The position numbers were made by a program, and so were the translations under genes. Below the pieces are notes generated by a model. That model worked only from the letters and a program-made list of their open reading frames with translations, was not told the DNA's origin and searched no databases. Source: an uncultured Desulfobacteraceae bacterium (GTDB lineage Bacteria; Desulfobacterota; Desulfobacteria; Desulfobacterales; UBA5852). Taken from it: a stretch of DNA of 64,000 nucleotides. Location: NCBI GenBank assembly GCA_913060875.1, contig CAJXSL010000003.1:211045-275044 (forward strand), read 5' to 3'. Below, piece by piece: positions 1 to 64,000 of the stretch; the stretch's first letter is position 1; every line of letters starts with the position of its first letter.

Positions 1-1822
1 GAATATCTCCCGGGGCGAGGTCGACCGCATGCCCCGCGTTTCCCAGGCGACGCAAAATGCGTTTCAGCAAAAACAGACGCTCGCCATCGTCAACGATACG
101 AAAGGCAATATCCGGCTGCTCATCCCGGATCAGCATCCAGCATAGGGCATGAAACGTTGCGGTCAGAGGCAGGGGAGCCCCTTTGTCCAGCAGATGGGTC
201 AGTCGGGTCCGCATTTCATCGGCGGCCTTTTCCGTGAACGTCACGGCCAGGATGTTATCCGCCGACTCGCCGCGCTCCTGAATCAAATGGGCGATGCGGT
301 GGGTCAGGGTGCGGGTTTTGCCGGTTCCCGGTCCGGCCACGATCAACAGGGGACCCTGTTCATGATCGATGGCCGCCTGCTGTTCGGGATTCGACCGGTT
401 CACATGGTCGGAGGAAGACCGTACCGGAACCGGCATCTTCTCGATGGGGTTTTTAACGCCAGGATCAAGCTCCGGATCCGTGCTGGTTCCGTTCCGCGGG
501 GTTTTCGGGGATTGTTGCGGAGGACTTGCCATACCCGGGAAAAGACGCCGCTGACCCAACAGGCGGCGCTTTTCACCATCGCTGAAAATGCGAATCCGCC
601 CATACTCGCCGTCATACCCCGCCTGGATATCCACCTGTCCCGATCGCATGCGGCGAATCGCTTCACCCAGGAGGGGAATACCCGTGGCATCGATTTGCTC
701 CGGCAAGGCCTCCCGCAAGATATGCAGTTCGTTTCCGATGGATGACAAAACCAGGGCATAGGCCCGCCCCACCGTCTTGGTGGCCGGTCCCACCTGCAAC
801 ACCTCGGCCAGCATTTCCGGCAGGGGAATCAGGCTCTCAAAGGGCTTCTGCCCTTCGGGGATATCTTCGGGGTTGCGGTCGGCCAGAACATGAATCCGGT
901 TGGACACCCCGACCGTCAACGGACGTCCACATACCGGACACTTTCCATCCAGAGCCTGGGTTTCTTCAGGGGTCAGTCGGACGCCGCATTTGCGGTGTCC
1001 ATCCAGATGATATTTGCCCTCTTCCGGATAAAATTCAATCGTCCCGCCGAACCCTTCGGAAGCAGGTTCTTCCAGGGCCGACCGTATGGCATCGTAGCCG
1101 GGCTGGCCGTTGAAAATATTGGCCTCGCGGGCCAGTTTGGAAGGCGAGTGGGCATCGGAATTGGAAACCAGGGTCAGCCGATCCAGACCGGATACAAGCC
1201 GGTTCATGGCCGGATCGGAAGACAGACCTGTCTCAGCAGCGAAAATATGCCCGGAAAGGTCGTCAAAACATTCTTCCAGGCTGTCAAACCCCGATTTGGA
1301 TCCCAACATGGAAAACCAGGGTGTCCAGATATGGGCCGGTATCAGAAAAGCACGCGCATCAGTTTCCAGCAGGATCTCGAGTAAATCACGGGCATCGAGG
1401 CCGAGGATAGGGCGCCCGTCCGATCGAATATTGCCGATGTCGTCCAGACGCCGGTTGAAACGTTCGGCGGCTTCCAGGGTTGGCAGAAAAACCAGATTGT
1501 GGTTTTTGCGGGTTTTGCCATTTTTTTTGTAGATATTACTGATTTCCGACACCAGCATGAAATGCACCGGCCCGTGGCATTGGGTCGGCACCTCCTGCCG
1601 GCAGGCGGCCGCCAGGTCGTCATTCAACCGCAACAAACCGTTTTCCGTCGGCACCAGCTTCGATTTAATTTCTGCAAACCAGCCGGGGTGGGTGGCATCC
1701 CCGGTACCGACGACCGTAATCCCTTTCATCTGAGCGGCGATATAGAGATGCTCCAAATCAAGCTTTTTCGATGTCGCCCGTGAAAAGCGTGAATGCACAT
1801 GCAAATCGGCTAAGAAGGTCAT
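1..1822 (-). CDS. PHP/EndoQ-like endonuclease fused to UvrD-type helicase (C-terminus off window)
   Basis: About 607 codons are visible with no stop; the gene runs off the left edge. The start ATG is at 1822-1820. The N-terminus carries a PHP metal-site pattern (residues about 5-12, DLHVHSRFS), followed by HPGW and the later SNSDAHS segment, as in the TIGR00375/EndoQ family. A cysteine zinc-ribbon pattern (CG...CPVCG) follows. After a low-complexity linker the second half starts a superfamily 1 helicase, with a Q motif (NPEQQAAI), Walker A GPGTGKTRT near residue 492 and motif Ia TFTEKAADEM. EndoQ enzymes nick DNA 5' of deaminated bases and UvrD helicases unwind it, so a DNA-repair role is inferred. 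The fused arrangement is one I recall from deltaproteobacterial genomes. Helicase motifs II-VI lie outside the window. Confidence 0.85.
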   Translation of the reverse strand, partial: MTFLADLHVHSRFSRATSKKLDLEHLYIAAQMKGITVVGTGDATHPGWFAEIKSKLVPTENGLLRLNDDLAAACRQEVPTQCHGPVHFMLVSEISNIYKKNGKTRKNHNLVFLPTLEAAERFNRRLDDIGNIRSDGRPILGLDARDLLEILLETDARAFLIPAHIWTPWFSMLGSKSGFDSLEECFDDLSGHIFAAETGLSSDPAMNRLVSGLDRLTLVSNSDAHSPSKLAREANIFNGQPGYDAIRSALEEPASEGFGGTIEFYPEEGKYHLDGHRKCGVRLTPEETQALDGKCPVCGRPLTVGVSNRIHVLADRNPEDIPEGQKPFESLIPLPEMLAEVLQVGPATKTVGRAYALVLSSIGNELHILREALPEQIDATGIPLLGEAIRRMRSGQVDIQAGYDGEYGRIRIFSDGEKRRLLGQRRLFPGMASPPQQSPKTPRNGTSTDPELDPGVKNPIEKMPVPVRSSSDHVNRSNPEQQAAIDHEQGPLLIVAGPGTGKTRTLTHRIAHLIQERGESADNILAVTFTEKAADEMRTRLTHLLDKGAPLPLTATFHALCWMLIRDEQPDIAFRIVDDGERLFLLKRILRRLGNAGHAVDLAPGDI

Positions 1823-1921
1823 AATAGTGAGGTCCCGATCATTCGTAAACCACCTGCAGCTCCTGTATTAGCGTATGAAAATGGCTGTGGTGGCAAACAA
1901 CCACCAAATCCCTTAAAAACC

Positions 1922-1950
1922 TTGTATTTTTTAGGCAATCAGGCTATATA
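1922..1950 (+). promoter_or_regulatory. Possible promoter upstream of the rdgC-like gene
   Basis: The 209-bp gap between two divergent genes holds an AT-rich stretch with TTGTAT at 1922-1927, a 17-bp spacer and TATATA at 1945-1950, about 80 bp before the start at 2032. The -35 element is a poor match, so this is only a candidate. A second AT-rich TATATAT lies near 1976-1983. Confidence 0.25.
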
Positions 1951-2031
1951 TTTCTACTTTTTTGGAATGGCTACACTATATATTGTATTTTAGCCTTAAA
2001 ATCAGATGATCATCAATGGGTTTGTGACCAA

Positions 2032-2643
2032 ATGGGCCTTTTATCAACGAGTGTATCGATCACCCAATATCGCGTCGAGGGCGAGTTGCCTTCACCGGTC
2101 AATGAAAATGTAACGGCCGCGCTTAAAAAACATACCATCAACGAAATCGACAACGATGCCAGCGAACAGGCCGTTGGATGGACATCTTTCGACAATCCCT
2201 ATCAACCCGATTTCGAAGGATCCCGTTTTGTCATCGATACCGCATGGGTGTTTTCCCTGCGCATCGATAAAAAAAGCATACCGGCCAAAGTTTTAAAAAA
2301 ACATTATAACATCGAAGTCGCCAGACGCCTGGTCGAATCCGGACGGGACTATCTTTCCAAAACGGAAAAAAAACAACTGAAGGATCATGTCATCACGGTG
2401 CTCAGCACCCGCATCCCCGCAACGCCCAATATTTACGACATTGTCTGGAAATATGAAGAGGGGCGGTTATGGTTTTTCTCCAATTTAAAAGCGGCCAATG
2501 AAGAACTGGAAACTCTTTTTACACGATCGTTCAAGTTGAGTCTGATTCGCCTGTTTCCGTATACCGCCGGTTTGGATGCCGGTTTAAAAGGACCGGAGAA
2601 GGATTGCCTGGATCAGTTAAAGCCAACCCTTTTTATGGATTAG
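2032..2643 (+). CDS. rdgC: RdgC-like recombination-associated protein
   Basis: A 203-residue protein. The N-terminus (MGLLSTSVSITQYRVEG), GWTSFDNP near residue 50, RIDKKSIP, a KTEKKQLKDHV segment and the later NIYDIVW...LWFFSNLKAANEEL...LIRLFPYT region match the layout of the RdgC family as I remember it from delta-proteobacteria. RdgC in E. coli is a ring-shaped DNA-binding protein that restrains RecA-mediated recombination; that role is transferred by family only. The protein is shorter than E. coli RdgC (about 300 residues), lacking part of the C-terminal region. There is no strong ribosome-binding site ahead of the ATG. The next gene starts 3 bp after its stop, so the two are probably co-transcribed, just upstream of dnaN. 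Confidence 0.7.
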   Translation: MGLLSTSVSITQYRVEGELPSPVNENVTAALKKHTINEIDNDASEQAVGWTSFDNPYQPDFEGSRFVIDTAWVFSLRIDKKSIPAKVLKKHYNIEVARRLVESGRDYLSKTEKKQLKDHVITVLSTRIPATPNIYDIVWKYEEGRLWFFSNLKAANEELETLFTRSFKLSLIRLFPYTAGLDAGLKGPEKDCLDQLKPTLFMD

Positions 2644-2646
2644 AAA

Positions 2647-3186
2647 ATGTTGGATATCGCCGTTGCATACCGCCGTTACCAGTTTATCGGCGATGAATTT
2701 CTTACCTGGCTTTGGTTTGTTATCGAACAGGACGCCCCTCTTCTCCGTCGTCTCGACAACGAACTGGCATCGCTGGAAATCGGCAACCGCATGGTGTTTG
2801 AAAACCGCTATCGTAAAGACAGCGGCGAAACCGTCACGATAAAGGGGGATGAAGCCAATATGGACGAAGGCCTCCTGGCCCTTAAAAAGGGTGCTATGGT
2901 GGCTGAAGTCAATCTGGTCTATCGTGCCGGCGACCATGAATGGCGCTTCAATCTTAAAGGTGAAAGCCTCAATTTTTCCAGTCTGAAGGTACCGGAGACA
3001 GGCAAAATTGAAACCAGTGACGATATCGAAGGCGCCGTGATCGAAAAGGTGTACCTGTGCGAAAAAATCACCAACCTCATCAACGCTCTCTTTGCTCACT
3101 TTATCAAACTGAGGGTTTCCAACGAATGGTCTGCCCAAACCGTCCCGTCCATTCGCAAATGGATCGGTTCGGCATCGGATGTTTAA
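2647..3186 (+). CDS. Conserved hypothetical protein, rdgC-dnaN intergenic gene
   Basis: A 179-residue protein I cannot assign. It is acidic-to-neutral, soluble looking and has no signal peptide, transmembrane helix or recognised motif. The sequence opens MLDIAVAYRRYQFIGDEFLTW and alternates predicted helix and strand. It begins 3 bp after the RdgC-like gene and precedes dnaN by 211 bp, so it is probably translated with the RdgC-like gene. A partner role in DNA recombination or replication is suggested only by position. Reading frame, spacing and codon usage resemble the neighbours, so it looks like a real gene. Confidence 0.7.
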   Translation: MLDIAVAYRRYQFIGDEFLTWLWFVIEQDAPLLRRLDNELASLEIGNRMVFENRYRKDSGETVTIKGDEANMDEGLLALKKGAMVAEVNLVYRAGDHEWRFNLKGESLNFSSLKVPETGKIETSDDIEGAVIEKVYLCEKITNLINALFAHFIKLRVSNEWSAQTVPSIRKWIGSASDV

Positions 3187-3397
3187 AAGGCATGCAAACA
3201 TTGTCGATAACAGGTAAGTTATGAACATCATCAGCTCAACGGTTCACAATCGGGTGGATCTCAACTTGTTCTCAACGCGTTATCAACAATTAAATTTAAA
3301 ATAATTTTTTGAAAATTCAAATAGTTATATTTTTAATAAACATATTGACAACGTATTATCTCCTTTATTCTCTAATCTTGTATAAAGGAAAAAATCT
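3187..3397 (+). promoter_or_regulatory. AT-rich dnaN upstream region with promoter-like and DnaA-box-like elements
   Basis: This 211-bp spacer is much richer in A+T than its surroundings. It contains TTATCAACA at 3280-3288, one mismatch from the DnaA box TTATCCACA, and a perfect -35 hexamer TTGACA at 3345-3350. A convincing -10 is not obvious: TATTCT lies at 3366-3371 (15-bp spacing) and TTCTCT at 3368-3373 (17-bp spacing). AAAGGAAAAAATCT precedes the dnaN ATG as ribosome-binding site. The single weak box is not enough to call an origin. Confidence 0.4.
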
Positions 3398-6960
<3,563 letters not shown>

Positions 6961-6982
6961 CACACTCACCGTGCCGTGGCAT

Positions 6983-7018
6983 CTTTCGATTCCCTGCGGG
7001 GTTGCCCGGAATCGAAAG
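6983..7018 (+). terminator. 11-bp perfect hairpin after gyrB
   Basis: CTTTCGATTCC at 6983-6993 is exactly complementary to GGAATCGAAAG at 7008-7018, with a 14-nt loop. It starts 23 bp after the gyrB stop. There is no downstream T-run, so it may be a Rho-dependent end, an mRNA-protecting hairpin or a regulatory stem rather than an intrinsic terminator. Confidence 0.5.
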
Positions 7019-7086
7019 CGCCCCTTGCACGGCGCCAGCAATAGAAAATCTTAACGGTTTAGCATTCGTTCATAAAGGGACAGCTT

Positions 7087-7878
7087 ATGTACATTCACCG
7101 GGTCGAGGCGCGGGATTTGCCGGATCTCTGGTTTCAGGCGGTGCACGATATTCTGGATCACGGTCGCCGTTTTACCATCGACAAAGGATCCTATGCCGGG
7201 CAGACGCGTCTGGAGTATGATTATTTCACCGGACTCGTCAACTTCCCCGGCACGCAACCGCTGATACCCGACATCCCTCCTTCCTGCGGCATCCCCAACC
7301 CCGTGGAACACGACTATATCTACGGCGGTCAGGGATATGATCGGTCCTACATCGAATATCTCATGACGCCCCATAAAGAGCCGGGAGAATCCTATACCTA
7401 CGGCGAACGGCTGACCCGGGCGCCCATCAGCGGCGACAAACTGGCCTGGTGGGAAGCGGGCAACGACGAAATCATCGACAAACGGGAGGTGGATGGCAAA
7501 GCGGTGTTTGAGGAGAACGGAAGCCTTTACCTCAACCAGATCGAGTGGATCATCCACACTTATAAACAGTTTGGGCACCGCAACAACCAGATGGTGCTGC
7601 AGGTGGCCCATCCCTCGGATCTGGCCCTGGCGGATCCCCCTTGCCTGCGGTCCATCGACACCCGCATCCAGGATGAAACGCTGCATTTTTTCGTATATTT
7701 TCGCAGTTGGGATCTCTGGGGCGGGTTGCCTGCCAATCTGGCCGGTATTCAGAATCTCAAGGAATACATGGCTGCGGAAATCGGGGTCAAAGACGGCAAG
7801 ATGATCGTGGAGAGCAAGGGGCTCCACCTCTACGGCTACGCCGAAGACCTGGCCAAACTGCGCTGTTTGAAGGATTGA
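7087..7878 (+). CDS. Thymidylate synthase-like protein (short, archaeal-type form)
   Basis: A 263-residue protein with the core of the ThyA fold. The catalytic-cysteine region reads PPCLRS with C186, and RSWDLWGGLPANL carries the RSxD and GLPxN pattern with N217, the position that in ThyA selects dUMP. HLY near the C-terminus matches the HxY that holds the nucleotide. ThyA methylates dUMP to dTMP with methylenetetrahydrofolate. The N-terminal half is unlike enterobacterial ThyA and closer to the divergent thymidylate synthases described in methanogens, so the methyl carrier could differ. It follows gyrB by 126 bp with a GGGA ribosome-binding site. A dCMP hydroxymethylase-like activity is a less likely alternative. 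Confidence 0.75.
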   Translation: MYIHRVEARDLPDLWFQAVHDILDHGRRFTIDKGSYAGQTRLEYDYFTGLVNFPGTQPLIPDIPPSCGIPNPVEHDYIYGGQGYDRSYIEYLMTPHKEPGESYTYGERLTRAPISGDKLAWWEAGNDEIIDKREVDGKAVFEENGSLYLNQIEWIIHTYKQFGHRNNQMVLQVAHPSDLALADPPCLRSIDTRIQDETLHFFVYFRSWDLWGGLPANLAGIQNLKEYMAAEIGVKDGKMIVESKGLHLYGYAEDLAKLRCLKD

Positions 7879-7892
7879 TAAAAAAAGAAAAA

Positions 7893-7938
7893 CCGTGTTG
7901 GCTTGCTTTAGGTAAATCTAAAGATAGGCACAACACGG
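7893..7938 (+). other. Nested hairpin after the thymidylate synthase-like gene
   Basis: CCGTGTTG at 7893-7900 pairs with CAACACGG at 7931-7938, and inside it CTTTAG at 7906-7911 pairs with CTAAAG at 7918-7923. The outer right arm is also part of the 24-bp direct repeat that recurs at 8057. It may end transcription of the upstream gene or be a small structured RNA; no T-run follows at once. Confidence 0.5.
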
Positions 7939-8080
7939 CTAGTCTGAATAGTCTGATGATACTTCTTTTTTACATTATGTCAATAATTTTTGAGAAGGAT
8001 TTTTGAGATGTTCCTCCAAAGGGGAGGGACCATTCTTTAATCGATTCGATTGATTCGGCACAACATGGCTAGTCTGAATA
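7927..8080. repeat. 24-bp direct repeat, two copies 130 bp apart
   Basis: The stretch at 7927-7950 recurs at 8057-8080 with one difference (C at 7936, T at 8066). Both begin GGCACAACA and end TAGTCTGAATA. The second copy sits 54 bp before the 35-codon ORF at 8134. The 106 bp between copies includes AT-rich sequence and short GATTCGATTGATTCG reiterations. The repeat could be a regulator site or a relic of a local duplication. It is not a CRISPR: there are only two copies and the interval is long. Confidence 0.6.
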
Positions 8081-8133
8081 ACCAGCTAAAATCACGCCGT
8101 ATTCATTTCGAATCAATAACAAAAGGAGAGCTT

Positions 8134-8241
8134 ATGACTCTTTTTTCGTTTTTGGTTGCAGCTGTTGCCAAGATCAGTAGCTTTATGAAGCGGCTGCCAA
8201 AGAAAATCGAAGTCGTCATGCGGATCATCATCGAGCGTTAG
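8134..8241 (+). CDS. Predicted 35-residue basic amphipathic protein
   Basis: A short ORF starting at ATG 8134 with an excellent ribosome-binding site (AAAAGGAGAGCTT) and ending at 8241, immediately followed by a strong terminator. An upstream in-frame ATG at 8050 would give 63 residues, but it lacks a ribosome-binding site and would be translated through the direct repeat. The product begins MTLFSFLVAAVAKISSF, a hydrophobic stretch, and then has a lysine/arginine-rich half (MKRLPKKIEVVMRIIIER). It could be a membrane-binding peptide, a toxin of a type I-like system or a small regulator; none is supported by homology I recognise. That it is translated is inferred from the start signals only. 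Confidence 0.5.
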   Translation: MTLFSFLVAAVAKISSFMKRLPKKIEVVMRIIIER

Positions 8242-8256
8242 CGACTTCCAACATCC

Positions 8257-8300
8257 AAGGCCCTTCCGGCGAATTGCCGGTGAGGGCCTTTTTAATTTTT
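8257..8300. terminator. Strong intrinsic terminator between convergent genes
   Basis: AAGGCCCT-T-CCGGC at 8257-8270 pairs with GCCGG-TG-AGGGCCTT at 8276-8290 around a GAATT loop, followed by TTTTTAATTTTT. It ends the plus-strand transcript of the 35-codon ORF and lies 10 bp before the end of asnS on the other strand, so it may serve both. Confidence 0.9.
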
Positions 8301-8309
8301 AGGCGCCGC

Positions 8310-9692
8310 CTAAAAATCGATGGACCCCGGGGTGCGGGGAAACGGAATCACGTCCCGGATGTTGCTGATACCCGTTATCAGCATCAGCAGGCGCTCGAAC
8401 CCCAGACCGAACCCGCTGTGGGGTACACTGCCGTACATGCGCGATTCCAGGTACCACCAGTAGGGTTCTTTTTCCATGTTCATCTCGTTCATACGGGCCT
8501 CCACCACCGCAAGCCGCTCTTCTCGTTGGCTTCCGCCGATGATTTCCCCGATGCTGGGCACCAGGATATCCATGGCCGCCACGGTTTCCTGGTCGTCGTT
8601 GACCCGCATGTAAAAGGGTTTGATGGATTTGGGATAATCGTAGAGTATGACGGGTTTTTTAAAATGCTGTTCGGTCAGGAAACGCTCGTGTTCGGTCTGC
8701 AGATCGAGACCGAAGCTGACGGGATAGGTGAATTTACGTCCGGATTTTTCCAGGATGGCGATGGCTTCCCGATAAGGCAGACGCACAAAACTCGAGTTGA
8801 CGATATTATCCAGGGTTCCCCTTAGTTTCTTATCGACGAAACGGGCAAAAAGTTCTAAGTCATCGGGGCAATGATCCATAATAAAGCCGATCAGGTGCTT
8901 GATAAGGTCTTCGCCCAAATCCATGTTGCCCTCGAGGTCACAGAAGGCCATTTCGGGTTCGATCATCCAGAATTCGGCGGCATGCCGGCGGGTGTTGGAG
9001 TTCTCGGCCCGGAAGGTTGGGCCGAACGTGTAGACATCCCCCAGGGAAAGGGCAAACATTTCCGCCGATAGCTGACCGGAAACCGTCAGGTTGGCTTCGG
9101 TGCCGAAAAAATCTGCTGAATAATCGGTGTGTTTATCGATAACCGGGACGGCGGCCAGATCCATGGTGGTGACCCGGAACATTTCCCCGGCCCCTTCGCA
9201 ATCCGATCCGGTCAGGATCGGTGTGTGAATGTACCTAAAGCCCCGTTCCCGGAAATAATGATGGACGGCGTAGGATAATTCCGACCGAATCCGAAAGGCG
9301 GCCCCATATTTATTGGTGCGGGGCCGCAAGTGGGCAATGGTCCTCAAAAACTCGTCGGTATGACGTTTTTTCTGGAGGGGGTAGCTTTCGGGCGCCAGGC
9401 TGATGATTTCCACCTGCTTGGCCTGGATTTCCCATTTTTGTCCCCCGCCCTGGGAAGGCGCCAGAACACCCCGTATCGCCACGGCCGAACCGGTGGAAAG
9501 CTTACGGATGTCATCGTAATTGGGCAGCGTGGCGTCAGCGATAACCTGAATATTTTTCAGTGCCGAGCCATCGTTGATCTCGATAAAGGAGAAGGTTTTA
9601 GCATCCCGCCGGGTACGCACCCATCCATTGACGAGAACGTCTTCAAGTCCGGCATCCCGTTCCAGTAGAAGATTGATCTTGGTTCGTTTCAT
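8310..9692 (-). CDS. asnS: Asparaginyl-tRNA synthetase
   Basis: A 460-residue class IIb synthetase that charges tRNA-Asn with asparagine in the cytoplasm. The N-terminal OB-fold anticodon-binding domain includes VNGWVRTRRDAKTFSFIEINDGS. The catalytic domain has motif 2-type segments (TFRAENSNTRRHAAEFWMIEPE) and motif 3 GFGLGFERLLM near the C-terminus, ending in PGSIDF. The combination GSQREERL and YWWYLESRMYG is typical of AsnRS rather than AspRS. The length is normal. It lies 51 bp downstream of the DegP-like protease gene on the same strand and may share its transcript. Confidence 0.96.
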   Translation of the reverse strand: MKRTKINLLLERDAGLEDVLVNGWVRTRRDAKTFSFIEINDGSALKNIQVIADATLPNYDDIRKLSTGSAVAIRGVLAPSQGGGQKWEIQAKQVEIISLAPESYPLQKKRHTDEFLRTIAHLRPRTNKYGAAFRIRSELSYAVHHYFRERGFRYIHTPILTGSDCEGAGEMFRVTTMDLAAVPVIDKHTDYSADFFGTEANLTVSGQLSAEMFALSLGDVYTFGPTFRAENSNTRRHAAEFWMIEPEMAFCDLEGNMDLGEDLIKHLIGFIMDHCPDDLELFARFVDKKLRGTLDNIVNSSFVRLPYREAIAILEKSGRKFTYPVSFGLDLQTEHERFLTEQHFKKPVILYDYPKSIKPFYMRVNDDQETVAAMDILVPSIGEIIGGSQREERLAVVEARMNEMNMEKEPYWWYLESRMYGSVPHSGFGLGFERLLMLITGISNIRDVIPFPRTPGSIDF

Positions 9693-9743
9693 AGGATTTT
9701 CCTTGGTTTTGCAGATCGATCATCTGGTTTTTGCAATTGGTGA

Positions 9744-11126
9744 TCAGCGACGCAGGGGCACCGTAATATAGTACCGCTGGGAGGAACGCTGAAGAAGGAG
9801 AACGACGGATTCCTGCTCACGGTATTTGACAACCGCTTTATGGAAATCGATGGGTTCCCGTATAAGGAATTCATTCACCTGGCGGACGACATCGCCGGGT
9901 CGAACACCGGTGCGGTCCAGGAAACCGCCCTTTCTGACCATGGCCACCACCGCGCCGGACTTGGATTGCGGTTTTACCTTCAAACCCAGCAGATTGTAGG
10001 CCATCTCCGGTGCCCGATCCATGGGAAAGGCACTTGTTTTTATCTTGATGGCCGATGTTTTACCATTATTCCATATGGTCATTACAATGTCGTCATTGAC
10101 TCCATAGTTCTTCATACGGGCCCGATAATCCTGCACCGAAACCACCTTGCGGCCATCCATGGCCAGAATAACCAGACCCTCACGCAGACCGGCCTTATGG
10201 GCAGGGCTATCCGGGTCCACCGAAGCCACCAGCACGCCCTGTTTTTTGGGCAGATTGAAATAGCGGGTCAGATTGCCGTCCAGATCCTGGACCCACAGAC
10301 CGATCCAGGCATCGATGACTTCACCGTGGGTGATCAGGTCGTCGATGATGCGGCGGGCCTTGTTGATGGGGATCGCAAAACCGATTCCCTGGGCACCGGC
10401 ATAAATGGCCGTATTGATACCGATGAGCTCACCATTGATATTCAGCAGCGGTCCGCCGCTGTTACCGGGATTGATGGAAGCATCGGTCTGAATAAAATCG
10501 TGGAAAACACGGTCTTTGGTGCGAAAGCTGCGGTTGGTGGCGCTGATGACACCCGTGGTAACGGTGTTGGAAAATCCGAAGGGATTGCCGATGGCGATGA
10601 CGGTTTCGCCGATGAAAAGGTCGCCGCTGTCTCCCATATCAATAGAGGGCAACGGATCGTCGGACTGGATATGTAACACGGCAAGATCGGAATCCGGATC
10701 GACACCGATAATTTCGGCGCCATATTCCCGCTCGTCATTCAGGGTGATTGTGACGGTGCCTGTTTTTTCAACGACGTGGGCATTGGTCAGGATATAGCCG
10801 CGGCGACCGTCGATGATGACGCCCGAACCCAAACTGGTGCGTTTATACTGGCTTCCAAAACCGGGATCGAAAAAATCCTTGAAGAATTCTTCGAACAGCG
10901 GATTGGAAAATTCTGAAAAGGGACTGATGCGTTTGCGAATTTCATATTCCAGGCTTATGTTGACGACGGCCGGACTGACCGCTCGAACCGCTTCCACAAT
11001 GGCATTGCGACGGGGATATGTCTCGGCCTTTATTGCGGAAGGAAAAAGAAAACCAAGGGCGAGACAAAAACCAGATACCATGACGAACAATTGTTTATGG
11101 TTGATTTGCAAACCAAAATTTGTCAT
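9744..11126 (-). CDS. Periplasmic serine protease, DegP/DegQ (HtrA) family
   Basis: A 460-residue trypsin-like protease for periplasmic protein quality control. A signal peptide (hydrophobic core about residues 12-33, cleavage likely after AIKA) is followed by the catalytic triad H117 (TNAHVV), D147 (DSDLAVL) and S223 (GNSGGP). The long LA loop after the signal contains a PFSEFSNPLFEEFF region. Two PDZ domains follow: the first around ILAMDGRKVVSVQDY, the second around VRPGDVVRQVNEFLI. The start at 11126 has GGGAG 6 nt upstream; an in-frame GTG at 11138 is less likely. It is divergent from the radical SAM gene and upstream of asnS. Confidence 0.92.
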   Translation of the reverse strand: MTNFGLQINHKQLFVMVSGFCLALGFLFPSAIKAETYPRRNAIVEAVRAVSPAVVNISLEYEIRKRISPFSEFSNPLFEEFFKDFFDPGFGSQYKRTSLGSGVIIDGRRGYILTNAHVVEKTGTVTITLNDEREYGAEIIGVDPDSDLAVLHIQSDDPLPSIDMGDSGDLFIGETVIAIGNPFGFSNTVTTGVISATNRSFRTKDRVFHDFIQTDASINPGNSGGPLLNINGELIGINTAIYAGAQGIGFAIPINKARRIIDDLITHGEVIDAWIGLWVQDLDGNLTRYFNLPKKQGVLVASVDPDSPAHKAGLREGLVILAMDGRKVVSVQDYRARMKNYGVNDDIVMTIWNNGKTSAIKIKTSAFPMDRAPEMAYNLLGLKVKPQSKSGAVVAMVRKGGFLDRTGVRPGDVVRQVNEFLIREPIDFHKAVVKYREQESVVLLLQRSSQRYYITVPLRR

Positions 11127-11245
11127 TTGAGCTCCCACCCCATGGTCGCTTGAGGGCCCCTACCGGTGCTATACCGACGCTGCAATATGGCAACGGGCAG
11201 CCTGTTGGCGATCCAATCAATAAAAAAGGAAGTGCATTACCTAAC

Positions 11246-13753
11246 ATGAGGTCGAGACACATTCAAGATATCCTGCCTCTGGTGGAGGCGCCCAGCCGTT
11301 ATCTGGGCAGTGAAATCAACACGATCCAAAAAGACCTGGGTGCCGCCAAGCTGAAATTTGCCCTGGCGTTTCCGGATTTATACGAAATCGGAACCTCCCA
11401 TTTCGGGCTTCAGATTCTCTACCACATTCTAAACCAGCGTGACGATATAGCGGCCGAACGGGTTTTCGCTCCGGCTCCGGATATGCAGGCTTATTTGCGC
11501 GAAATGGATATACCCCTGCAATCACTTGAAAGCGGGGTTCCGATTGGGGATTTTGATATAGTGGGCTTTAGCCTGCTGTATGAATTGAATTACACCAATG
11601 TGCTGGGGATGCTCGACCTGGCCGGCATTCCGTTTAAAAGCCAAGATCGCGACCACACCCATCCGATGATCATTGCCGGCGGTCCCTGTACCTGCAACCC
11701 GGAACCGGTAGCGGCTTTTTTCGACGCCATTGTCGTTGGGGACGGTGAGGAAGTGGTCCTGCAGATGGCCCAAGCCTGGATGGATTGGAAAAAACAGGAT
11801 GGACGTTCCCGCAATGCCCTTTTGAAAGCCTGGTCGCGTCTGAAGGGTATCTATATTCCGGCGTTTTATGATTTGCCTGTTGACGGTGGTGTTCAAAGGG
11901 TGGTGGAGAGGGCGGTCTTAGCCGATCTGGACGGGGCCTCTTTTCCTTCGGCGCCCATCGTACCCTATGGGCGTCCGGTCCACGACCGTTTGCGCCTGGA
12001 ACTTGCCCGTGGCTGTACGCGGGGTTGCCGCTTTTGCCAGGCCGGCATGATCTATCGACCGGTGCGGGAAAGAAACCCCAACACGGTGTTGCGACAGTGT
12101 GACCAGGCCCTGAAGACCACCGGCTATGACGACATCTCCCTCCTTTCGCTCAGCACCGGGGATTACCGTTGCATCGGCCCGCTGATGGAACAACTCATCC
12201 AGCGCTATGCCTGCGACCACGTGGCCATATCCCTACCCTCGCTGCGCGCCGGAACCCTGACGCCGGAACTGATGCAGCACATCAAATCCGTTCGCAAGAC
12301 AGGCTTTACGATTGCCCCCGAAGCGGGCAGTCAGCGCCTGCGCGACCTCATCAACAAGAACGTCACGGCCCGGGATATCCACCGCACGGTAGAGGATGCC
12401 TTTGCTCTGGGGTGGAAAGTCATCAAACTCTATTTCATGGTCGGGCTGCCCACCGAGACCCGGGAAGATTTGGAAGATTTGGTGGCGCTGGTGCGGGAAT
12501 TAGGCCGCATTAAAGGCCCGGGGGGCAAGCGGAGCCAGATCAATGTGAGTGTCGCGACAATGATTCCCAAACCCCACACACCGTTTCAATGGGCGCCCCA
12601 GATCAGCATTGAAGAGGGTTGGGAAAAAATCAACTGGCTCAAACGGCAGTTGCGCTCCCCGCGGTTTCGATTGAAATGGCAGAACCCGGAAGTCAGCTAT
12701 ATCGAAGGTCTCATGGCGCGGGGTGACCGGCAATTGAGCGATTTGATTGTCGCGGCCTACAAAAGGGGATGCCGTTTGGATGGTTGGAGCGATCATTTTC
12801 GATTTGATCTTTGGGAAGACAGTATTCGCGACATGGGGCTGGATGCCGATAAGATTGTGCGCCGCGGCCGTGAAGTGGACGAAACGTTTCCCTGGGATCA
12901 CATTGATCTGAAAGTGAAACGGTCTTTTTTATGGGATGAATGGCAAAAGGCGCTCAAGGGCGATGTTACCGACGACTGCCGGGATGGGGCTTGTCAGGAT
13001 TGCGGGGTCTGTAATTTTACCACCATCAAACCCCGTGTTTTTCCAATTGGGAGCGATATTTCACCCCCTGCAACCCCGTCTTCCCCAACGGCAAACGATT
13101 TTCAGGAATATTGGGTTTCTTTTGCCAAAACAGGTGCCGGAAGATATTGGGGGCATCTCGAGATGGTCAATATTTTTGTCCGTGCTTTGCGGCGGGCGGG
13201 CATCGCGCTCAAGTTCAGTGAAGGGTTTCACCCCAAGCCGAAAATGGCTTTTGACGATGCCCTGCCCATTGGGTTGGAAAGCCTTTGTGAAACCATGCGG
13301 ATTACCATTGGCGATAGGATCTCGGCCGAAACGATGGTGGCTAAAATCAATCAAGAATTACCGGAGGGGCTGCACGTCACCGACTGTAAAAGGTATTGTC
13401 CGTCCGAGGGCGGTAACGACCAGGTGGTGGCTTATCGGATCACCCTTAATGAAGGGCAATTCGATCCCGGCGCATTGCAGGAATTCCATGAGGCCGCGAA
13501 TTATATATTTGAGCGCACAAACCGCAAAGGAAAGTTGAAAAAGATCGATCTCAAGGATATGATACGCCACATTCACACGGTTAAACCGGATACACTGGAA
13601 ATGGCCATTCTCCATCGCCCAGAGGCCCTGATTCGCCCGGAAGCTGTTCTGCGTAACGTTTTTAAAATGCGCAATGAAGCCATCCGGAAGGCGCGTATGA
13701 TAAAAATTGGATATCAGCGGTACGACGCCAAGGTTCCCTCCCTAAAAAATTGA
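11246..13753 (+). CDS. TIGR03960-type radical SAM protein fused to TIGR03936/DUF2344 domain
   Basis: An 835-residue protein. The N-terminal part resembles a B12-binding-like domain (FALAFPDLYEIGTSHFGL...IIAGGPCTCNPEP). It is followed by a radical SAM core with the CxxxCxxC cluster ligand motif in ARGCTRGCRFCQAG. The C-terminal third begins after a DGACQDCGVC cysteine cluster and matches the DUF2344 family (GRYWGHLEMVNIF...LKFSEGFHPKPKMAFDDALPIGLES). In many bacteria the two parts are separate genes next to rng; here they are fused, as is common in this phylum. Its reaction is not known to me. An upstream in-frame start at 11120 overlaps the divergent gene, so ATG 11246 with AAGGA upstream is preferred. 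rng follows 21 bp later. Confidence 0.88.
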   Translation: MRSRHIQDILPLVEAPSRYLGSEINTIQKDLGAAKLKFALAFPDLYEIGTSHFGLQILYHILNQRDDIAAERVFAPAPDMQAYLREMDIPLQSLESGVPIGDFDIVGFSLLYELNYTNVLGMLDLAGIPFKSQDRDHTHPMIIAGGPCTCNPEPVAAFFDAIVVGDGEEVVLQMAQAWMDWKKQDGRSRNALLKAWSRLKGIYIPAFYDLPVDGGVQRVVERAVLADLDGASFPSAPIVPYGRPVHDRLRLELARGCTRGCRFCQAGMIYRPVRERNPNTVLRQCDQALKTTGYDDISLLSLSTGDYRCIGPLMEQLIQRYACDHVAISLPSLRAGTLTPELMQHIKSVRKTGFTIAPEAGSQRLRDLINKNVTARDIHRTVEDAFALGWKVIKLYFMVGLPTETREDLEDLVALVRELGRIKGPGGKRSQINVSVATMIPKPHTPFQWAPQISIEEGWEKINWLKRQLRSPRFRLKWQNPEVSYIEGLMARGDRQLSDLIVAAYKRGCRLDGWSDHFRFDLWEDSIRDMGLDADKIVRRGREVDETFPWDHIDLKVKRSFLWDEWQKALKGDVTDDCRDGACQDCGVCNFTTIKPRVFPIGSDISPPATPSSPTANDFQEYWVSFAKTGAGRYWGHLEMVNIFVRALRRAGIALKFSEGFHPKPKMAFDDALPIGLESLCETMRITIGDRISAETMVAKINQELPEGLHVTDCKRYCPSEGGNDQVVAYRITLNEGQFDPGALQEFHEAANYIFERTNRKGKLKKIDLKDMIRHIHTVKPDTLEMAILHRPEALIRPEAVLRNVFKMRNEAIRKARMIKIGYQRYDAKVPSLKN

Positions 13754-13774
13754 GCCTAATGATCGGTTGTTGCC

Positions 13775-15307
13775 ATGTTTAAAGAAATCATCATCAACGT
13801 CACCGAGCGCGAGACAAGGGTAGCACTTCTTGAAGATGGCACGATTGTCGAAGTCTTTATCGAAAGAGGCGATTTAGTCGATATTACCGGGAATATTTAT
13901 AAGGGCCGTGTGCAGCGTGTTCTCCCTGGAATCCAGGCGGCCTTTATCGACATCGGATTGAGTCAGGCGGCGTTTATTTATGTGGACGACGTCATTCGCA
14001 ACGGATTTCGCGATGTGGAGCGTGAATTGGTCGGGTCATCCTCCGAGGAAGATACGATCGATGATTTTATGGATTCGCTGCGCTCATCCGAACGCGAGTG
14101 CCCAATCGAAGAATTACTGGTGGAGGGCCAGGAAATCCTCGTCCACGTTGCCAAGGCCCCCATGGGCACGAAGGGGCCAAGGGTCACATCCTACGTATCA
14201 TTGCCCGGACATTATCTGGTACTGATGCCCTTTTCGAACCACATCGGCGTTTCGAGACGCATTGATGATGAAACGGAACGTCAGCGGTTGAAAACAATGG
14301 TTGCTGACATGCGCGACAACGAATTCGGCTACATCGTTCGTACGGCAGCCGAAGGTATTGACGTGGAACGCATGCTTCATGAAAAACAGTTTCTCGTGAA
14401 TTTATGGGATACCATTGGCCGAAAATACAAATCAGCACCCACCCCGAGTCTCGTACATCAAGAACTATCGCTCAGCCTGCGGGCCGTACGCGATTTGCTG
14501 GTTCATGATGCCGACCGACTGGTTATCGATTCCATTGACGAATATGAGACCATTCGGAATTTCCTGGAAGCCTTTATGCCCAATCTGAACAGGCGGGTTG
14601 AGCTTTATGACGGCCGGGAACCCATTTTTGACGCCTATAATCTGGAAGGGGATATTTCAAGGGCTTTAAAGCGCAAAGTGTGGCTCAAATCAGGTGGATA
14701 TATCATTATTGAACATACCGAAGCGCTGGTGGCAATTGATGTGAATACCGGGCGTTACGTCGGAAAGCATAATCTGGAAGAAACCATTTTAAAAACCAAT
14801 CTGGAAGCTGTCAAAGAAATCGCCTATCAGGTCCGCCTACGTGACATCGGCGGGCTGATAATTATCGATTTTATCGATATGCAGAAAAAATCCAATCAGG
14901 ATAAAGTCTACAATGCGCTTAAGGATGCGCTCGTAAAGGATCGGAGCAAGACCCATGTGCTTCCCATATCCGACATGGGGTTGATCCAAATGACCCGGAA
15001 GCGCAACAAAGAGCCGCTGACACGCATCATGTGCGAGCCCTGCGTTTACTGCGAAGGGGAGGGGTCCATGATTTCACGGCAATCCATTTGTTATAATGTT
15101 TACCGTGAAATCTTACGGGAAAGGCAAGATATTACCGGCGAACGTCTGGCGGTCAAAGTAAATCCTGAAGTGGCGGATTTGCTGCACGGTGAAGAGAACC
15201 AACTGATCAGTGCTTTAGAAAAGGTCATTGGTCGCCAGATCGTCATTTATCCCAACCCGCAGTTTCATATGGAGGAGATCGAAATTATCGAAATATTGAA
15301 GGCGTAA
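13775..15307 (+). CDS. rng: Ribonuclease G/E family endoribonuclease
   Basis: A 510-residue single-strand-specific endoribonuclease of RNase G size, involved in 16S rRNA maturation and mRNA decay. It starts MFKEIIINVTERETRVALLEDG, has an S1 domain (GNIYKGRVQRVLPGIQAAFIDIG), and a catalytic core with EHTEALVAIDVNTGRYVG and GGLIIIDFIDM (magnesium-binding aspartates). The CEPCVYCEGEG zinc-link motif follows. It lacks the long degradosome scaffold tail of RNase E. It follows the radical SAM gene as in many genomes, and precedes rpmH by 167 bp. Confidence 0.95.
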   Translation: MFKEIIINVTERETRVALLEDGTIVEVFIERGDLVDITGNIYKGRVQRVLPGIQAAFIDIGLSQAAFIYVDDVIRNGFRDVERELVGSSSEEDTIDDFMDSLRSSERECPIEELLVEGQEILVHVAKAPMGTKGPRVTSYVSLPGHYLVLMPFSNHIGVSRRIDDETERQRLKTMVADMRDNEFGYIVRTAAEGIDVERMLHEKQFLVNLWDTIGRKYKSAPTPSLVHQELSLSLRAVRDLLVHDADRLVIDSIDEYETIRNFLEAFMPNLNRRVELYDGREPIFDAYNLEGDISRALKRKVWLKSGGYIIIEHTEALVAIDVNTGRYVGKHNLEETILKTNLEAVKEIAYQVRLRDIGGLIIIDFIDMQKKSNQDKVYNALKDALVKDRSKTHVLPISDMGLIQMTRKRNKEPLTRIMCEPCVYCEGEGSMISRQSICYNVYREILRERQDITGERLAVKVNPEVADLLHGEENQLISALEKVIGRQIVIYPNPQFHMEEIEIIEILKA

Positions 15308-15325
15308 ATCCACGGGGTCGGAGTC

Positions 15326-15374
15326 GGTGGATAACAAACAAGTTGTTGACAAATTTAAATTGATGTGGTTCTCT
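15326..15374 (+). promoter_or_regulatory. Promoter-like region of rpmH with a DnaA-box-like site
   Basis: GGTGGATAA at 15326-15334 is, on the reverse strand, TTATCCACC, one base from the DnaA consensus. TTGACA at 15346-15351 is a perfect -35; a clear -10 is not seen, though TTCTCT falls at exactly 17-bp spacing (15369-15374), as it does upstream of dnaN. It lies about 100 bp before the rpmH start. Confidence 0.35.
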
Positions 15375-15474
15375 GCCACGGTTATGGATATATGATGGCC
15401 GGAATGGATATTCCGGCTTGTTTTTTTATTGGCAAGAGCGAAAATGCCACCCAGAGAAGAAAAAGGTTAAACGA

Positions 15475-15615
15475 ATGAAACGAACATATCAACCCAGTCG
15501 TATTAAACGTGCCAGAACCCATGGTTTTCGTAAACGGATGTCCACCAAGGGGGGGCGCAGCGTTATCAATCGTCGTCGGGCCAAAGGTCGCAAACGGCTG
15601 GCGGTAAAATATTAA
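15475..15615 (+). CDS. rpmH: 50S ribosomal protein L34
   Basis: A 46-residue, very basic protein of the large ribosomal subunit. The start [19 protein letters not shown] and the end [11 protein letters not shown] match L34 almost residue by residue. The true ATG is at 15475 after AAAAAGG; an upstream in-frame start at 15418 would add a non-conserved tail. It heads the conserved rpmH-rnpA-yidD-yidC-jag-mnmE cluster found near bacterial origins. Confidence 0.98.
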
Positions 15616-15704
15616 TACGATAGCAATGCCAGAAAATGGACGCCTGTCAGGGGTTAGCCGGTTCACTTAAACGGAGCTTCTTTGGCTGGCGCTAACGGAA
15701 GCGT

Positions 15705-16043
15705 GTGCCACACCGTTATCAGAAACAGGACCGACTTCGTAAGCGGCCTGAGTACCTGGAACTGTCAGAAGAAGGCCAGCGGCTATTCAGTCGCTATTTC
15801 ATTGTCGTATATGCGGCCGGTAAACATTCGGTTTCGCGACTGGGTATAACGGTGACGAAAAAGATCGGTCCCGCAGTGCTGCGGAACCGGCTAAAGCGGG
15901 TGTGCCGCGAATATTTTCGCTTCCACCGAGATGAATTAGGCGCGGTGGTGGACATCAACATCATCGCGCGCCGCGCCGCTGCACAGGCGGCAAATGATGA
16001 ACTTACTAAAAGCCTTGAAAAGCTTTTCTCGCAAATTGAATGA
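15705..16043 (+). CDS. rnpA: Ribonuclease P protein component
   Basis: A 112-residue basic protein that binds the catalytic RNase P RNA and helps cleave tRNA 5' leaders. The signature [13 protein letters not shown] (around residues 64-76) is present, and the N-terminal [11 protein letters not shown] and [12 protein letters not shown] segments fit. The start is GTG at 15705 with GGA a few bases upstream; no ATG is better placed. The 3' end overlaps yidD by about 50 bp. Confidence 0.95.
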
Positions 16044-16278
16044 GGGCTCGCAGGGGCAGAACAGTATCAGTGCCGGGATTGTCCTGCTGCTGATAAGAGG
16101 ATATCAACTCGTTCTGTCCCCGTTGCTAGGCCCTCGATGCCGATTTTATCCAACCTGCTCGCAGTACGCCATCGAAGCCATTTCCCGATACGGAATCCTC
16201 AAGGGTGCGATCCTCAGTTTCAAAAGGCTTTTAAAATGCCATCCGTTTCACCCGGGCGGCGTAGATCCCGTTCCATGA
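15994..16278 (+). CDS. yidD: Membrane protein insertion efficiency factor YidD
   Basis: A 94-residue protein with the family core [29 protein letters not shown] and the [13 protein letters not shown] ending. YidD is a small inner-membrane-associated protein that aids YidC-dependent insertion. The residues before the core form a longer than usual N-terminal leader, and the frame has ATG at 15994 and 15997, both inside rnpA. Without a later ATG the overlapping start is accepted, but the exact start is uncertain. Confidence 0.93.
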
Positions 16279-16410
16279 AATTTAGACGGTAAGGGGTGGG
16301 TTTGAACGCGGCACATCGACCAATTGTACGGCAGACCTGATTATTTGCAGAAAGGTCAGGGACGGGAAATCGGCACACCGGTCGTCAAAGACACAGGAGA
16401 TTGAAATCAA

Positions 16411-18096
16411 ATGGAACAAATGCGTTTACTTTTAGCCGTCGTTTTATCGTTTCTTGTTTTTGTTGTTTGGCAATGGCTGGTTGTCGAGCCTGAAATGGCG
16501 AAGCAGGCGCAGGAAAATGCGATCGTGGCTGAAAAAACCGCATCCTCCGATAACGCTACCCAAGAAACGGAGACCGCTCCGGCTCAAGTTAGGGAAGAGC
16601 CGGCACCTGCTCCCGCACCGGCCCAACCGATACGGCCAATGGATACAGGGCGCACGGCCCGCACGATATCCGTCGAAACGCCGCTTTATTCGGCAACCCT
16701 CAGCGAAAAGGGGGGCGTGGTGGATTCGCTGGTACTGAAACAGTATCGGGAAAATTCGAATGCCGACAGCCCGCTGAAAAACATGATTTTGGAGAAAGCG
16801 CGGGGCATCAATATGACCTCCGGTTGGGCCGGCCAAAGTGTGGCCGGAATGGAAGACGCGCTTTATGCTCTTGATACGCAAGATGAAAAAATTCTCATCA
16901 ATGATGACAACAAGACCATCACCTTTCAATGGCTCAATCAGGATGGCGTCAGGGTTGAAAAACAGTATCTGTTTCATCCGGACAGTTATTTGATTGAGCT
17001 TAAAATGACTGTTTCCAATAATAGCAGCACAACCATTAAGGACCGACCGGTTGTGACGGTCGCTCAGGTCATCAGTGACCCTGAAAGCCGTCTGGCCTTC
17101 GAGGGGCCCATGGCTTTGATGGGAAATCATCTTGAGGAGATCAAGGTCAAGGATATCGAAGAAAAACCTGAAATATCCGGTAACTTTCGCTGGGTTGGTC
17201 TTACGGATCGTTATTTCATGACCGTTTTGATTCCGGAAATGGCCGTTGACGGTGGCACGCTCAAGATGGAGAAAATAGGTGATGATATGGTCATATCATC
17301 GCTGGTTATGCCGGAAATGGAAATTGCGCCTGGTAAGTCGCATGTGTTTGATTATAAAGCGTTTATAGGTCCTAAAGATACGGAAACGCTTAAAATTGCG
17401 AACTATGACCTCAGTGAAGCCGTTAATTTTGGCATGTTCGATATTCTGGCCAAACCTTTTTTGTGGATCATGAATCAGATCTACAAGGTCTTGCCCAACT
17501 ATGGCATCGCCATCATTATTCTAACCCTTATTACCAAAATAATTCTCTGGCCGTTGGGCAATAAAAGTTACAAATCCATGAATGACATGAAGCGGATGCA
17601 GCCGCTCATGGCTGAAATTCGCGAAAAACACAAAGACGATAAGAAGAAGATGAACGAAGAAACCATGGCGCTCTACCGCACCTACAAGATCAATCCCATG
17701 GGGGGGTGTTTGCCAATGGTTGTACAACTACCTGTATTCTTTGCTCTTTACCGCATGTTGTACCAGGCGATTGAATTGCGGCATGCGCCGTTTTTCGGAT
17801 GGATCAACGACCTGTCCGCCCCGGATCGTCTTTTTGAATTCGGCTTTAGCATTCCCTTTATGGAACCTCCCTACGGGATTCCTGTGTTGACCATCGTCAT
17901 GGGTGCGACGATGTTCCTGCAACAGAAAATGTCGCCGCCGCCAGGTGATCCCACCCAGGCTAAAATGATGATGTTTATGCCGCTGATTTTTACCTTTATT
18001 TTTATCAATTTCTCGTCAGGGCTGGTGCTGTACTGGTTGATCAATAATGTTTTCTCGATTGGGCAACAGTATTATATTCAGAAGAAATTCGCCTGA
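16411..18096 (+). CDS. yidC: Membrane protein insertase YidC
   Basis: A 561-residue inner-membrane insertase of the Gram-negative type. It has an N-terminal transmembrane anchor (residues about 5-24), an Ala/Pro/Glu-rich linker, the large periplasmic beta-sandwich domain, and the conserved C-terminal five-helix core from about residue 350 (NYGIAIIILTLITKIILWPLG, MGGCLPMVVQLPVFFALYRML, SGLVLYWLINNVFSIGQQ). It works alone or with SecYEG to insert and fold membrane proteins. It follows yidD after 132 bp with a CAGGAGA ribosome-binding site and precedes jag. Confidence 0.97.
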   Translation: MEQMRLLLAVVLSFLVFVVWQWLVVEPEMAKQAQENAIVAEKTASSDNATQETETAPAQVREEPAPAPAPAQPIRPMDTGRTARTISVETPLYSATLSEKGGVVDSLVLKQYRENSNADSPLKNMILEKARGINMTSGWAGQSVAGMEDALYALDTQDEKILINDDNKTITFQWLNQDGVRVEKQYLFHPDSYLIELKMTVSNNSSTTIKDRPVVTVAQVISDPESRLAFEGPMALMGNHLEEIKVKDIEEKPEISGNFRWVGLTDRYFMTVLIPEMAVDGGTLKMEKIGDDMVISSLVMPEMEIAPGKSHVFDYKAFIGPKDTETLKIANYDLSEAVNFGMFDILAKPFLWIMNQIYKVLPNYGIAIIILTLITKIILWPLGNKSYKSMNDMKRMQPLMAEIREKHKDDKKKMNEETMALYRTYKINPMGGCLPMVVQLPVFFALYRMLYQAIELRHAPFFGWINDLSAPDRLFEFGFSIPFMEPPYGIPVLTIVMGATMFLQQKMSPPPGDPTQAKMMMFMPLIFTFIFINFSSGLVLYWLINNVFSIGQQYYIQKKFA

Positions 18097-18109
18097 GCCG
18101 GAGGAATTT

Positions 18110-18862
18110 ATGATGGAAGAGATGGAGTTCAGGGGAAGAAGCGTTAAAAAGGCGTTGCAAATCGCGGCCAAGACGTTAGGGGTCGATGCTGATGACCTCC
18201 AATATGACGTCCTATCCTTTGGATCGACGGGGATTTTTGGGTTGGCCGGAGTAAAAAAGGCCCGCATCAAAGTCAAATCGATACCGACCGAGTCATCATG
18301 GGATGCTAGCGACGGGAATGATTTAGACGAAAAAGAGGTATCCGATGCGGTTGAAAAAGCGCAGGAGGCCGACCGTGCCGAGGAACTGACCCTCAATGAG
18401 GCGGAAAAGGTTGGCAAGGCGGTTCTTAGGCGAATGGTGGATGCCATATCATCGGAGTCGACCATTAAGGTCAATAAATCCGGGAAGCAGTTACGCATGA
18501 GCATCGAGGGAGGGCAGTCCGGCATCTTGATCGGCAAGCGGGGACAGACCTTGGAGGCGATGCAGCTTATCGTCGACAAAGCGGTTAGGCGACTTAATGG
18601 AAATGATACCCGAGTGAAGATCGATGTGGAAGGGTATTTGGAAAAGAAAAAGGCCGGACTCGTCAATTCCGCCGAGCGCTTGGCTCGTAAGGTTGTTTCC
18701 AAAGGTCGTCCGGCCAGTATTGGTTACCTGAATGCCCAGGACCGGCGCATCGTTCATTTGGCGCTTAAAAATGATCGGAAGGTCAACACGAAGAGCGTTG
18801 GTGAGGGTGCTGTGCGTAAGCTGATGATTTATCCGCGGAAAAAAACGAAAAAGCAAATTTAG
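18110..18862 (+). CDS. jag: Jag/KhpB RNA-binding protein (Jag_N, KH, R3H)
   Basis: A 250-residue protein. The N-terminal Jag_N domain starts MMEEMEFRGRSVKKALQIA. It is followed by an acidic/charged linker, a KH domain with ILIGKRGQTLEAMQ, and an R3H domain with RRIVHLALKNDRKVNTKSVGEG. Homologues bind RNA and form the KhpA/KhpB pair linked to cell-envelope regulation. The start at 18110 has GGAGGAATTT upstream; an upstream in-frame ATG at 18047 lies inside yidC and is rejected. It sits between yidC and mnmE as is usual. Confidence 0.95.
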   Translation: MMEEMEFRGRSVKKALQIAAKTLGVDADDLQYDVLSFGSTGIFGLAGVKKARIKVKSIPTESSWDASDGNDLDEKEVSDAVEKAQEADRAEELTLNEAEKVGKAVLRRMVDAISSESTIKVNKSGKQLRMSIEGGQSGILIGKRGQTLEAMQLIVDKAVRRLNGNDTRVKIDVEGYLEKKKAGLVNSAERLARKVVSKGRPASIGYLNAQDRRIVHLALKNDRKVNTKSVGEGAVRKLMIYPRKKTKKQI

Positions 18863-18949
18863 CGGATTTTGTGGTAGCTGTGCATCGCCTTTTTATGATT
18901 GAAGCCGCTCGATGCAGCGGCTTCCGTTTTTTGATCCGTCCTTATTAGT

Positions 18950-20338
18950 ATGATGGAATACGACACAATAGCCGCCATCGCTACCCCCATTGGAACAGCC
19001 GGGATTTCCATTGTAAAAATATCCGGTCCCGGTGCGATTGAAGCCCTTGAGAGGGTGTTCCGAGCCAAAAATCCCAAACGTGATATCCATCATATTTCCA
19101 GCCAGAGCATGGTTTACGGACACGTATATGATCCTGGAAGTGGCGAACTTGTTGATGAAGTTTTGGCTTCCGTTCTACGGGGGCCAAACAGTTTCACCGG
19201 GGAAGACGTGGTGGAAATTAACTGTCACGGCGGGATTCAGGTTACCAAAGCCGTTTTAGAAATTCTTATGAGGGGCGGGCTCCGGATGGCGGATCCCGGG
19301 GAGTTTACCCGGCGCGCCTTTCTCAACGGCCGTATCGATTTAACCCAGGTGGAAGGCACCATCGATTTAATTCATGCAAGGACGCGTCGTGCGGCACAGC
19401 TTGGAAGTCAAATGCTGGCGCACGGCATTGGTGACGAAATCCGCAGATTAGGAGTGTGCCTAAAAGAGGTGCGAACGCTCGTCGAGGCCGATATTGATTT
19501 CTGCGATGACCTCGAAGAGGAATGCGCCTCCCCCCAGATCCTCAAAAGAATTGAAGATGAATTGATTCCCGGGGTGGCGAACCTCGTTATGAGATACCAT
19601 GATGGACGTATTCTCAGAGAGGGGTTACGGGTTGTTTTGACGGGCAAACCCAATGTTGGTAAATCCAGCCTGATGAATAAACTGCTGGACCAGGAACGGG
19701 TTATCGTCACCGATATTCCCGGAACCACGCGGGATATCATTGAAGAGGGGATCGTGTTAGATGGTATGCCCATTATGCTATGCGATACCGCCGGTTTGCA
19801 TAACAGCGATGATCCCATTGATCGGATTGGGCAATCCAAAACCAAGGAAGCCCTCCAGAGAGCCGAATTAATTTTGTTCATGATGGATGGCAGCCAGGCT
19901 ACCGATGGCATCGATCGGGAAATCTTTGATTCCATACGGGGTCGGGAATATGTTGTGTTGCGCAATAAAGTCGATCTTGTACCGGATTCGGCCAGGCGTT
20001 CTATCCTTGACGAAATGGCGGTTGAGGAGTACCTGGATATTTCGGCGCTTAACGGGACCGGATTGGAACGTCTGAAAGAGCGAATAAAAACCGCTGCCCA
20101 TATCGATGAAAGCGCGGAGGCCGAAGCATTGCTTCCCAACCAACGGCAATGGGGATTGCTGACGAAAGGGTTGTCTTCACTTAAGGCCGCTATTCAGTTC
20201 GAAAAAGGGATGCAATGTCTGGATATTGTCGCCTTTGAACTAGGGGAATGTGAACGCTGTTTTAACCAAATTCTCGGGGAAAATGTTGAAACGGATGTGC
20301 TGGATGATATTTTCAGGCGTTTCTGCATCGGAAAATAA
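18950..20338 (+). CDS. mnmE: tRNA modification GTPase MnmE (TrmE)
   Basis: A 462-residue GTPase that with MnmG modifies the wobble uridine (cmnm5U-type) of some tRNAs. The N-terminal folate-binding domain has DTIAAIATPIGTAGISIVKISG and GEFTRRAFLNGRIDLTQ. The G domain starts near residue 230 with GKPNVGKSSL, then TDIPGTTRD, DTAG and NKVD. The C-terminus ends FCIGK with the conserved catalytic-region cysteine. The parS palindrome begins the base after its stop. The usual next genes, rsmG-parA-parB, are not here. Confidence 0.97.
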   Translation: MMEYDTIAAIATPIGTAGISIVKISGPGAIEALERVFRAKNPKRDIHHISSQSMVYGHVYDPGSGELVDEVLASVLRGPNSFTGEDVVEINCHGGIQVTKAVLEILMRGGLRMADPGEFTRRAFLNGRIDLTQVEGTIDLIHARTRRAAQLGSQMLAHGIGDEIRRLGVCLKEVRTLVEADIDFCDDLEEECASPQILKRIEDELIPGVANLVMRYHDGRILREGLRVVLTGKPNVGKSSLMNKLLDQERVIVTDIPGTTRDIIEEGIVLDGMPIMLCDTAGLHNSDDPIDRIGQSKTKEALQRAELILFMMDGSQATDGIDREIFDSIRGREYVVLRNKVDLVPDSARRSILDEMAVEEYLDISALNGTGLERLKERIKTAAHIDESAEAEALLPNQRQWGLLTKGLSSLKAAIQFEKGMQCLDIVAFELGECERCFNQILGENVETDVLDDIFRRFCIGK

Positions 20339-20354
20339 TGTTTCACGTGAAACA
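20339..20354. promoter_or_regulatory. parS centromere-like site
   Basis: TGTTTCACGTGAAACA is a perfect 16-bp palindrome identical to the canonical chromosomal parS bound by ParB (Spo0J). It starts immediately after the mnmE stop and is 37 bp before the next gene. parS sites cluster near replication origins, agreeing with the dnaN, gyrB and rpmH neighbourhood. No other copy was noticed in the window, and no parA or parB gene is present. Confidence 0.93.
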
Positions 20355-20390
20355 TTCCGGGTTCCAGGAGGACAGGATTAAAAGGAGTGC

Positions 20391-21062
20391 ATGATGGATT
20401 TAGAACCGTATTTCATGAAATATGAGGCCTTATCCAAAGCGACCGATCAGGTTTTTGAGCGGGTCAGGCAGGAGTATCCGGATTGTGTGCAGTGCAAAGC
20501 TGAATGTTCCGATTGCTGCTATGCGCTATTTGACCTCACCTTGATTGAGGCCCTTTACTTGAATGAGAAATTCAAAGCGAAATTCAAAGACCAAGACCGG
20601 GACCGTTTGCTGGAGAGGGCGAACCGCGCTGATCGCACGATCCATAAAATAAAACGGGAGGCCTATCGCGAATTAAAGGCGGGCAAGTCAGAGGATGAAA
20701 TCCTGACGGAATTGGGGAGCGTGCGCGTGCGGTGCCCTCTGTTGAACGATCAAGATCTGTGCGATCTGTATGAACACCGCCCCATCACCTGCAGACTATA
20801 CGGAATTCCCACATCCATCGGTGGCAAGGGGCGCACCTGCAGCCTGTCCAAATTCAAAGATGGCACGGCTTATCCAACCGCTGATCTCGACAAAATACTT
20901 GGACGCCTCCAGGAAATTTCAGCGGAGTTGTTGCGGGATATCCAGTCGGCCAATATCAAGCTGGCCGATATTCTGATGCCGTTGTCCATGGCCATGCTGA
21001 CGGAGTTTGATGATAACTTCATGGGCATCGGTGATTCATCATCAAAAGAGGAGACCGCCTGA
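20391..21062 (+). CDS. YkgJ-family cysteine cluster protein
   Basis: A 223-residue protein with the CxxCxxxCxxCC pattern (CVQCKAECSDCC, residues about 35-46) and a second cysteine group farther on (VRCPLL...DLCDLYEHRPITCRLYGIP...GRTCSL), diagnostic of the YkgJ/UPF0153 family. The cysteines probably bind zinc or an iron-sulfur cluster; the function is unknown. The start ATG 20391 (or 20394) follows AAAAGGAGTGC. The gene is followed one base after its stop by the next gene, forming a three-gene operon downstream of parS. Confidence 0.85.
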   Translation: MMDLEPYFMKYEALSKATDQVFERVRQEYPDCVQCKAECSDCCYALFDLTLIEALYLNEKFKAKFKDQDRDRLLERANRADRTIHKIKREAYRELKAGKSEDEILTELGSVRVRCPLLNDQDLCDLYEHRPITCRLYGIPTSIGGKGRTCSLSKFKDGTAYPTADLDKILGRLQEISAELLRDIQSANIKLADILMPLSMAMLTEFDDNFMGIGDSSSKEETA

Positions 21063-21063
21063 G

Positions 21064-21417
21064 ATGAGTGTGTCCAGAGAGGAAGCCGAAGAAAGAAAGC
21101 GGCTGATTTATGATAGTCTTTCAGTCCGCAACCGGCGCTATATCGATCGTATCGGCTACGAGAAGTGGGACCCCTTCGAAGAACCCAAAGATCCCATCGA
21201 AATTCGGCGGGACAGCACCAAACGCACCAGTCAGCAACTTGTCCGTGAATTTCTGCAATCCCGCAGCTTCGAAGACGGTTACAGCAATGCCTATGGGCGG
21301 GGGGTTTTGGACATGTGCATCGGGATCATCAACGATGATGACCGCTATCTGGCCATGCTGGATTTCGCCACCTGGTACAATGAGTTGCTTCAGCGCGAAG
21401 GGAAGCCAAACGATTGA
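21064..21417 (+). CDS. Conserved hypothetical protein, 117 residues
   Basis: A 117-residue, charged, mostly helical soluble protein that I do not recognise (SREEAEERKRLIYDSLS at the start). ATG 21064 is one base after the previous stop, and its TGA overlaps the ATG of the next gene (TGATG), so translation is tightly coupled on both sides. It has no cysteines beyond a single one, no signal peptide and no membrane segment. It may act with the YkgJ-like protein or the methyltransferase, on operon evidence only. Confidence 0.75.
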   Translation: MSVSREEAEERKRLIYDSLSVRNRRYIDRIGYEKWDPFEEPKDPIEIRRDSTKRTSQQLVREFLQSRSFEDGYSNAYGRGVLDMCIGIINDDDRYLAMLDFATWYNELLQREGKPND

Positions 21418-22274
21418 TGCCCGAAGGTAGGGACCAACCCTTTGTCGATGCGGCCGTGTCGTCTGGACGCCTCCACAAAGCCCTGCAGGAGGGGCTGGAG
21501 AACGCCACCTGCCGCCTGACCGCGCATGATCTTGAAGGCCTTGTCGCTCGTCAAAATGGATGGCCCCGGCGTCGTGTGCGCCAGGCTATTCGGGATCTCA
21601 TCGTCCAGGGGGTCCTCGAATACATTTACATTTTCGGACAAACCTATCTGGAACTGTCCTTTCATCATCCCGTGGATGTCAGTCCACGCTTTACAATTGT
21701 CCCGCCGACCACCACTATCGCATCTGACCAAACGGATCGACATTACCTTACCATAGCACCGGGCGCCTCTTTTGGCTGTGGCCGTCATGCGACGACACGT
21801 TTGGCCCTGCATGCCCTTGAGACGGCCTGGGATTGTCTTCAGGGATTCCAATGGAAAACGCCGCCGGCGGTGATTGATATTGGAACCGGTTCGGGAATCC
21901 TGGCCATTGCGGCGGCCTGCCTTGGGGCCGCGCCGGTTGTGGCCTTGGATATTGATACCTGTGCACGTTCGGAAGCGCGCCAGAACATCCACATGAATGC
22001 CAAGGCGGCGGCCATCACTGTATCGGGGCAGTCCCTGGAATCAGTGCATAGAGAATTCAATATGGTGATGGCCAATCTCCGGCTCCCAACCCTAGTCTCC
22101 TATGCCGGTTGGATGCGGGTACACTTGCGCCCTCCGGGGTGTGCGGTGGTCAGTGGATTCCGAAAAGAAGAGTGGATGCGCTTGCAAAAGGTGTTTGAGC
22201 AACAGGGCTTTGATACTCTCGGATACCTGGATAGACAAGGATGGGCGGCGGCTGCTTTTAGTTGTTTGACCTGA
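21417..22274 (+). CDS. PrmA-like (ribosomal protein L11 family) methyltransferase
   Basis: A 285-residue protein with a Rossmann methyltransferase domain. Motif I reads VIDIGTGSGILAIAAA, and the preceding GASFGCGRHATTRLAL matches the PrmA hallmark. The N-terminus (about 70 residues) looks like a winged-helix domain (RRRVRQAIRDLIVQGVLEY) in place of the PrmA substrate-binding domain. The usual NILA after motif IV is changed to MANLRLPTL. It transfers a methyl group from SAM, but the substrate may not be L11. The start is ATG 21417, overlapping the stop of the gene before. Confidence 0.75.
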   Translation: MPEGRDQPFVDAAVSSGRLHKALQEGLENATCRLTAHDLEGLVARQNGWPRRRVRQAIRDLIVQGVLEYIYIFGQTYLELSFHHPVDVSPRFTIVPPTTTIASDQTDRHYLTIAPGASFGCGRHATTRLALHALETAWDCLQGFQWKTPPAVIDIGTGSGILAIAAACLGAAPVVALDIDTCARSEARQNIHMNAKAAAITVSGQSLESVHREFNMVMANLRLPTLVSYAGWMRVHLRPPGCAVVSGFRKEEWMRLQKVFEQQGFDTLGYLDRQGWAAAAFSCLT

Positions 22275-22463
22275 ATCCGGGCGGCGTCGACCGCACGCTC
22301 TATTGGGTGCTTTGCCATGACAGCCCCTCCAGAGGCTTAAATTTCAAAAATGATCAAAACACAATATGTGGTGTGGCTGAACCTATAAAGATCGAATATG
22401 TAGGATTTGACGCGGCCGCTCTCTCAGCCCTTGTGGCACAAGGGTTTGCGAGGGCGTATCATT

Positions 22464-22509
22464 AAAAAATCCCCCGATTCTCTGGTCAACCAGGAAAAGG
22501 AGGATTTTT
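22464..22509. terminator. Probable terminator between convergent genes
   Basis: AAAAAATCC at 22464-22472 faces GGATTTTT at 22502-22509, with an inner stem CTGG-TCAA-CCAG at 22482-22493. T-runs exist on both sides, which fits a bidirectional end for the PrmA-like gene (plus) and the rubredoxin-domain gene (minus). The rest of the 268-bp gap holds no gene I can support. Confidence 0.55.
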
Positions 22510-22542
22510 AGGGCAGGGTGCACTCGATTGGTCAGCGATCTT

Positions 22543-23520
22543 TTATTGAGGGGGTCGAAAGACCAGCTTACCTCCCAGCCATCCGGCCACCCCGGCCACG
22601 ATCAGCATGATGACATGCAGCAGAAGATAAAAGGCCCCGGGGTTGCGGGCTGATTCGGGGGAGAACAATCCCCAAAAGAAAAGGATAAAAGCCAGCCCGG
22701 ACACAATGGCGCCGCAGATGATTTTCCACCTGAACAGGTCGGTCATGTTGCCCCCGAATTTATACTGCCAATGCAAGTATCCGGTGAGCAGGACGACGGG
22801 CATGGAAAGCAGAATAAACCCCATATTGTACACGCTGGCCTGCCCGACCATGGGCCAGTCAAAAAGGGCGGCTAGGAACACCATGCCGACGGCAACAGGC
22901 AGCACGCCGTTGGGGATGTGCACGGCAATGGGATGGGCGTGATATTCGATGGCCAGATCGATCCAGCGGCGATAGCGCTCTAAGGAGGATGGCGGCGATG
23001 AACCCTCATCCTGTGAAACGGATGCCGCAGTGGGTTCGGCGTCACCTGCTTCTTTGGCGATGGAATCGGAAGGCTCATCCAGAAGGACAAACTTCGACCG
23101 GTCGGCTCCGCAGACCGGACAAATATCAGGGGGCTCCGGACCCGTGTGGATATAGCCGCAGATCGTGCATTGCCAGCGCGCATCCTCAGGGGGGCTGACT
23201 TCCGTATCGTCCGCAGGCATTGTTGGCGCCGGTATCGAAGAGGTCTGAACAGCGGCAAAAAGAGATTGTTCGGCGCCACAGACCGGGCATTTTTCCGGCG
23301 CCTGGGCACCTTCGCGGGCTGCACCGCAAACGGTACATTGCCATTTTGGGGCAATTTCGACCGGTGCTTCGGATTGATCCGCGGGCGGAGGAGCGTCCTC
23401 GCCATTCGGTGCTTCGAGCGAGACGAACCTGCTTCGGTCGGCGCCACAGACCGGACATTGCTCAGGAGGCTCTGCGCCTTCGTGAATATACCCGCAAACC
23501 TTGCATTGCCACTTCGCCAT
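22543..23520 (-). CDS. Membrane protein with three tandem rubredoxin-like domains
   Basis: A 325-residue protein. Three similar rubredoxin-like knuckle domains, each with W-Q-C-x2-CG ... CPVCGA, lie at about residues 3-33, 60-90 and 115-145, separated by Pro/Glu-rich linkers. They resemble the C-terminal domain of rubrerythrin. The last 150 residues contain four hydrophobic helices (PNGVLPVAVGMVFLAALF, YNMGFILLSMPVVLLTGYLHW, IICGAIVSGLAFILFFWGLF and LLHVIMLIVAGVAGWLGG) of the DUF2231 type. The iron sites suggest one-electron transfer to or at the membrane. The ATG at 23520 is preceded by GGAGGAGA. It follows the decarboxylase beta subunit gene and may be in the same operon. Confidence 0.8.
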   Translation of the reverse strand: MAKWQCKVCGYIHEGAEPPEQCPVCGADRSRFVSLEAPNGEDAPPPADQSEAPVEIAPKWQCTVCGAAREGAQAPEKCPVCGAEQSLFAAVQTSSIPAPTMPADDTEVSPPEDARWQCTICGYIHTGPEPPDICPVCGADRSKFVLLDEPSDSIAKEAGDAEPTAASVSQDEGSSPPSSLERYRRWIDLAIEYHAHPIAVHIPNGVLPVAVGMVFLAALFDWPMVGQASVYNMGFILLSMPVVLLTGYLHWQYKFGGNMTDLFRWKIICGAIVSGLAFILFFWGLFSPESARNPGAFYLLLHVIMLIVAGVAGWLGGKLVFRPPQ

Positions 23521-23545
23521 CACATCTCCTCCAGGGCCGGCGCTA

Positions 23546-24685
23546 TCAGCCCATCATATTAAATGACCAAAGCACCCCGGCCGCAATCGCGGAGCCGATC
23601 ACCCCGGATGAATTGCACGCCATGGCGTGCATCAGCAAATAGTTGGTCGGGTCTTCATGCTGCCCCATCAAGTGCACCTCGCGCGCTGAGCCGGGAACAG
23701 CGGAAACCCCGGCCGCTCCGAGAAGGGGATTGATTTTTTTCTTCAGGAAAAGATTCATGATTTTGCCAAAGATAAGGCCGGAGGCCGTGGCGAGAGAAAA
23801 GGCAACGGCACCCAAAGCGAAAATCAACAAGGATTTCGGGGTGAGGAAAACATCGGCCTGGGTGCTCATGCCGACACAGAAACCGAGAAAAATGGTGGCT
23901 GTATCGATAATGGCGCTACGCGCGGTACTGGCCAGGCGATCCACCACGCCGCACTCTTTCATCAGATTGCCGAAGAATAACATGCCCAGAAGCGGCAGGG
24001 CCGTCGGCGCAAGCAGGCAGCAGAGCAGGACCCCCAAGATCGGAAAAATCAGGCGCTCGGTGCGGGACACCTCTCGGGGTTCTTCCATGCGAATCAAGCG
24101 CTCTTCGCGAGTGGTCAGCAACCGCATAATTGGCGGCTGAATGACCGGAATCAGCGCCATGTAGGAGTAGGCGGCAATGGCGATCGGACCGATCAGGTGC
24201 GGGGCCAACTTGGCGGTCAGAAAAATGGAAGTCGGGCCGTCGGCACCGCCGATAATCGCTATGGAAGCCGCCTCTTTGGGCAGAAAGCCCAGAAAAAGGG
24301 CGCCGACCAGGGTGAAGAAAACCCCCATTTGGGCAGCAGCCCCCAACAGCATCAACTTGGGTTGGGCCAGCAGGGATGAAAAGTCAGTCATGGCGCCCAG
24401 GCCCAAAAAGACGATCGAAGGATACAAGCCGGTGGTCACGCCGAAGTAAAGATAGTGAAAAACACTGTTGTCCTCGTAGATTCCAAGGCCAAAACCTTTA
24501 AAAAACGGTATGTTACCAACCACTATGCCGAACGCGATGGGTACCAGCAAAAGCGGTTCGTATTGCTTGGCGATCCCCAGGTAGAGAAAAACACACCCCA
24601 CAGCAATCATAATCAGGTAGCGAATGTCCTGGGAAATAAAAAAATAGCCGGTATTGGTGAGAAACGACATGAGCAGATCAAACAT
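23546..24685 (-). CDS. Sodium-translocating decarboxylase beta subunit
   Basis: A 379-residue, highly hydrophobic integral membrane protein of the OadB/GcdB/MmdB family, which couples decarboxylation of carboxybiotin to sodium export. IIGGADGPTSIFL (the conserved GADGP segment) and the C-terminal LLGAAGVSAVPGSAREVHLMG match the family. About ten transmembrane segments are seen. It follows the gamma subunit by 32 bp on the minus strand. The alpha (carboxyltransferase) and biotin-carrier subunits are not adjacent, so its substrate (oxaloacetate, methylmalonyl-CoA or glutaconyl-CoA) cannot be told. Confidence 0.93.
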   Translation of the reverse strand: MFDLLMSFLTNTGYFFISQDIRYLIMIAVGCVFLYLGIAKQYEPLLLVPIAFGIVVGNIPFFKGFGLGIYEDNSVFHYLYFGVTTGLYPSIVFLGLGAMTDFSSLLAQPKLMLLGAAAQMGVFFTLVGALFLGFLPKEAASIAIIGGADGPTSIFLTAKLAPHLIGPIAIAAYSYMALIPVIQPPIMRLLTTREERLIRMEEPREVSRTERLIFPILGVLLCCLLAPTALPLLGMLFFGNLMKECGVVDRLASTARSAIIDTATIFLGFCVGMSTQADVFLTPKSLLIFALGAVAFSLATASGLIFGKIMNLFLKKKINPLLGAAGVSAVPGSAREVHLMGQHEDPTNYLLMHAMACNSSGVIGSAIAAGVLWSFNMMG

Positions 24686-24717
24686 AACAAGCCTCTTTCA
24701 GGATTTTGTTCGGCAGG

Positions 24718-25140
24718 TTATTGATTCCAACTGAAAAAGCCGTCGCCTTGGGGGATGAGGATATGGGCATCCCGCAAGCATTTAATGGTAAAGTGCGGAT
24801 GGGGCAAATCGAATTGAGCGGCGCGTTGGTAGAGTTCCCTGAGCTCAAAGGTCGTGCCCAATTGGGCCACGATGGGGCGGTAAAGGTCAGCCACCTGGTT
24901 GATATCGGCCGGGCACTGGTCGGGCACCTCCAGGGTAAGTCCGCTCACGGTGGTTGCGGTTCCGGCGGGCGCCGTGGCAGGTTCGGGTTCCGCCTTTTGG
25001 CCCCGTTTTTCCCAGAAGTCAACCAGCTTATGAATCTGGGAAATTGCGATCGAAAGGATCACCAAACCGGTCATGACGATGGAAGCCCCGAGCAGCGCTT
25101 GGGACCAACCGTTGTTCAAGGCGATGTTATCCAAACCCAT
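24718..25140 (-). CDS. Decarboxylase gamma subunit-like protein with C-terminal extension
   Basis: A 140-residue protein with an OadG-like N-terminal transmembrane helix (GASIVMTGLVILSIAISQIHKLVDFW), and a Glu/Pro/Ala-rich linker. OadG proteins anchor the complex in the membrane and may bind zinc. Unlike the usual short OadG, the C-terminal 65 residues (LYRPIVAQLGTTFELRELY...HPHFTIKCLRDAHIL) form a separate folded-looking unit that reads like a small helical domain. It is the first gene of the minus-strand operon gamma-beta-rubredoxin protein. Confidence 0.75.
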   Translation of the reverse strand: MGLDNIALNNGWSQALLGASIVMTGLVILSIAISQIHKLVDFWEKRGQKAEPEPATAPAGTATTVSGLTLEVPDQCPADINQVADLYRPIVAQLGTTFELRELYQRAAQFDLPHPHFTIKCLRDAHILIPQGDGFFSWNQ

Positions 25141-25292
25141 CAGAAAATCCTCCCAGGAAAGTCATGGCAGAATCCTGCCGCAGCTTGTGGGTGGAGGCAA
25201 GCGAAAGGTCAGGATTTTGCCGATTTTGGTGCAGGACAAAAGCGAACTTAGTTCATAGATAGGAAAGAATGTCAATAAAATAGTGAATGGGA

Positions 25293-26810
25293 TTAAGCGT
25301 CTGGTATAGCACTCCGTGCGGTTTCGGTCACACCGGCCATCATCAAACCGATGGCGTCGATTTTGGCCCGGTCGTCAGCGTCAAATGTATCGACAATGCG
25401 GCCGTCGAACATCACCGCCAGTCGGTCGGAAAGGGAAAGCGCTTCGGCCAGATCGCCGGTCACCAGCAAGATTCCGGCGCGGGAGCGGGCTTTGAGCAGG
25501 ACTCCCCATACATCCTCGGTTGCGGCAATGTCGAGACCCTGGGTGGGTTGCTCGGCGACGATCAAGCGTGGCCGTCGGAAAAATTCTCTGGCCAGGACCA
25601 TTTTCTGAAGATTACCGCCGGATAGCTGGCGGGCTTGGGACAGGGGATCGGGGGGGTGAATATCGAAGGTCTGGATCAGTTCCCGAAGGCGCTTCTCGGC
25701 CGCCGGACGTTGCAGCCAGGGACCCCGGCTAAAGCCCTGACGGGTGGTCAATAAAAAATTTTCCGTCAGGGAAAGATTGCGGCAGGTGGCCAGACCCTGA
25801 CGGTCTTCCGGTACGTAGGAAAGGTTGCCGTCCCAGCGGCGTTTCCGAAAGAATCGGGACCAGTTTTGACCCATCAGGCGTACGTGGCCGGTGCCGGGTG
25901 CCCGCAGGCCGCAGATGGTTTCCACCAGGGGTTTCTGCCCGTTGCCGGCCACGCCCACCAATCCAAGGATTTCGCCCTGGCGAACGGTGAGGTTCACATC
26001 TTTCAGGGGGGCGTCATTCAGACCCCTAACCCTTAAAACGGTCTGGCGCGTTTCCACCGGCTCGCGATCGACCTGGAGAATCACTTCGCGCCCGACCATC
26101 AACCGGGCCAGCGCTTCTTTGGTCTGAACCCTGTCGGCGGTCATGTCAGCCACGACTTCCCCTTTGCGAAGAACAGCGATTTCATCGGAAAGATCCAGGA
26201 CTTCGTCTAGCTTGTGGCTGATAAAGACGATGGCTTTGTCCTGGCGGGCCATTTCACGCAGGGCCTCGAAAAGTTGTTTGGATTCCTGGGGGGTCAAAAC
26301 AGCGGTGGGCTCGTCAAAAATCAGAACGCGGTTGCGGCGAAATAGCAGTTTCAGGATTTCGACCCGTTGTTTTTCTCCCATGGATAAATCGGCAATACGG
26401 GCGCGCGGATCGATCTCCAGGCGGACTTGCCGGGCCAACGCCTCAACCTGACGCTCCATGGCATCCTGTTGGAGCAAGATGCCCCCGGGGTGGCCCAGAA
26501 AAATGTTCTCGGCCACGGTCATGGCGTCCACCAGCATGAAATGCTGATAAACCATGCCAATGCCTTCCGAAATTGCGTCCCGGGCCGAACTAAAATGGCG
26601 GGGTCGGCCTTCGATCAAAATCCGGCCGCCATCCGGGCGCAACCGCCCGGCCAGCATGCCCATGAGGGTGCTTTTGCCGGCCCCGTTTTCACCCAACAAG
26701 GATTTGATCCGGCCGGCGCGAATATCCAAAGTGATGTCACGATTGGCGTAGAGAGGCCCAAATTTTTTGGTGAGGCCCTCCAGCCGGATGAGCGGATGGT
26801 CGTGGCTCAC
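25293..26810 (-). CDS. BMP-type ABC transporter ATP-binding protein (two nucleotide-binding domains)
   Basis: A 505-residue duplicated ATPase of the nucleoside/simple-sugar importer class (NupO/YufO-like). The first domain has Walker [10 protein letters not shown], signature [13 protein letters not shown] and Walker [13 protein letters not shown]. The second has a degenerate Walker A (GVAGNGQK) and [15 protein letters not shown] with EQPTQGLD, which is usual for this class. The start is a GTG at 26810 overlapping the gpt stop by 4 bp; a long in-frame extension up to 27110 overlaps gpt and is rejected. It powers the permeases encoded just upstream. Confidence 0.92.
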
Positions 26811-27298
26811 ACGCGCTCCTGGGTTTGTCCGATAATGGGTTGGACAAACTGGGATTCGGAATCCCAGGGAAAAAGAATCCAAGTGTCCTGGCTCACCTCG
26901 GTCACAAATGTGTCCACCAGCGGTCGCCCGGCGGGCTTGGCGTAAATGGTGGCAAAGTGGGCCTGGGGCAGCATCTTGCGGACGACCTCGGCGGTGCGGC
27001 CGGTGTCCACCAGGTCGTCGATAATCAGCCAGCCACGGCCGTCGTGATCGATGGCCTTGAGCACCTCGACGTCCCCCTTCTGATCTTTCCAGGCATAACT
27101 GGAAACACACACGGTATCCACCAGGCGGATGTCGAGTTCTCGGGCAATGATGGCCGCGGGAACCAGCCCCCCTCGGGTAATGGCAATAATGCCCTGATAA
27201 AAATCATGATCCAACAGACGCCAGGCTAGCGCTTTGGCATCCCGATGAAGCTGATCCCAGGAAATCGGATAAGTTTTTCGGTAGCGGGCCGAAGTCAT
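26807..27298 (-). CDS. gpt: Xanthine-guanine phosphoribosyltransferase
   Basis: A 163-residue type I phosphoribosyltransferase that converts xanthine/guanine and PRPP to nucleotides. It aligns end to end with E. coli Gpt: [31 protein letters not shown], the PRPP loop [16 protein letters not shown], and [10 protein letters not shown]. It sits between the second permease and the ATPase gene of the BMP-type importer and overlaps the ATPase start by 4 bp. This placement ties purine salvage to uptake of a purine nucleoside or base. Confidence 0.93.
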
Positions 27299-27315
27299 AA
27301 CGAAAACTCCTGATA

Positions 27316-28236
27316 TTAGTCGTTAGGTTCGAAGTTGACACCCAGGGCTGCCGGAGCGTCGGTTTGTCGGCTTTTCCAGGAGGAAAACACCAGAACGAGC
27401 ACGGTAAGGAAATAGGGCAGCATGAGCAAAAGCGAAGAGGGCAAATGGGTGCCTACGGCCTGAAGGCGCAATTGAAAGGCCATGACACCTCCGAAAAGAT
27501 AAGCGCCTAACAGCGCGCGTCCGGGGCGCCAGAAAGCGAAGATGACCAGAGCCACGGCAATCCATCCCCGCCCGCCGGTGAGATTGCTGGTCCACAAATG
27601 GGTGTACGCCAGGGACAGATAAGCCCCGCCAAAACCCGCCAGACAACCGCCTCCCAGAATGCCGATCCAGCGATAACGCAGCACGTTGATACCCGCAGCG
27701 GCGGCCGCTTCCGGATGTTCGCCGACCGCCCGCAGATTCAACCCCCAACGGCACTTTTCCAGAAAGAACCAAACCAACGGAACCATTATAATGGCCGTGT
27801 AGACCAGGATATCCTGCTGAAACACAATAGGGCCGAGAACCGGTATGCCGTGAACCAGGGGCAGCGCCAGTTTGTCGAAACCCGGTGCGGTTTGTCCAAT
27901 GAGCGGGGTCCCGAGGTAGTCCGCCAGTCCCAGCCCAAAAATCGTCAACGCCAGTCCGGAAACCACTTGATTGCCGAGAAACCACAGACACACAAGGGCG
28001 TGTATCCCACCCACAACGGCACCCACCAGGCCCGCCATGAGAAAAGCGAGGGCGGGGTGGCCCGTAACCTGGGCCGTTACAAACGCAGCCAGGGCACCGG
28101 TAATCATCATGCCTTCCACGCCGAGATTGAGAACGCCGGCTTTCTCGGTCAGTATCTCACCGAGCGTGGCATAGAGGATCGGGGTGCCGGACTGGATGGC
28201 GGCCGCCAGCAGAGGTATTATCAGCTCGGCGTTCAT
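27316..28236 (-). CDS. BMP-type ABC transporter permease 2
   Basis: A 306-residue membrane protein of the branched-chain/BMP permease superfamily (NupQ/YufQ-like). It starts [44 protein letters not shown], the conserved opening of this family, and has about nine hydrophobic segments. It forms the channel with the upstream permease. Its start overlaps the previous stop by 4 bp, and gpt follows after 17 bp. Confidence 0.92.
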
Positions 28237-29297
28237 GATCTTCTCCTCAGGCGGAACCCGAATTCATTGAAATAGCTGCCAGCCAGAACAGTCAACAGGA
28301 TCATACCTTCCATGATGCCGCCAAAGGCGGCCGGCACCTGAAGCTCGAGCTGCAAATTTTCAATGCCAACTCGCAGGGCTGCAAGTAGAAAAGAGGCGAT
28401 CCCGATGGTCAAAGGGTTCAACCGTGCCAGCCAGGCCACGACGATGGCGGTATAGCCATAACCCACCATGATACTGGGTTGCAGGCGGTTGATGGTGGCG
28501 GAGGCCTCTATGAATCCTGCCCAGCCGGCCAGCGCCCCGCTGGTAATCATGACAAAGCAGACCAGTTTTTCATAGGGCAACCCGGCATAGCGGGTGGCGT
28601 TGAGGTTTTCGCCCGCAACCTTCAGTTCGAACCCCTTGCGGGTAAACCGAAAGAAAACCCACATGACCATGCCGCAAATCAGGCAAAGACCCAACCCCCA
28701 GTTGATTTCGGTGCCTGTTATTTTGGGCACGATAGCGGTTGCCGAAAATGTTTTGGTCATGGGAAAGCCGAAACTGCCGGGGTCTTTCCAGCGGCCATAC
28801 ACAAGGTAGTCCAAAAGGAGAATGGCGATATAGTTGAGCATGAGGGTGACAATGATTTCATTGGCCCGCATGCGCAGTTTCAATAGGGCCGGAACCAGGC
28901 CCCACAAACCGCCGGCAACAAAGGCCATAACAGCCATCAGCGGCAGAAGCAGATAGGCGGGTTGATCCGGAAACGTCAGGGCGGCCCAGGTGGCTCCGAT
29001 GGCCCCCAGGGCGAATTGCCCCTCGGCCCCGATATTCCAGATTTGAAGACGGAAGGCAATGGCGACGCCTAATGAGCACAGGAAGATGGGAATGGCCTTG
29101 ATCAGGCAGTCTTCGATGGACCAGCGGGATCCGAGAGCACCGCGAAACAGGAGTTCGATGCCCTGGAGGGCCGGCTTGCCCTGAAGTTTGAGCAGGATGG
29201 CGCTGACAGCCAGGGACAGCAGCACGGCCGCCAAAAAGACAAGACAGGAGCTCCACGGATGAGGCTCCTGTCTTTTATAGGCAGTTAGATTCAACAT
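28233..29297 (-). CDS. BMP-type ABC transporter permease 1
   Basis: A 354-residue membrane protein similar to NupP/YufP permeases. It has an N-terminal helix, IWNIGAEGQFALGAIGATW (the conserved NIGAEGQ segment), ALLKLRMRANEIIVTLMLNYIA, and about nine further hydrophobic stretches. It lies 55 bp after the substrate-binding protein gene, separated from it by a GC-rich hairpin. It overlaps permease 2 by 4 bp. Confidence 0.92.
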   Translation of the reverse strand: MLNLTAYKRQEPHPWSSCLVFLAAVLLSLAVSAILLKLQGKPALQGIELLFRGALGSRWSIEDCLIKAIPIFLCSLGVAIAFRLQIWNIGAEGQFALGAIGATWAALTFPDQPAYLLLPLMAVMAFVAGGLWGLVPALLKLRMRANEIIVTLMLNYIAILLLDYLVYGRWKDPGSFGFPMTKTFSATAIVPKITGTEINWGLGLCLICGMVMWVFFRFTRKGFELKVAGENLNATRYAGLPYEKLVCFVMITSGALAGWAGFIEASATINRLQPSIMVGYGYTAIVVAWLARLNPLTIGIASFLLAALRVGIENLQLELQVPAAFGGIMEGMILLTVLAGSYFNEFGFRLRRRS

Positions 29298-29316
29298 GAA
29301 TTACCACGTCGTGCCG

Positions 29317-29342
29317 GCGGCCGCTGGCAGGGCTGCGGCCGC
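29317..29342 (-). other. Intercistronic GC hairpin after the BMP binding-protein gene
   Basis: Two copies of the self-complementary octamer GCGGCCGC, at 29317-29324 and 29335-29342, can fold into an 8-bp stem with a 10-nt loop. It lies between the binding-protein stop and the first permease start. Such stems often protect the upstream mRNA or partly stop transcription, so more binding protein is made than permease. Confidence 0.55.
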
Positions 29343-29352
29343 AACCCAAGGC

Positions 29353-30414
29353 CTATTCGGTGGTGCCGATGACACCCTGGATAAAATAGTCCATTCCCAG
29401 CAAGGCGCCGTCGTCGGCCGTTTGCCCGGCAGGAACGCGTTCTTTGCCGGCCTGGTCCTTGATCGGACCCACAAAGATTTTAGCCTGGCCGGACGTTATG
29501 GCTTCTTTCTTGGCCAGAACGGCTTTTTGAACATCCGCGGGCACCATGTCGCTCATGGGGCTCAGGTCCACGATGCCGTGTTCCATACCGAACCAGACCG
29601 CTTCCGGTTTGAAAGTGCCCGCACGGACCGCATCCACCACTTCTTTGTAATACGGTCCCCAGTTCCAGACGGGGGCGCACAGGTGGGATTTCGGTGCAAA
29701 GGACGACATATCGGAGTTGTAGCCGATGGAATAAACGCCTTTTTCCTGGGCCGCTTCCTGGGGTCCGGGGGAGTCCTGATGCTGGGCGATGACGTCGGCC
29801 CCGACATCCAGCAGGCTCTTGGCCGCTTCCTTTTCCGTGGCCGGGTCATACCAGGTTTTGGTCCAGACCACCCGCACCTGCACGTCGGGGTTCACCGCCT
29901 GGGCGCCCAGGGTAAAGGCATTGATGCCGCGGATGACTTCGGGGATGGGAAAGGCGGCCGCGTAGCCCAGAATATTGGATTTGGTCATGGACCCGGCGAC
30001 CATTCCGGAAAGATAACGGGCTTGGTACATGCGCCCGAAGTAGTTGCCCATGTTGTCAGCGGTTTTGTAGCCGGAGCAATGCATGAAGGTGGTTTTAGGG
30101 AACTTCTTGGCGACCTTCAGCATGGGGTCCATATAGCCGAAGCTGGTGGCGAAGATCAGATCGTAGTTCTTACGGGCCATGTTGAGCATGACACGCTCGG
30201 AGTCGGGTCCCTCGGGCACGGCCTCCACATAAGACGTGGTCACGCCGTCCAGCTTGTCAATGTACAAACGGCCCTGATCATGGGCGTAGGACCAACCCGC
30301 ATCGCCGATGGGCGATACGTACACGAAGCCTACTTGCAAGTCTTTGGCCATTGTCGGCGCGGCGCTCAGCACCAGCAACAGGCAACATAGAACCCCTACG
30401 ATTCTCCGGCTCAT
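29353..30414 (-). CDS. BMP family ABC transporter substrate-binding protein
   Basis: A 353-residue exported protein of the BmpA/PnrA family, which binds nucleosides in the known members. The signal peptide (MSRRIVGVLCCLLLVLSAAPTMA) is followed by KDLQVGFVYVSPIGDAGWSYAHDQG, the family start. FGYMDPMLKVAKKFPKTTFMHCSGY and the TDDGALLGMDYF end also fit. The ATG at 30414 has an AGGAGG ribosome-binding site; longer in-frame extensions enter the HNH gene. It heads the five-gene operon. Twin cysteines in the signal leave open a lipoprotein, but no clear lipobox is seen. Confidence 0.92.
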   Translation of the reverse strand: MSRRIVGVLCCLLLVLSAAPTMAKDLQVGFVYVSPIGDAGWSYAHDQGRLYIDKLDGVTTSYVEAVPEGPDSERVMLNMARKNYDLIFATSFGYMDPMLKVAKKFPKTTFMHCSGYKTADNMGNYFGRMYQARYLSGMVAGSMTKSNILGYAAAFPIPEVIRGINAFTLGAQAVNPDVQVRVVWTKTWYDPATEKEAAKSLLDVGADVIAQHQDSPGPQEAAQEKGVYSIGYNSDMSSFAPKSHLCAPVWNWGPYYKEVVDAVRAGTFKPEAVWFGMEHGIVDLSPMSDMVPADVQKAVLAKKEAITSGQAKIFVGPIKDQAGKERVPAGQTADDGALLGMDYFIQGVIGTTE

Positions 30415-30524
30415 AACGTACCTCCTGAAAGGTTTTAAATTGTAAAAGAATTCACCGCTTATAGCTTGCTTTGGGGTGATTGGCAATAGATTTTGGTTTC
30501 CGGTGGAACCCCTGAAGCTTGCCG

Positions 30525-30827
30525 TCAGGATTGGCTTTTGAGGTATTCGATATAGGTCTCCCATTCCATTGGCAACAGGCTTTTTTTGCGGTTGTTGCAA
30601 TCCTTGCAGGCCGGCACGACGTTGCCCTTGGTCGTGCGCCCCCCCCGGGCCAGGGGTACGATGTGGTCCATGGTCAGCTCGCGGGCCGGGGTGGGGCGAC
30701 CGCAGTAGAAGCAGATGCCTTTGGCGCAGCGGCGTTGCCACCACGGGGTCTGGCGCAATTCGCGGGCCTTGCGCCGCTCGCGGTTCAGGGCGGCGTCATC
30801 CACAGGCATATCGAAGTATTCGCTCAT
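30525..30827 (-). CDS. Small HNH endonuclease-like protein
   Basis: A 100-residue protein with a zinc-ribbon HNH fold: CFYCGRP, then LTMDHIVPLARGG, then GNVVPACKDCNNRK. The two CxxC pairs and the DH...N...N pattern match HNH nucleases of the McrA-like class. Its cellular role is unknown; such small HNH proteins are often housekeeping or mobile-related genes. The ATG overlaps the stop of the ATP-grasp gene (ATGA), making it the last gene of the hisI-era operon. Confidence 0.85.
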   Translation of the reverse strand: MSEYFDMPVDDAALNRERRKARELRQTPWWQRRCAKGICFYCGRPTPARELTMDHIVPLARGGRTTKGNVVPACKDCNNRKKSLLPMEWETYIEYLKSQS

Positions 30828-31699
30828 TTTATTTGCCTTTCCGGCTTGATGGCCTGGGTGTCGCCATTCCGGAGCCAATGGCCGATGGCCCGGATCAAGC
30901 GTCGGTAGTAGGCTTCCGATCCGCCCAGACCCCGCCGGCCGAAGAAATAATTGATTTCGAGGAAAAGCGGGGTATCTTTATCTGCCACGGACGGGTCGGT
31001 GCTGAAGAGGATGTCAAAGCCGGCCAGATTGACAGCGGTTTGGCGACAGAACGCCGCCACGGCGGATTCGGCCGCCCGGATCAGGTGACGGTCGCTGCTG
31101 CGGTCGATGTGGCCACCGCGGGCCAGGCTGACCGTTCCGGCCTCATCTGTGGGGGCGATACGCCAGTAGGCCTCCAGCAGGTGGCCGGTGACCACGACCC
31201 GCAACGCGCGGCCGCCGGTCGGGATCCATTGCTGGACGATAAAACCCCGTTGACCGGTGGTCTCGATAGCCTGCAAGCGTTTAAGCACGTCTGCCAGGTC
31301 GCGGTCATGGGACACCGGGAAGACGCCATCGCCTTCCCCCCCCCAGTCCAACTTGATGACAGCCGGCAGGCCAAAGGGGCTGTCGCCTTCGGGGTGGCGC
31401 CGGATAAAATCGACCGTGTCGGCATAACGCAAGCTTACGGGGTGGGGGACACCGGCCTTTTCAAATAGTCGGCTTTGGCCAATTTTGCCTGGATAAGCGA
31501 AACGGGCGTCATAATTCGGAAAGATCCGGTTGCCATAGCGGATGGCCGCCTGGTAGAGGGAGGCCCGGCAGCCCTGGGGCAGGATAACGGCCTCGGCCCG
31601 CTTGATGGCGGCCAGATCCTCATTATCGGGATCGCGCCCGGCGCACAGTCGATTGTGATCCCCTTGAAAAATGGGGTGAAAGGACAAAACGTTCGCCAT
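30824..31699 (-). CDS. ATP-grasp family protein
   Basis: A 291-residue protein with an ATP-grasp fold resembling RimK-like ligases. PAVIKLDWGGEGDGV looks like the nucleotide-binding glycine loop, RGFIVQQWIPTGGRALRV the adenine-binding strand, and FLEINYFFGRRGLG the magnesium-binding E/N pair. ATP-grasp enzymes join carboxylates to amines through an acyl phosphate; the substrate here is unknown. ATG 31699 is preferred to a TTG at 31705. It starts 3 bp after the era stop and overlaps the HNH gene. Confidence 0.75.
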   Translation of the reverse strand: MANVLSFHPIFQGDHNRLCAGRDPDNEDLAAIKRAEAVILPQGCRASLYQAAIRYGNRIFPNYDARFAYPGKIGQSRLFEKAGVPHPVSLRYADTVDFIRRHPEGDSPFGLPAVIKLDWGGEGDGVFPVSHDRDLADVLKRLQAIETTGQRGFIVQQWIPTGGRALRVVVTGHLLEAYWRIAPTDEAGTVSLARGGHIDRSSDRHLIRAAESAVAAFCRQTAVNLAGFDILFSTDPSVADKDTPLFLEINYFFGRRGLGGSEAYYRRLIRAIGHWLRNGDTQAIKPERQIK

Positions 31700-31701
31700 G
31701 G

Positions 31702-32613
31702 TCAATAGCCGAATTTACGCAAAGCGCGCGTGTCGCGCGTCCAGTTTTTCTGGACCCGCACGAACAATTCCAAAAAGACCCGCACGCCCAGCAACTTTTC
31801 GATATCCTCGCGGGCGGCCTGGCCGATCTGCTTCAGCTTTTTCCCGCCCCGGCCGATAACCATTCCCTTTTGCGAATCCCGCTCGACGTGGATGGTGGCG
31901 GTTAGGCGCACCATTTTCCCCTTCCGGGTTTCCTTGAACGCATCGACGGTCACCGCCGTGGCATACGGGATTTCCTCTCCCGTGAGGCGAAAGACCTTTT
32001 CCCGAATCATTTCCGCCACGATAAACCGTTCGGCACTGTCGGTCAGCATGTCTTCGGCAAAAAAAGGGGGTCCGGCGGGCAGCAGGGATTCCATGACCTG
32101 CAGCAGTTGGTCCACCTGGGTCCCCTGGAGGGCTGAAATCGGTACGATCTGCCGGAAGGCCATCCGCCGGGACCATCCGTCAAGGATTTCAATTAGTTGA
32201 TCCGGTCCGACCCGATCAATCTTATTAACGGCCAGAACCACCGGTTTACTTGCTTCGGCCAGTCTTGCCAGCAGAAAATTTTCGGCGGTACGTTCCGGGC
32301 GCAGGGGGTCGGCCAGCAAAAGGACCAGATCGACATCGCCCAGAGTGGACAGGGCGGTATCGACGATGCGCACGTTCAGCGGTTGGTTGGTCTTGTGCAC
32401 ACCAGGCGTGTCGATAAAAACCAGTTGGGATTGGGGGCGATGAACCACGCCCAGGATGCGGTTGCGCGTCGTCTGGGGTTTGCGGGAGGTAATGGATATT
32501 TTTTCCCCGAGCATGCGGTTCAGCAAGGTGGACTTGCCGGCATTGGGGGTACCCACCAGGGCGATGAAACCGGCGTGAAAGTTTTTGTAATCGTCGGGAG
32601 GCTTCAGGCTCAT
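31702..32613 (-). CDS. era: GTPase Era
   Basis: A 303-residue GTPase that binds 16S rRNA and helps assemble the small subunit. G1 is GTPNAGKST at residues 21-29, with QTTRN, DTPGVH and NKID following. The C-terminal KH domain includes KGMVIGRGGKKLKQIG. The start ATG 32613 overlaps the engB stop (ATGA); an in-frame extension to 32928 lies inside engB and is rejected. The ATP-grasp gene follows. Confidence 0.97.
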   Translation of the reverse strand: MSLKPPDDYKNFHAGFIALVGTPNAGKSTLLNRMLGEKISITSRKPQTTRNRILGVVHRPQSQLVFIDTPGVHKTNQPLNVRIVDTALSTLGDVDLVLLLADPLRPERTAENFLLARLAEASKPVVLAVNKIDRVGPDQLIEILDGWSRRMAFRQIVPISALQGTQVDQLLQVMESLLPAGPPFFAEDMLTDSAERFIVAEMIREKVFRLTGEEIPYATAVTVDAFKETRKGKMVRLTATIHVERDSQKGMVIGRGGKKLKQIGQAAREDIEKLLGVRVFLELFVRVQKNWTRDTRALRKFGY

Positions 32614-33200
32614 GAGGAAACTATAATCATCGTATCCAGGGCGCGCCACAGGCCTTCCAGGCCGAGTCCGGTTTTGGCGGAGAAGAGCAGCAGGTCGTCC
32701 CGGTTGCAGGCGAATTGCTCCGCGATGATCCGCAGGGGACGCACCTGTTTGTTGCGCGAAAGTTTGTCGGCCTTGGTAACGACGATCCGGTACGGCCGCC
32801 GGTGGTGGTCCAGCCAGCGTATCAGATCGTGTTCCTCCTGACCGGGCACCCGGCGAATGTCCACGATCAATACGACGCCCACCAGCGTTGGGCGGGAGGC
32901 CAGATAGGTTTCGATCATGGGGCCCCATTTCCGCTTCACCGCCATGGGGACCCGCGCGTAGCCGTAACCCGGCAGATCCACGAAAGACACGGCGTTGTTG
33001 ATCCGGAAGAAATTGATGAGCTGGGTGCGACCGGGGGTGTTGCTGGTTTTCACCAGGTGCCGGCGGTTGACGAGCTTGTTGATAAGGGACGATTTGCCCA
33101 CATTGGAGCGTCCGGCAAAAGCGATTTCCGGATAATCCGGAGGCGGGTAGTGCTGGGGCTTGACGGCGCTGGTGATGAATTCGGCGGTTTTGACGATCAT
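32610..33200 (-). CDS. engB: Ribosome biogenesis GTPase EngB (YsxC/YihA)
   Basis: A 196-residue GTPase needed for 50S subunit assembly. G1 GRSNVGKSS is at residues 30-38, followed by NTPGRTQ, DLPGYGYARVP and TKADKL. The length fits the family. It overlaps era by 4 bp; the aminotransferase gene ends 87 bp upstream. The pairing of two ribosome-assembly GTPases in one operon is notable but not unusual. Confidence 0.96.
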   Translation of the reverse strand: MIVKTAEFITSAVKPQHYPPPDYPEIAFAGRSNVGKSSLINKLVNRRHLVKTSNTPGRTQLINFFRINNAVSFVDLPGYGYARVPMAVKRKWGPMIETYLASRPTLVGVVLIVDIRRVPGQEEHDLIRWLDHHRRPYRIVVTKADKLSRNKQVRPLRIIAEQFACNRDDLLLFSAKTGLGLEGLWRALDTMIIVSS

Positions 33201-33287
33201 GACACGTCAGCGGGCCGCTGGTGGTCGGCCCGATCCTTTGTGGCGCCCTTCAGGCGCATGGCGTCGCCGGTTTGCTGGGGCCACATC

Positions 33288-34430
33288 CTAATCCCGCTGT
33301 TTGAGATAGCGTTCCAGCCGGTCCATACCTTCGGCGATGTTTTCCAGCGAGTTGGCATAAGAAAACCGCAGGTAGCCTTCCGCATGGGGGCCGAAGTCGA
33401 TGCCGGGGGTGACCCCCACGCGCGCTTTTTCCAGGATGTCGAAGGCCAGCCGATAGGAGTCGTTGCTGATGTGGCGGGCATTGGCAAAAACGTAGAACGC
33501 GCCCGTGGGCTCAACGGTAATGCCGAAACCCAACTCGCGCAGGCGGCGGATCATGAACACCCGGCGTTCGTTGTAAATGGTTTTCATGCGGGCCGTATCG
33601 TTGTCGGCTTCGGTCAGGGCCGCAATCCCCGCTTTCTGGACCATGGTGTTGGCGGAAATGAAAAAATTCTGCACCAGTTTTTGAATCGGCCGGACATATT
33701 CCGGCGGGGCGATCAGATAGCCCAGGCGGAATCCCGTCATGGCGAACAGTTTGGAAAATCCGTTCAGGACAAAGGCCTGATCGGTAAATTCCAGGATGCT
33801 GTGCTCCTGCCCCTCATATACCAGACCATGGTAGATTTCATCGGATACGACATAGGGTTCCAGCTGGCTGATGGCCTTCATCCGTTCGGCCGAAAGCAGG
33901 TTGCCGGTGGGGTTCGAGGGGGAATTGATGAATACGGCCCGGGTGCGGTCCGTTATTTTCGCCGCGATGGCATCCGGTCGATACTGGAAACCGTCTTCCT
34001 CATATACCGGTACCCTCACCACCCGGCCCTGGACGAATTTGATGAAGTTGGGATAGCAGGCATAGTGCGGATCGGAAATAATCACCTCGTCCCCGGGCTC
34101 CAGCAGAGCGGCAAACAACAGGAACATGGCCGGTGACGTGCCCGGGGTGACAATGATCTGGCCGGGGTCCACCGTTACATGATACGTCCGCTGATAGTAG
34201 GCGCCGATGGCCTCGCGCAGCTCGGGCAGGCCCAGGCTGTGGCAATAGTGGGTGTGGCCTTCGTCCATGGCCCGGCTGAGGGCCTCCTTGATGCACGGAG
34301 GGGTGTCGAAATCCGGCTCGCCGACTTCGAGATGGATTACGTCCTGGCCACAGCTTTCCATCTCGCAGGCGCGTTCCAGAACGTCCATGACAATGAAGGA
34401 ACTGATTTCTTCGGTGCGTTTGGCTACCAT
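33288..34430 (-). CDS. PLP-dependent aminotransferase, class I/II
   Basis: A 380-residue fold-type I aminotransferase. The PLP-binding lysine is K227 (GFSKLFAMTGFRLGY), with SPSNPTGN, VSDEIYHGLVYEG and FRLGYLIAP as other conserved sites, and the C-terminal arginine region YLRFSYANS. It transfers amino groups, probably from aspartate, alanine or a related donor; the exact substrate cannot be told. Its position after hisG suggests possible use as a histidinol-phosphate aminotransferase, but the sequence looks closer to aspartate/alanine aminotransferases. The ATG at 34430 follows GGGTAGC. Confidence 0.88.
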   Translation of the reverse strand: MVAKRTEEISSFIVMDVLERACEMESCGQDVIHLEVGEPDFDTPPCIKEALSRAMDEGHTHYCHSLGLPELREAIGAYYQRTYHVTVDPGQIIVTPGTSPAMFLLFAALLEPGDEVIISDPHYACYPNFIKFVQGRVVRVPVYEEDGFQYRPDAIAAKITDRTRAVFINSPSNPTGNLLSAERMKAISQLEPYVVSDEIYHGLVYEGQEHSILEFTDQAFVLNGFSKLFAMTGFRLGYLIAPPEYVRPIQKLVQNFFISANTMVQKAGIAALTEADNDTARMKTIYNERRVFMIRRLRELGFGITVEPTGAFYVFANARHISNDSYRLAFDILEKARVGVTPGIDFGPHAEGYLRFSYANSLENIAEGMDRLERYLKQRD

Positions 34431-34493
34431 GCGCTACCCTTTTTGGGTTGAGGGGGATGGCCGGGCGCTAAGGACCGGCCACGGACAACAACT

Positions 34494-35369
34494 TTATACC
34501 ACTTTATTCAGCGGGTATTCAATAATGCCCTCGGCCCCGCTTTTCAGAAGCTCGGGGATCAGGTCCCGCACCGTGCTGGCATCCACCACGGTTTCCACGG
34601 AAAACCAGGTGGACTGGTAAAGCGAGGCCACCGTCGGCGCGTTCAGGCTGGGCAACAGGTTGACCACGGTATCCAGGCGGTCCTGGGGCACGTTCATTTT
34701 CAACCCCACCAGTTTATCGCCCAGGAGCGCCCCCTTCAGCAACAGGGCGATCTGCTCGATTTTTTCCTTTTTGAACGGATCCTGCCAGGCGGTGTGATTG
34801 ACGATGAGCTGGGTGTTGGTCTGCATGAGTTCGTGGATGATCCGCAGGCCGTGGGCCTTGATGGTGCTTTCGGTTTCCGTCACTTCGACAATGGCGTCGG
34901 CCAGCTTGGAAACCACCTTGGCTTCGGTGGCGCCCCAGGAAAATTCAATGTCCACATCAATCTTGCGCTCCTGGAAATAGCGCCGGGTAAAGGCCACCAG
35001 CTCGGTGGCAATTTTTTTGCCCCGGAGTTCTTCCAGGGTGTTGATGTCGGAATCATACGGAACCGCAAGCACCCAGCGGGCGGGTCGGGCGCTGACCTTG
35101 GAATAGACCAGGTCGCTGACCACGTGGATGTCCGAAGCGTTTTCCGCAATCCAGTCTTTGCCGGTCAACCCCGCGTCCAGGGTGCCGTTTTCAACATAGC
35201 GCGACATTTCCTGTGCTCGGCAGATAGCGCAGTCGATGGAGCTGTCGTTGATTTCAGGGAAATAACTCCGGCCGTTGACGTTGATTTTCCACCCGGAGCG
35301 TTTGAACAGGGCAATGGTGGCATCCTGCAGGCTTCCCTTGGGGATGCCCAATTTCAGTATTTCCGTCAT
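34494..35369 (-). CDS. hisG: ATP phosphoribosyltransferase, long form
   Basis: A 291-residue enzyme for the first step of histidine synthesis. It starts LKLGIPKGSLQDATIALFKRSG, has GLTGKDWI and DAIVEVTETESTIKAHGL (the PRPP-binding region), and ends with the extra regulatory ACT-like domain of the long, HisZ-independent form. The ATG at 35369 begins one base after the hisI stop. An in-frame extension into hisI is rejected. Confidence 0.95.
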   Translation of the reverse strand: MTEILKLGIPKGSLQDATIALFKRSGWKINVNGRSYFPEINDSSIDCAICRAQEMSRYVENGTLDAGLTGKDWIAENASDIHVVSDLVYSKVSARPARWVLAVPYDSDINTLEELRGKKIATELVAFTRRYFQERKIDVDIEFSWGATEAKVVSKLADAIVEVTETESTIKAHGLRIIHELMQTNTQLIVNHTAWQDPFKKEKIEQIALLLKGALLGDKLVGLKMNVPQDRLDTVVNLLPSLNAPTVASLYQSTWFSVETVVDASTVRDLIPELLKSGAEGIIEYPLNKVV

Positions 35370-35370
35370 C

Positions 35371-35745
35371 TTATTTATAGACCTCCTTGGGGTCAAAGAC
35401 GGGTTCCGCATCGATCTGAACCGCGCCATCGACAATTTTTCGGTAAAAGCAGCTTCGGTAGCCTTTATGACAGGCGGCACCGCCGATTTGATCGACCCGC
35501 ACCAGGATGGCGTCCTGATCGCAGTCGATGTAAACGGCCTTGACCATTTGGAGATGACCGGAGGTTTTCCCCTTGACCCACAGCTCGTTGCGGCTGCGGC
35601 TGTAAAAGGTGGCATGCCCCGTTTCCAGTGTGGCCTGAAAGGCTTCGGCATTCATATAGGCCAGCATCAAAACATCGCCGCTGGCATCATCCTGCACGAT
35701 GGCCGGTATCAATCCGCCCATTTTTTCAAAATCCAAATCTACCAT
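35371..35745 (-). CDS. hisI: Phosphoribosyl-AMP cyclohydrolase
   Basis: A 124-residue enzyme for the third step of histidine synthesis. It has the metal-site motif [29 protein letters not shown], with the cysteines and aspartates that hold zinc and magnesium, and the opening [33 protein letters not shown]. It is a stand-alone HisI without the HisE domain. It heads the minus-strand operon and is one base from hisG. Confidence 0.95.
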
Positions 35746-35893
35746 GGTTTCCCTTTCCCTGCACCAACCACGTTGTTATCGTTGCCGTCGGCAAGGCCGG
35801 TATTCTTTTCCGCTGCCTTGGGCCGCTAACACATAAATCGGGTATTTTAACGATATTGAATGCTTAAGTCAATTCTTTTCGAACTCGGTATGC

Positions 35894-35922
35894 TTGCATT
35901 GTAGCAGACCTTCTGTTAGATT
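35894..35922 (+). promoter_or_regulatory. Possible promoter of the PBP1a gene
   Basis: In the 267-bp divergent gap, TTGCAT at 35894-35899 and TAGATT at 35917-35922 are 17 bp apart, 90 bp before the start at 36013. Both hexamers are imperfect. No other gene is seen in the gap. Confidence 0.3.
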
Positions 35923-36012
35923 TATATTTTTGTCTGATGAATGCTGCCCTTTCCCGACAGGACCGACGGGCATTGCTCTGGAAACGACACTCAACGCAGG
36001 AAACCGATAAAG

Positions 36013-38415
36013 ATGACTGAAGAAAACAGCCCCGCGCAGTCCGCCCAAAAGCGGGTCCGTCAACCGCCCCGCCACTGGGGCCGGCGCCTTTTACTCTGGC
36101 TTTTCGGGATCGTTCTGTTGGTCGGCCTGGCCGGTATGTTGGCCGGCATCGGCTTTTTTTTCTATCTGATCGAGGATCTCCCCCAGATTGCCTCGCTGGC
36201 GGATTACCGGCCCTCCACGGTGACCACGGTCTACGCCGACGATGACGAAAAAATAGCGGAGTTCTACAAGGAACGCCGGCTGGTGGTGCCACTGACCGAC
36301 ATTCCCCACATGCTGGTGGAGGCCTTTATCGCCGCCGAAGATTCCCGTTTTTATGAGCATGCGGGCATTGATCTGAAAAGTATCCTGCGGGCCTTTTTCA
36401 AGAATCTGGAAGCCGGCACCATCGTGCAGGGTGGCAGCACCATTACCCAGCAAGTCACCAAATCCTTTTTTCTGACCCCGGAACGCAGTTACAAGCGCAA
36501 ACTCAAGGAGGCCGTCCTGGCCTACCGCATCAGTGAACATTTCTCCAAAGAGGAAGTTCTGTTTCTCTATTTGAACCAGATTTACCTCGGGCACGGTGCT
36601 TATGGCGTTCAGGCCGCGGCCCAGAACTATTTCGACAAACCCGTCCAGGAGCTGACGTTGGCGGAGTGCGCCATCCTGGCCGGGCTGCCCCAAGCCCCCA
36701 GCCGCTATTCGCCTCATCGTTTCCCGGAGCGTGCCCGGCAGCGACAGCTCTACGTGCTCAAACGTATGGTGGAGGAGGGCTACATTACCGCCCCACAGGC
36801 AGAAAACGCCCGCAACGAAGCCTGGGATATCAAGCCCAAGCGGAACTGGTTCGTGGAGAAAGCGCCTTTTTACACCGAGCATGTTCGTCGCTATGTGGCC
36901 CAGAAATATGGTGAAGAGGCCCTTTACCAGGAAGGCCTCAATATTTATACGGCGGTCAATCTGGCAATGCAGACCGCCGCCCGGGAGGAGATCCAGAAGG
37001 GGTTGCGGGAGCTGGACAAGCGCCAGGGCTATCGCGGCCCCCGGAATACCATTGCGCCTGAGGAGCGCGAAGCCTTTCTGGCCGATTTGGCAATTGAACA
37101 GGCTGCAAATATGGTTCCCGAAGCCATCGTTCGGGGCCTCGTGACAGCGGTCGACGACCGCCAAAAGCGCGTGGCCGTGAATTTGGGGCCTGCGAAGGGC
37201 GTTCTTCGGCTGGAAGACATGGTTTGGGCCCGTAAACCCAATCCCGAGGTGATTTATTGGGCGGCCAAGGTCACCCGCCCCAGCCGGGTGCTGACGGTAG
37301 GCGATGTGATCGATGTGCGCCTGAAAGCAAAGAAGGCGGATCAGAACACGTGGCCCCTGGCGCTGGAGCAGACGCCCAAAGCCCAATCCGCTCTGTTGAG
37401 CATCGAGGCGGAAACCGGTTTTGTCAAAGCCATGGTGGGAGGCCGTGATTTCCAGGACAGCCAGTTCAACCGGGCCATCCAGTCCCGGCGGCAGCCCGGT
37501 TCCGCCTTCAAGCCCATCATCTATGCCGCGGCCATCGACAAGGGCTATACGCCCGCCACGGTCATCCTGGATTCCCCGATCGTTTTCGAGGATACCGAGC
37601 GGGATTTCACATGGAAGCCCAAAAACTACGCGGAAAAGTTTTATGGCCCCACCTTGTTGCGGCAGGCCCTGGCCAAATCCCGCAACGTGGTCACCGTCAA
37701 GATTTTGAAGGATATCGGTATCGACTATGCCATTGACTATGCCCGCAAAGTTGGTATTCATTCCCATCTGAACCGGGATCTATCCATCGCCCTGGGTTCA
37801 TCGGGGGTTTCGCTGCTGGAAATTGTGAACGCCTACTCGGTGTTCGCCAACCAGGGGTATCGGGTGAACCCTATATTTGTCACCCGCATCACGGACCGCG
37901 ACGGCAATGTGCTGGAAGAAAATCTTCCCGAACGGGAGAAAGTGATCGAAGAAACCACGGCGTTCATCGTGAACAGTCTGTTGGAGAGCGTGGTCAAAAG
38001 CGGTACCGGACAGCGGGTCAAGGCGCTTAACCGACCGGTGGCCGGCAAGACCGGCACCACGAACAACCTCTATGATGCCTGGTTTGTGGGTTATACGCCG
38101 GATGTCATCACCGGGGTCTGGGTCGGCCTCGATGAAGAAGGGTCCATGGGGCGGGGGGAGACCGGTTCCCGGGCCGCCAGCCCCATTTGGCTGGGTTTCA
38201 TGCAGCGGGCCATGGCCGGCCGGCCGGTCAAGGTTTTCGAGGTGCCCGAGGGCATTGTTTTCAGCCGGATCGATGCCGAAACCGGTTTGCTGCCCATCCC
38301 CGAGTCCACGGAAACCATCTTTGAATGCTTCAAGGACGGCTCGGTGCCCACCGAATATACCAAAGCGCCCGATACCATTGCCGAACCGGAAGATTTTTTC
38401 AAGGTCGGCATGTAA
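36013..38415 (+). CDS. mrcA: Penicillin-binding protein 1A (bifunctional)
   Basis: An 800-residue inner-membrane peptidoglycan synthase. A cytoplasmic basic stretch and a transmembrane helix (about residues 29-55) are followed by the glycosyltransferase-51 domain with E109 in EDSRFYEH and GGSTITQQ, a middle OB-like insertion, and the transpeptidase domain with S497-x-x-K (SAFK), S556-R-N558 and K679-T-G. It builds and crosslinks glycan strands in the periplasm. ATG 36013 is chosen; 24 in-frame codons upstream lack a membrane topology reason. A large antisense open frame here is a shadow. Confidence 0.95.
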   Translation: MTEENSPAQSAQKRVRQPPRHWGRRLLLWLFGIVLLVGLAGMLAGIGFFFYLIEDLPQIASLADYRPSTVTTVYADDDEKIAEFYKERRLVVPLTDIPHMLVEAFIAAEDSRFYEHAGIDLKSILRAFFKNLEAGTIVQGGSTITQQVTKSFFLTPERSYKRKLKEAVLAYRISEHFSKEEVLFLYLNQIYLGHGAYGVQAAAQNYFDKPVQELTLAECAILAGLPQAPSRYSPHRFPERARQRQLYVLKRMVEEGYITAPQAENARNEAWDIKPKRNWFVEKAPFYTEHVRRYVAQKYGEEALYQEGLNIYTAVNLAMQTAAREEIQKGLRELDKRQGYRGPRNTIAPEEREAFLADLAIEQAANMVPEAIVRGLVTAVDDRQKRVAVNLGPAKGVLRLEDMVWARKPNPEVIYWAAKVTRPSRVLTVGDVIDVRLKAKKADQNTWPLALEQTPKAQSALLSIEAETGFVKAMVGGRDFQDSQFNRAIQSRRQPGSAFKPIIYAAAIDKGYTPATVILDSPIVFEDTERDFTWKPKNYAEKFYGPTLLRQALAKSRNVVTVKILKDIGIDYAIDYARKVGIHSHLNRDLSIALGSSGVSLLEIVNAYSVFANQGYRVNPIFVTRITDRDGNVLEENLPEREKVIEETTAFIVNSLLESVVKSGTGQRVKALNRPVAGKTGTTNNLYDAWFVGYTPDVITGVWVGLDEEGSMGRGETGSRAASPIWLGFMQRAMAGRPVKVFEVPEGIVFSRIDAETGLLPIPESTETIFECFKDGSVPTEYTKAPDTIAEPEDFFKVGM

Positions 38416-38436
38416 CGGTTCGGTACAACGCCATTA

Positions 38437-38469
38437 AAAAGCCGCTGCTCAATGAGCAGCGGCTTTTTT
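38437..38469. terminator. Bidirectional terminator after mrcA
   Basis: GCCGCTGCTC at 38441-38450 pairs perfectly with GAGCAGCGGC at 38454-38463 across a 3-nt loop, flanked by AAAAA on the left and TTTTTT on the right. It can end transcripts of mrcA (plus) and the universal stress gene (minus). Confidence 0.93.
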
Positions 38470-38525
38470 GGGGGAGATCCGTGGGGTGGGGCAACGCACA
38501 AACGCCCTGCGGATCCGGCGAAGTC

Positions 38526-39059
38526 CTATTGCGGCAGACGAACCGTCAAGACGGGGATTTTCGAGCGGCGACTCACCCGGCTGGTGGTGCTGCCCATCAT
38601 GGTATCCATCAAAGCGCTCCGGCCATGGGTGCCCATGACGATCAGATCACAGCGCTTTTCCTCAGCCGTGGCCAGAATCTGGGCCACGGGATTGCCGCCT
38701 TTGATGACGGTTTCATCCACGGCCGCTTCATGGTCGTCGGTGCCGGGCCGCAGATTCTGGCAGAAACGATCCAGCACTTCGCGCACCATCGCGTTATCCC
38801 GCTTTTTGCCAATCAAAACCTCGCGGGTTTCATCCACGTTGCGTTTTTTAATATCGTCCCACTCGCTGGCTTCAATGTAACCCGCCACATGGGCATCGAC
38901 GTATTCAGGGGTCTCGTCGATGACGTGCAGGATAATGATCTGAGCTCCGTAAGCATTGGCCAGGCTCACAGCATAACTCATGGCATAGCGTGCATTTGCG
39001 GACAGATCCGTAGCGTAGAGGATTCGCTTGATGCTGACCGGTGGTAGATCGACGTTCAT
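38526..39059 (-). CDS. Universal stress protein
   Basis: A 177-residue UspA-like protein with a single Usp domain. The ATP-binding pattern G-x2-G-x9-G-S/T is seen in MGTHGRSALMDTMMGSTTSRV, with the start KRILYATDLSANARYAMSYAV. It has an inserted segment around residues 50-75 and is longer than the usual 145 residues. It is the last gene after the TRAP permease, 33 bp downstream; TRAP operons often carry a Usp gene that may sense ATP for the transporter. Confidence 0.9.
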   Translation of the reverse strand: MNVDLPPVSIKRILYATDLSANARYAMSYAVSLANAYGAQIIILHVIDETPEYVDAHVAGYIEASEWDDIKKRNVDETREVLIGKKRDNAMVREVLDRFCQNLRPGTDDHEAAVDETVIKGGNPVAQILATAEEKRCDLIVMGTHGRSALMDTMMGSTTSRVSRRSKIPVLTVRLPQ

Positions 39060-39092
39060 GGTAAGCTCCCTTGAAGATGTATACCGGCAAGT

Positions 39093-41030
39093 TTATTCGG
39101 CCGAAACCGTTTTTTTGCCGAAAAGGTTCCGGATATGCTTGATCCAGATACCGCTCAATAAGTAGGCGTAAATATAGGTGCCGATGGTAATCAGGATATA
39201 GGCCTTGGCAATGTCCATTCCGCTGCCGTTCAGGGAGAAACCGGGCACGTAGCCGAAAAGGAAGGGGCCCAGGTAGAGAAACTTGGCGAACTTGAAGGAC
39301 GCAAAGGCCGTGCGCCACATGTTGGCCTTGGCAATGGTGGCTCCCGCAAAGGCGGCGATACATACGGGCGGCGTGATGTTGGAGTCCTGGGAGAGCCAGT
39401 AGACGATCATGTGGGCGGCGATTTCATTGACGCCCAGATGCGTCAGGGCCGGAACGGCCACCACCGCCGTGATCAGGTAGGCCGCTGTCACCGGAACGCC
39501 CATTCCCAGGATCAGGGAGGCCAGGGCGATGAGCAGAATGGTCAGGGGCAGGGAGCCGCCGGCCAGTTCGATCACGATGTCCGCAAACGTCAGTACCAGG
39601 CCGCTGTAGGTCAGCACGCCGATGATGATGCCGATGACGCCTACCGTGGCCCCGATCTTGAGGCTGTTTTCCGTGCCGCTGCGGGCGGCGTGGCAAAAGC
39701 GGACCAGTTCAGTTTTGATGTCCGCGCCGTTTTTGCGACGGTAGAGCGCTACCGCCACGGAGATGGCCAGGCCGAGGATCACCATGTAGCGGGGGCGGAT
39801 GACTTTGGCGAGGGATTTGATGGTGTTTTCATCCGCCACCATTCCCAGGCCGCTCAGCAACCAGCCGCCCAGCAGTACCAGCGCCATGACAAAGCCAACG
39901 CTGGGGTCGATGCGCGTGTCATGGGTTTTGTGGCTGATGGCCACGCATGTGGCCAAGCCCAGAATGGCCGAATAGCCGGGTGAATAGCCGGTCAGCATGA
40001 AGATCGTGATGACGATCAGCGGCGTGGTGTAAAGCCATTCCCGCTTGAGGATGGTGGTGGCGCTTTCCGGGTACTTTTCCCCGACGACGTCATAGGCTTT
40101 GGCTTCCCAGTGGACCATCATATAGACACTGAAAAAATACATGACGGCCGGAAAAATGGCCACCAGCATGATGTGGGAGTACTGAACCCCAGTGAGCTCG
40201 GCCATGATAAAGCCGCCGGCGCCCATGATGGGCGGCATGAACATGCCGCCGATGGAAGCGGCCGGTTCGATCCCGCCGGCGATGTGGGGCCGGAATCCGG
40301 CCTTTTTCATCATGGGGATGGTAAAGGTGCCCGTGGAGACGGTGTTGGCGATGGCGCTGCCGGAAATGGAACCGAACAGTCCGCTGGCGATGACCGACAC
40401 CTTGGCCGGCCCGCCGACATGGTGGCCGACCGCCGCCAGGGGCCAGTCGATAAAAAATTTCTGGGCCCCGCATTTTTCAAGATAGGCGCCGAAGAGCACG
40501 AACAGGAGCACGTAAGTGGCCAGCACGTTGGCCATGATGCCGAACACCCCGTCGGCCCGGTAGAAGATGCTGGTGCAGAGTCCGGGCAGGGTGTCGCCGG
40601 CATGGGCGATCAGGTCCGGCATCACATCCCCGTACATGCCGTAAATCAAGAAAATGGTGCCCAGGATGACGAAGACATTGCCCACCACCCGCCGGGCCAG
40701 CTCCACTCCCACCAGAACCCCCACGACCGCCATCCACTGATCCACCTGGTTTTCCGCCCCGGTGCGGTAGTTGATGGCCTCGAAGTTGTACATCCAGTAG
40801 CCGATGGTGACGATGGAGGCGATGATCAGGAGGTAATCCACCGTCCGCATGATCTTGCTTTTGGACTGGTAGAGCAGGAAGCACAGGATGTAGGTGATGA
40901 TGACGTAGATGCCCCGGTGAAACTGGGTGGCGGCCGGTTCGATCACGGCCGACCAAGAATAGTAAAGCACCAGGAAAACCGCAAAAGCATCGAAGAGTAT
41001 TTTTTCGTAGTTTTTAAGTTTGTCGTACAC
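39093..41030 (-). CDS. TRAP transporter fused permease (TAXI type)
   Basis: A 645-residue integral membrane protein in which the small (DctQ-like) and large (DctM-like) TRAP subunits are fused; about 18 hydrophobic segments are visible. SGSAIANTVSTGTFTIPMMKKAGF and GGMFMPPIMGAGGFIMAE match the DctM core, as does GMGVPVTAAYLITAVVAVPAL. It takes up an organic acid or glutamate-like solute using the sodium gradient. It lies 274 bp downstream of its binding-protein gene, with a hairpin between, and before the universal stress gene. Confidence 0.93.
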   Translation of the reverse strand: MYDKLKNYEKILFDAFAVFLVLYYSWSAVIEPAATQFHRGIYVIITYILCFLLYQSKSKIMRTVDYLLIIASIVTIGYWMYNFEAINYRTGAENQVDQWMAVVGVLVGVELARRVVGNVFVILGTIFLIYGMYGDVMPDLIAHAGDTLPGLCTSIFYRADGVFGIMANVLATYVLLFVLFGAYLEKCGAQKFFIDWPLAAVGHHVGGPAKVSVIASGLFGSISGSAIANTVSTGTFTIPMMKKAGFRPHIAGGIEPAASIGGMFMPPIMGAGGFIMAELTGVQYSHIMLVAIFPAVMYFFSVYMMVHWEAKAYDVVGEKYPESATTILKREWLYTTPLIVITIFMLTGYSPGYSAILGLATCVAISHKTHDTRIDPSVGFVMALVLLGGWLLSGLGMVADENTIKSLAKVIRPRYMVILGLAISVAVALYRRKNGADIKTELVRFCHAARSGTENSLKIGATVGVIGIIIGVLTYSGLVLTFADIVIELAGGSLPLTILLIALASLILGMGVPVTAAYLITAVVAVPALTHLGVNEIAAHMIVYWLSQDSNITPPVCIAAFAGATIAKANMWRTAFASFKFAKFLYLGPFLFGYVPGFSLNGSGMDIAKAYILITIGTYIYAYLLSGIWIKHIRNLFGKKTVSAE

Positions 41031-41153
41031 GGTATACCTGCCTGGAGGTTGGGTTAATGCCCATCCCTAAGTGGTTTTTCGCATGCCTTGAGAGCGCCCC
41101 CTGCCTTCAAAGAGCCACTTACGGTCGGGCATTAAGGTGAAAAGAAACCGTTG

Positions 41154-41183
41154 GGCGGGGCCATGCCGCAGCACGGCCCCGCC
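41154..41183 (-). other. Intercistronic hairpin between TAXI protein and TRAP permease genes
   Basis: GGCGGGGCC at 41154-41162 is fully complementary to GGCCCCGCC at 41175-41183 with a 12-nt loop. On the minus strand a T-rich stretch follows (GGTTTCTTTT), so it may act as a leaky terminator, limiting permease expression relative to the binding protein. The rest of the 274-bp gap shows no gene. Confidence 0.65.
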
Positions 41184-41304
41184 GAGACGTCGACATCAGG
41201 TATTGTTCAGCGTCCATCCATCAGCAGCATCTTTTGGCCCCGTGCGGTGGCAAAAATAATGCCGGCCTTGCCCGAAGCCAAAATCAACCCTTTCTGGATC
41301 AATC

Positions 41305-42282
41305 CTATTTCAGGACGCCTTTTTCTTTCCAGAATTTTTCCGCCCCGGGATGCAGCGGGGTGGCAATGCCCTTGACACCCTTTTCAACCGCCATGGCCTT
41401 GAAGGTTTTCTTCTGGGAGATCATCCAGGCCAGGCCTTCTTCGGTGAAAATTTCTTTGAGCATACCGTAGACCAGGTCTTCCGGTGCTTTGGGATTGGCC
41501 ACCAGCAGGGTGGTGTCCACCCAGGAGCCGACATTTTTGTCGAGACCGCGGTAACGGCCGTCGCTGAGCGGAATTTCCCAGGCGACGAAGTTCTTGTACT
41601 TGTCATAGAAACCGTACTTTTTGGCATCGGCATCCAAGTCCACCAGCTCGATTTCGTTCATGGTGGCGGCTTGAATGACAGCGGGGCTGGGATAGGCCGT
41701 GAACAGCCAGAAGGCGTCGAGCTGCTTGTTTCCAAAAGCATCGGCCGCGGCATTGTAGCCCATGGCATTGCGTTCAATTTTGTCCCAGACACCCAGATGG
41801 GTGAAGAACTGTTCACAGTAGGCATAGGCGCCTGACCCGGCGTTGCCCACGCCGACCTTCTTGCCTTCCAGATCCTTGACACTCTTGATGCCGGAGCCCT
41901 TGCGCACGACGAGCTGGGCCGGTGCTTCATAGAGGTAGGCCACGGCCAGGACGTTTTCATATTTTTTGGGGTCATTCACCATCAGGCCGTTGCGGCCGGC
42001 ATAAACGTGGCCGGAATAGACCGTACCGAAATGGGCTTTGCCGCTGTTGACCTTGCGCAGATTTTCAGTGGAGCCGCCGGAGGACTGGACTTTGATGTTG
42101 TAGTCCATGGCCTTGACGGGTTTGTAGGTGGATATGGCCTGGGCCACCACCTGGAAGGTGCCGCCGGCCGGCCCACCGGCAAAAATAATCAGTTTCTTGG
42201 CGGCGACATTGCCCGCAAAGGTCATCGAAAGAATCAGCATGACGCTGACAGCCAGAATTACGGGTAACCATTTTTTCCTCAT
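41305..42282 (-). CDS. TAXI family TRAP transporter solute-binding protein
   Basis: A 325-residue periplasmic binding protein with signal peptide (hydrophobic residues about 6-24, cleavage likely after NVAA). IFAGGPAGGTFQVVAQAIS is the TAXI opening, and GVGNAGSGAYAYCEQFFTHLGV and a late ADGRYRGL-like stretch fit the family. It captures the solute for the fused TRAP permease. The ATG follows GGAGGCCCTCT. The gene lies 259 bp downstream of the response regulator, so it may have its own promoter. Confidence 0.93.
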   Translation of the reverse strand: MRKKWLPVILAVSVMLILSMTFAGNVAAKKLIIFAGGPAGGTFQVVAQAISTYKPVKAMDYNIKVQSSGGSTENLRKVNSGKAHFGTVYSGHVYAGRNGLMVNDPKKYENVLAVAYLYEAPAQLVVRKGSGIKSVKDLEGKKVGVGNAGSGAYAYCEQFFTHLGVWDKIERNAMGYNAAADAFGNKQLDAFWLFTAYPSPAVIQAATMNEIELVDLDADAKKYGFYDKYKNFVAWEIPLSDGRYRGLDKNVGSWVDTTLLVANPKAPEDLVYGMLKEIFTEEGLAWMISQKKTFKAMAVEKGVKGIATPLHPGAEKFWKEKGVLK

Positions 42283-42541
42283 AGAGGGCCTCCTTGAACG
42301 AGAATAGTTAACACAACCTCCGAAGGGTGTGCGCCTCCCTCTTTCCCGAGTTCCGGCATTCGTAAAATGCCGCCATGATCGAAGGTTGCAATGGGCTCTC
42401 GAAACACTAAACCGTGTTCAGTCAATAGGTTCGGGTCAGAGTATGCGCACCCTAACAATCGGAGGGTCAACGGTCAATCAGGGGATCTCGGATTTTTATG
42501 TAAGGAATTTTCTTACAAAATCAGGGGGTGAACCTTTTTTC

Positions 42542-43180
42542 TCAGGGTTCGATGAGGCTGTTCTGAATAGCGAACCGAATCAGTTCGGCGTTGTTCCGAA
42601 GATCGAGCTTTTTCAGCAGGCGGGCCCGGTAGGTGTCTACGGTCTTGATGCTGAGGCTGTAGGCATGGGCAATTTCCCGATTGGTGTGCCCCATGGCGAG
42701 ACGGCGCAGCACCTGCAACTCCCGCATGGACAGGGAGTCGAGGGGGGTTTTATGGCGGGAACCCCGGGCAATGCGCAGGGCCAGGGCCTCGGTGGCTTCG
42801 TCGGTCATATAGCGATGGCCGCTGTAGACGCGGCGAATGGCGGTCACAAGCTGCTCCGGTGCGGATTGCTTGGTCAGATACCCCATAGCGCCGGCTTCGA
42901 TGGCGCGCACAATGTACTGGGCCTCTTCATGCATGGTCAGGATCAGAACCGGCAGCTTGGGGTGGGAGTCTTTGAGGCGGCTGACGACTTCCAGCCCGTC
43001 CAGGCCGGGCATGGAGATATCCACCACGGCGACGTCCGGCGTGACGTCCCTGACCTGGTGGAGGGCTTCACGGCCGTCGGCGGCTTCGGCCACCACTTCC
43101 ATGGCGCCGCTTTCTTCAACAATGCGCCGCAAACCTTCGCGGACGATACTGTGATCGTCTGCCAACAGCACTCGGATCAT
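42542..43180 (-). CDS. NarL/FixJ-type response regulator
   Basis: A 212-residue DNA-binding regulator. The receiver domain has D54 as phosphorylation site (VVDISMPGLDG) and K near residue 104 (YLTKQSAPEQL). The C-terminal LuxR-type helix-turn-helix includes LSMRELQVLRRLAMGHTNREIAHAYSLSIKTVDTYRARLLKKL. The ATG overlaps the stop of the sensor kinase gene (ATGA). It probably controls the TRAP operon downstream, by position. Confidence 0.94.
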   Translation of the reverse strand: MIRVLLADDHSIVREGLRRIVEESGAMEVVAEAADGREALHQVRDVTPDVAVVDISMPGLDGLEVVSRLKDSHPKLPVLILTMHEEAQYIVRAIEAGAMGYLTKQSAPEQLVTAIRRVYSGHRYMTDEATEALALRIARGSRHKTPLDSLSMRELQVLRRLAMGHTNREIAHAYSLSIKTVDTYRARLLKKLDLRNNAELIRFAIQNSLIEP

Positions 43181-45648
43181 GAGGCCTCCTTGTTGATTTC
43201 GGCGAGGGGTACTTCCAGACGAATGTCGGTTCCCCTGCCTGGAGCGGAATGGACGCGCAGGCGGCCACCCACCAGATTGGCCCGCTCTTTCATGCCGGCG
43301 ACCCCCAGCCCCTCAGACGCGGTCAGGGCATCCACATCGAATCCCCGGCCGTCATCGCGCACCCGCAATACCAAGAGGTGGTCCGTCGCTTTGAGCGTTA
43401 CCTCGACCTTGGAGGCCCGGCCATGACGCACAACGTTGGTCAGAGCCTCTTGGGCGATGCGGTAGGCCGCCGTGGCCACCGCGTCGTTAATCGCCGGTAT
43501 CGGCTCATGCTCGAAGGAACAGAGGGTTTCGGAGCGCCGTTCGATATCGGTGGTGAACCACTCCAGGGCATCCACGAGCCCTAAATCGTCCAGGACGCCG
43601 GGCCGCAGCCGGATGGCCATGCTACGTACGTCTTCGATATTTTTATCGATCAACCGGCACATGTCCCGAGCGCGTCGGGCGGCCTGGGGATCCTTACGGG
43701 CCAGTCGCCGGGACATCCACACCGAATCCATCCGCAAAGCGGTCAACACCTGACCCAACTCGTCATGCAGTTCCCGGGCGATGGCAGCGCGTTCATTTTC
43801 CTGACCGGCCATGATGCTGGCGGAAAGGCGTCGCAACTGGTCCTGAGCTTTTTGGACTTCGGTGATATCGGTGGAAATTTCGCAAACGCCGTTGGCCTCG
43901 CCAACCGCGTCGTAAACAGGAAATTTCACCGAAAGATAGAAATGGGTTGTACCGTCCCGGTGGGGCATGTTTTCTTCAAACTGAAAGGAGCGCCTTTCCC
44001 GCAGCACCTTCAGGTCGTTGGTCCGAAACTGACGCGCCACCGCTGCCGGGAAAAGGTCGGCATCGCTTTTTCCGCGCACCTCTTCGCTGGAGCAGCCCAG
44101 AATTTTTTCGAAACACGTGTTGATCAAGGTATAGCGGCCATCCCGGTCTTTGATGGAGACCACGTCGGGGGTGTAGCGCAAGATGCTGTCGATTTCCCGT
44201 GTACGTTCCTGAACCTGTTTTTCAAGTCCCCGGGTATAGCGGTCGAGATCTTCCTGGGCCACTTGCAGGGCCCGCTGGGCCTTGTTGCGTTCCGTCACAT
44301 CAATCGAAACGGCCAGGGAGCGTACCGGCCGCCCCTCGGCATCACGCTCCGCCACGGCCGAAAGCAGTATATCGATCACCTCGCCGCCGCCCGTCTGGAA
44401 CTGATAGGGGATGTCCCGACAAATTCCGGTACGGAAAAATTCCGGGAAAACAACTTCTTCCGCGTATTCCCGGGATGATTCAGTGAAAAACGTGGTCAGA
44501 TCTTTTCCGATGACGTCTTCGCGCCGATACCCCATAACATCCAGCCAATAATCGCTGACACTTATAATGCATCCTTCCCGATCGATGGAATGCAGCATGG
44601 CCGGGGTGTGGTTGTAGAGGGATCGGTAGCGTGTTTCGCTTTCCTCAAGCGCTTTTTGAATGGCCTTGCGTTGCAGAATTTCCTGGCTGGCCCTTTGGTA
44701 GAGGAAAAACACCGCCAGCCCCACCAGGACCGTGATAGTGAAAACCACCGGCGCGGTAATGCGCAACATGGGTTCGGAAACCACCTTGGCAATGGCGTCC
44801 AAGGGTCTCAGGTGGATGATATTCCAGCCGGGATAGTTGTCGATCTGGGTGCGGTTCATCAGGTAGCGCTGGTTATCCTGGTCGACCAGATACTTGTCGT
44901 CCCAGAGCTTCATGCCGGTCCAGTGCCAGGGGCCGGGGCCGAACTGGCGGGAGGCCTCGATACGCTCGATTTCTTCCCGGCTGAGGTCCCACAGCAGATG
45001 ATAGCGCCAGTCTTCACGGGTGGAGATGAAAATAACCCCTACGGGATTGGTGACCAGAAGAATATCTTCCGGTCCCAGGCCCAGCTCTTCTTCGACCTTG
45101 TCGATGGAGGTTTTGATCACCACGACGCCGGACGGGGTGTTCGTACGGGTGGTGTATACCGGGCTGCCGCAATAGGCCCCGCGCTTGCCCGAGGTCGTTC
45201 CCAGGGCCAGATAAGATGTCGGCTGGTGTTTCATGGCACTTTTGAAATAGGGCCGAAAACTGAAATTGTACCCCACGAAGCTGTCGGGATCGTGACGATT
45301 GCTGGAAGCAATGGTTAGGCCCTGCCGGTCCATCAGATAGCAGACGTCCGCATTGAGGTTGTTGCGAAAATGATCAAGAATCGCGTTGGCTTGGGCGATA
45401 TTGGCCGGTTGGGCGTCTTCCAGGGCGTGGGCAATGCCGGGAATTCCGGCCAGGACTTTGGCCGGCTGAATATTGGCGGAAATCACGGCCGAAAGGTTGA
45501 TCCGGAGCATCTCGACGCGCACTTCGGCCTGCTGCTCGGCTTCCTGAAAAGCCGACTCCTTCAGGGAGTGATAATAAAGGTAGCCTCCGATCGTCGTTGA
45601 AAGAAACGCCAAGAGCGACAAGACGAGGAGGATCAGGCGCAATCTCAT
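43177..45648 (-). CDS. Membrane sensor histidine kinase with Cache and PAS domains (NarX/DegS-like)
   Basis: An 823-residue kinase. A transmembrane helix at about residues 7-27 is followed by a periplasmic Cache-type domain (residues about 30-290; FVGYNFSFRPYFKSAMKH resembles the DctB sensor), and a second helix near 300-318. Two PAS-PAC units lie at about residues 345-460 and 490-605. The HisKA_3 dimerisation domain has H628 (ARELHDELGQVL), and the ATPase has N box RIAQEALTNVVRHG and G box DDGRGFDVD. It phosphorylates the overlapping response regulator. The Cache type suggests it senses a small carboxylate, matching the TRAP transporter. Confidence 0.92.
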   Translation of the reverse strand: MRLRLILLVLSLLAFLSTTIGGYLYYHSLKESAFQEAEQQAEVRVEMLRINLSAVISANIQPAKVLAGIPGIAHALEDAQPANIAQANAILDHFRNNLNADVCYLMDRQGLTIASSNRHDPDSFVGYNFSFRPYFKSAMKHQPTSYLALGTTSGKRGAYCGSPVYTTRTNTPSGVVVIKTSIDKVEEELGLGPEDILLVTNPVGVIFISTREDWRYHLLWDLSREEIERIEASRQFGPGPWHWTGMKLWDDKYLVDQDNQRYLMNRTQIDNYPGWNIIHLRPLDAIAKVVSEPMLRITAPVVFTITVLVGLAVFFLYQRASQEILQRKAIQKALEESETRYRSLYNHTPAMLHSIDREGCIISVSDYWLDVMGYRREDVIGKDLTTFFTESSREYAEEVVFPEFFRTGICRDIPYQFQTGGGEVIDILLSAVAERDAEGRPVRSLAVSIDVTERNKAQRALQVAQEDLDRYTRGLEKQVQERTREIDSILRYTPDVVSIKDRDGRYTLINTCFEKILGCSSEEVRGKSDADLFPAAVARQFRTNDLKVLRERRSFQFEENMPHRDGTTHFYLSVKFPVYDAVGEANGVCEISTDITEVQKAQDQLRRLSASIMAGQENERAAIARELHDELGQVLTALRMDSVWMSRRLARKDPQAARRARDMCRLIDKNIEDVRSMAIRLRPGVLDDLGLVDALEWFTTDIERRSETLCSFEHEPIPAINDAVATAAYRIAQEALTNVVRHGRASKVEVTLKATDHLLVLRVRDDGRGFDVDALTASEGLGVAGMKERANLVGGRLRVHSAPGRGTDIRLEVPLAEINKEAS

Positions 45649-45669
45649 AAAACGCTATCTCCGGTCGTG

Positions 45670-46800
45670 TTATCGCAATCTAGATGCTATAGGGCTTGGG
45701 GCATTGTCAACTTCCAAATGGTGGGGCGCCATGGCAGGGTTGGCCTGCACGGAAAGCGTCTCGATCTGAAAACGGGCTTTCAGGCGGGTGATATTGGCGC
45801 GGCCGGTGCCGATCATGCGGGAAAGATGTCGGGGATGAACTTCGATAACCGGGGCGCCCGTGCCGTTTGGATGCAGGGCAATGGCAGCTTCTGCCAGATG
45901 GTAAAAGATGCGGCTGTACACCTGTTCCCCCAGGGCCGGGTGATAGGGACCGGCCAGGATGGTACCGGCCGACGACAGGGCGTCGTCGGCTTGCAGCCCC
46001 ATGCGGATGACCCGGATACCGGCGGCCGTAAATTTCAGGAACAGGCGGCTGACGAGTTCGATGGTGGCTTCCATGGTTGCAGGGGTGAAGGCTCCGTGGC
46101 GGAACTGGCCGGCCAGAGGGCTGTTCTTCAATACGAGGGTCGGGTAAATACGAACAAAATCAGGTGCCAGGGCCATGATGCCCTCGGCCGTTTGCAGGGT
46201 GCCGGCGGGTGTGTCGCCGGGCAGGCCTGTCATCATTTGGAGGCCCAGACGATAACCGGCCGCTTTGACCATCCGGGCCGCCTGGACCGTGCGGGCCGCG
46301 TCGTGGCCCCGCCGGGTCAGTTCCAAAACCCGATCGTTCAGGGATTGGACACCCAATTCAATGGTTTCCACCGGAAAATCTCCAACAGTGGCCAGGGTGT
46401 GGGACGAAATCGTGTCGGGACGGGTGGAAAAGCGTATGCTCGCAACGTCGCCCCGGGTGATGGGGACCGCGGCGGCCTCCAGGAGCTCATGCACCGCCGG
46501 CGCGGGTAATCCCAGGAAATTACCGCCGTAAAACGCGATCTGAACCGGTCGGGAGGGGTGGCGTTTCAAAGGCAGGAAAGTTTTCAGGGCCTCTTCCACG
46601 AGAGACCGCTCGGGTGTCCGGGATCGAATGCCGGTGATGGCCGTCTGATTGCAAAAAGTGCAGCGGTGCGGGCAGCCGGACATGGGCAGAAAGACCGGAA
46701 TGATAAAGGGCGTTGCGGTTTTCTGTCCACCGGGGGGCAGGCCATCGATGGCGGCCAGGGTCCGGCCGTCGACATGGCGAATAAGGAACGATTCAATCAT
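45670..46800 (-). CDS. Elp3-like radical SAM protein
   Basis: A 376-residue radical SAM protein. The cluster motif is CPHRCTFC (Cx3Cx2C), followed by FYGGNFLGLP, STRPDTIS, ETIELGVQSLNDRVLELTRRGH and QMMTGLPGDTP. These resemble the Elp3-like family that is often found beside rnc in other bacteria. It lacks the acetyltransferase domain of Elp3. A role in RNA modification is only suggested by family and neighbours. It overlaps rnc by 8 bp. Confidence 0.85.
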   Translation of the reverse strand: MIESFLIRHVDGRTLAAIDGLPPGGQKTATPFIIPVFLPMSGCPHRCTFCNQTAITGIRSRTPERSLVEEALKTFLPLKRHPSRPVQIAFYGGNFLGLPAPAVHELLEAAAVPITRGDVASIRFSTRPDTISSHTLATVGDFPVETIELGVQSLNDRVLELTRRGHDAARTVQAARMVKAAGYRLGLQMMTGLPGDTPAGTLQTAEGIMALAPDFVRIYPTLVLKNSPLAGQFRHGAFTPATMEATIELVSRLFLKFTAAGIRVIRMGLQADDALSSAGTILAGPYHPALGEQVYSRIFYHLAEAAIALHPNGTGAPVIEVHPRHLSRMIGTGRANITRLKARFQIETLSVQANPAMAPHHLEVDNAPSPIASRLR

Positions 46801-47503
46801 TGCCGCCCAGACGTTTCAGGGCTTCGTAGGCCGCCTGTTGTTCGGCCGCTTTCTTGTTGCGGCCCATGCCCAAGGTTTTAAGATGTTTCAGGGTGAGTTC
46901 GACCACAAATGTCTTGTCGTGGTCCGGCCCGCTTTCTTCCACCACACGGTAGGCGGGCACGGTTTTTTCACGGTTTTGGGCATATTCCTGCAAGCGGCTT
47001 TTAAAGTCGGTCATTTCGGCCGGCTGCTGTAATGCATCGAACGGGAAATCCAGGCGGTTGCCAATGACATCGAAGGCGGCCTGAAAACCGCCATCCAAAT
47101 AGACGGCGGCAATGACCGCCTCCAGCGTATCGGACAGGATGGAGGGCTTGTCGCGCCCGCCGGTCTGTGCTTCGCCGCGTCCAAGCGCGATGCAGGGGCC
47201 CAGACTTAATGACCGGGCGACCCGGGCCAGATGGGTTTCATTGACAAGGTGCGCCCGGGTGCGGGACAGATGCCCCTCGGTCATCTCCGGAAACTTACGC
47301 ATCAGAATATGGCTGACCACCAGACTGAGAACGGCATCGCCCAGAAATTCCAATCGTTCATTGTCACGGCCATCGCTTTGGGGATGCTCGTTGATATAGG
47401 ACCGATGGCAAAGCGCCTCTTTCAGCAGGTGCGGGTTGTTAAAACGGTAGGCCAGGGCTTTTTCCAAGGATTTGTAGCAGGCCTCGGCGGTTGATGAAGG
47501 CAA
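46793..47503 (-). CDS. rnc: Ribonuclease III
   Basis: A 236-residue double-strand-specific RNase for rRNA processing. The signature NERLEFLGDAVLSLVVSHIL is present, SDTLEAVIAAVYLDGGF carries the second catalytic acidic pair, and a C-terminal dsRNA-binding domain follows (DFKSRLQEYAQ...YRVVEESGPDHDKTFVVEL...GRNKKAAEQQAAYEALKRL). The start is upstream of YKSLEKALAYRF. It is 65 bp downstream of the PHP gene. Confidence 0.96.
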   Translation of the reverse strand: MPSSTAEACYKSLEKALAYRFNNPHLLKEALCHRSYINEHPQSDGRDNERLEFLGDAVLSLVVSHILMRKFPEMTEGHLSRTRAHLVNETHLARVARSLSLGPCIALGRGEAQTGGRDKPSILSDTLEAVIAAVYLDGGFQAAFDVIGNRLDFPFDALQQPAEMTDFKSRLQEYAQNREKTVPAYRVVEESGPDHDKTFVVELTLKHLKTLGMGRNKKAAEQQAAYEALKRLGGND

Positions 47504-47568
47504 ATCGACGTTCTCCTCTTTTAGCCGTCTGCGCCCCCCTTGTCGGGGGCGGGGGCATGATCCGTCCT

Positions 47569-48438
47569 TTATACGGTAGGCATTGAAAGCCGGGCGGCAA
47601 GCTGCGCGTAGAGATCAAAAGGAACGGAAAAGCCACCTTGGGCCCGTCCCAATTCGACGTTGGGTTTGAGGGCGCCGTGGAAATCGGTGCCCCCGGTCAT
47701 CAATAAGTCATGGTGTCGGGCCAGGGCTTGGAACCGGCGTGTTTCCGCTTCGGAGTGCTCGGGATAGTAAACCTCCAAACCTTGCAAACCACGGGATTTG
47801 AGGGTCGCAATAAGGCTATCGAGCGACCAGTTGCGGGTGGGGTGAATCAATGCGGGATGGGCCAGAACCGGGATCCCACCGGCCTGCCGGATGATGTGGA
47901 TGGCGCGTCGACAGTCAATACGGTATTTGTCGACATAGGCGGGCCCGTCATTACCCAGAAACCGGTCAAAGGCTTCGTCAAAACTGGTAACAATACCTTT
48001 TTCCACCAGAAGCATGGCGATGTGCGGCCGGCCGGTCTGACGCTGGCCATCCGGCGTATCCAGTTCATCAACCGTGATGGCGATCCCGAGGGCCTGCAGC
48101 TTGGCTATGATTTCCGGATTGCGGTTGCGGCGGGCATCCTGCAGTTTTTGGAGTTCCCGGGCTAATTCCGGATCGTCAGGCCGGAAACCGTAGCCCAACA
48201 GATGCAGACTGCCCCGGCACGAAAATCCGGGCGGTGGCGAGGTGCTGAGTTCCACACCGCTCAAAAACTGGATGTCAGAGGGGATGCCGTTGCGCAGGAT
48301 TTGGTGAACGCCGTCCACCGTGTCATGGTCGGTGATGGCAATGGCCGCCAACCCGAGTTTGCGTGCGTGTGCGACAATTTCACGCGGCGTCAGTGTGCCG
48401 TCGGAGGCCGTGGAGTGAATGTGAAGATCGATGCTCAC
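47569..48438 (-). CDS. PHP domain phosphoesterase (RNase AM/YciV-like)
   Basis: A 289-residue PHP-fold metal-dependent phosphoesterase. DLHIHSTASDG and AITDHDTVDG hold the first metal ligands, LAHPALIHP and TGGTDFHG the later ones. Homologues such as E. coli YciV (RNase AM) trim 5' ends of RNA and DNA or hydrolyse 3',5'-bisphosphonucleotides. It sits between dksA-like and rnc genes, which fits an RNA role. It begins 7 bp after the dksA-like stop. Confidence 0.88.
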   Translation of the reverse strand: MSIDLHIHSTASDGTLTPREIVAHARKLGLAAIAITDHDTVDGVHQILRNGIPSDIQFLSGVELSTSPPPGFSCRGSLHLLGYGFRPDDPELARELQKLQDARRNRNPEIIAKLQALGIAITVDELDTPDGQRQTGRPHIAMLLVEKGIVTSFDEAFDRFLGNDGPAYVDKYRIDCRRAIHIIRQAGGIPVLAHPALIHPTRNWSLDSLIATLKSRGLQGLEVYYPEHSEAETRRFQALARHHDLLMTGGTDFHGALKPNVELGRAQGGFSVPFDLYAQLAARLSMPTV

Positions 48439-48445
48439 ATGCGGA

Positions 48446-48808
48446 TCATAAGCCCAGCGCTTTTTCTTGGGCTTCTTCCTTGGTCTTGCAGTCGATGCAC
48501 TGGGTGGTCACCGGGCGGGCCTTGAGGCGCTCAATGGAAATATCTTCTCCGCATGAATCACAGATACCGAAGGTACCGTTTTCGATCCGATCCAGCGCCT
48601 TCTTGATTTTTTTAATCAGTTTGTGTTCCCGGTCCCGAATTCGAAGCATGAAATTGCGATCTGCTTCGAGGGATGCCCTGTCGGTAGGATCGGGAAAATT
48701 TTCCTTCTGGGCCGTCATGCCGGAGACCGTACTATCGGCCTGGCTGAGTAGCTCCTCGAGCCTTTCGGATAAAAGTGCCTTAAAATATTCGATATCTTTC
48801 TTTTTCAT
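48446..48808 (-). CDS. dksA: DksA/TraR-family zinc-finger regulator
   Basis: A 120-residue protein with a coiled-coil N-terminal half (LSERLEELLSQADSTVSGM) and a C4 zinc finger (CDSCGEDISIERLKARPVTTQC...C) typical of DksA. DksA binds the RNA polymerase secondary channel and acts with ppGpp. The DxxDxA-like tip reads FPDPTDRASLEAD. The ATG at 48808 follows GGCTGCCAT. It heads the dksA-PHP-rnc-radical SAM operon, and may have a duplicate elsewhere. Confidence 0.9.
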   Translation of the reverse strand: MKKKDIEYFKALLSERLEELLSQADSTVSGMTAQKENFPDPTDRASLEADRNFMLRIRDREHKLIKKIKKALDRIENGTFGICDSCGEDISIERLKARPVTTQCIDCKTKEEAQEKALGL

Positions 48809-49043
48809 ATGGCAGCCCTTATCAGCTATAATTTATTCCTAGGATAAGAAATAGAGACGAATACCACAACCGTTTCCTTCTGTAAAGTAATATCTGAAAC
48901 GGTATTGTGCCACCATGCCAGGGAGGTTTTTTTGAGCATTGGCCGATCCTGATGAAATGGCGGACATAACGGCGCTAGGCATGAACACGGGGTTGAAAGG
49001 GAAACCCCGTTGCAATTTGTTGGGGGGTGTATTATGTGTCTGC
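48809..49043. other. Gene-free spacer between dksA-like gene and cobalamin riboswitch
   Basis: This part of the 544-bp gap has no gene. It contains the interrupted inverted repeat at 48865-48909 and a TATTAT at 49030-49035 that could be a -10 element for the riboswitch transcript; a TTGCAA at 49010-49015 is too close (14 bp) for a good -35. Confidence 0.4.
48865..48909. repeat. Interrupted inverted repeat upstream of the bzaF transcript
   Basis: CACAACCGTTTC at 48865-48876 is complementary to GAAACGGTATTGTG at 48896-48909 except for a 2-nt insertion; the loop is 19 nt. It is 56 bp from the dksA-like start on one side and before the riboswitch on the other. It could be an operator for either divergent gene or a small hairpin element. 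Confidence 0.5.
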
Positions 49044-49228
49044 AATGTTGTTGTGGTGCCTTTCGTTTGGCGAAGGGTGAAAAGGGAATACGGTGTAAAT
49101 CCGTAGCGTTGGACCAGCGCTGTAAGCAGGGACTGATGCCGCAAAAGGCCACTGCCCGGCCAGCATCCGGGTGGGAAGGCGTGGCGTCGGATGGATCTGC
49201 GAGCCAGAAGACCTGCCCGGCAACTCAT
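49044..49228 (+). ncRNA. Cobalamin (AdoCbl) riboswitch
   Basis: The conserved cobalamin-riboswitch blocks occur in order: GGTGCC at 49055, AAAGGGAATACGGTG at 49081-49095, CCGTAGC at 49101-49107, GCCACTG at 49148-49154, GGGAAGGC at 49173-49180, and the B12 box CTGCGAGCCAGAAGACCTGCC at 49197-49217 (21 bases, split here by its core AGCCAG..GACCTGCC). GTTG near 49047 can pair with CAAC near 49221 to close the domain. It lies 125 bp before the ThiC-like gene and should reduce its expression when cobalamin is present. Confidence 0.93.
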
Positions 49229-49262
49229 AAAGGAAGGATGGTGTCCGCTGAATTCCGTGTAT

Positions 49263-49292
49263 CGCGCCCGGGTGCGATGCGCGGTTTTTTTT
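49263..49292 (+). terminator. Probable riboswitch-controlled terminator
   Basis: CGCGC at 49263-49267 pairs with GCGCG at 49279-49283, followed by G and an eight-T run (49285-49292), between the riboswitch and the gene. An alternative ATCGC/GCGAT stem overlaps it. The arrangement fits a transcriptional expression platform in which ligand binding favours the terminator. Confidence 0.6.
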
Positions 49293-49352
49293 GCCGCGAC
49301 GCCCCGGTTGCGCCTGATTTAGAACGCCAGAAAACCAGGGAGGTTATGGCAG

Positions 49353-50687
49353 ATGCAGACGCAACTTGAATTGGCTCGAGCGGGCCACATCACCCCACAG
49401 ATCCAAACCGTGGCCAAACAGGAAAACGAATCGCCGGAGGTTATTTGCCGCCGGGTGGCTAACGGCCAAATCGTCATCCCGGTCCATCCGGGCCGACCGG
49501 ACCAGAAAGTCGTCGGCATTGGCAAGGGCCTGCGCACCAAAGTCAATGCTTCCATTGGCACCTCATCCGACATTATCGATCTCGATCTGGAGATCCGCAA
49601 AGCCCGCATTGCGGAAGAGGAAGGCGCGGACACGCTGATGGAGCTGTCCACCGGTGGCGACCTCAATCGCATCCGGCGCGAAATTCTTGCCCATACACGG
49701 CTTCCGGTCGGCAATGTTCCCCTCTACCAGGCGTTTTGCGAAGCTGCCCGGCGCTATCGCAATCCCAACCGGCTCGACCCGGAATTTCTTTTCGATCTGA
49801 TCGAACAGCAGTTGGCGGATGGCATTTCGTTCATGGCCATCCACTGCGGCATAAACCAATACACCATCGAGCGGCTGCGGAACCAGGGTTTCCGATATGG
49901 AGGCCTGGTGTCCAAAGGGGGAACCTTCATGGTGTCGTGGATGGAATACAATCGGCAGGAAAATCCGCTCTACGAACAGTTCGAGCGGGTCTGTACCTTG
50001 ATGAAACGCTATGATGCCGTGCTTTCCCTGGGCAATGGCATTCGGGCGGGCGCTATCCACGACAGCCATGACCGGGCCCAGATGGCGGAAATGATCATCA
50101 ATTGCGAACTGGCGGAACGGGGACGGGCTCTGGGGTGCCAGACCATGGTGGAAGGCCCCGGCCACGTTCCCCTGGATGAGATCGAAGGTAATATCATGCT
50201 GGAAAAACGCATGAGCGGCGAGGCCCCTTATTACGTCCTGGGTCCGTTGCCGGCGGACAGCGGGGCGGGTTATGATCATGTCACGGCGGCCATCGGAGCA
50301 GCCAATTCGGCCCGCTATGGGGCCGACCTGGTTTGCTATATAACGCCGGCCGAGCATCTGGCCCTGCCCAATGAAGACGACGTCCGCGAAGGTGTTCGCG
50401 TGACCCGGCTGGCGACACGCATCGGCGATATCGCCAAATTCCCGGAGCGGCGGGAGGTGGAAAAGCAAGTGGCTCTGGCGCGGCGGGATAGCCGCTGGGA
50501 AGATCATTTCAAGCTGCTTATGTTCCCGGACCGCGCCCGGGAAATCCGTGCTGAGCGAACCCCGGAAAACCAGAAAACATGCACCATGTGCGGCGATTTC
50601 TGCGCCATGGAAAGAGGGGCGGCCCTGTTTGCGGCGGCCACCAGTCCTGAAAAACGTGCCGGGCGTCCGGCCGATCAGCCCCAATGA
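49353..50687 (+). CDS. bzaF: ThiC paralogue, probable 5-hydroxybenzimidazole synthase BzaF
   Basis: A 444-residue radical SAM enzyme of the ThiC family, with AIR-binding regions (GTSSDIIDLDLEIRKA, DTLMELSTGGDL, MVEGPGHVPLDEI) and the C-terminal cluster motif CTMCGDFCAM. The cysteine spacing is CX2CX3C, one residue shorter than the CX2CX4C I recall for enterobacterial ThiC. ThiC makes the thiamin pyrimidine; the paralogue BzaF makes 5-hydroxybenzimidazole from the same aminoimidazole ribotide. Cobalamin (not TPP) riboswitch control and cobT 16 bp downstream favour BzaF. No bzaC-type methyltransferase follows. The ATG follows GGGAGG. Confidence 0.8.
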   Translation: MQTQLELARAGHITPQIQTVAKQENESPEVICRRVANGQIVIPVHPGRPDQKVVGIGKGLRTKVNASIGTSSDIIDLDLEIRKARIAEEEGADTLMELSTGGDLNRIRREILAHTRLPVGNVPLYQAFCEAARRYRNPNRLDPEFLFDLIEQQLADGISFMAIHCGINQYTIERLRNQGFRYGGLVSKGGTFMVSWMEYNRQENPLYEQFERVCTLMKRYDAVLSLGNGIRAGAIHDSHDRAQMAEMIINCELAERGRALGCQTMVEGPGHVPLDEIEGNIMLEKRMSGEAPYYVLGPLPADSGAGYDHVTAAIGAANSARYGADLVCYITPAEHLALPNEDDVREGVRVTRLATRIGDIAKFPERREVEKQVALARRDSRWEDHFKLLMFPDRAREIRAERTPENQKTCTMCGDFCAMERGAALFAAATSPEKRAGRPADQPQ

Positions 50688-50703
50688 AGGGAAAGGAGTC
50701 ATC

Positions 50704-51765
50704 ATGAAACGCATCAATGCAGTCCTTGACAGGATCGTCCCTCCGAGTGCCGAATGGCGGGAAAAAGCCAATGAACGCCTGCGGCAGCAGGCCCGGCCGG
50801 CCGGCAGCCTGGGGGTTTTGGAGGATGTCAGCGCCCGGCTGGCCGGTATCGCCCGGACACTGGATGTACGCCTAGAACGAAAAATGATTGTGACCTGTGC
50901 AGGTGACCATGGTATCTGCGACGAAGGCGTCAGCCTTTTTCCCGCCGAGGTCACCCCGCAAATGGTTTACAATTTTATAAACGGCGGGGCTTCGATCAAT
51001 GTGCTGGCGCGCCACGCCGGGGCCGCGGTCAAAGTGGCCGATCTGGGGGTGAACTGGGACTTCGAGCCGGATTTACCGATTTTCCATACTAAAATTCGCA
51101 AAGGCACTGACAATTTCGCCCGGGGACCGGCCATGTCCCGGGACGAAGCCATCCAGAGCATCATGGCCGGTATCGACATCGTGGACCAGCTGCACGCCGA
51201 GGCGCCTGTCGATTTGCTGGGCACCGGCGACATGGGTATCGGCAATACGACGCCATCCACCGCCATCATTGCCGCTTTTTCAGGCCTGCCGCTGGATCAG
51301 CTGACCGGTCGGGGAACCGGCATCGATGATGAGGGGCTGCAGCGCAAGGTGGCCGCGATTGAAAAAGGACTGGCTGTCAACCAACCCGATCCCCGCGACG
51401 CCCTGGATGTGCTCGCCAAGGTGGGCGGGTTTGAAATCGGGGGACTGGCCGGCTTGGTGATCGGTGCGGCGGCCAACGGCATTCCCGTGGTATGCGACGG
51501 GTTTATTGCCACGGCCGGCGCCTTGGTGGCCTGTGAACTGGCACCCCCGGCCCGGGATTTTCTCTTTACCAGCCACTATTCCGTGGAAGTGGGGCACCGT
51601 TACATGCTCAGCCGTCTGGATCGGGAACCGCTGCTGGATCTCAAATTTCGACTCGGCGAGGGCACCGGTGCGGCCGCGGCCATGGAATTGATCGACATGG
51701 CTACCCGCGTACTGGCGGATATCAAAACGTTCGAGGAGGTGGCGATTCAGGATGCTCAGGGATAA
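50704..51765 (+). CDS. cobT: Nicotinate-nucleotide:benzimidazole phosphoribosyltransferase
   Basis: A 353-residue enzyme that activates a benzimidazole base to its alpha-riboside phosphate, ready to become the lower ligand of a cobamide. CAGDHGICDEGVSLFPAEVTPQMVYNFINGGA is diagnostic, followed by GTGDMGIGNTTPST and GEGTGAAAAMEL with E319 as the likely catalytic base. It is translated from ATG 50704 after AAAGGAG, in the same transcript as bzaF and so also under the cobalamin riboswitch. Its stop is only 5 bp from the end of the convergent dppF-like gene. Confidence 0.96.
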   Translation: MKRINAVLDRIVPPSAEWREKANERLRQQARPAGSLGVLEDVSARLAGIARTLDVRLERKMIVTCAGDHGICDEGVSLFPAEVTPQMVYNFINGGASINVLARHAGAAVKVADLGVNWDFEPDLPIFHTKIRKGTDNFARGPAMSRDEAIQSIMAGIDIVDQLHAEAPVDLLGTGDMGIGNTTPSTAIIAAFSGLPLDQLTGRGTGIDDEGLQRKVAAIEKGLAVNQPDPRDALDVLAKVGGFEIGGLAGLVIGAAANGIPVVCDGFIATAGALVACELAPPARDFLFTSHYSVEVGHRYMLSRLDREPLLDLKFRLGEGTGAAAAMELIDMATRVLADIKTFEEVAIQDAQG

Positions 51766-51770
51766 AAGGT

Positions 51771-52757
51771 TTAAACACCCACATCCCCGGCAAAATGGCA
51801 GGCCGCCTGGTGTCCAGGTTTGATTTCCTTTAGTTCAGGCTCTTTTTCGGAGCAGATGGGCTGGGCGTAGAGACAGCGGGTATGAAACCGGCAACCCGGC
51901 GGCGGATCGATCGGGCTGGGCACGTCACCCTTGAGCAGGATGCGTTTGCGTTTCAGGCCGGGGTCGGGCATGGGCGAGGCACTCAGCAATGCCTGGGTGT
52001 AGGGATGCAACGGAGCCCCGTAAATGACCTTGCTGCTGGCCACCTCGACGATTTTGCCCAGGTACATGACGGCCACGCGGTCGCTGATATGTTCCACCAC
52101 GTGCAGGTCGTGGGAGATGAAAAGATAGGTCAGCTGGAATTCGTCCTGGAGGTCCTTGAGCAGGTTGAGTACCTGGGCCTGGATGGAGACGTCCAGGGCG
52201 GAAACCGCCTCGTCGCAAACCACGAGATTGGGATTCAGGGCCAGCGCCCGGGCGACCCCGATCCGCTGCCGCTGGCCCCCTGAAAACATGTGGGGATAAC
52301 GCCGCATGTGCTCTTTGCTGAGCCCTACCACCTGGAGCAGCTCCTGGACTCGAGCATCGCGCTCCCGGCGGTTTTTCATGCCATGGATCAACAGTGGTTC
52401 GCCCACAATGGACGCTACAGGTTTGCGGGGGTTCAAGGATGAAAAGGGGTCCTGGAAGATAATCTGCATTTTTTTGCGCAGGGCCCGGAGCTGTTCGCCG
52501 TCATAGGTGAGAATGTTGTCGCCGTCATACCAGACTTCCCCTGAGGTGGGTTCTTCAAGACGCATGATGGCCCGGCCGAATGTGGATTTGCCGCATCCGG
52601 ATTCACCGACCAGCCCCAAGGTTTCACCCTGGTGAATTGACAGGCTGACATTATCCACGGCTTTGACCGCAGCAATTTCTTTCATGAATACGCCGCCGCG
52701 GATAGGATAATACTTGACCAGGCGGCGAGCGTCGAGCAGGGGTTTCATTTCAGACAT
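51771..52757 (-). CDS. Dipeptide/oligopeptide ABC transporter ATP-binding protein (DppF/OppF-like)
   Basis: A 328-residue ABC ATPase with Walker [11 protein letters not shown]-loop QDPFSSLNP, signature [15 protein letters not shown] and Walker [12 protein letters not shown] (a DEAVSALD variant usual in this family). The C-terminal OppF-type cysteine region ([20 protein letters not shown]) may hold an iron-sulfur site. It powers peptide import with the DppD-like partner, whose stop it overlaps by 8 bp. Confidence 0.93.
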
Positions 52758-53727
52758 ATTTCAGACACCGTACAATGTGGTTGGGCCCAACCGAAACCAT
52801 TTCGGGCGCGACTTGGCGACATTCATCGAAAGCATCCGGACAGCGGTCACTGAACAGGCACCCTTTGGGCAGGCTGAAGAGGGAGGGCACCACCCCTTTA
52901 ATGGTGCTCAGGCGCCCTTCGGCCGTTTTCTGACCCAGAATCGGAATGGATTGCAGCAGACCCACCGTATAGGGGTGTTTCGGGGCGTTGAACAAGGTTT
53001 TGACATCGGTGTATTCCACCATGCGACCGGCGTACATGACCGCCACATGCTGGGCCATTTCAGCAATCACCCCCAGGTCATGGGTGATGAACAATATGGA
53101 CGCGCCGGTATCGGCTTTGAGCTGATTCATGAGATCCAGAATCTGGGCCTGAATGGTGACATCCAGGGCCGTGGTGGGCTCGTCTGCGATCATGAGGCGG
53201 GGATTGCAGGCCAGGGCCATGGCGATCATCACACGCTGGCGCATGCCGCCGCTCATCTGGTGGGGGAAATCGTCCAGGCGGGTTTCAGGCGCCGGAATAC
53301 CGACCTGTTGGAAAATATCCAGCACCCTCTGGCGGGTGTCCTGACGGTTCATCCTCTGGTGCAGACGGAGCACCTCGCCCACTTGGTCTCCGACCGTGAA
53401 CACAGGATTCAGGGAGGTCATGGGTTCCTGAAAAATCATGGAAATCCGGTTGCCCCGGATTTTGCGCATGTCGGCTTCCGACAATTGGAGGAGGTCCTGG
53501 CCATCGAAAACGATTTGGCCATCCACGATTTTACCGGGCGGGTCGGGAATCAGCTGGATAATGGAATGAGCCGTAACGCTTTTGCCGCAGCCGGATTCTC
53601 CCACCAATCCGAGTGTTTCCCCTGGCAGGATGGACAGGCTGACGTCATCCACGGCTTTGGCCACTTGACCCTTGACGTAGAAATAGGTTTTCAGGTTTTC
53701 AATGCTCAGCAGGGGTTGTGCTTCCAT
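52750..53727 (-). CDS. Dipeptide/oligopeptide ABC transporter ATP-binding protein (DppD/OppD-like)
   Basis: A 325-residue ABC ATPase: Walker [10 protein letters not shown]-loop QEPMTSLNP, signature [15 protein letters not shown], Walker [13 protein letters not shown], and the C-terminal [18 protein letters not shown] cysteines. It pairs with the DppF-like protein. It is 36 bp downstream of the DppC-like permease gene. Confidence 0.93.
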
Positions 53728-53763
53728 ACAGATGCCGTTTTTTTTACCTTTGGTTAAGCGGTT

Positions 53764-54648
53764 TTAATCTCTCAGCCGGGGATCCAGAGCGTCCCGCAGG
53801 CCATCCCCCAGCAGGTTGAACCCCAGCACCGCCATCAAAATCGCAATACCCGGGAAGGTCATGACCCAGGATGCTCTCAGAATAAGGGCCCGGCTGCGGG
53901 CGATCATGCCGCCCCACTCCGGTGTAGGGGGCTGGGCACCGAGGCCCAGAAAGCTCAAGGCGGCGGCATCCAGGATGGCGGAGGCCATGCTCAGGGTGGT
54001 CTGGACAATGAGCGGCCCCAGGCAGTTGGGCAGTATGCCGATAAAGATAATGCGCCAATCCCGGGCACCGACCGCGCGTGCGGCCATGACATAATCTTTT
54101 TCACATTCTTCCAGTACACTGCCGCGCACGATGCGGGCAAACCGTGGGACATAGGTAATGCCGATGGCCATCATGGCGTTTTGAAGGCTGGGGCCGAGAT
54201 AGGCAACCACCACGATGGCCAGAAGCAGATAGGGAAACGCGAGGATCATGTCCATGATACGCATGATCAAACCATCCCAAAACCCCTTGTAATAACCTGA
54301 AATACACCCCAAAAGGGTCCCCAGGGTAAACGCGATGCCCACGCTGACCACGGCGACGGTCAGGGAAACCCGGGCACCGTAAATGATGCGGGAAAGGGTA
54401 TCACGCCCCAGTTCATCCGTACCCAGGATGTTTTGCCATGTTCCGGTTTCATGCCAGACTGGCGGCTTGAGCTGGTCGTAGAGAGAGGTTGCCAGGGGGT
54501 CGTGGGGGCTGAGAAGCGGCGCGAAAATCGCCACCAGAAAAAACACTGTGATGATGACCAGGCCGATAATGGCGGTTTTATTCCGCCAGAGTTGACTGAT
54601 CTGCTCGAAAAAGGGGTGACGATCGTAAGGATTTTTTGGATTGCCCAT
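53764..54648 (-). CDS. Dipeptide/oligopeptide ABC transporter permease (DppC-like)
   Basis: A 294-residue membrane protein with about six hydrophobic segments, the opening LWRNKTAIIGLVIITVFFLVAIFAPLLSPHDP, and the cytoplasmic loop EECEKDYVMAARAVGARDWRIIF (EAA motif contacting the ATPases). GTDELGRDTLSRIIYGARVSL is a conserved DppC/OppC sequence. It follows DppB by 64 bp. Confidence 0.94.
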   Translation of the reverse strand: MGNPKNPYDRHPFFEQISQLWRNKTAIIGLVIITVFFLVAIFAPLLSPHDPLATSLYDQLKPPVWHETGTWQNILGTDELGRDTLSRIIYGARVSLTVAVVSVGIAFTLGTLLGCISGYYKGFWDGLIMRIMDMILAFPYLLLAIVVVAYLGPSLQNAMMAIGITYVPRFARIVRGSVLEECEKDYVMAARAVGARDWRIIFIGILPNCLGPLIVQTTLSMASAILDAAALSFLGLGAQPPTPEWGGMIARSRALILRASWVMTFPGIAILMAVLGFNLLGDGLRDALDPRLRD

Positions 54649-54712
54649 ACAAACTCTTAAACGGTTGGTAGAATTGTCGTCAGCGTACTACACCCCATTG
54701 TCTTTCAGCACC

Positions 54713-55717
54713 CTACTGGATGCTGATTCGCGGGTTGATGACCGCATAGAGCACATCCACGCAGAGGTTGATGACCACGAACAGGCCGGCAATAAATAAT
54801 GTGCCGCCCTGAATGACCATATAGTCCCGCTGCATGACGGCGTCGTACATCCATTTGCCGACCCCGGGCCAGGCAAAAATGGTTTCGGTCAGAATCGCCC
54901 CCCCCAGCAGAACCCCGAATTGCAGGCCGATGGTGGTGACCACGGGGATCATGGCGTTGCGAAGCGCATGTTTGAAAATCACCTTCAACTGCGAAAGGCC
55001 TTTGGCCTTGGCTGTTTTGATATAATCCTGGCGGAGCACGTCCAGCATGGCCGAGCGGGTCATGCGGGCCACGATGGCGGTGGGAATCGTGCTCAGGGTA
55101 ACGGCGGGCATGATGATGTGCCAGACGGCATCTTTGAAGGCCGGCCAGTTTCCCGTAAGAACGGCATCTAGAATATAAAAATTGGTGATGACCTCGAGGT
55201 CTACGCCGATACTGAGGCGGCCGGAGAGCGGCAGCCAGCCCAGATTGAGTGAGAAGATCAGCATGAAAACCAGTCCCAGCCAGAAAATGGGCATGCTGAC
55301 CCCGGCCAGGGCGCCGATCATGCTGGCGTAGTCAAAAAGCGAATATTGCTTGGTGGCGGAAATGATGCCCAGGATCATGCCGGCAAAACAGCTGATGAAC
55401 AGGGCTACGAGGGACAGCTCGATAGTGGCGGGGAAGCGCTGTTTGACCTCGGTCCACACTTTCTGGCGCGTCCAGATGGTTTCGCCCAGATCTCCCTTGA
55501 GCAGACGCGAGAGAAACATGCCGTACTGCACGTGCAGCGGTTCGTTCAGCCCCAGGTGCTCCCGCAATTGTTCCAAGGATTCGGTGGTGGCCCGTTCGCC
55601 CAGCAACAGTTCGGCCGGATCGCCGGGCGTGGCGTGCAGCATCAAAAACACGATGACGGTTACCCCCAACAGGGTGGGGATCATGATCATGATGCGTCGA
55701 AGGATATAGGCTAACAT
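54713..55717 (-). CDS. Dipeptide/oligopeptide ABC transporter permease (DppB-like)
   Basis: A 334-residue membrane protein. MLAYILRRIMIMIPTLLGVTVIVFLMLHATPGDPAE is the DppB opening, and RQDYIKTAKAKGLSQLKVIFKHALRNAMIPVVTTIGLQFG carries the EAA-loop. About six transmembrane helices are seen. It lies 111 bp after the binding-protein gene, across a hairpin. Confidence 0.95.
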   Translation of the reverse strand: MLAYILRRIMIMIPTLLGVTVIVFLMLHATPGDPAELLLGERATTESLEQLREHLGLNEPLHVQYGMFLSRLLKGDLGETIWTRQKVWTEVKQRFPATIELSLVALFISCFAGMILGIISATKQYSLFDYASMIGALAGVSMPIFWLGLVFMLIFSLNLGWLPLSGRLSIGVDLEVITNFYILDAVLTGNWPAFKDAVWHIIMPAVTLSTIPTAIVARMTRSAMLDVLRQDYIKTAKAKGLSQLKVIFKHALRNAMIPVVTTIGLQFGVLLGGAILTETIFAWPGVGKWMYDAVMQRDYMVIQGGTLFIAGLFVVINLCVDVLYAVINPRISIQ

Positions 55718-55782
55718 ATTGTTATTTAGGAAACCTTGAGCATAATTGTTTGGGGGAATCAGCTAAACATTGTATGGAAATG

Positions 55783-55814
55783 CAAGGGGGGAAGGTCAAT
55801 CCTTCGCCCCCTTG
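55783..55814 (-). other. Strong hairpin between binding protein and DppB genes
   Basis: CAAGGGGGGAAGG at 55783-55795 pairs with CCTTCGCCCCCTTG at 55801-55814 with a 5-nt loop and one bulge or mismatch. It is the strongest stem in the window and lies just after the binding-protein stop, with no T-run on the minus strand. It probably stabilises the upstream mRNA. Confidence 0.65.
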
Positions 55815-55828
55815 GGTTTAATGCTCTA

Positions 55829-57517
55829 TCAGCCTTCGATATCGACGTTTTTCAGCCGAACCGATCCTGTTGGATGTAATTTGAAGTCTTTAACCGTCTT
55901 TTGGGCGGGCCAGATGACGGTAGAATGAGCAACGGCGATGGCAGGGCATTCGTCAAAGAAGATTTGCAGAGCCTTCTGATAGATTTGATCCCGCTCAGCC
56001 TGATCGATGGTCTCACGACCCTTAACCATCAGGTCGTGGTATTCATCATGGATCCACTGGGTCCGAATGGCTGTGGACGCCTTGCCGTCGAACAGAACCG
56101 CCAGGAAGTTGTCCGGGTCACCGTTGTCACCGGTCCAACCTAGCTGGAACAGGTCCATGTCTTCGGGTTGCTCCCGCTGCCGCTTGAGGTAGGTGCCCCA
56201 TTCAAACGTCACGACTTTGGCTTTGATACCGATTTGGGCCAAATCCGCTGACATGGCTTCCCCGATTTTGACGCCGTCGGGGTTGTAGGGGCGCGGCACC
56301 GGCATGGACCACAGATTGATTTCGCCCAAGCCCTCACCGTTGGGGAAGCCGGCTTTCTCTAAGTATTCTTTGGCCTTGGCCGGATCGTAAGCATAGCCGG
56401 GGACGCTTTCATTGTAGCCCCACATGGTGGGCGGAATGGGGTTTTTGGCCACCTGCCCCATGCCCTGATAGAGATTGTCAACAATTGCATTGCGATTGAT
56501 GGCATGGCCGATGGCCTTGCGCAGGTCGACGTTGCTCTTCCAAGGTTCTTTGGTGTGGTTGAAGGACAGGTAGCCCACGTTCATGCCCGGTTGGGTGGGC
56601 AGGATCAGGTTGCTGTCTTCTTTTGCCAATTTTATATCCTGCGGATTGGGGAACTGGCAGATATGGATGTTACCGGTTTTAAGCTCCAGAAAGCGAACCG
56701 AGTTTTCCGGAATGGACCGGAAAATCACTTTGTCCAGATAAGGTCCGCCTGATTCATCCCAATAGTCTTCGTTTTTGCTTAAAATGATACGGTCGTCCTT
56801 GACCCACTGAACAAATTTGAACGGTCCGGTGCCGACTGGATTGCGCAGAAATTCTTTCGGATTTTTCAAAAAAGCCGCAGGGCTGATGATGTCGGCGAAA
56901 TCCATGCCCAGATTGGCCAAAAAGGGAGCATTTACCTGTTTCAACTTGAAGACAACCGTATATTCATCGACGGCCTCGATGCTGCCGACGATATCGTCCA
57001 TTTCCATGGAAACCCAATACTCCGGGGGCCTTTCCTGGGCCGGGATTTCATAGCCATCGCCCAGAAACTTGACGTTGCGGTCTTTCATCATGCGGCCGAT
57101 GGAAAAGACGACGGCGTTGGCATCCATGGCGGTGCCGTCATGGAACTTGACGCCTTTGCGCAGGTGAAACGTGTAGGTCTTGCCGTCTTCGGAAATATCC
57201 CAGGATTCGGCCAGCCCGGGCTCTAGTGCCGTGGATTCGTCGGCGTAAAAAACCAGGGCCTCGAAAATGTTATCGCAGACCTGAAAAGAGTTGCCGTCGG
57301 TTTCATAGGCTGGGTCCAACCCTACACTGTCGCCGCCGCGGCCGAAAACAAGAACCTTCTCTTTTGCCGGGGCCGGGGCTTCGGCTTTTTCCGCAGTAGC
57401 TTCTTTGGGGGCTTCGGCTTTTTCCTCCTTTTGACCGCAACCCGTTAATCCAATGGCCAGCAAAAAGGCAAGAATGCATACAACACCCAAAACGGAGAGT
57501 TTTTTACTTCTTTTCAT
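55829..57517 (-). CDS. Peptide ABC transporter substrate-binding lipoprotein
   Basis: A 562-residue solute-binding protein of family 5 (DppA/OppA-like). The signal ends in the lipobox LTGC with C27, followed by an Ala/Glu/Lys-rich linker and then LVFGRGGDSVGLDPAYETDGNSFQVCDNIFEAL. It binds di- or oligopeptides (or nickel or other solutes in some members) for the Dpp-like permease. It heads the five-gene operon. Confidence 0.92.
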   Translation of the reverse strand: MKRSKKLSVLGVVCILAFLLAIGLTGCGQKEEKAEAPKEATAEKAEAPAPAKEKVLVFGRGGDSVGLDPAYETDGNSFQVCDNIFEALVFYADESTALEPGLAESWDISEDGKTYTFHLRKGVKFHDGTAMDANAVVFSIGRMMKDRNVKFLGDGYEIPAQERPPEYWVSMEMDDIVGSIEAVDEYTVVFKLKQVNAPFLANLGMDFADIISPAAFLKNPKEFLRNPVGTGPFKFVQWVKDDRIILSKNEDYWDESGGPYLDKVIFRSIPENSVRFLELKTGNIHICQFPNPQDIKLAKEDSNLILPTQPGMNVGYLSFNHTKEPWKSNVDLRKAIGHAINRNAIVDNLYQGMGQVAKNPIPPTMWGYNESVPGYAYDPAKAKEYLEKAGFPNGEGLGEINLWSMPVPRPYNPDGVKIGEAMSADLAQIGIKAKVVTFEWGTYLKRQREQPEDMDLFQLGWTGDNGDPDNFLAVLFDGKASTAIRTQWIHDEYHDLMVKGRETIDQAERDQIYQKALQIFFDECPAIAVAHSTVIWPAQKTVKDFKLHPTGSVRLKNVDIEG

Positions 57518-57613
57518 TTTTCCTCCTTGAGACGGCTTTCACTGGTGGGTTAGTGTTGGTGTAGATTAGGGCACGGGCTAAAAACGTTTATTTTGTATTA
57601 GAATGGATAACAA

Positions 57614-58081
57614 ATGTCAAAAAAATTCATCATAATATATAGTTTAGCTATGATTATACCCAGTTTTTTGGGGGGGTGTGGCCTCATTGGGAGATTGTCA
57701 CAACTCCCCGAATACGAAACGCAAAAGCGGATTGTCTGGCAAGGCAAGATATGGATTGAAAATGAATCGGGTGGAATGGCTGGCTGGGCCATCTTTTTTG
57801 GTTACGATCGTAACCATGACTACGCTGTCAATGGCGCGTTTTTGCCCTGTAAAGGTGTTGACCTTATAGAATTTAAGCGTGTTTTGCCAAAGGGGCACTG
57901 GGCATACGATTCTTTTCTGATATTAAGCGATGACAACTATGACTGCCATGCTGATCGTGGCTGGTTGGACTGTGATCAGGATGGAATTCCAGAACCCCTA
58001 TCTGGACTGCCTTCCGAACCAATAGTGCTGGAAAAAATCAATGGTGAGCAAATACGCCATTTATACCGGCTGTGCCCTTGA
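57614..58081 (+). CDS. Small putative lipoprotein of unknown function
   Basis: A 155-residue protein with a signal peptide and lipobox LGGC (C22). The mature part has several aromatic residues, two further cysteines in DNYDCHADRGWLDC, and a DCDQDGIPE stretch that resembles a calcium-binding DxDxDG loop. I do not recognise the family. It is divergent from the peptide-transport operon and has no evident operon partner; TTAAA-rich sequence precedes it. A weak stem (TGAGG/CCTCA at about 58081-58101) follows the stop. Confidence 0.65.
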   Translation: MSKKFIIIYSLAMIIPSFLGGCGLIGRLSQLPEYETQKRIVWQGKIWIENESGGMAGWAIFFGYDRNHDYAVNGAFLPCKGVDLIEFKRVLPKGHWAYDSFLILSDDNYDCHADRGWLDCDQDGIPEPLSGLPSEPIVLEKINGEQIRHLYRLCP

Positions 58082-58196
58082 GGATTCTGATTCCCTCAGG
58101 ATTATTTTAAGTGGCTGATAAATTGAAAGAAATAGGCTCTATCAAGCTATATGGGGTAAGGAAAGGGGTTGACTTGAAAGCCTGAAAAAGTTTATG

Positions 58197-58215
58197 GGGT
58201 TCATGCTCTGAACCC
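58197..58215. promoter_or_regulatory. Palindromic operator-like site before the Mrp-like operon
   Basis: GGGTTCA at 58197-58203 and TGAACCC at 58209-58215 form a 7-bp inverted repeat around TGCTC. It sits just after TTGACT at 58169-58174 (a -35 candidate, 18 bp before TATGGG at 58193) and about 75 bp before the first gene. It could bind a regulator or be chance. Confidence 0.35.
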
Positions 58216-58284
58216 GGTTTATTGGTTGAGAGGCTACGGCCGCTTGCTTTGGATCCACGAGTTCTCTGCTGGAGGTTGAATTTC

Positions 58285-58851
58285 TTGCCTGTGAATGAAG
58301 CACCTGCAAATCGATCGGAACGTCGAGTCCCTGCTACTCCTTCCCCAGCCACCCGCCCCAAACGCTCTCCCTTGCCTTATATTTTGACATTTTGCGTTTG
58401 TATGGTGACTTGGGTTGTATTGTCCGGTAAGTTTGATGTGTTTCACCTGACTCTGGGGGTCATTTCCTGCGCCATCGTCTCGTTTGCCTCCGGTGATATG
58501 CTGTTTTCGGCCAAAAACGTGAGCCGCGTGCCCGGGCAATGGCTGCGTTTCATCCTTTATGTGCCCTGGCTGCTTTATCAGATCTTCCGCGCCAACATGC
58601 ATGTTATGCGGCTGGTTTTTCATCCGCGCATGATGGAACTGATCAATCCGCAAATGGTCAAATACAAAACGCGCCTGGATAGCGAAATGGCGCGCTTCAT
58701 TTATGCCAATTCCATTACGTTAACGCCCGGGACCATAACCGTTTATGTTTCGTTATATGGCAGCTACACGGTTCACGCCATCGATGACCTTTCGGCGGAA
58801 GGCCTGCCCGGGGAGATGGAAATGCGTGTGGCCGCGATTTTTGGTGAGTAA
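58285..58851 (+). CDS. mrpE: Mrp-type antiporter subunit E
   Basis: A 188-residue membrane protein of the MnhE/MrpE family with about two or three helices (ILTFCVCMVTWVVLSGKFD, LTLGVISCAIVSF, WLRFILYVPWLLYQIF) and NSITLTPGTITVYVS, the diagnostic stretch. The start is uncertain: TTG 58285 has GGAGG 9 nt upstream, GTG 58291 is possible, and an ATG upstream lies far from any ribosome-binding site. It begins the operon. Confidence 0.85.
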   Translation: MPVNEAPANRSERRVPATPSPATRPKRSPLPYILTFCVCMVTWVVLSGKFDVFHLTLGVISCAIVSFASGDMLFSAKNVSRVPGQWLRFILYVPWLLYQIFRANMHVMRLVFHPRMMELINPQMVKYKTRLDSEMARFIYANSITLTPGTITVYVSLYGSYTVHAIDDLSAEGLPGEMEMRVAAIFGE

Positions 58852-58854
58852 ATC

Positions 58855-59142
58855 ATGCAAGATGTCTTTCTATATAGCAGCATTTTTCTGTGCGGCGTGA
58901 TGGTGTTGTCACTTTATCGCGCGGTTTTCGGCCCAACCGTGCTGGACCGCTTGATCGGTGTCAATGCCATCGGCAGTAAAACCACGGTTCTGCTGATCCT
59001 GATCGGTCTTATCTATGAGCGTGTCGACATGTTCGTCGATATTGCCCTGGCCTATGCTACCCTCAACTTTATCGCGGTCCTGGCGGCATCCCGCTATTTT
59101 CAGAAAAAGAAAGGGCTTTATGATGAGATGGGGGGCAAATAG
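58855..59142 (+). CDS. mrpF: Mrp-type antiporter subunit F
   Basis: A 95-residue membrane protein of three helices with RAVFGPTVLDRLIGVNAIG (the conserved GPt..DR...N motif) and DIALAYATLNFIAVLAASRYF. It is part of the small hydrophobic subunit set of Mrp complexes. It starts 3 bp after mrpE. Confidence 0.94.
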   Translation: MQDVFLYSSIFLCGVMVLSLYRAVFGPTVLDRLIGVNAIGSKTTVLLILIGLIYERVDMFVDIALAYATLNFIAVLAASRYFQKKKGLYDEMGGK

Positions 59143-59208
59143 GGTGCTGAAGGCCACCGGCAGACAGCCGTTTCCGTGGTTATCGGGCGGACCGGCGAGG
59201 AGATAGGC

Positions 59209-59547
59209 ATGGGGTTTTTGAATGTGGTCGTCATTTTTCTGCTGGCCTGCGGGCTGTTTTTCTTTTTTGCCGGTGCGGTGGGGATTCTCCGTTTTCCGGA
59301 CTTTTATTCCCGTCTGCACCCGGCCGGCAAGCTGGACACCATGGGGCTGTTTACCTCGATGATCGCCATGGCGCTGTGGGTTGCCCACGAGTGGCATCTG
59401 GGGGATATTTTGACAGCGCTTAAAATTCTGCTGATCGTCGCCTTCGTTTTTATCACCAGTCCGACAGCCACCCATGCCATTGTCGATGCGGGGGTGCGGG
59501 CCGGGCTGCTGCCGTGGACCAAAGATAGCAGCGAGGACAAATCATGA
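59209..59547 (+). CDS. mrpG: Mrp-type antiporter subunit G
   Basis: A 112-residue membrane protein of three helices. GAVGILRFPDFYSRLHPAGKLDTMG is the MrpG signature, and ITSPTATHAIVDA a late conserved segment. ATG 59209 follows GAGGAGATAGGC. The stop overlaps the start of the next gene by 4 bp. Confidence 0.94.
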   Translation: MGFLNVVVIFLLACGLFFFFAGAVGILRFPDFYSRLHPAGKLDTMGLFTSMIAMALWVAHEWHLGDILTALKILLIVAFVFITSPTATHAIVDAGVRAGLLPWTKDSSEDKS

Positions 59548-59789
59548 TCTGGCCGGTGGACCTCATCATTATGGTGCTTGTCATGATTTGCGGCATCGGG
59601 GCGATCATGGTGCGTGATCTGTTGGGGGCCGGGATCCTTTTCGGCGCCTACAGTTTTATGATGTGCCTGCTCTGGGCCATCATGGGGGCGGTGGACGTGG
59701 CGTTCACGGAAGCTTCCGTGGGGGCGGGCGTGAGCACGGTCTTTCTGGTGGCCGCCGTGTTTCGGACCTCCCGGAGGACCAAAGATTGA
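59544..59789 (+). CDS. MbhD-like (DUF4040) membrane subunit
   Basis: An 81-residue protein with about three helices. AIMGAVDVAFTEASVGAGVSTVFLVAA matches the DUF4040 domain, which in Mrp complexes is the C-terminal end of MrpA and in membrane-bound hydrogenases is a separate subunit, MbhD. Here it is a separate gene. The stop overlaps the next start by 4 bp (TTGA). Confidence 0.8.
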   Translation: MIWPVDLIIMVLVMICGIGAIMVRDLLGAGILFGAYSFMMCLLWAIMGAVDVAFTEASVGAGVSTVFLVAAVFRTSRRTKD

Positions 59790-60616
59790 GATTCCTGGCG
59801 CTGATAACCATTCTGATGGTGGGTGGGCTTCTTTTTTACGGCACGCCGGATTTTCCCGCCTGGGGCGATCCGGAATCCCCCGCCAGCCTGCATGTTTCCC
59901 CCTACTACATCGAGCACGCGGTCGAGGATACGGCCGTTCCCAATATCGTTACCGCTGTTCTGGCGGATTACCGGGGTTACGATACGATGTTCGAAACCGC
60001 GGTTATTTTTTCCGCGGGCATCGCCTGTCTCTTTCTGTTGCGGATCTATCGGCGCAAATCGACCACGACACGGCTCTACCGCCACAATCTCACCGGCATC
60101 ACCCTGCGGATCGCCAAAGGGGGTAAACTGCCGGAGGGATCGGCCGAGTTCGAACGCATCGACTCCCTCTGGGTTCCATACGACATGATCATCAAAGTGA
60201 CCAGCCGCCTGGTGGTTCCCTTTGTGCAGTTGTTTGCCCTGTATGTCATTGCCCATGGCCATCACAGCCCGGGAGGCGGCTTTCAGGGCGGGGTCATTTT
60301 TGGTGCCGCGATTATTCTCTATGCCATATCCAACGATTTGCGCCGGGCGTTTCGCCGCTTGAACGAGAAGGCCGCGCTGCTGGCCAGTGCCGCAGGTGTT
60401 TTGCTGTATGCCGGTACCGGCCTGATGTGTCTGCTGCTGGGCGGGAATTTTCTGGATTACAGCAAGCTGGCGGATCTCCTGTATACCGATGCCATCATGG
60501 CCCGTTCCCACGGGATCCTCATCGTGGAGATCGGCGTCGGGCTTGCGGTCATGGCGGTCATGGTATCGCTTTACTACAATTTGTCCTCTGCCGGACGGCA
60601 CGACGAGGGGTTGTAA
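59786..60616 (+). CDS. MbhE-like/MrpB fusion subunit
   Basis: A 276-residue membrane protein. The first 90 residues, with NIVTAVLADYRGYDTMFETAVIFSAG, resemble MbhE or the extreme end of MrpA. The second half is an MnhB/MrpB domain (SRLVVPFVQLFALYVIAHGHHSPGGGFQGGVIFG). The start is TTG at 59786, overlapping the previous stop, with GGAGG upstream; the in-frame start at 59663 lies inside the previous gene. The linker between domains is charged and Arg-rich (RIYRRKSTTTRLYRH). Confidence 0.82.
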   Translation: MRFLALITILMVGGLLFYGTPDFPAWGDPESPASLHVSPYYIEHAVEDTAVPNIVTAVLADYRGYDTMFETAVIFSAGIACLFLLRIYRRKSTTTRLYRHNLTGITLRIAKGGKLPEGSAEFERIDSLWVPYDMIIKVTSRLVVPFVQLFALYVIAHGHHSPGGGFQGGVIFGAAIILYAISNDLRRAFRRLNEKAALLASAAGVLLYAGTGLMCLLLGGNFLDYSKLADLLYTDAIMARSHGILIVEIGVGLAVMAVMVSLYYNLSSAGRHDEGL

Positions 60617-60619
60617 GCC

Positions 60620-61018
60620 ATGGAAAGCCTGCTGGCCAATTTTTTAGCGAAGTACAACTACTGGGCCTATATTGGTCTGGTGATGATCGGAATGTATGCC
60701 ATGATTGCCAAGCGCAATCTGGTGAAGAAAATCATCGGCATGAATATCGTCCAGACGGCGGTCATCCTTTTTTATGTTTCCATCGCTGCCAAAAAAGGCA
60801 AAACCATCCCGATCATCGCCCATGGGCACGAGGATACCGGGCATCATGCGGTACAGGCTTTGGACTACATCAGCCCCCTTCCCCATGTGCTCATGCTGAC
60901 CGCCATTGTCGTCTCGGTGGCCACTCTGGGCGTCGCCCTGGCCCTGGCCATCAAGGTCTATCGGCAATACGGCACCCTGGAGGAAGATGAAATCGCGATG
61001 CGGATAGAGGAGCAATGA
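60620..61018 (+). CDS. mrpC: Mrp-type antiporter subunit C (NuoK-like)
   Basis: A 132-residue membrane protein of three helices homologous to NuoK. GMNIVQTAVILFYVS and DYISPLPHVLMLTAIVVSVATLGVALAL hold the conserved PLPHVLMLTAIVV motif. A His/Glu/Asp-rich loop (IIAHGHEDTGHHAVQA) between helices 2 and 3 is usual. The stop overlaps the next start by 4 bp. Confidence 0.93.
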   Translation: MESLLANFLAKYNYWAYIGLVMIGMYAMIAKRNLVKKIIGMNIVQTAVILFYVSIAAKKGKTIPIIAHGHEDTGHHAVQALDYISPLPHVLMLTAIVVSVATLGVALALAIKVYRQYGTLEEDEIAMRIEEQ

Positions 61019-62508
61019 GCGCACATTTTCCCGGCCTGGTTATCATCATTCCGCTGGTGGCGGCCTTTCTCATCCTGATTGGTGCCCTGCTGGACAGGCG
61101 GTTGGCATTTCCGTTGACAGCCCTGGCGCTTCTGGGGTCCCTGTTGACCGCCATCGGCCTGCTGGGCAAAGTCATCCAGACCGGCGTGGTGGAATATCAC
61201 CTGGCGGGGTGGGCCCCGCCGGTGGGCATTGCCTATCGGGTGGACCACCTGAACGCGCTTGTGCTGGTGGCGGTGGCGACGGTTGCCTTTGTCAATTTGA
61301 TGGGAACCCGGGAGCTCGTCAAAGGGCTTTTCGAGGATCGACTGGGCCCCTTTTATACCCTTTACATCCTGCTGATCGCCGGTTTGCAGGGTATCGTGGT
61401 GACCGGCGACGCCTTCAACCTTTACGTTCTGCTGGAAATTGCCGCTCTGACCGGCTACGCCCTGGTGGGCATGAGTGAGGGACGGGCCCCTCTTTCCAGC
61501 CTGAACTACATTTTCATCGGAACGGTGGGGGCCAGTTTATATCTGCTCGGCGTGGGGTATCTGTACCTTGTCACCGGTACGCTGAATATGGCCGATCTGG
61601 CGGTTCGCCTTCCGGCGTTGTACCCATCCAAGGTGGTGGTTTCCGCTTTTGTCATCTGCCTGGTGGGGCTCTGCATCAAGATGGGATTTTTCCCCATGCA
61701 CGCCTGGCTGCCCAACGCCTATTCCCACGCACCGGATCCGGTCAGCAGCCTGGTGGCGCCGCTCGTGACCAAAGTCATGATCTACGTGATGATCCGGATG
61801 ATGCTTTTTGTGTTTACCCCGGCCTTTGCCTTTGACCAGATGGCGATCAGCGAACCCATGGTATGGCTGGCCATCGCGGCCATTGTGGCCGGTTCCTTCA
61901 TGGCCCTGTCGACACGGCGTCTGAAACGTATGTTGACCTACATTATCGTGGCCGAGGTGGGCTATATGGTGGGCGGTTTCTGGCTGGGCAACCGGCTGGG
62001 CATTTCCGGTGCGATTCTGCATATCGTGAACGATGCCATCATGACCCTATGCGTGTTTCTTTCCGCGGCCGCCATCATTTCCAAAGTGGGCAGTGACGCC
62101 ATTGACGACATGCAGGGGCTGTTCAAGAAAATGCCTGTGACCATGGGGGTTTTCGTGGTGGCGGGCTTGTCCATTATCGGTGTGCCGCCCACCTGCGGAT
62201 TTTTCAGTAAATGGTATCTGATTTCAGGCGCTGTGGCCGCCGGCCAGTATGGATTTATGGCCGCGCTTTTGCTCAGCAGTCTGATCAATCTTGTGTTGTT
62301 TTTCCGTATATTTGAAATTGCCTATTTCGAACCCTTCCATGACCACCATGGGGACCATGGCCATTTTGTTTCCGCGGTTCAGGAAGCCCCTTTCGAAATG
62401 CTTGTGACACTGGTCGTGACCGCTGTTCTTCTGTTTGCGCTGGGGATCTATGCCGGAGATATCGTCAGCCAGATTATTGATCATGCCATTCCGGTGGGGA
62501 TCACCTGA
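61015..62508 (+). CDS. mrpD: Mrp-type antiporter subunit D (NuoN/NuoM-like)
   Basis: A 497-residue membrane protein with about 14 helices of the proton-conducting antiporter family. The transmembrane glutamate/lysine region is around YVLLEIAALTGYALVGMSEG, KMGFFPMHAWLPNAYSHAPDPVSSLVAPLVTKVMIYV and LSTRRLKRMLTYIIVAEVGYMVGG. A histidine-rich loop (FHDHHGDHGHF) lies near residue 445. It starts overlapping mrpC. Confidence 0.94.
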   Translation: MSAHFPGLVIIIPLVAAFLILIGALLDRRLAFPLTALALLGSLLTAIGLLGKVIQTGVVEYHLAGWAPPVGIAYRVDHLNALVLVAVATVAFVNLMGTRELVKGLFEDRLGPFYTLYILLIAGLQGIVVTGDAFNLYVLLEIAALTGYALVGMSEGRAPLSSLNYIFIGTVGASLYLLGVGYLYLVTGTLNMADLAVRLPALYPSKVVVSAFVICLVGLCIKMGFFPMHAWLPNAYSHAPDPVSSLVAPLVTKVMIYVMIRMMLFVFTPAFAFDQMAISEPMVWLAIAAIVAGSFMALSTRRLKRMLTYIIVAEVGYMVGGFWLGNRLGISGAILHIVNDAIMTLCVFLSAAAIISKVGSDAIDDMQGLFKKMPVTMGVFVVAGLSIIGVPPTCGFFSKWYLISGAVAAGQYGFMAALLLSSLINLVLFFRIFEIAYFEPFHDHHGDHGHFVSAVQEAPFEMLVTLVVTAVLLFALGIYAGDIVSQIIDHAIPVGIT

Positions 62509-62511
62509 CCC

Positions 62512-63990
62512 ATGGACACCTTGATTTCGGTCAAACCGCTTATTGCCGTTCTTGTCTCGCTGCTTGCGATACCGCTGATCGGGTTCAGCCGTTCGCCCAA
62601 TGTGCGTGAAGGCTGGACTTTTCTGGCGGCGGTGATCAAATTTGCTCTTGTGGCTTCCATGCTGCCGGCTGTTTTGCATGGTAAGGAGATTATCTGCCAG
62701 GTTGTCGAGGTTTTGCCGGGGTTGAGTCTGGCCTTCCGTGTGGATGCCTTCGGGATGCTTTTCGCACTGGTGGCTTCCTTTCTGTGGATTATCACGTCCG
62801 CCTACTCCATCGGCTATATGCGGGGGCTGGACGAACATGCCCAGACCCGTTATTTTTGTTTTTTCGCCGTTTCCCTGAGTGCGGCCATCGGGGTGGCGTT
62901 TTCAGCCAACCTGCTGACCATGTATCTGTTTTACGAGATGCTCTCGCTGGCCACCTATCCTCTGGTCACCCACCATCAGGATGAGGAAGCCCGGACTTCC
63001 GGTCGGAAATATCTGCTGTATACGGTGGGTGCCTCCATCGGCTTGGTGCTGCCGGCCATGCTGGTGACCTATCATTTCACAGGCAACCTGGACTTCAGCC
63101 CCCAGGGGGTTCTGGCGGGAACCGCCTCCCGTGGCACGGTGGCCCTCCTCCTGTTCATGTTTGTCTTTGGATTTGCCAAAGCGGCTGTCATGCCGCTGCA
63201 TTCATGGCTGCCGGCGGCCATGGTGGCACCGACGCCGGTCAGCGCCCTGTTGCACGCGGTGGCGGTGGTCAAGGTCGGGGTGTTCAGCATCGTTCGTGTC
63301 ATCACCGGTATTTTCGGTACCGACATGCTACAGGCCTTCGATCTGAGCACACCTTTATTGTTCGTGGCCTCCACCACCATACTGGTGGGGTCTTTTATTG
63401 CCCTGTCCCAGGACAATCTCAAACGGATGCTGGCGTTTTCCACCATTGCGCAGCTTTCCTATATCGTTCTGGGTGCGGCCATGCTGTCGCCCAAAGGGGT
63501 TACCGGCGGCATGGTCCATATCGCCATGCACGCTTTCGGCAAAATCACCCTCTTTTTCTGCGCCGGGGCCATTTTCGTCGCCACGGGCAAAAAGAACATC
63601 AGCGAAATGACGGGCATCGGACGTCGGATGCCCGTGACCATGACGGCCTTTTTCATCGGGGCCCTCAGTATCATCGGGATGCCGCCCTGCGGCGGATTCC
63701 TGAGCAAATGGACATTGGTGCTGGGCGCGCTGGAGGCCGACCAGATCGCAATCCTGGCGGTTTTGCTTTTCAGTTCATTGCTGAATGCCGCTTATTTCAT
63801 GCCGGTGGTCTACCGGGCGTTTTTCTGCCCGCCGGAGGACGCGCTTTTCGAAGCCCGGGTCCAGGAGGCCCCGCTTTTCTGTGTGGTCCCGCTGGCCATC
63901 ACCGCCGTGATATCCCTGGTGCTGCTGGTCTACCCGCAACCGTTCATGCAACTGGCCGTCATGTCGGCGGCGAAAGTCACCGGATTGTAA
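62512..63990 (+). CDS. Second MrpD/NuoM-like proton-channel subunit
   Basis: A 492-residue membrane protein of the same family with about 14 helices. YLFYEMLSLATYPLVTHHQDEEARTSGRKYLLYTVG is NuoM/HyfF-like, with PLHSWLPAAMVAPTPVSALLHAVAVVKVGVFSIVRV as the central channel segment. It differs from the first copy, so the two are paralogues rather than a recent duplication. It starts 3 bp after mrpD. More than one such subunit is typical of multi-channel complexes. Confidence 0.92.
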   Translation: MDTLISVKPLIAVLVSLLAIPLIGFSRSPNVREGWTFLAAVIKFALVASMLPAVLHGKEIICQVVEVLPGLSLAFRVDAFGMLFALVASFLWIITSAYSIGYMRGLDEHAQTRYFCFFAVSLSAAIGVAFSANLLTMYLFYEMLSLATYPLVTHHQDEEARTSGRKYLLYTVGASIGLVLPAMLVTYHFTGNLDFSPQGVLAGTASRGTVALLLFMFVFGFAKAAVMPLHSWLPAAMVAPTPVSALLHAVAVVKVGVFSIVRVITGIFGTDMLQAFDLSTPLLFVASTTILVGSFIALSQDNLKRMLAFSTIAQLSYIVLGAAMLSPKGVTGGMVHIAMHAFGKITLFFCAGAIFVATGKKNISEMTGIGRRMPVTMTAFFIGALSIIGMPPCGGFLSKWTLVLGALEADQIAILAVLLFSSLLNAAYFMPVVYRAFFCPPEDALFEARVQEAPLFCVVPLAITAVISLVLLVYPQPFMQLAVMSAAKVTGL

Positions 63991-63993
63991 GTC

Positions 63994-64000
63994 ATGCACG
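63994..64000 (+). CDS. Start of a further gene, cut by window edge
   Basis: ATG at 63994, 3 bp after the previous stop, opens the next reading frame of the operon. Only two codons (M, H) are visible, so no product can be named. The neighbours suggest another membrane subunit. Confidence 0.4.

Follow-up and report, generated by a model that had tools for sequence, protein, structure and literature searches.

A probable cobamide lower-ligand operon, bzaF-cobT, behind a cobalamin riboswitch in an uncultured Desulfobacteraceae bacterium

Does a ThiC-like gene that lies behind a B12-sensing RNA and directly ahead of cobT serve thiamin synthesis, or does it provide the lower-ligand base of a cobamide? 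This question is raised by a locus in a 64,000-nucleotide stretch of DNA from an uncultured Desulfobacteraceae bacterium (the window). Our analysis indicates that riboswitch, bzaF and cobT very probably constitute a cobamide-repressed lower-ligand operon making 5-hydroxybenzimidazole. The locus comprises the following features:

49037..49233, + strand: cobalamin riboswitch aptamer, RF00174 (Rfam cmscan, 100.8 bits, E 4.8e-24)
49255..49292, + strand: intrinsic terminator, probable expression platform (pattern scan; 13-bp stem, 4-base loop, eight T)
49338..49343, + strand: probable ribosome binding site of bzaF, GGGAGG (sequence reading)
49353..50687, + strand: bzaF, probable 5-hydroxybenzimidazole synthase of the ThiC family, 444 aa (PF01964, 570 bits)
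50704..51765, + strand: cobT, nicotinate-nucleotide:benzimidazole phosphoribosyltransferase, 353 aa (TIGR03160, 434.9 bits)

The leader and the gene pair

The RF00174 match is full length, lies far above the gathering score of 31.5 bits and was the single match when the whole window was scanned with Rfam at gathering thresholds. It is one of six cobalamin aptamers in the genome, and corrinoid synthesis and uptake genes are found near the others. Downstream of the aptamer, a hairpin of 13 bp (49255-49284) is followed by eight T. Nine terminator-like sites were detected between 48800 and 51900, compared to 3.1 expected in shuffles, and this hairpin has the longest stem among them. The segment 49234-49310 folds 3.4 standard deviations better than its dinucleotide shuffles (z -3.4). 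Both the clear cobalamin riboswitch and the probable terminator of the original prediction are thus borne out, and the bzaF leader probably shuts off the two-gene operon via a B12-sensing RNA.

The cobT start follows the bzaF stop after 16 nt and has its own GGAG. CobT exceeds the TIGR03160 equivalog cut-off of 319.3 bits and matches PF02277 with 436 bits. The list of open reading frames opens the cobT frame at GTG 50548, upstream of ATG 50704; the latter start is favoured by the match to the family and by the GGAG. The PF01964 match and the short spacing agree with the earlier view that a ThiC-like gene and cobT share one operon.

Branch membership and active-site residues

The bzaF product passes the NCBIfam ThiC models PRK13352 (560 vs 410 bits) and TIGR00190 (512.4 vs 460 bits). 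The same models are also passed by a Geomonas protein of the BzaF branch, and they therefore cannot separate BzaF from ThiC. The BzaB model TIGR04386 was not passed by the window protein (499.5 bits, cut-off 700).

For the phylogeny we employed all full-length genome matches of 554-597 bits, some higher-scoring ones and, among the fragment matches, only the one from G005 (L049). Not included in the 112-row tree are duplicates of the window locus (L001, L008, L097) and of further loci (L098, L099, L108, L110), genes that are truncated or broken (L049, L089, L113) and all rows below 400 aa; rows were trimmed at 480 aa, and 8 rows stand for the 80 named loci. This tree divides into a BzaF side of 62 rows, including 8 Geobacteraceae isolates, and a ThiC side of 50 rows, with an SH-aLRT support of 100. 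A 55-row bootstrap tree, built from 30 of the 62 and 25 of the 50 rows and omitting E. coli because of its long branch, recovers the same split with 100/100. In it the window protein is placed with Geobacteraceae proteins on the BzaF branch, and in neither tree does it cluster with thiamin ThiC. The branch is anchored by the Geobacteraceae as a family, the proven G. sulfurreducens protein itself being outside the loci compared.

A closer inspection of the active site revealed three positions that follow this split. Residues 228, 343 and 383 (AtThiC numbering) are Asn, Arg and Asp in 50/50 ThiC rows and Ser, Lys and Asn in 62/62 BzaF-side rows. None of the three ThiC residues is kept in the window protein, which carries Ser67, Lys188 and Asn228 in their place. 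Residue roles in AtThiC and CcThiC were taken from passages of PMC4389238 and PMC11117688. According to the latter, AtThiC N228D and D383A yield no HMP-P, while D383N retains partial activity; Glu422 and CcThiC Cys474 are each tied to late ThiC steps. As these two residues are kept in 62/62 BzaF rows, the BzaF active site retains some late-step residues. The reactive Cys474 is of no use as a discriminator, being conserved in 112/112 rows. The same holds for the length of the cluster motif. The window protein indeed has the predicted CX2CX3C (CTMCGDFC), but the idea that this shorter motif points to BzaF fails: 49/50 ThiC-side rows share it, E. coli being the exception, so within this phylum it cannot tell BzaF from ThiC.

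We did not meet the Ser/Lys/Asn signature in the passages of the two ThiC papers, a comparison that covered ThiC and not the primary BzaF literature (Hazra 2015, Mehta 2015), and we do not claim that the signature is new. A tentative proposal, which may well prove wrong, is that Asn228Ser, Arg343Lys and Asp383Asn, fixed in 62 BzaF-side rows and found in 0/50 ThiC rows, act as a switch that sends the shared radical cascade of aminoimidazole ribotide (AIR) towards 5-hydroxybenzimidazole and away from the thiamin pyrimidine. The same proposal holds that in some lineages, including this one, the B12 version would be the only member left, with AIR feeding B12 alone and thiamin pyrimidine being imported. 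If valid beyond this phylum, the signature offers a simple rule to separate BzaF from ThiC, and point mutants at its positions would directly address how the product of so complex a radical reaction is determined.

Regulation in relatives and the source of thiamin

Across the order to which the window belongs, a cobalamin aptamer lies upstream of 29/31 BzaF loci (the exceptions being L057 and L059), and a TPP riboswitch upstream of 0/31. All 29 of these leaders contain a hairpin with a T run between aptamer and start, compared to 0.7 expected in shuffles. ThiC loci show the reverse: 16/40 have a TPP riboswitch and 0/40 a cobalamin aptamer on the strand of the gene. The riboswitch scan took in 20 of the 30 loci L014-L043. 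In 16/31 BzaF loci, including the window, cobT is directly downstream; the other 15 lack it in this position, one of them having only 137 bases of downstream sequence. The argument that B12 rather than TPP control and the neighbouring cobT favour BzaF is thereby strengthened.

The bzaF product is the only ThiC-family (PF01964) match in a genome that is 99.7% complete; the second thiC that the original prediction had suggested looking for did not turn up. The thiamin pyrimidine would therefore be left to uptake. Of the two TPP riboswitches found in the genome, one lies ahead of thiD-thiW-ECF and the other ahead of an NMT1/THI5-type ABC importer, and both importers probably take up thiamin precursors. 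No match over cut-off was found in this genome for ThiG or ThiM. Being the sole ThiC-family gene was one of three observations named beforehand as speaking against BzaF, next to a grouping with thiamin-synthesis ThiC and complementation of a thiC mutant. It was indeed made; the grouping is contradicted by the 100/100 split.

Could bzaF then be the thiamin ThiC of the cell under an odd B12 control? Its solitary status and the passed ThiC equivalog cut-offs would fit such a role, to which we nevertheless give almost no credence: the protein falls outside the ThiC group, lacks Asn228, Arg343 and Asp383, and both TPP riboswitches found stand at importers. A genome of the same genus moreover carries both types: L046 is a bzaF preceded by a cobalamin riboswitch, L047 a ThiC-side gene preceded by a TPP riboswitch. 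This genome is listed as 7% contaminated, and its ThiC may therefore be foreign or gained. A loss of thiC from the syntenic place in the window genome is unsupported, as the L047 region finds no syntenic counterpart there and matches only inside bzaF itself and over a stretch of 61 bases.

A BzaF that, where it is the sole family member, also supplies enough HMP-P for thiamin appears very improbable. Among the 85 genomes in which a full-length BzaF-type match was obtained, six show no second one, namely the window genome, G040, G154, G220, G243 and G401. In the latter five, matches to the THI5-like binding protein of the window genome are weak (19-29% identity) or missing, and G401 encodes a full-length ThiG. 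These observations, the partial activity of D383N and the retained Glu422 and Cys474 would suit a double function. However, all sole copies in the tree (window, L045, L048, L051, L056, L100) carry the BzaF signature, a cobalamin aptamer precedes all of those scanned (the same set minus L100), and the genomes of L045 and L048 are only about 80% complete. A cobalamin-repressed gene would also be a poor source of thiamin, and the inactivity of N228D points in the same direction. The idea that THI5-like uptake generally takes the place of ThiC where BzaF is the only family member is not supported. Outside the window genome, matches of at least 59% identity occur only in G001, G002, G003, G005, G015, G433 and G494 (32 genomes searched); G003 has ThiC as well, and the match in the BzaF-only G142 reaches 35%. 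Judging from the tree, the residue signatures, the riboswitch association in relatives and the thiamin genes of the genome, we thus favour BzaF over ThiC, as originally predicted.

The lower ligand and related systems

For the favoured 5-hydroxybenzimidazole operon we envisage the following course. At low coenzyme B12, transcription would read through the leader into bzaF-cobT. As a ThiC-family radical-SAM enzyme, BzaF would turn AIR into 5-hydroxybenzimidazole, which CobT would activate to the riboside phosphate, and CobS would join this to the corrinoid, giving 5-hydroxybenzimidazolyl cobamide. Once adenosylcobamide suffices, it presumably binds the aptamer, and the terminator would form, probably in exchange with an antiterminator, stopping transcription before bzaF.

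Since BluB and BzaD both stay below cut-off in the genome, 5-hydroxybenzimidazolyl cobamide is the likely product as judged from gene content, in line with the earlier suggestion. It is unlikely that bzaC/D/E elsewhere in the genome methylate the base onward to 5-methoxybenzimidazole or DMB. Methyltransferase-type genes do stand just behind bzaF in two relatives of the order (L051, L054), and of the bzaC/D/E products the genome-wide search covered BzaD alone. The BzaD cut-off can also miss relatives, as the BzaD-like protein of L051 falls short of it (423 vs 450 bits); 0 of 14 control genomes passed. The best BzaD match of the window genome, however, reaches only 189 bits and scores higher with the radical-SAM family TIGR04072 (288.7 bits, itself below the cut-off of 360), and, as noted originally, no bzaC/D/E-type gene follows cobT in the window.

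As the ThiC models are passed by the window gene and the Geomonas protein alike, automatic naming as thiC suggests a thiamin synthesis that such genomes may lack. It also hides their lower-ligand type.

The window operon adds a further example to the already known BzaF type. With ThiC (phosphomethylpyrimidine synthase), the window protein has the family, phosphate anchors, iron ligands and cluster cysteines in common, and, if it is BzaF, also the substrate; it differs by its separate branch, the three active-site substitutions and a cobalamin instead of a TPP riboswitch. The bzaAB-cobT-bzaC(-bzaD-bzaE) operons of Moorella and Eubacterium, as given in passages of PMC8123684, likewise begin with a ThiC-like step encoded beside cobT, whereas the window has one ThiC-like gene, not two, and is without methylation genes. 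The 5-hydroxybenzimidazole synthase gene bzaF as known from Geobacteraceae (G. sulfurreducens GSU3005; Geotalea daltonii Geob_0543) has the same branch, signature and cobT link; the window protein is ~66% identical to L117, itself 97% identical to the Geomobilimonas luticola protein. A passage of PMC13119186 names Geobacteraceae bzaF within a cobT-cobS-cobC-cbiA-bzaF cluster, and cobT lies upstream on the same strand in 61 of the 80 named loci. There, cobT is part of a longer cob cluster and an aptamer ends just upstream of bzaF in only 1/12 named loci scanned, while the window presents a two-gene riboswitch-bzaF-cobT unit.

Architecture of the operon and its leader

Features of the bzaF-cobT operon
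49037-49233, plus strand: cobalamin riboswitch aptamer (Rfam, 100.8 bits; gathering threshold 31.5)
49255-49292, plus strand: terminator-like hairpin of 13 bp with eight T (leader sequence)
49353-50687, plus strand: ThiC-family gene (probable bzaF), 444 aa (PF01964, 570 bits)
50704-51765, plus strand: cobT (model match)

The cobalamin riboswitch and probable terminator that the original prediction had placed before a ThiC-like gene and cobT were both recovered, and the two genes, each with a ribosome site, are separated by 16 nt. At gathering thresholds, the aptamer is the sole Rfam match in the full window. The gene upstream of the operon, dksA, lies on the opposite strand, as does an apparent oligopeptide-type ABC transporter downstream (ORF list, judged by eye). 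As the original prediction had stated, this list holds no bza methylation gene 3' of cobT.

Loci of related genomes were scanned with Rfam, covering every full-length match of 554-597 bits and some of higher class. In the order, 31 BzaF loci were covered, among them the window and one truncated gene (L049); 29 had a cobalamin aptamer upstream on the gene's strand (L057 and L059 did not), and none had a TPP riboswitch. On the ThiC side, an upstream TPP riboswitch in the orientation of the gene occurred at 16/40 loci, in some of them as far as ~0.95 kb away, and a cobalamin aptamer in that orientation at 0/40; at L096 one points away. Flanks were at most 1.5 kb at 20 of the scanned loci, which gave just two of the 16 TPP riboswitches, and a riboswitch not seen at one of these loci may still exist. 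A hairpin and T run followed the aptamer in 29/29 BzaF leaders, 42-57 nt beyond it in 26; the aptamer match is partial in the remaining three (L050, L077, L078). Because approximate dinucleotide shuffles of the same leaders (60 per leader) gave an expectation of 0.7 such leaders, control is most likely exerted by termination, as an end-product off-switch. Among 12 named Geobacteraceae loci scanned, an aptamer ends just 5' of bzaF at L151 only, and at L189 one lies ~2 kb upstream.

Separation of BzaF from ThiC

We searched the window protein against 394 genomes of the phylum. Among the matches listed, two groups were separated by a gap: 85 genomes with full-length matches of 59-100% identity, and the next at 51% or below. 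A contig-edge fragment (G301, 66% identity) joins the high group besides these 85. This group formed one 62-row side of a 112-row tree, eight Geobacteraceae isolates included, and the split from ThiC had an SH-aLRT of 100 and a branch length of 1.88. A 55-row bootstrap tree that left out E. coli supported the split at 100/100. The Geobacteraceae anchor this side at family level, as the 80 named loci do not include proven BzaF sequences. By title, 66 of these are Geobacteraceae, Desulfuromonadales or their genera, 12 Deltaproteobacteria or Proteobacteria, and two Actinomycetota or Coriobacteriales. The last two (L199, L200) are MAG contigs whose BzaF-type genes are 88-90% identical to the Geobacteraceae query; they would be either mis-binned or transfers.

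A further ThiC group of the order (L061, L064, L065, L067, L070, L071, L073, L075, L080, L083, L087, L088) shares low Pfam scores with BzaF and has the motif C[ST]MCG[ED]WC. It falls on the ThiC side, with ThiC residues and TPP riboswitches at 8/12 loci.

Residues were mapped by alignment onto the reference AtThiC, with E413/E422 and C474 as numbering checks. AtThiC Asn228, Arg343 and Asp383 correspond to Ser67, Lys188 and Asn228 of the window protein. Ser, Lys and Asn occupied these sites in 62/62 BzaF-side rows, and Asn, Arg and Asp in 50/50 ThiC-side rows, E. coli among them. A pattern search of the first and third sites at the 80 named loci returned Asn at the third in 80/80 and Ser at the first in 75/80, the other five being unmatched by the pattern. 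In AtThiC, Asn228 binds the 3'-OH of the ribose, Asp383 contacts N3 of the imidazole ring and Arg343 contacts the adenine of SAH (PMC4389238, PMC11117688); N228D and D383A yielded no HMP-P, and D383N was partially active (PMC11117688). Four phosphate anchors (Ser342, His322, Tyr286, Arg386), two iron ligands (His426, His490), Glu422, Cys474 (CcThiC numbering) and the three cluster cysteines were invariant in 112/112 rows. Judging from these alignments, the BzaF side retains the substrate, iron and cluster sites and is altered in one residue that touches SAM and in two that are linked to later steps of ThiC, a pattern that fits a common start (the AIR radical) and a separate end. Glu422 and Cys474, late-step residues too, are retained, which counts against the simple version of this scheme. 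The fixed signature is the part most useful to others: the window protein and a Geomonas BzaF-branch protein both passed NCBIfam ThiC models and neither scan brought up a BzaF model; an automatic pipeline would thus name the gene thiC. BzaF profiles have been built by Shelton and colleagues (PMC6461909).

Thiamin and cobamide genes of the genome

The genome holding the window (G000; 5.88 Mb, 30 contigs, 99.73% complete) contains a single PF01964 match, the window gene. A second thiC, sought as support for BzaF, is thus missing, and a sole ThiC had been named as one part of the case for thiamin synthesis; but probable precursor-uptake genes lie behind TPP riboswitches. Both TPP riboswitches found in the genome are on contig 8, in a back-to-back arrangement (L010, L085). 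One precedes thiD, thiW and the ATPase and T components of an ECF transporter; behind the other lie an ABC ATPase, a permease and a binding protein of the NMT1/THI5 type, which presumably resemble a ThiXYZ-type pyrimidine importer. A fused ThiE-ThiL lies ~9 kb away; neither ThiG nor ThiM reaches its cut-off in this genome. Given these gene sets, the lack of a separate ThiC is compatible with precursor uptake, and the window gene need not be ThiC. A BzaF-type protein is also the sole ThiC-family match in five other genomes at least 90% complete (G040, G154, G220, G243, G401), where the THI5-like importer protein has weak or no matches.

Six cobalamin aptamers were found: one in the window, three on contig 5 and one each on contigs 9 and 1, with adjacent proteins annotated for contigs 5 and 9. 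Near those on contig 5 lie a corrinoid/heme-type ABC ATPase and, below their cut-offs, proteins resembling the receptor BtuB and the binding protein BtuF. Near the contig 9 aptamer are CbiL and CbiQ, above cut-offs, two CbiK-like proteins below them, and a corrinoid-type ATPase. Judging from these neighbours, the cell probably both synthesises and takes up cobamides. BluB was not detected in the genome (best 56.5 bits, cut-off 150), nor was BzaD (best 189, cut-off 450); 0/14 control genomes passed the BzaD model, which hence has no positive control, and its top protein better fits another radical-SAM family (TIGR04072).

Gene neighbourhoods and known bzaF systems

Directly 3' of bzaF and on its strand, cobT occurs at 16/31 BzaF loci of the order. 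The wider set of 132 BzaF-side loci has it immediately downstream at 17 and upstream on the same strand at 63 (61/80 named loci); in the fetched stretch of the other 52, many of these with short flanks, there is none. The same count gave none at ThiC-side loci, 30 of which were fetched with 1.5 kb of flank or less.

Two relatives have methylation-type genes, rather than cobT, behind bzaF. L051:963-3865 (G142) has a cobalamin riboswitch, bzaF, an O-methyltransferase-DUF2284 fusion and a BzaD-like radical-SAM gene (423 bits, cut-off 450) in a row, by its gene content a counterpart of the methylating bza operons that uses bzaF; G142 has no second ThiC-family match. At L054:1853-2911 (G144), an O-methyltransferase gene, possibly bzaC, immediately follows riboswitch-bzaF, with no cobT in the fetched stretch.

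Taken together, the tree split, the residue signature and cobalamin without TPP riboswitches favour BzaF over thiamin ThiC, and the predicted cobalamin-repressed bzaF-cobT operon is right in substance. Its product would most likely be 5-hydroxybenzimidazolyl cobamide. This cobamide is made by G. sulfurreducens, from which bzaF (GSU3005) is reported (PMC7726332, PMC8123684), and in Geotalea daltonii bzaF is reported within a cobT-cobS-cobC-cbiA-bzaF cluster (PMC13119186). The window operon adds one member to these already known bzaF systems.
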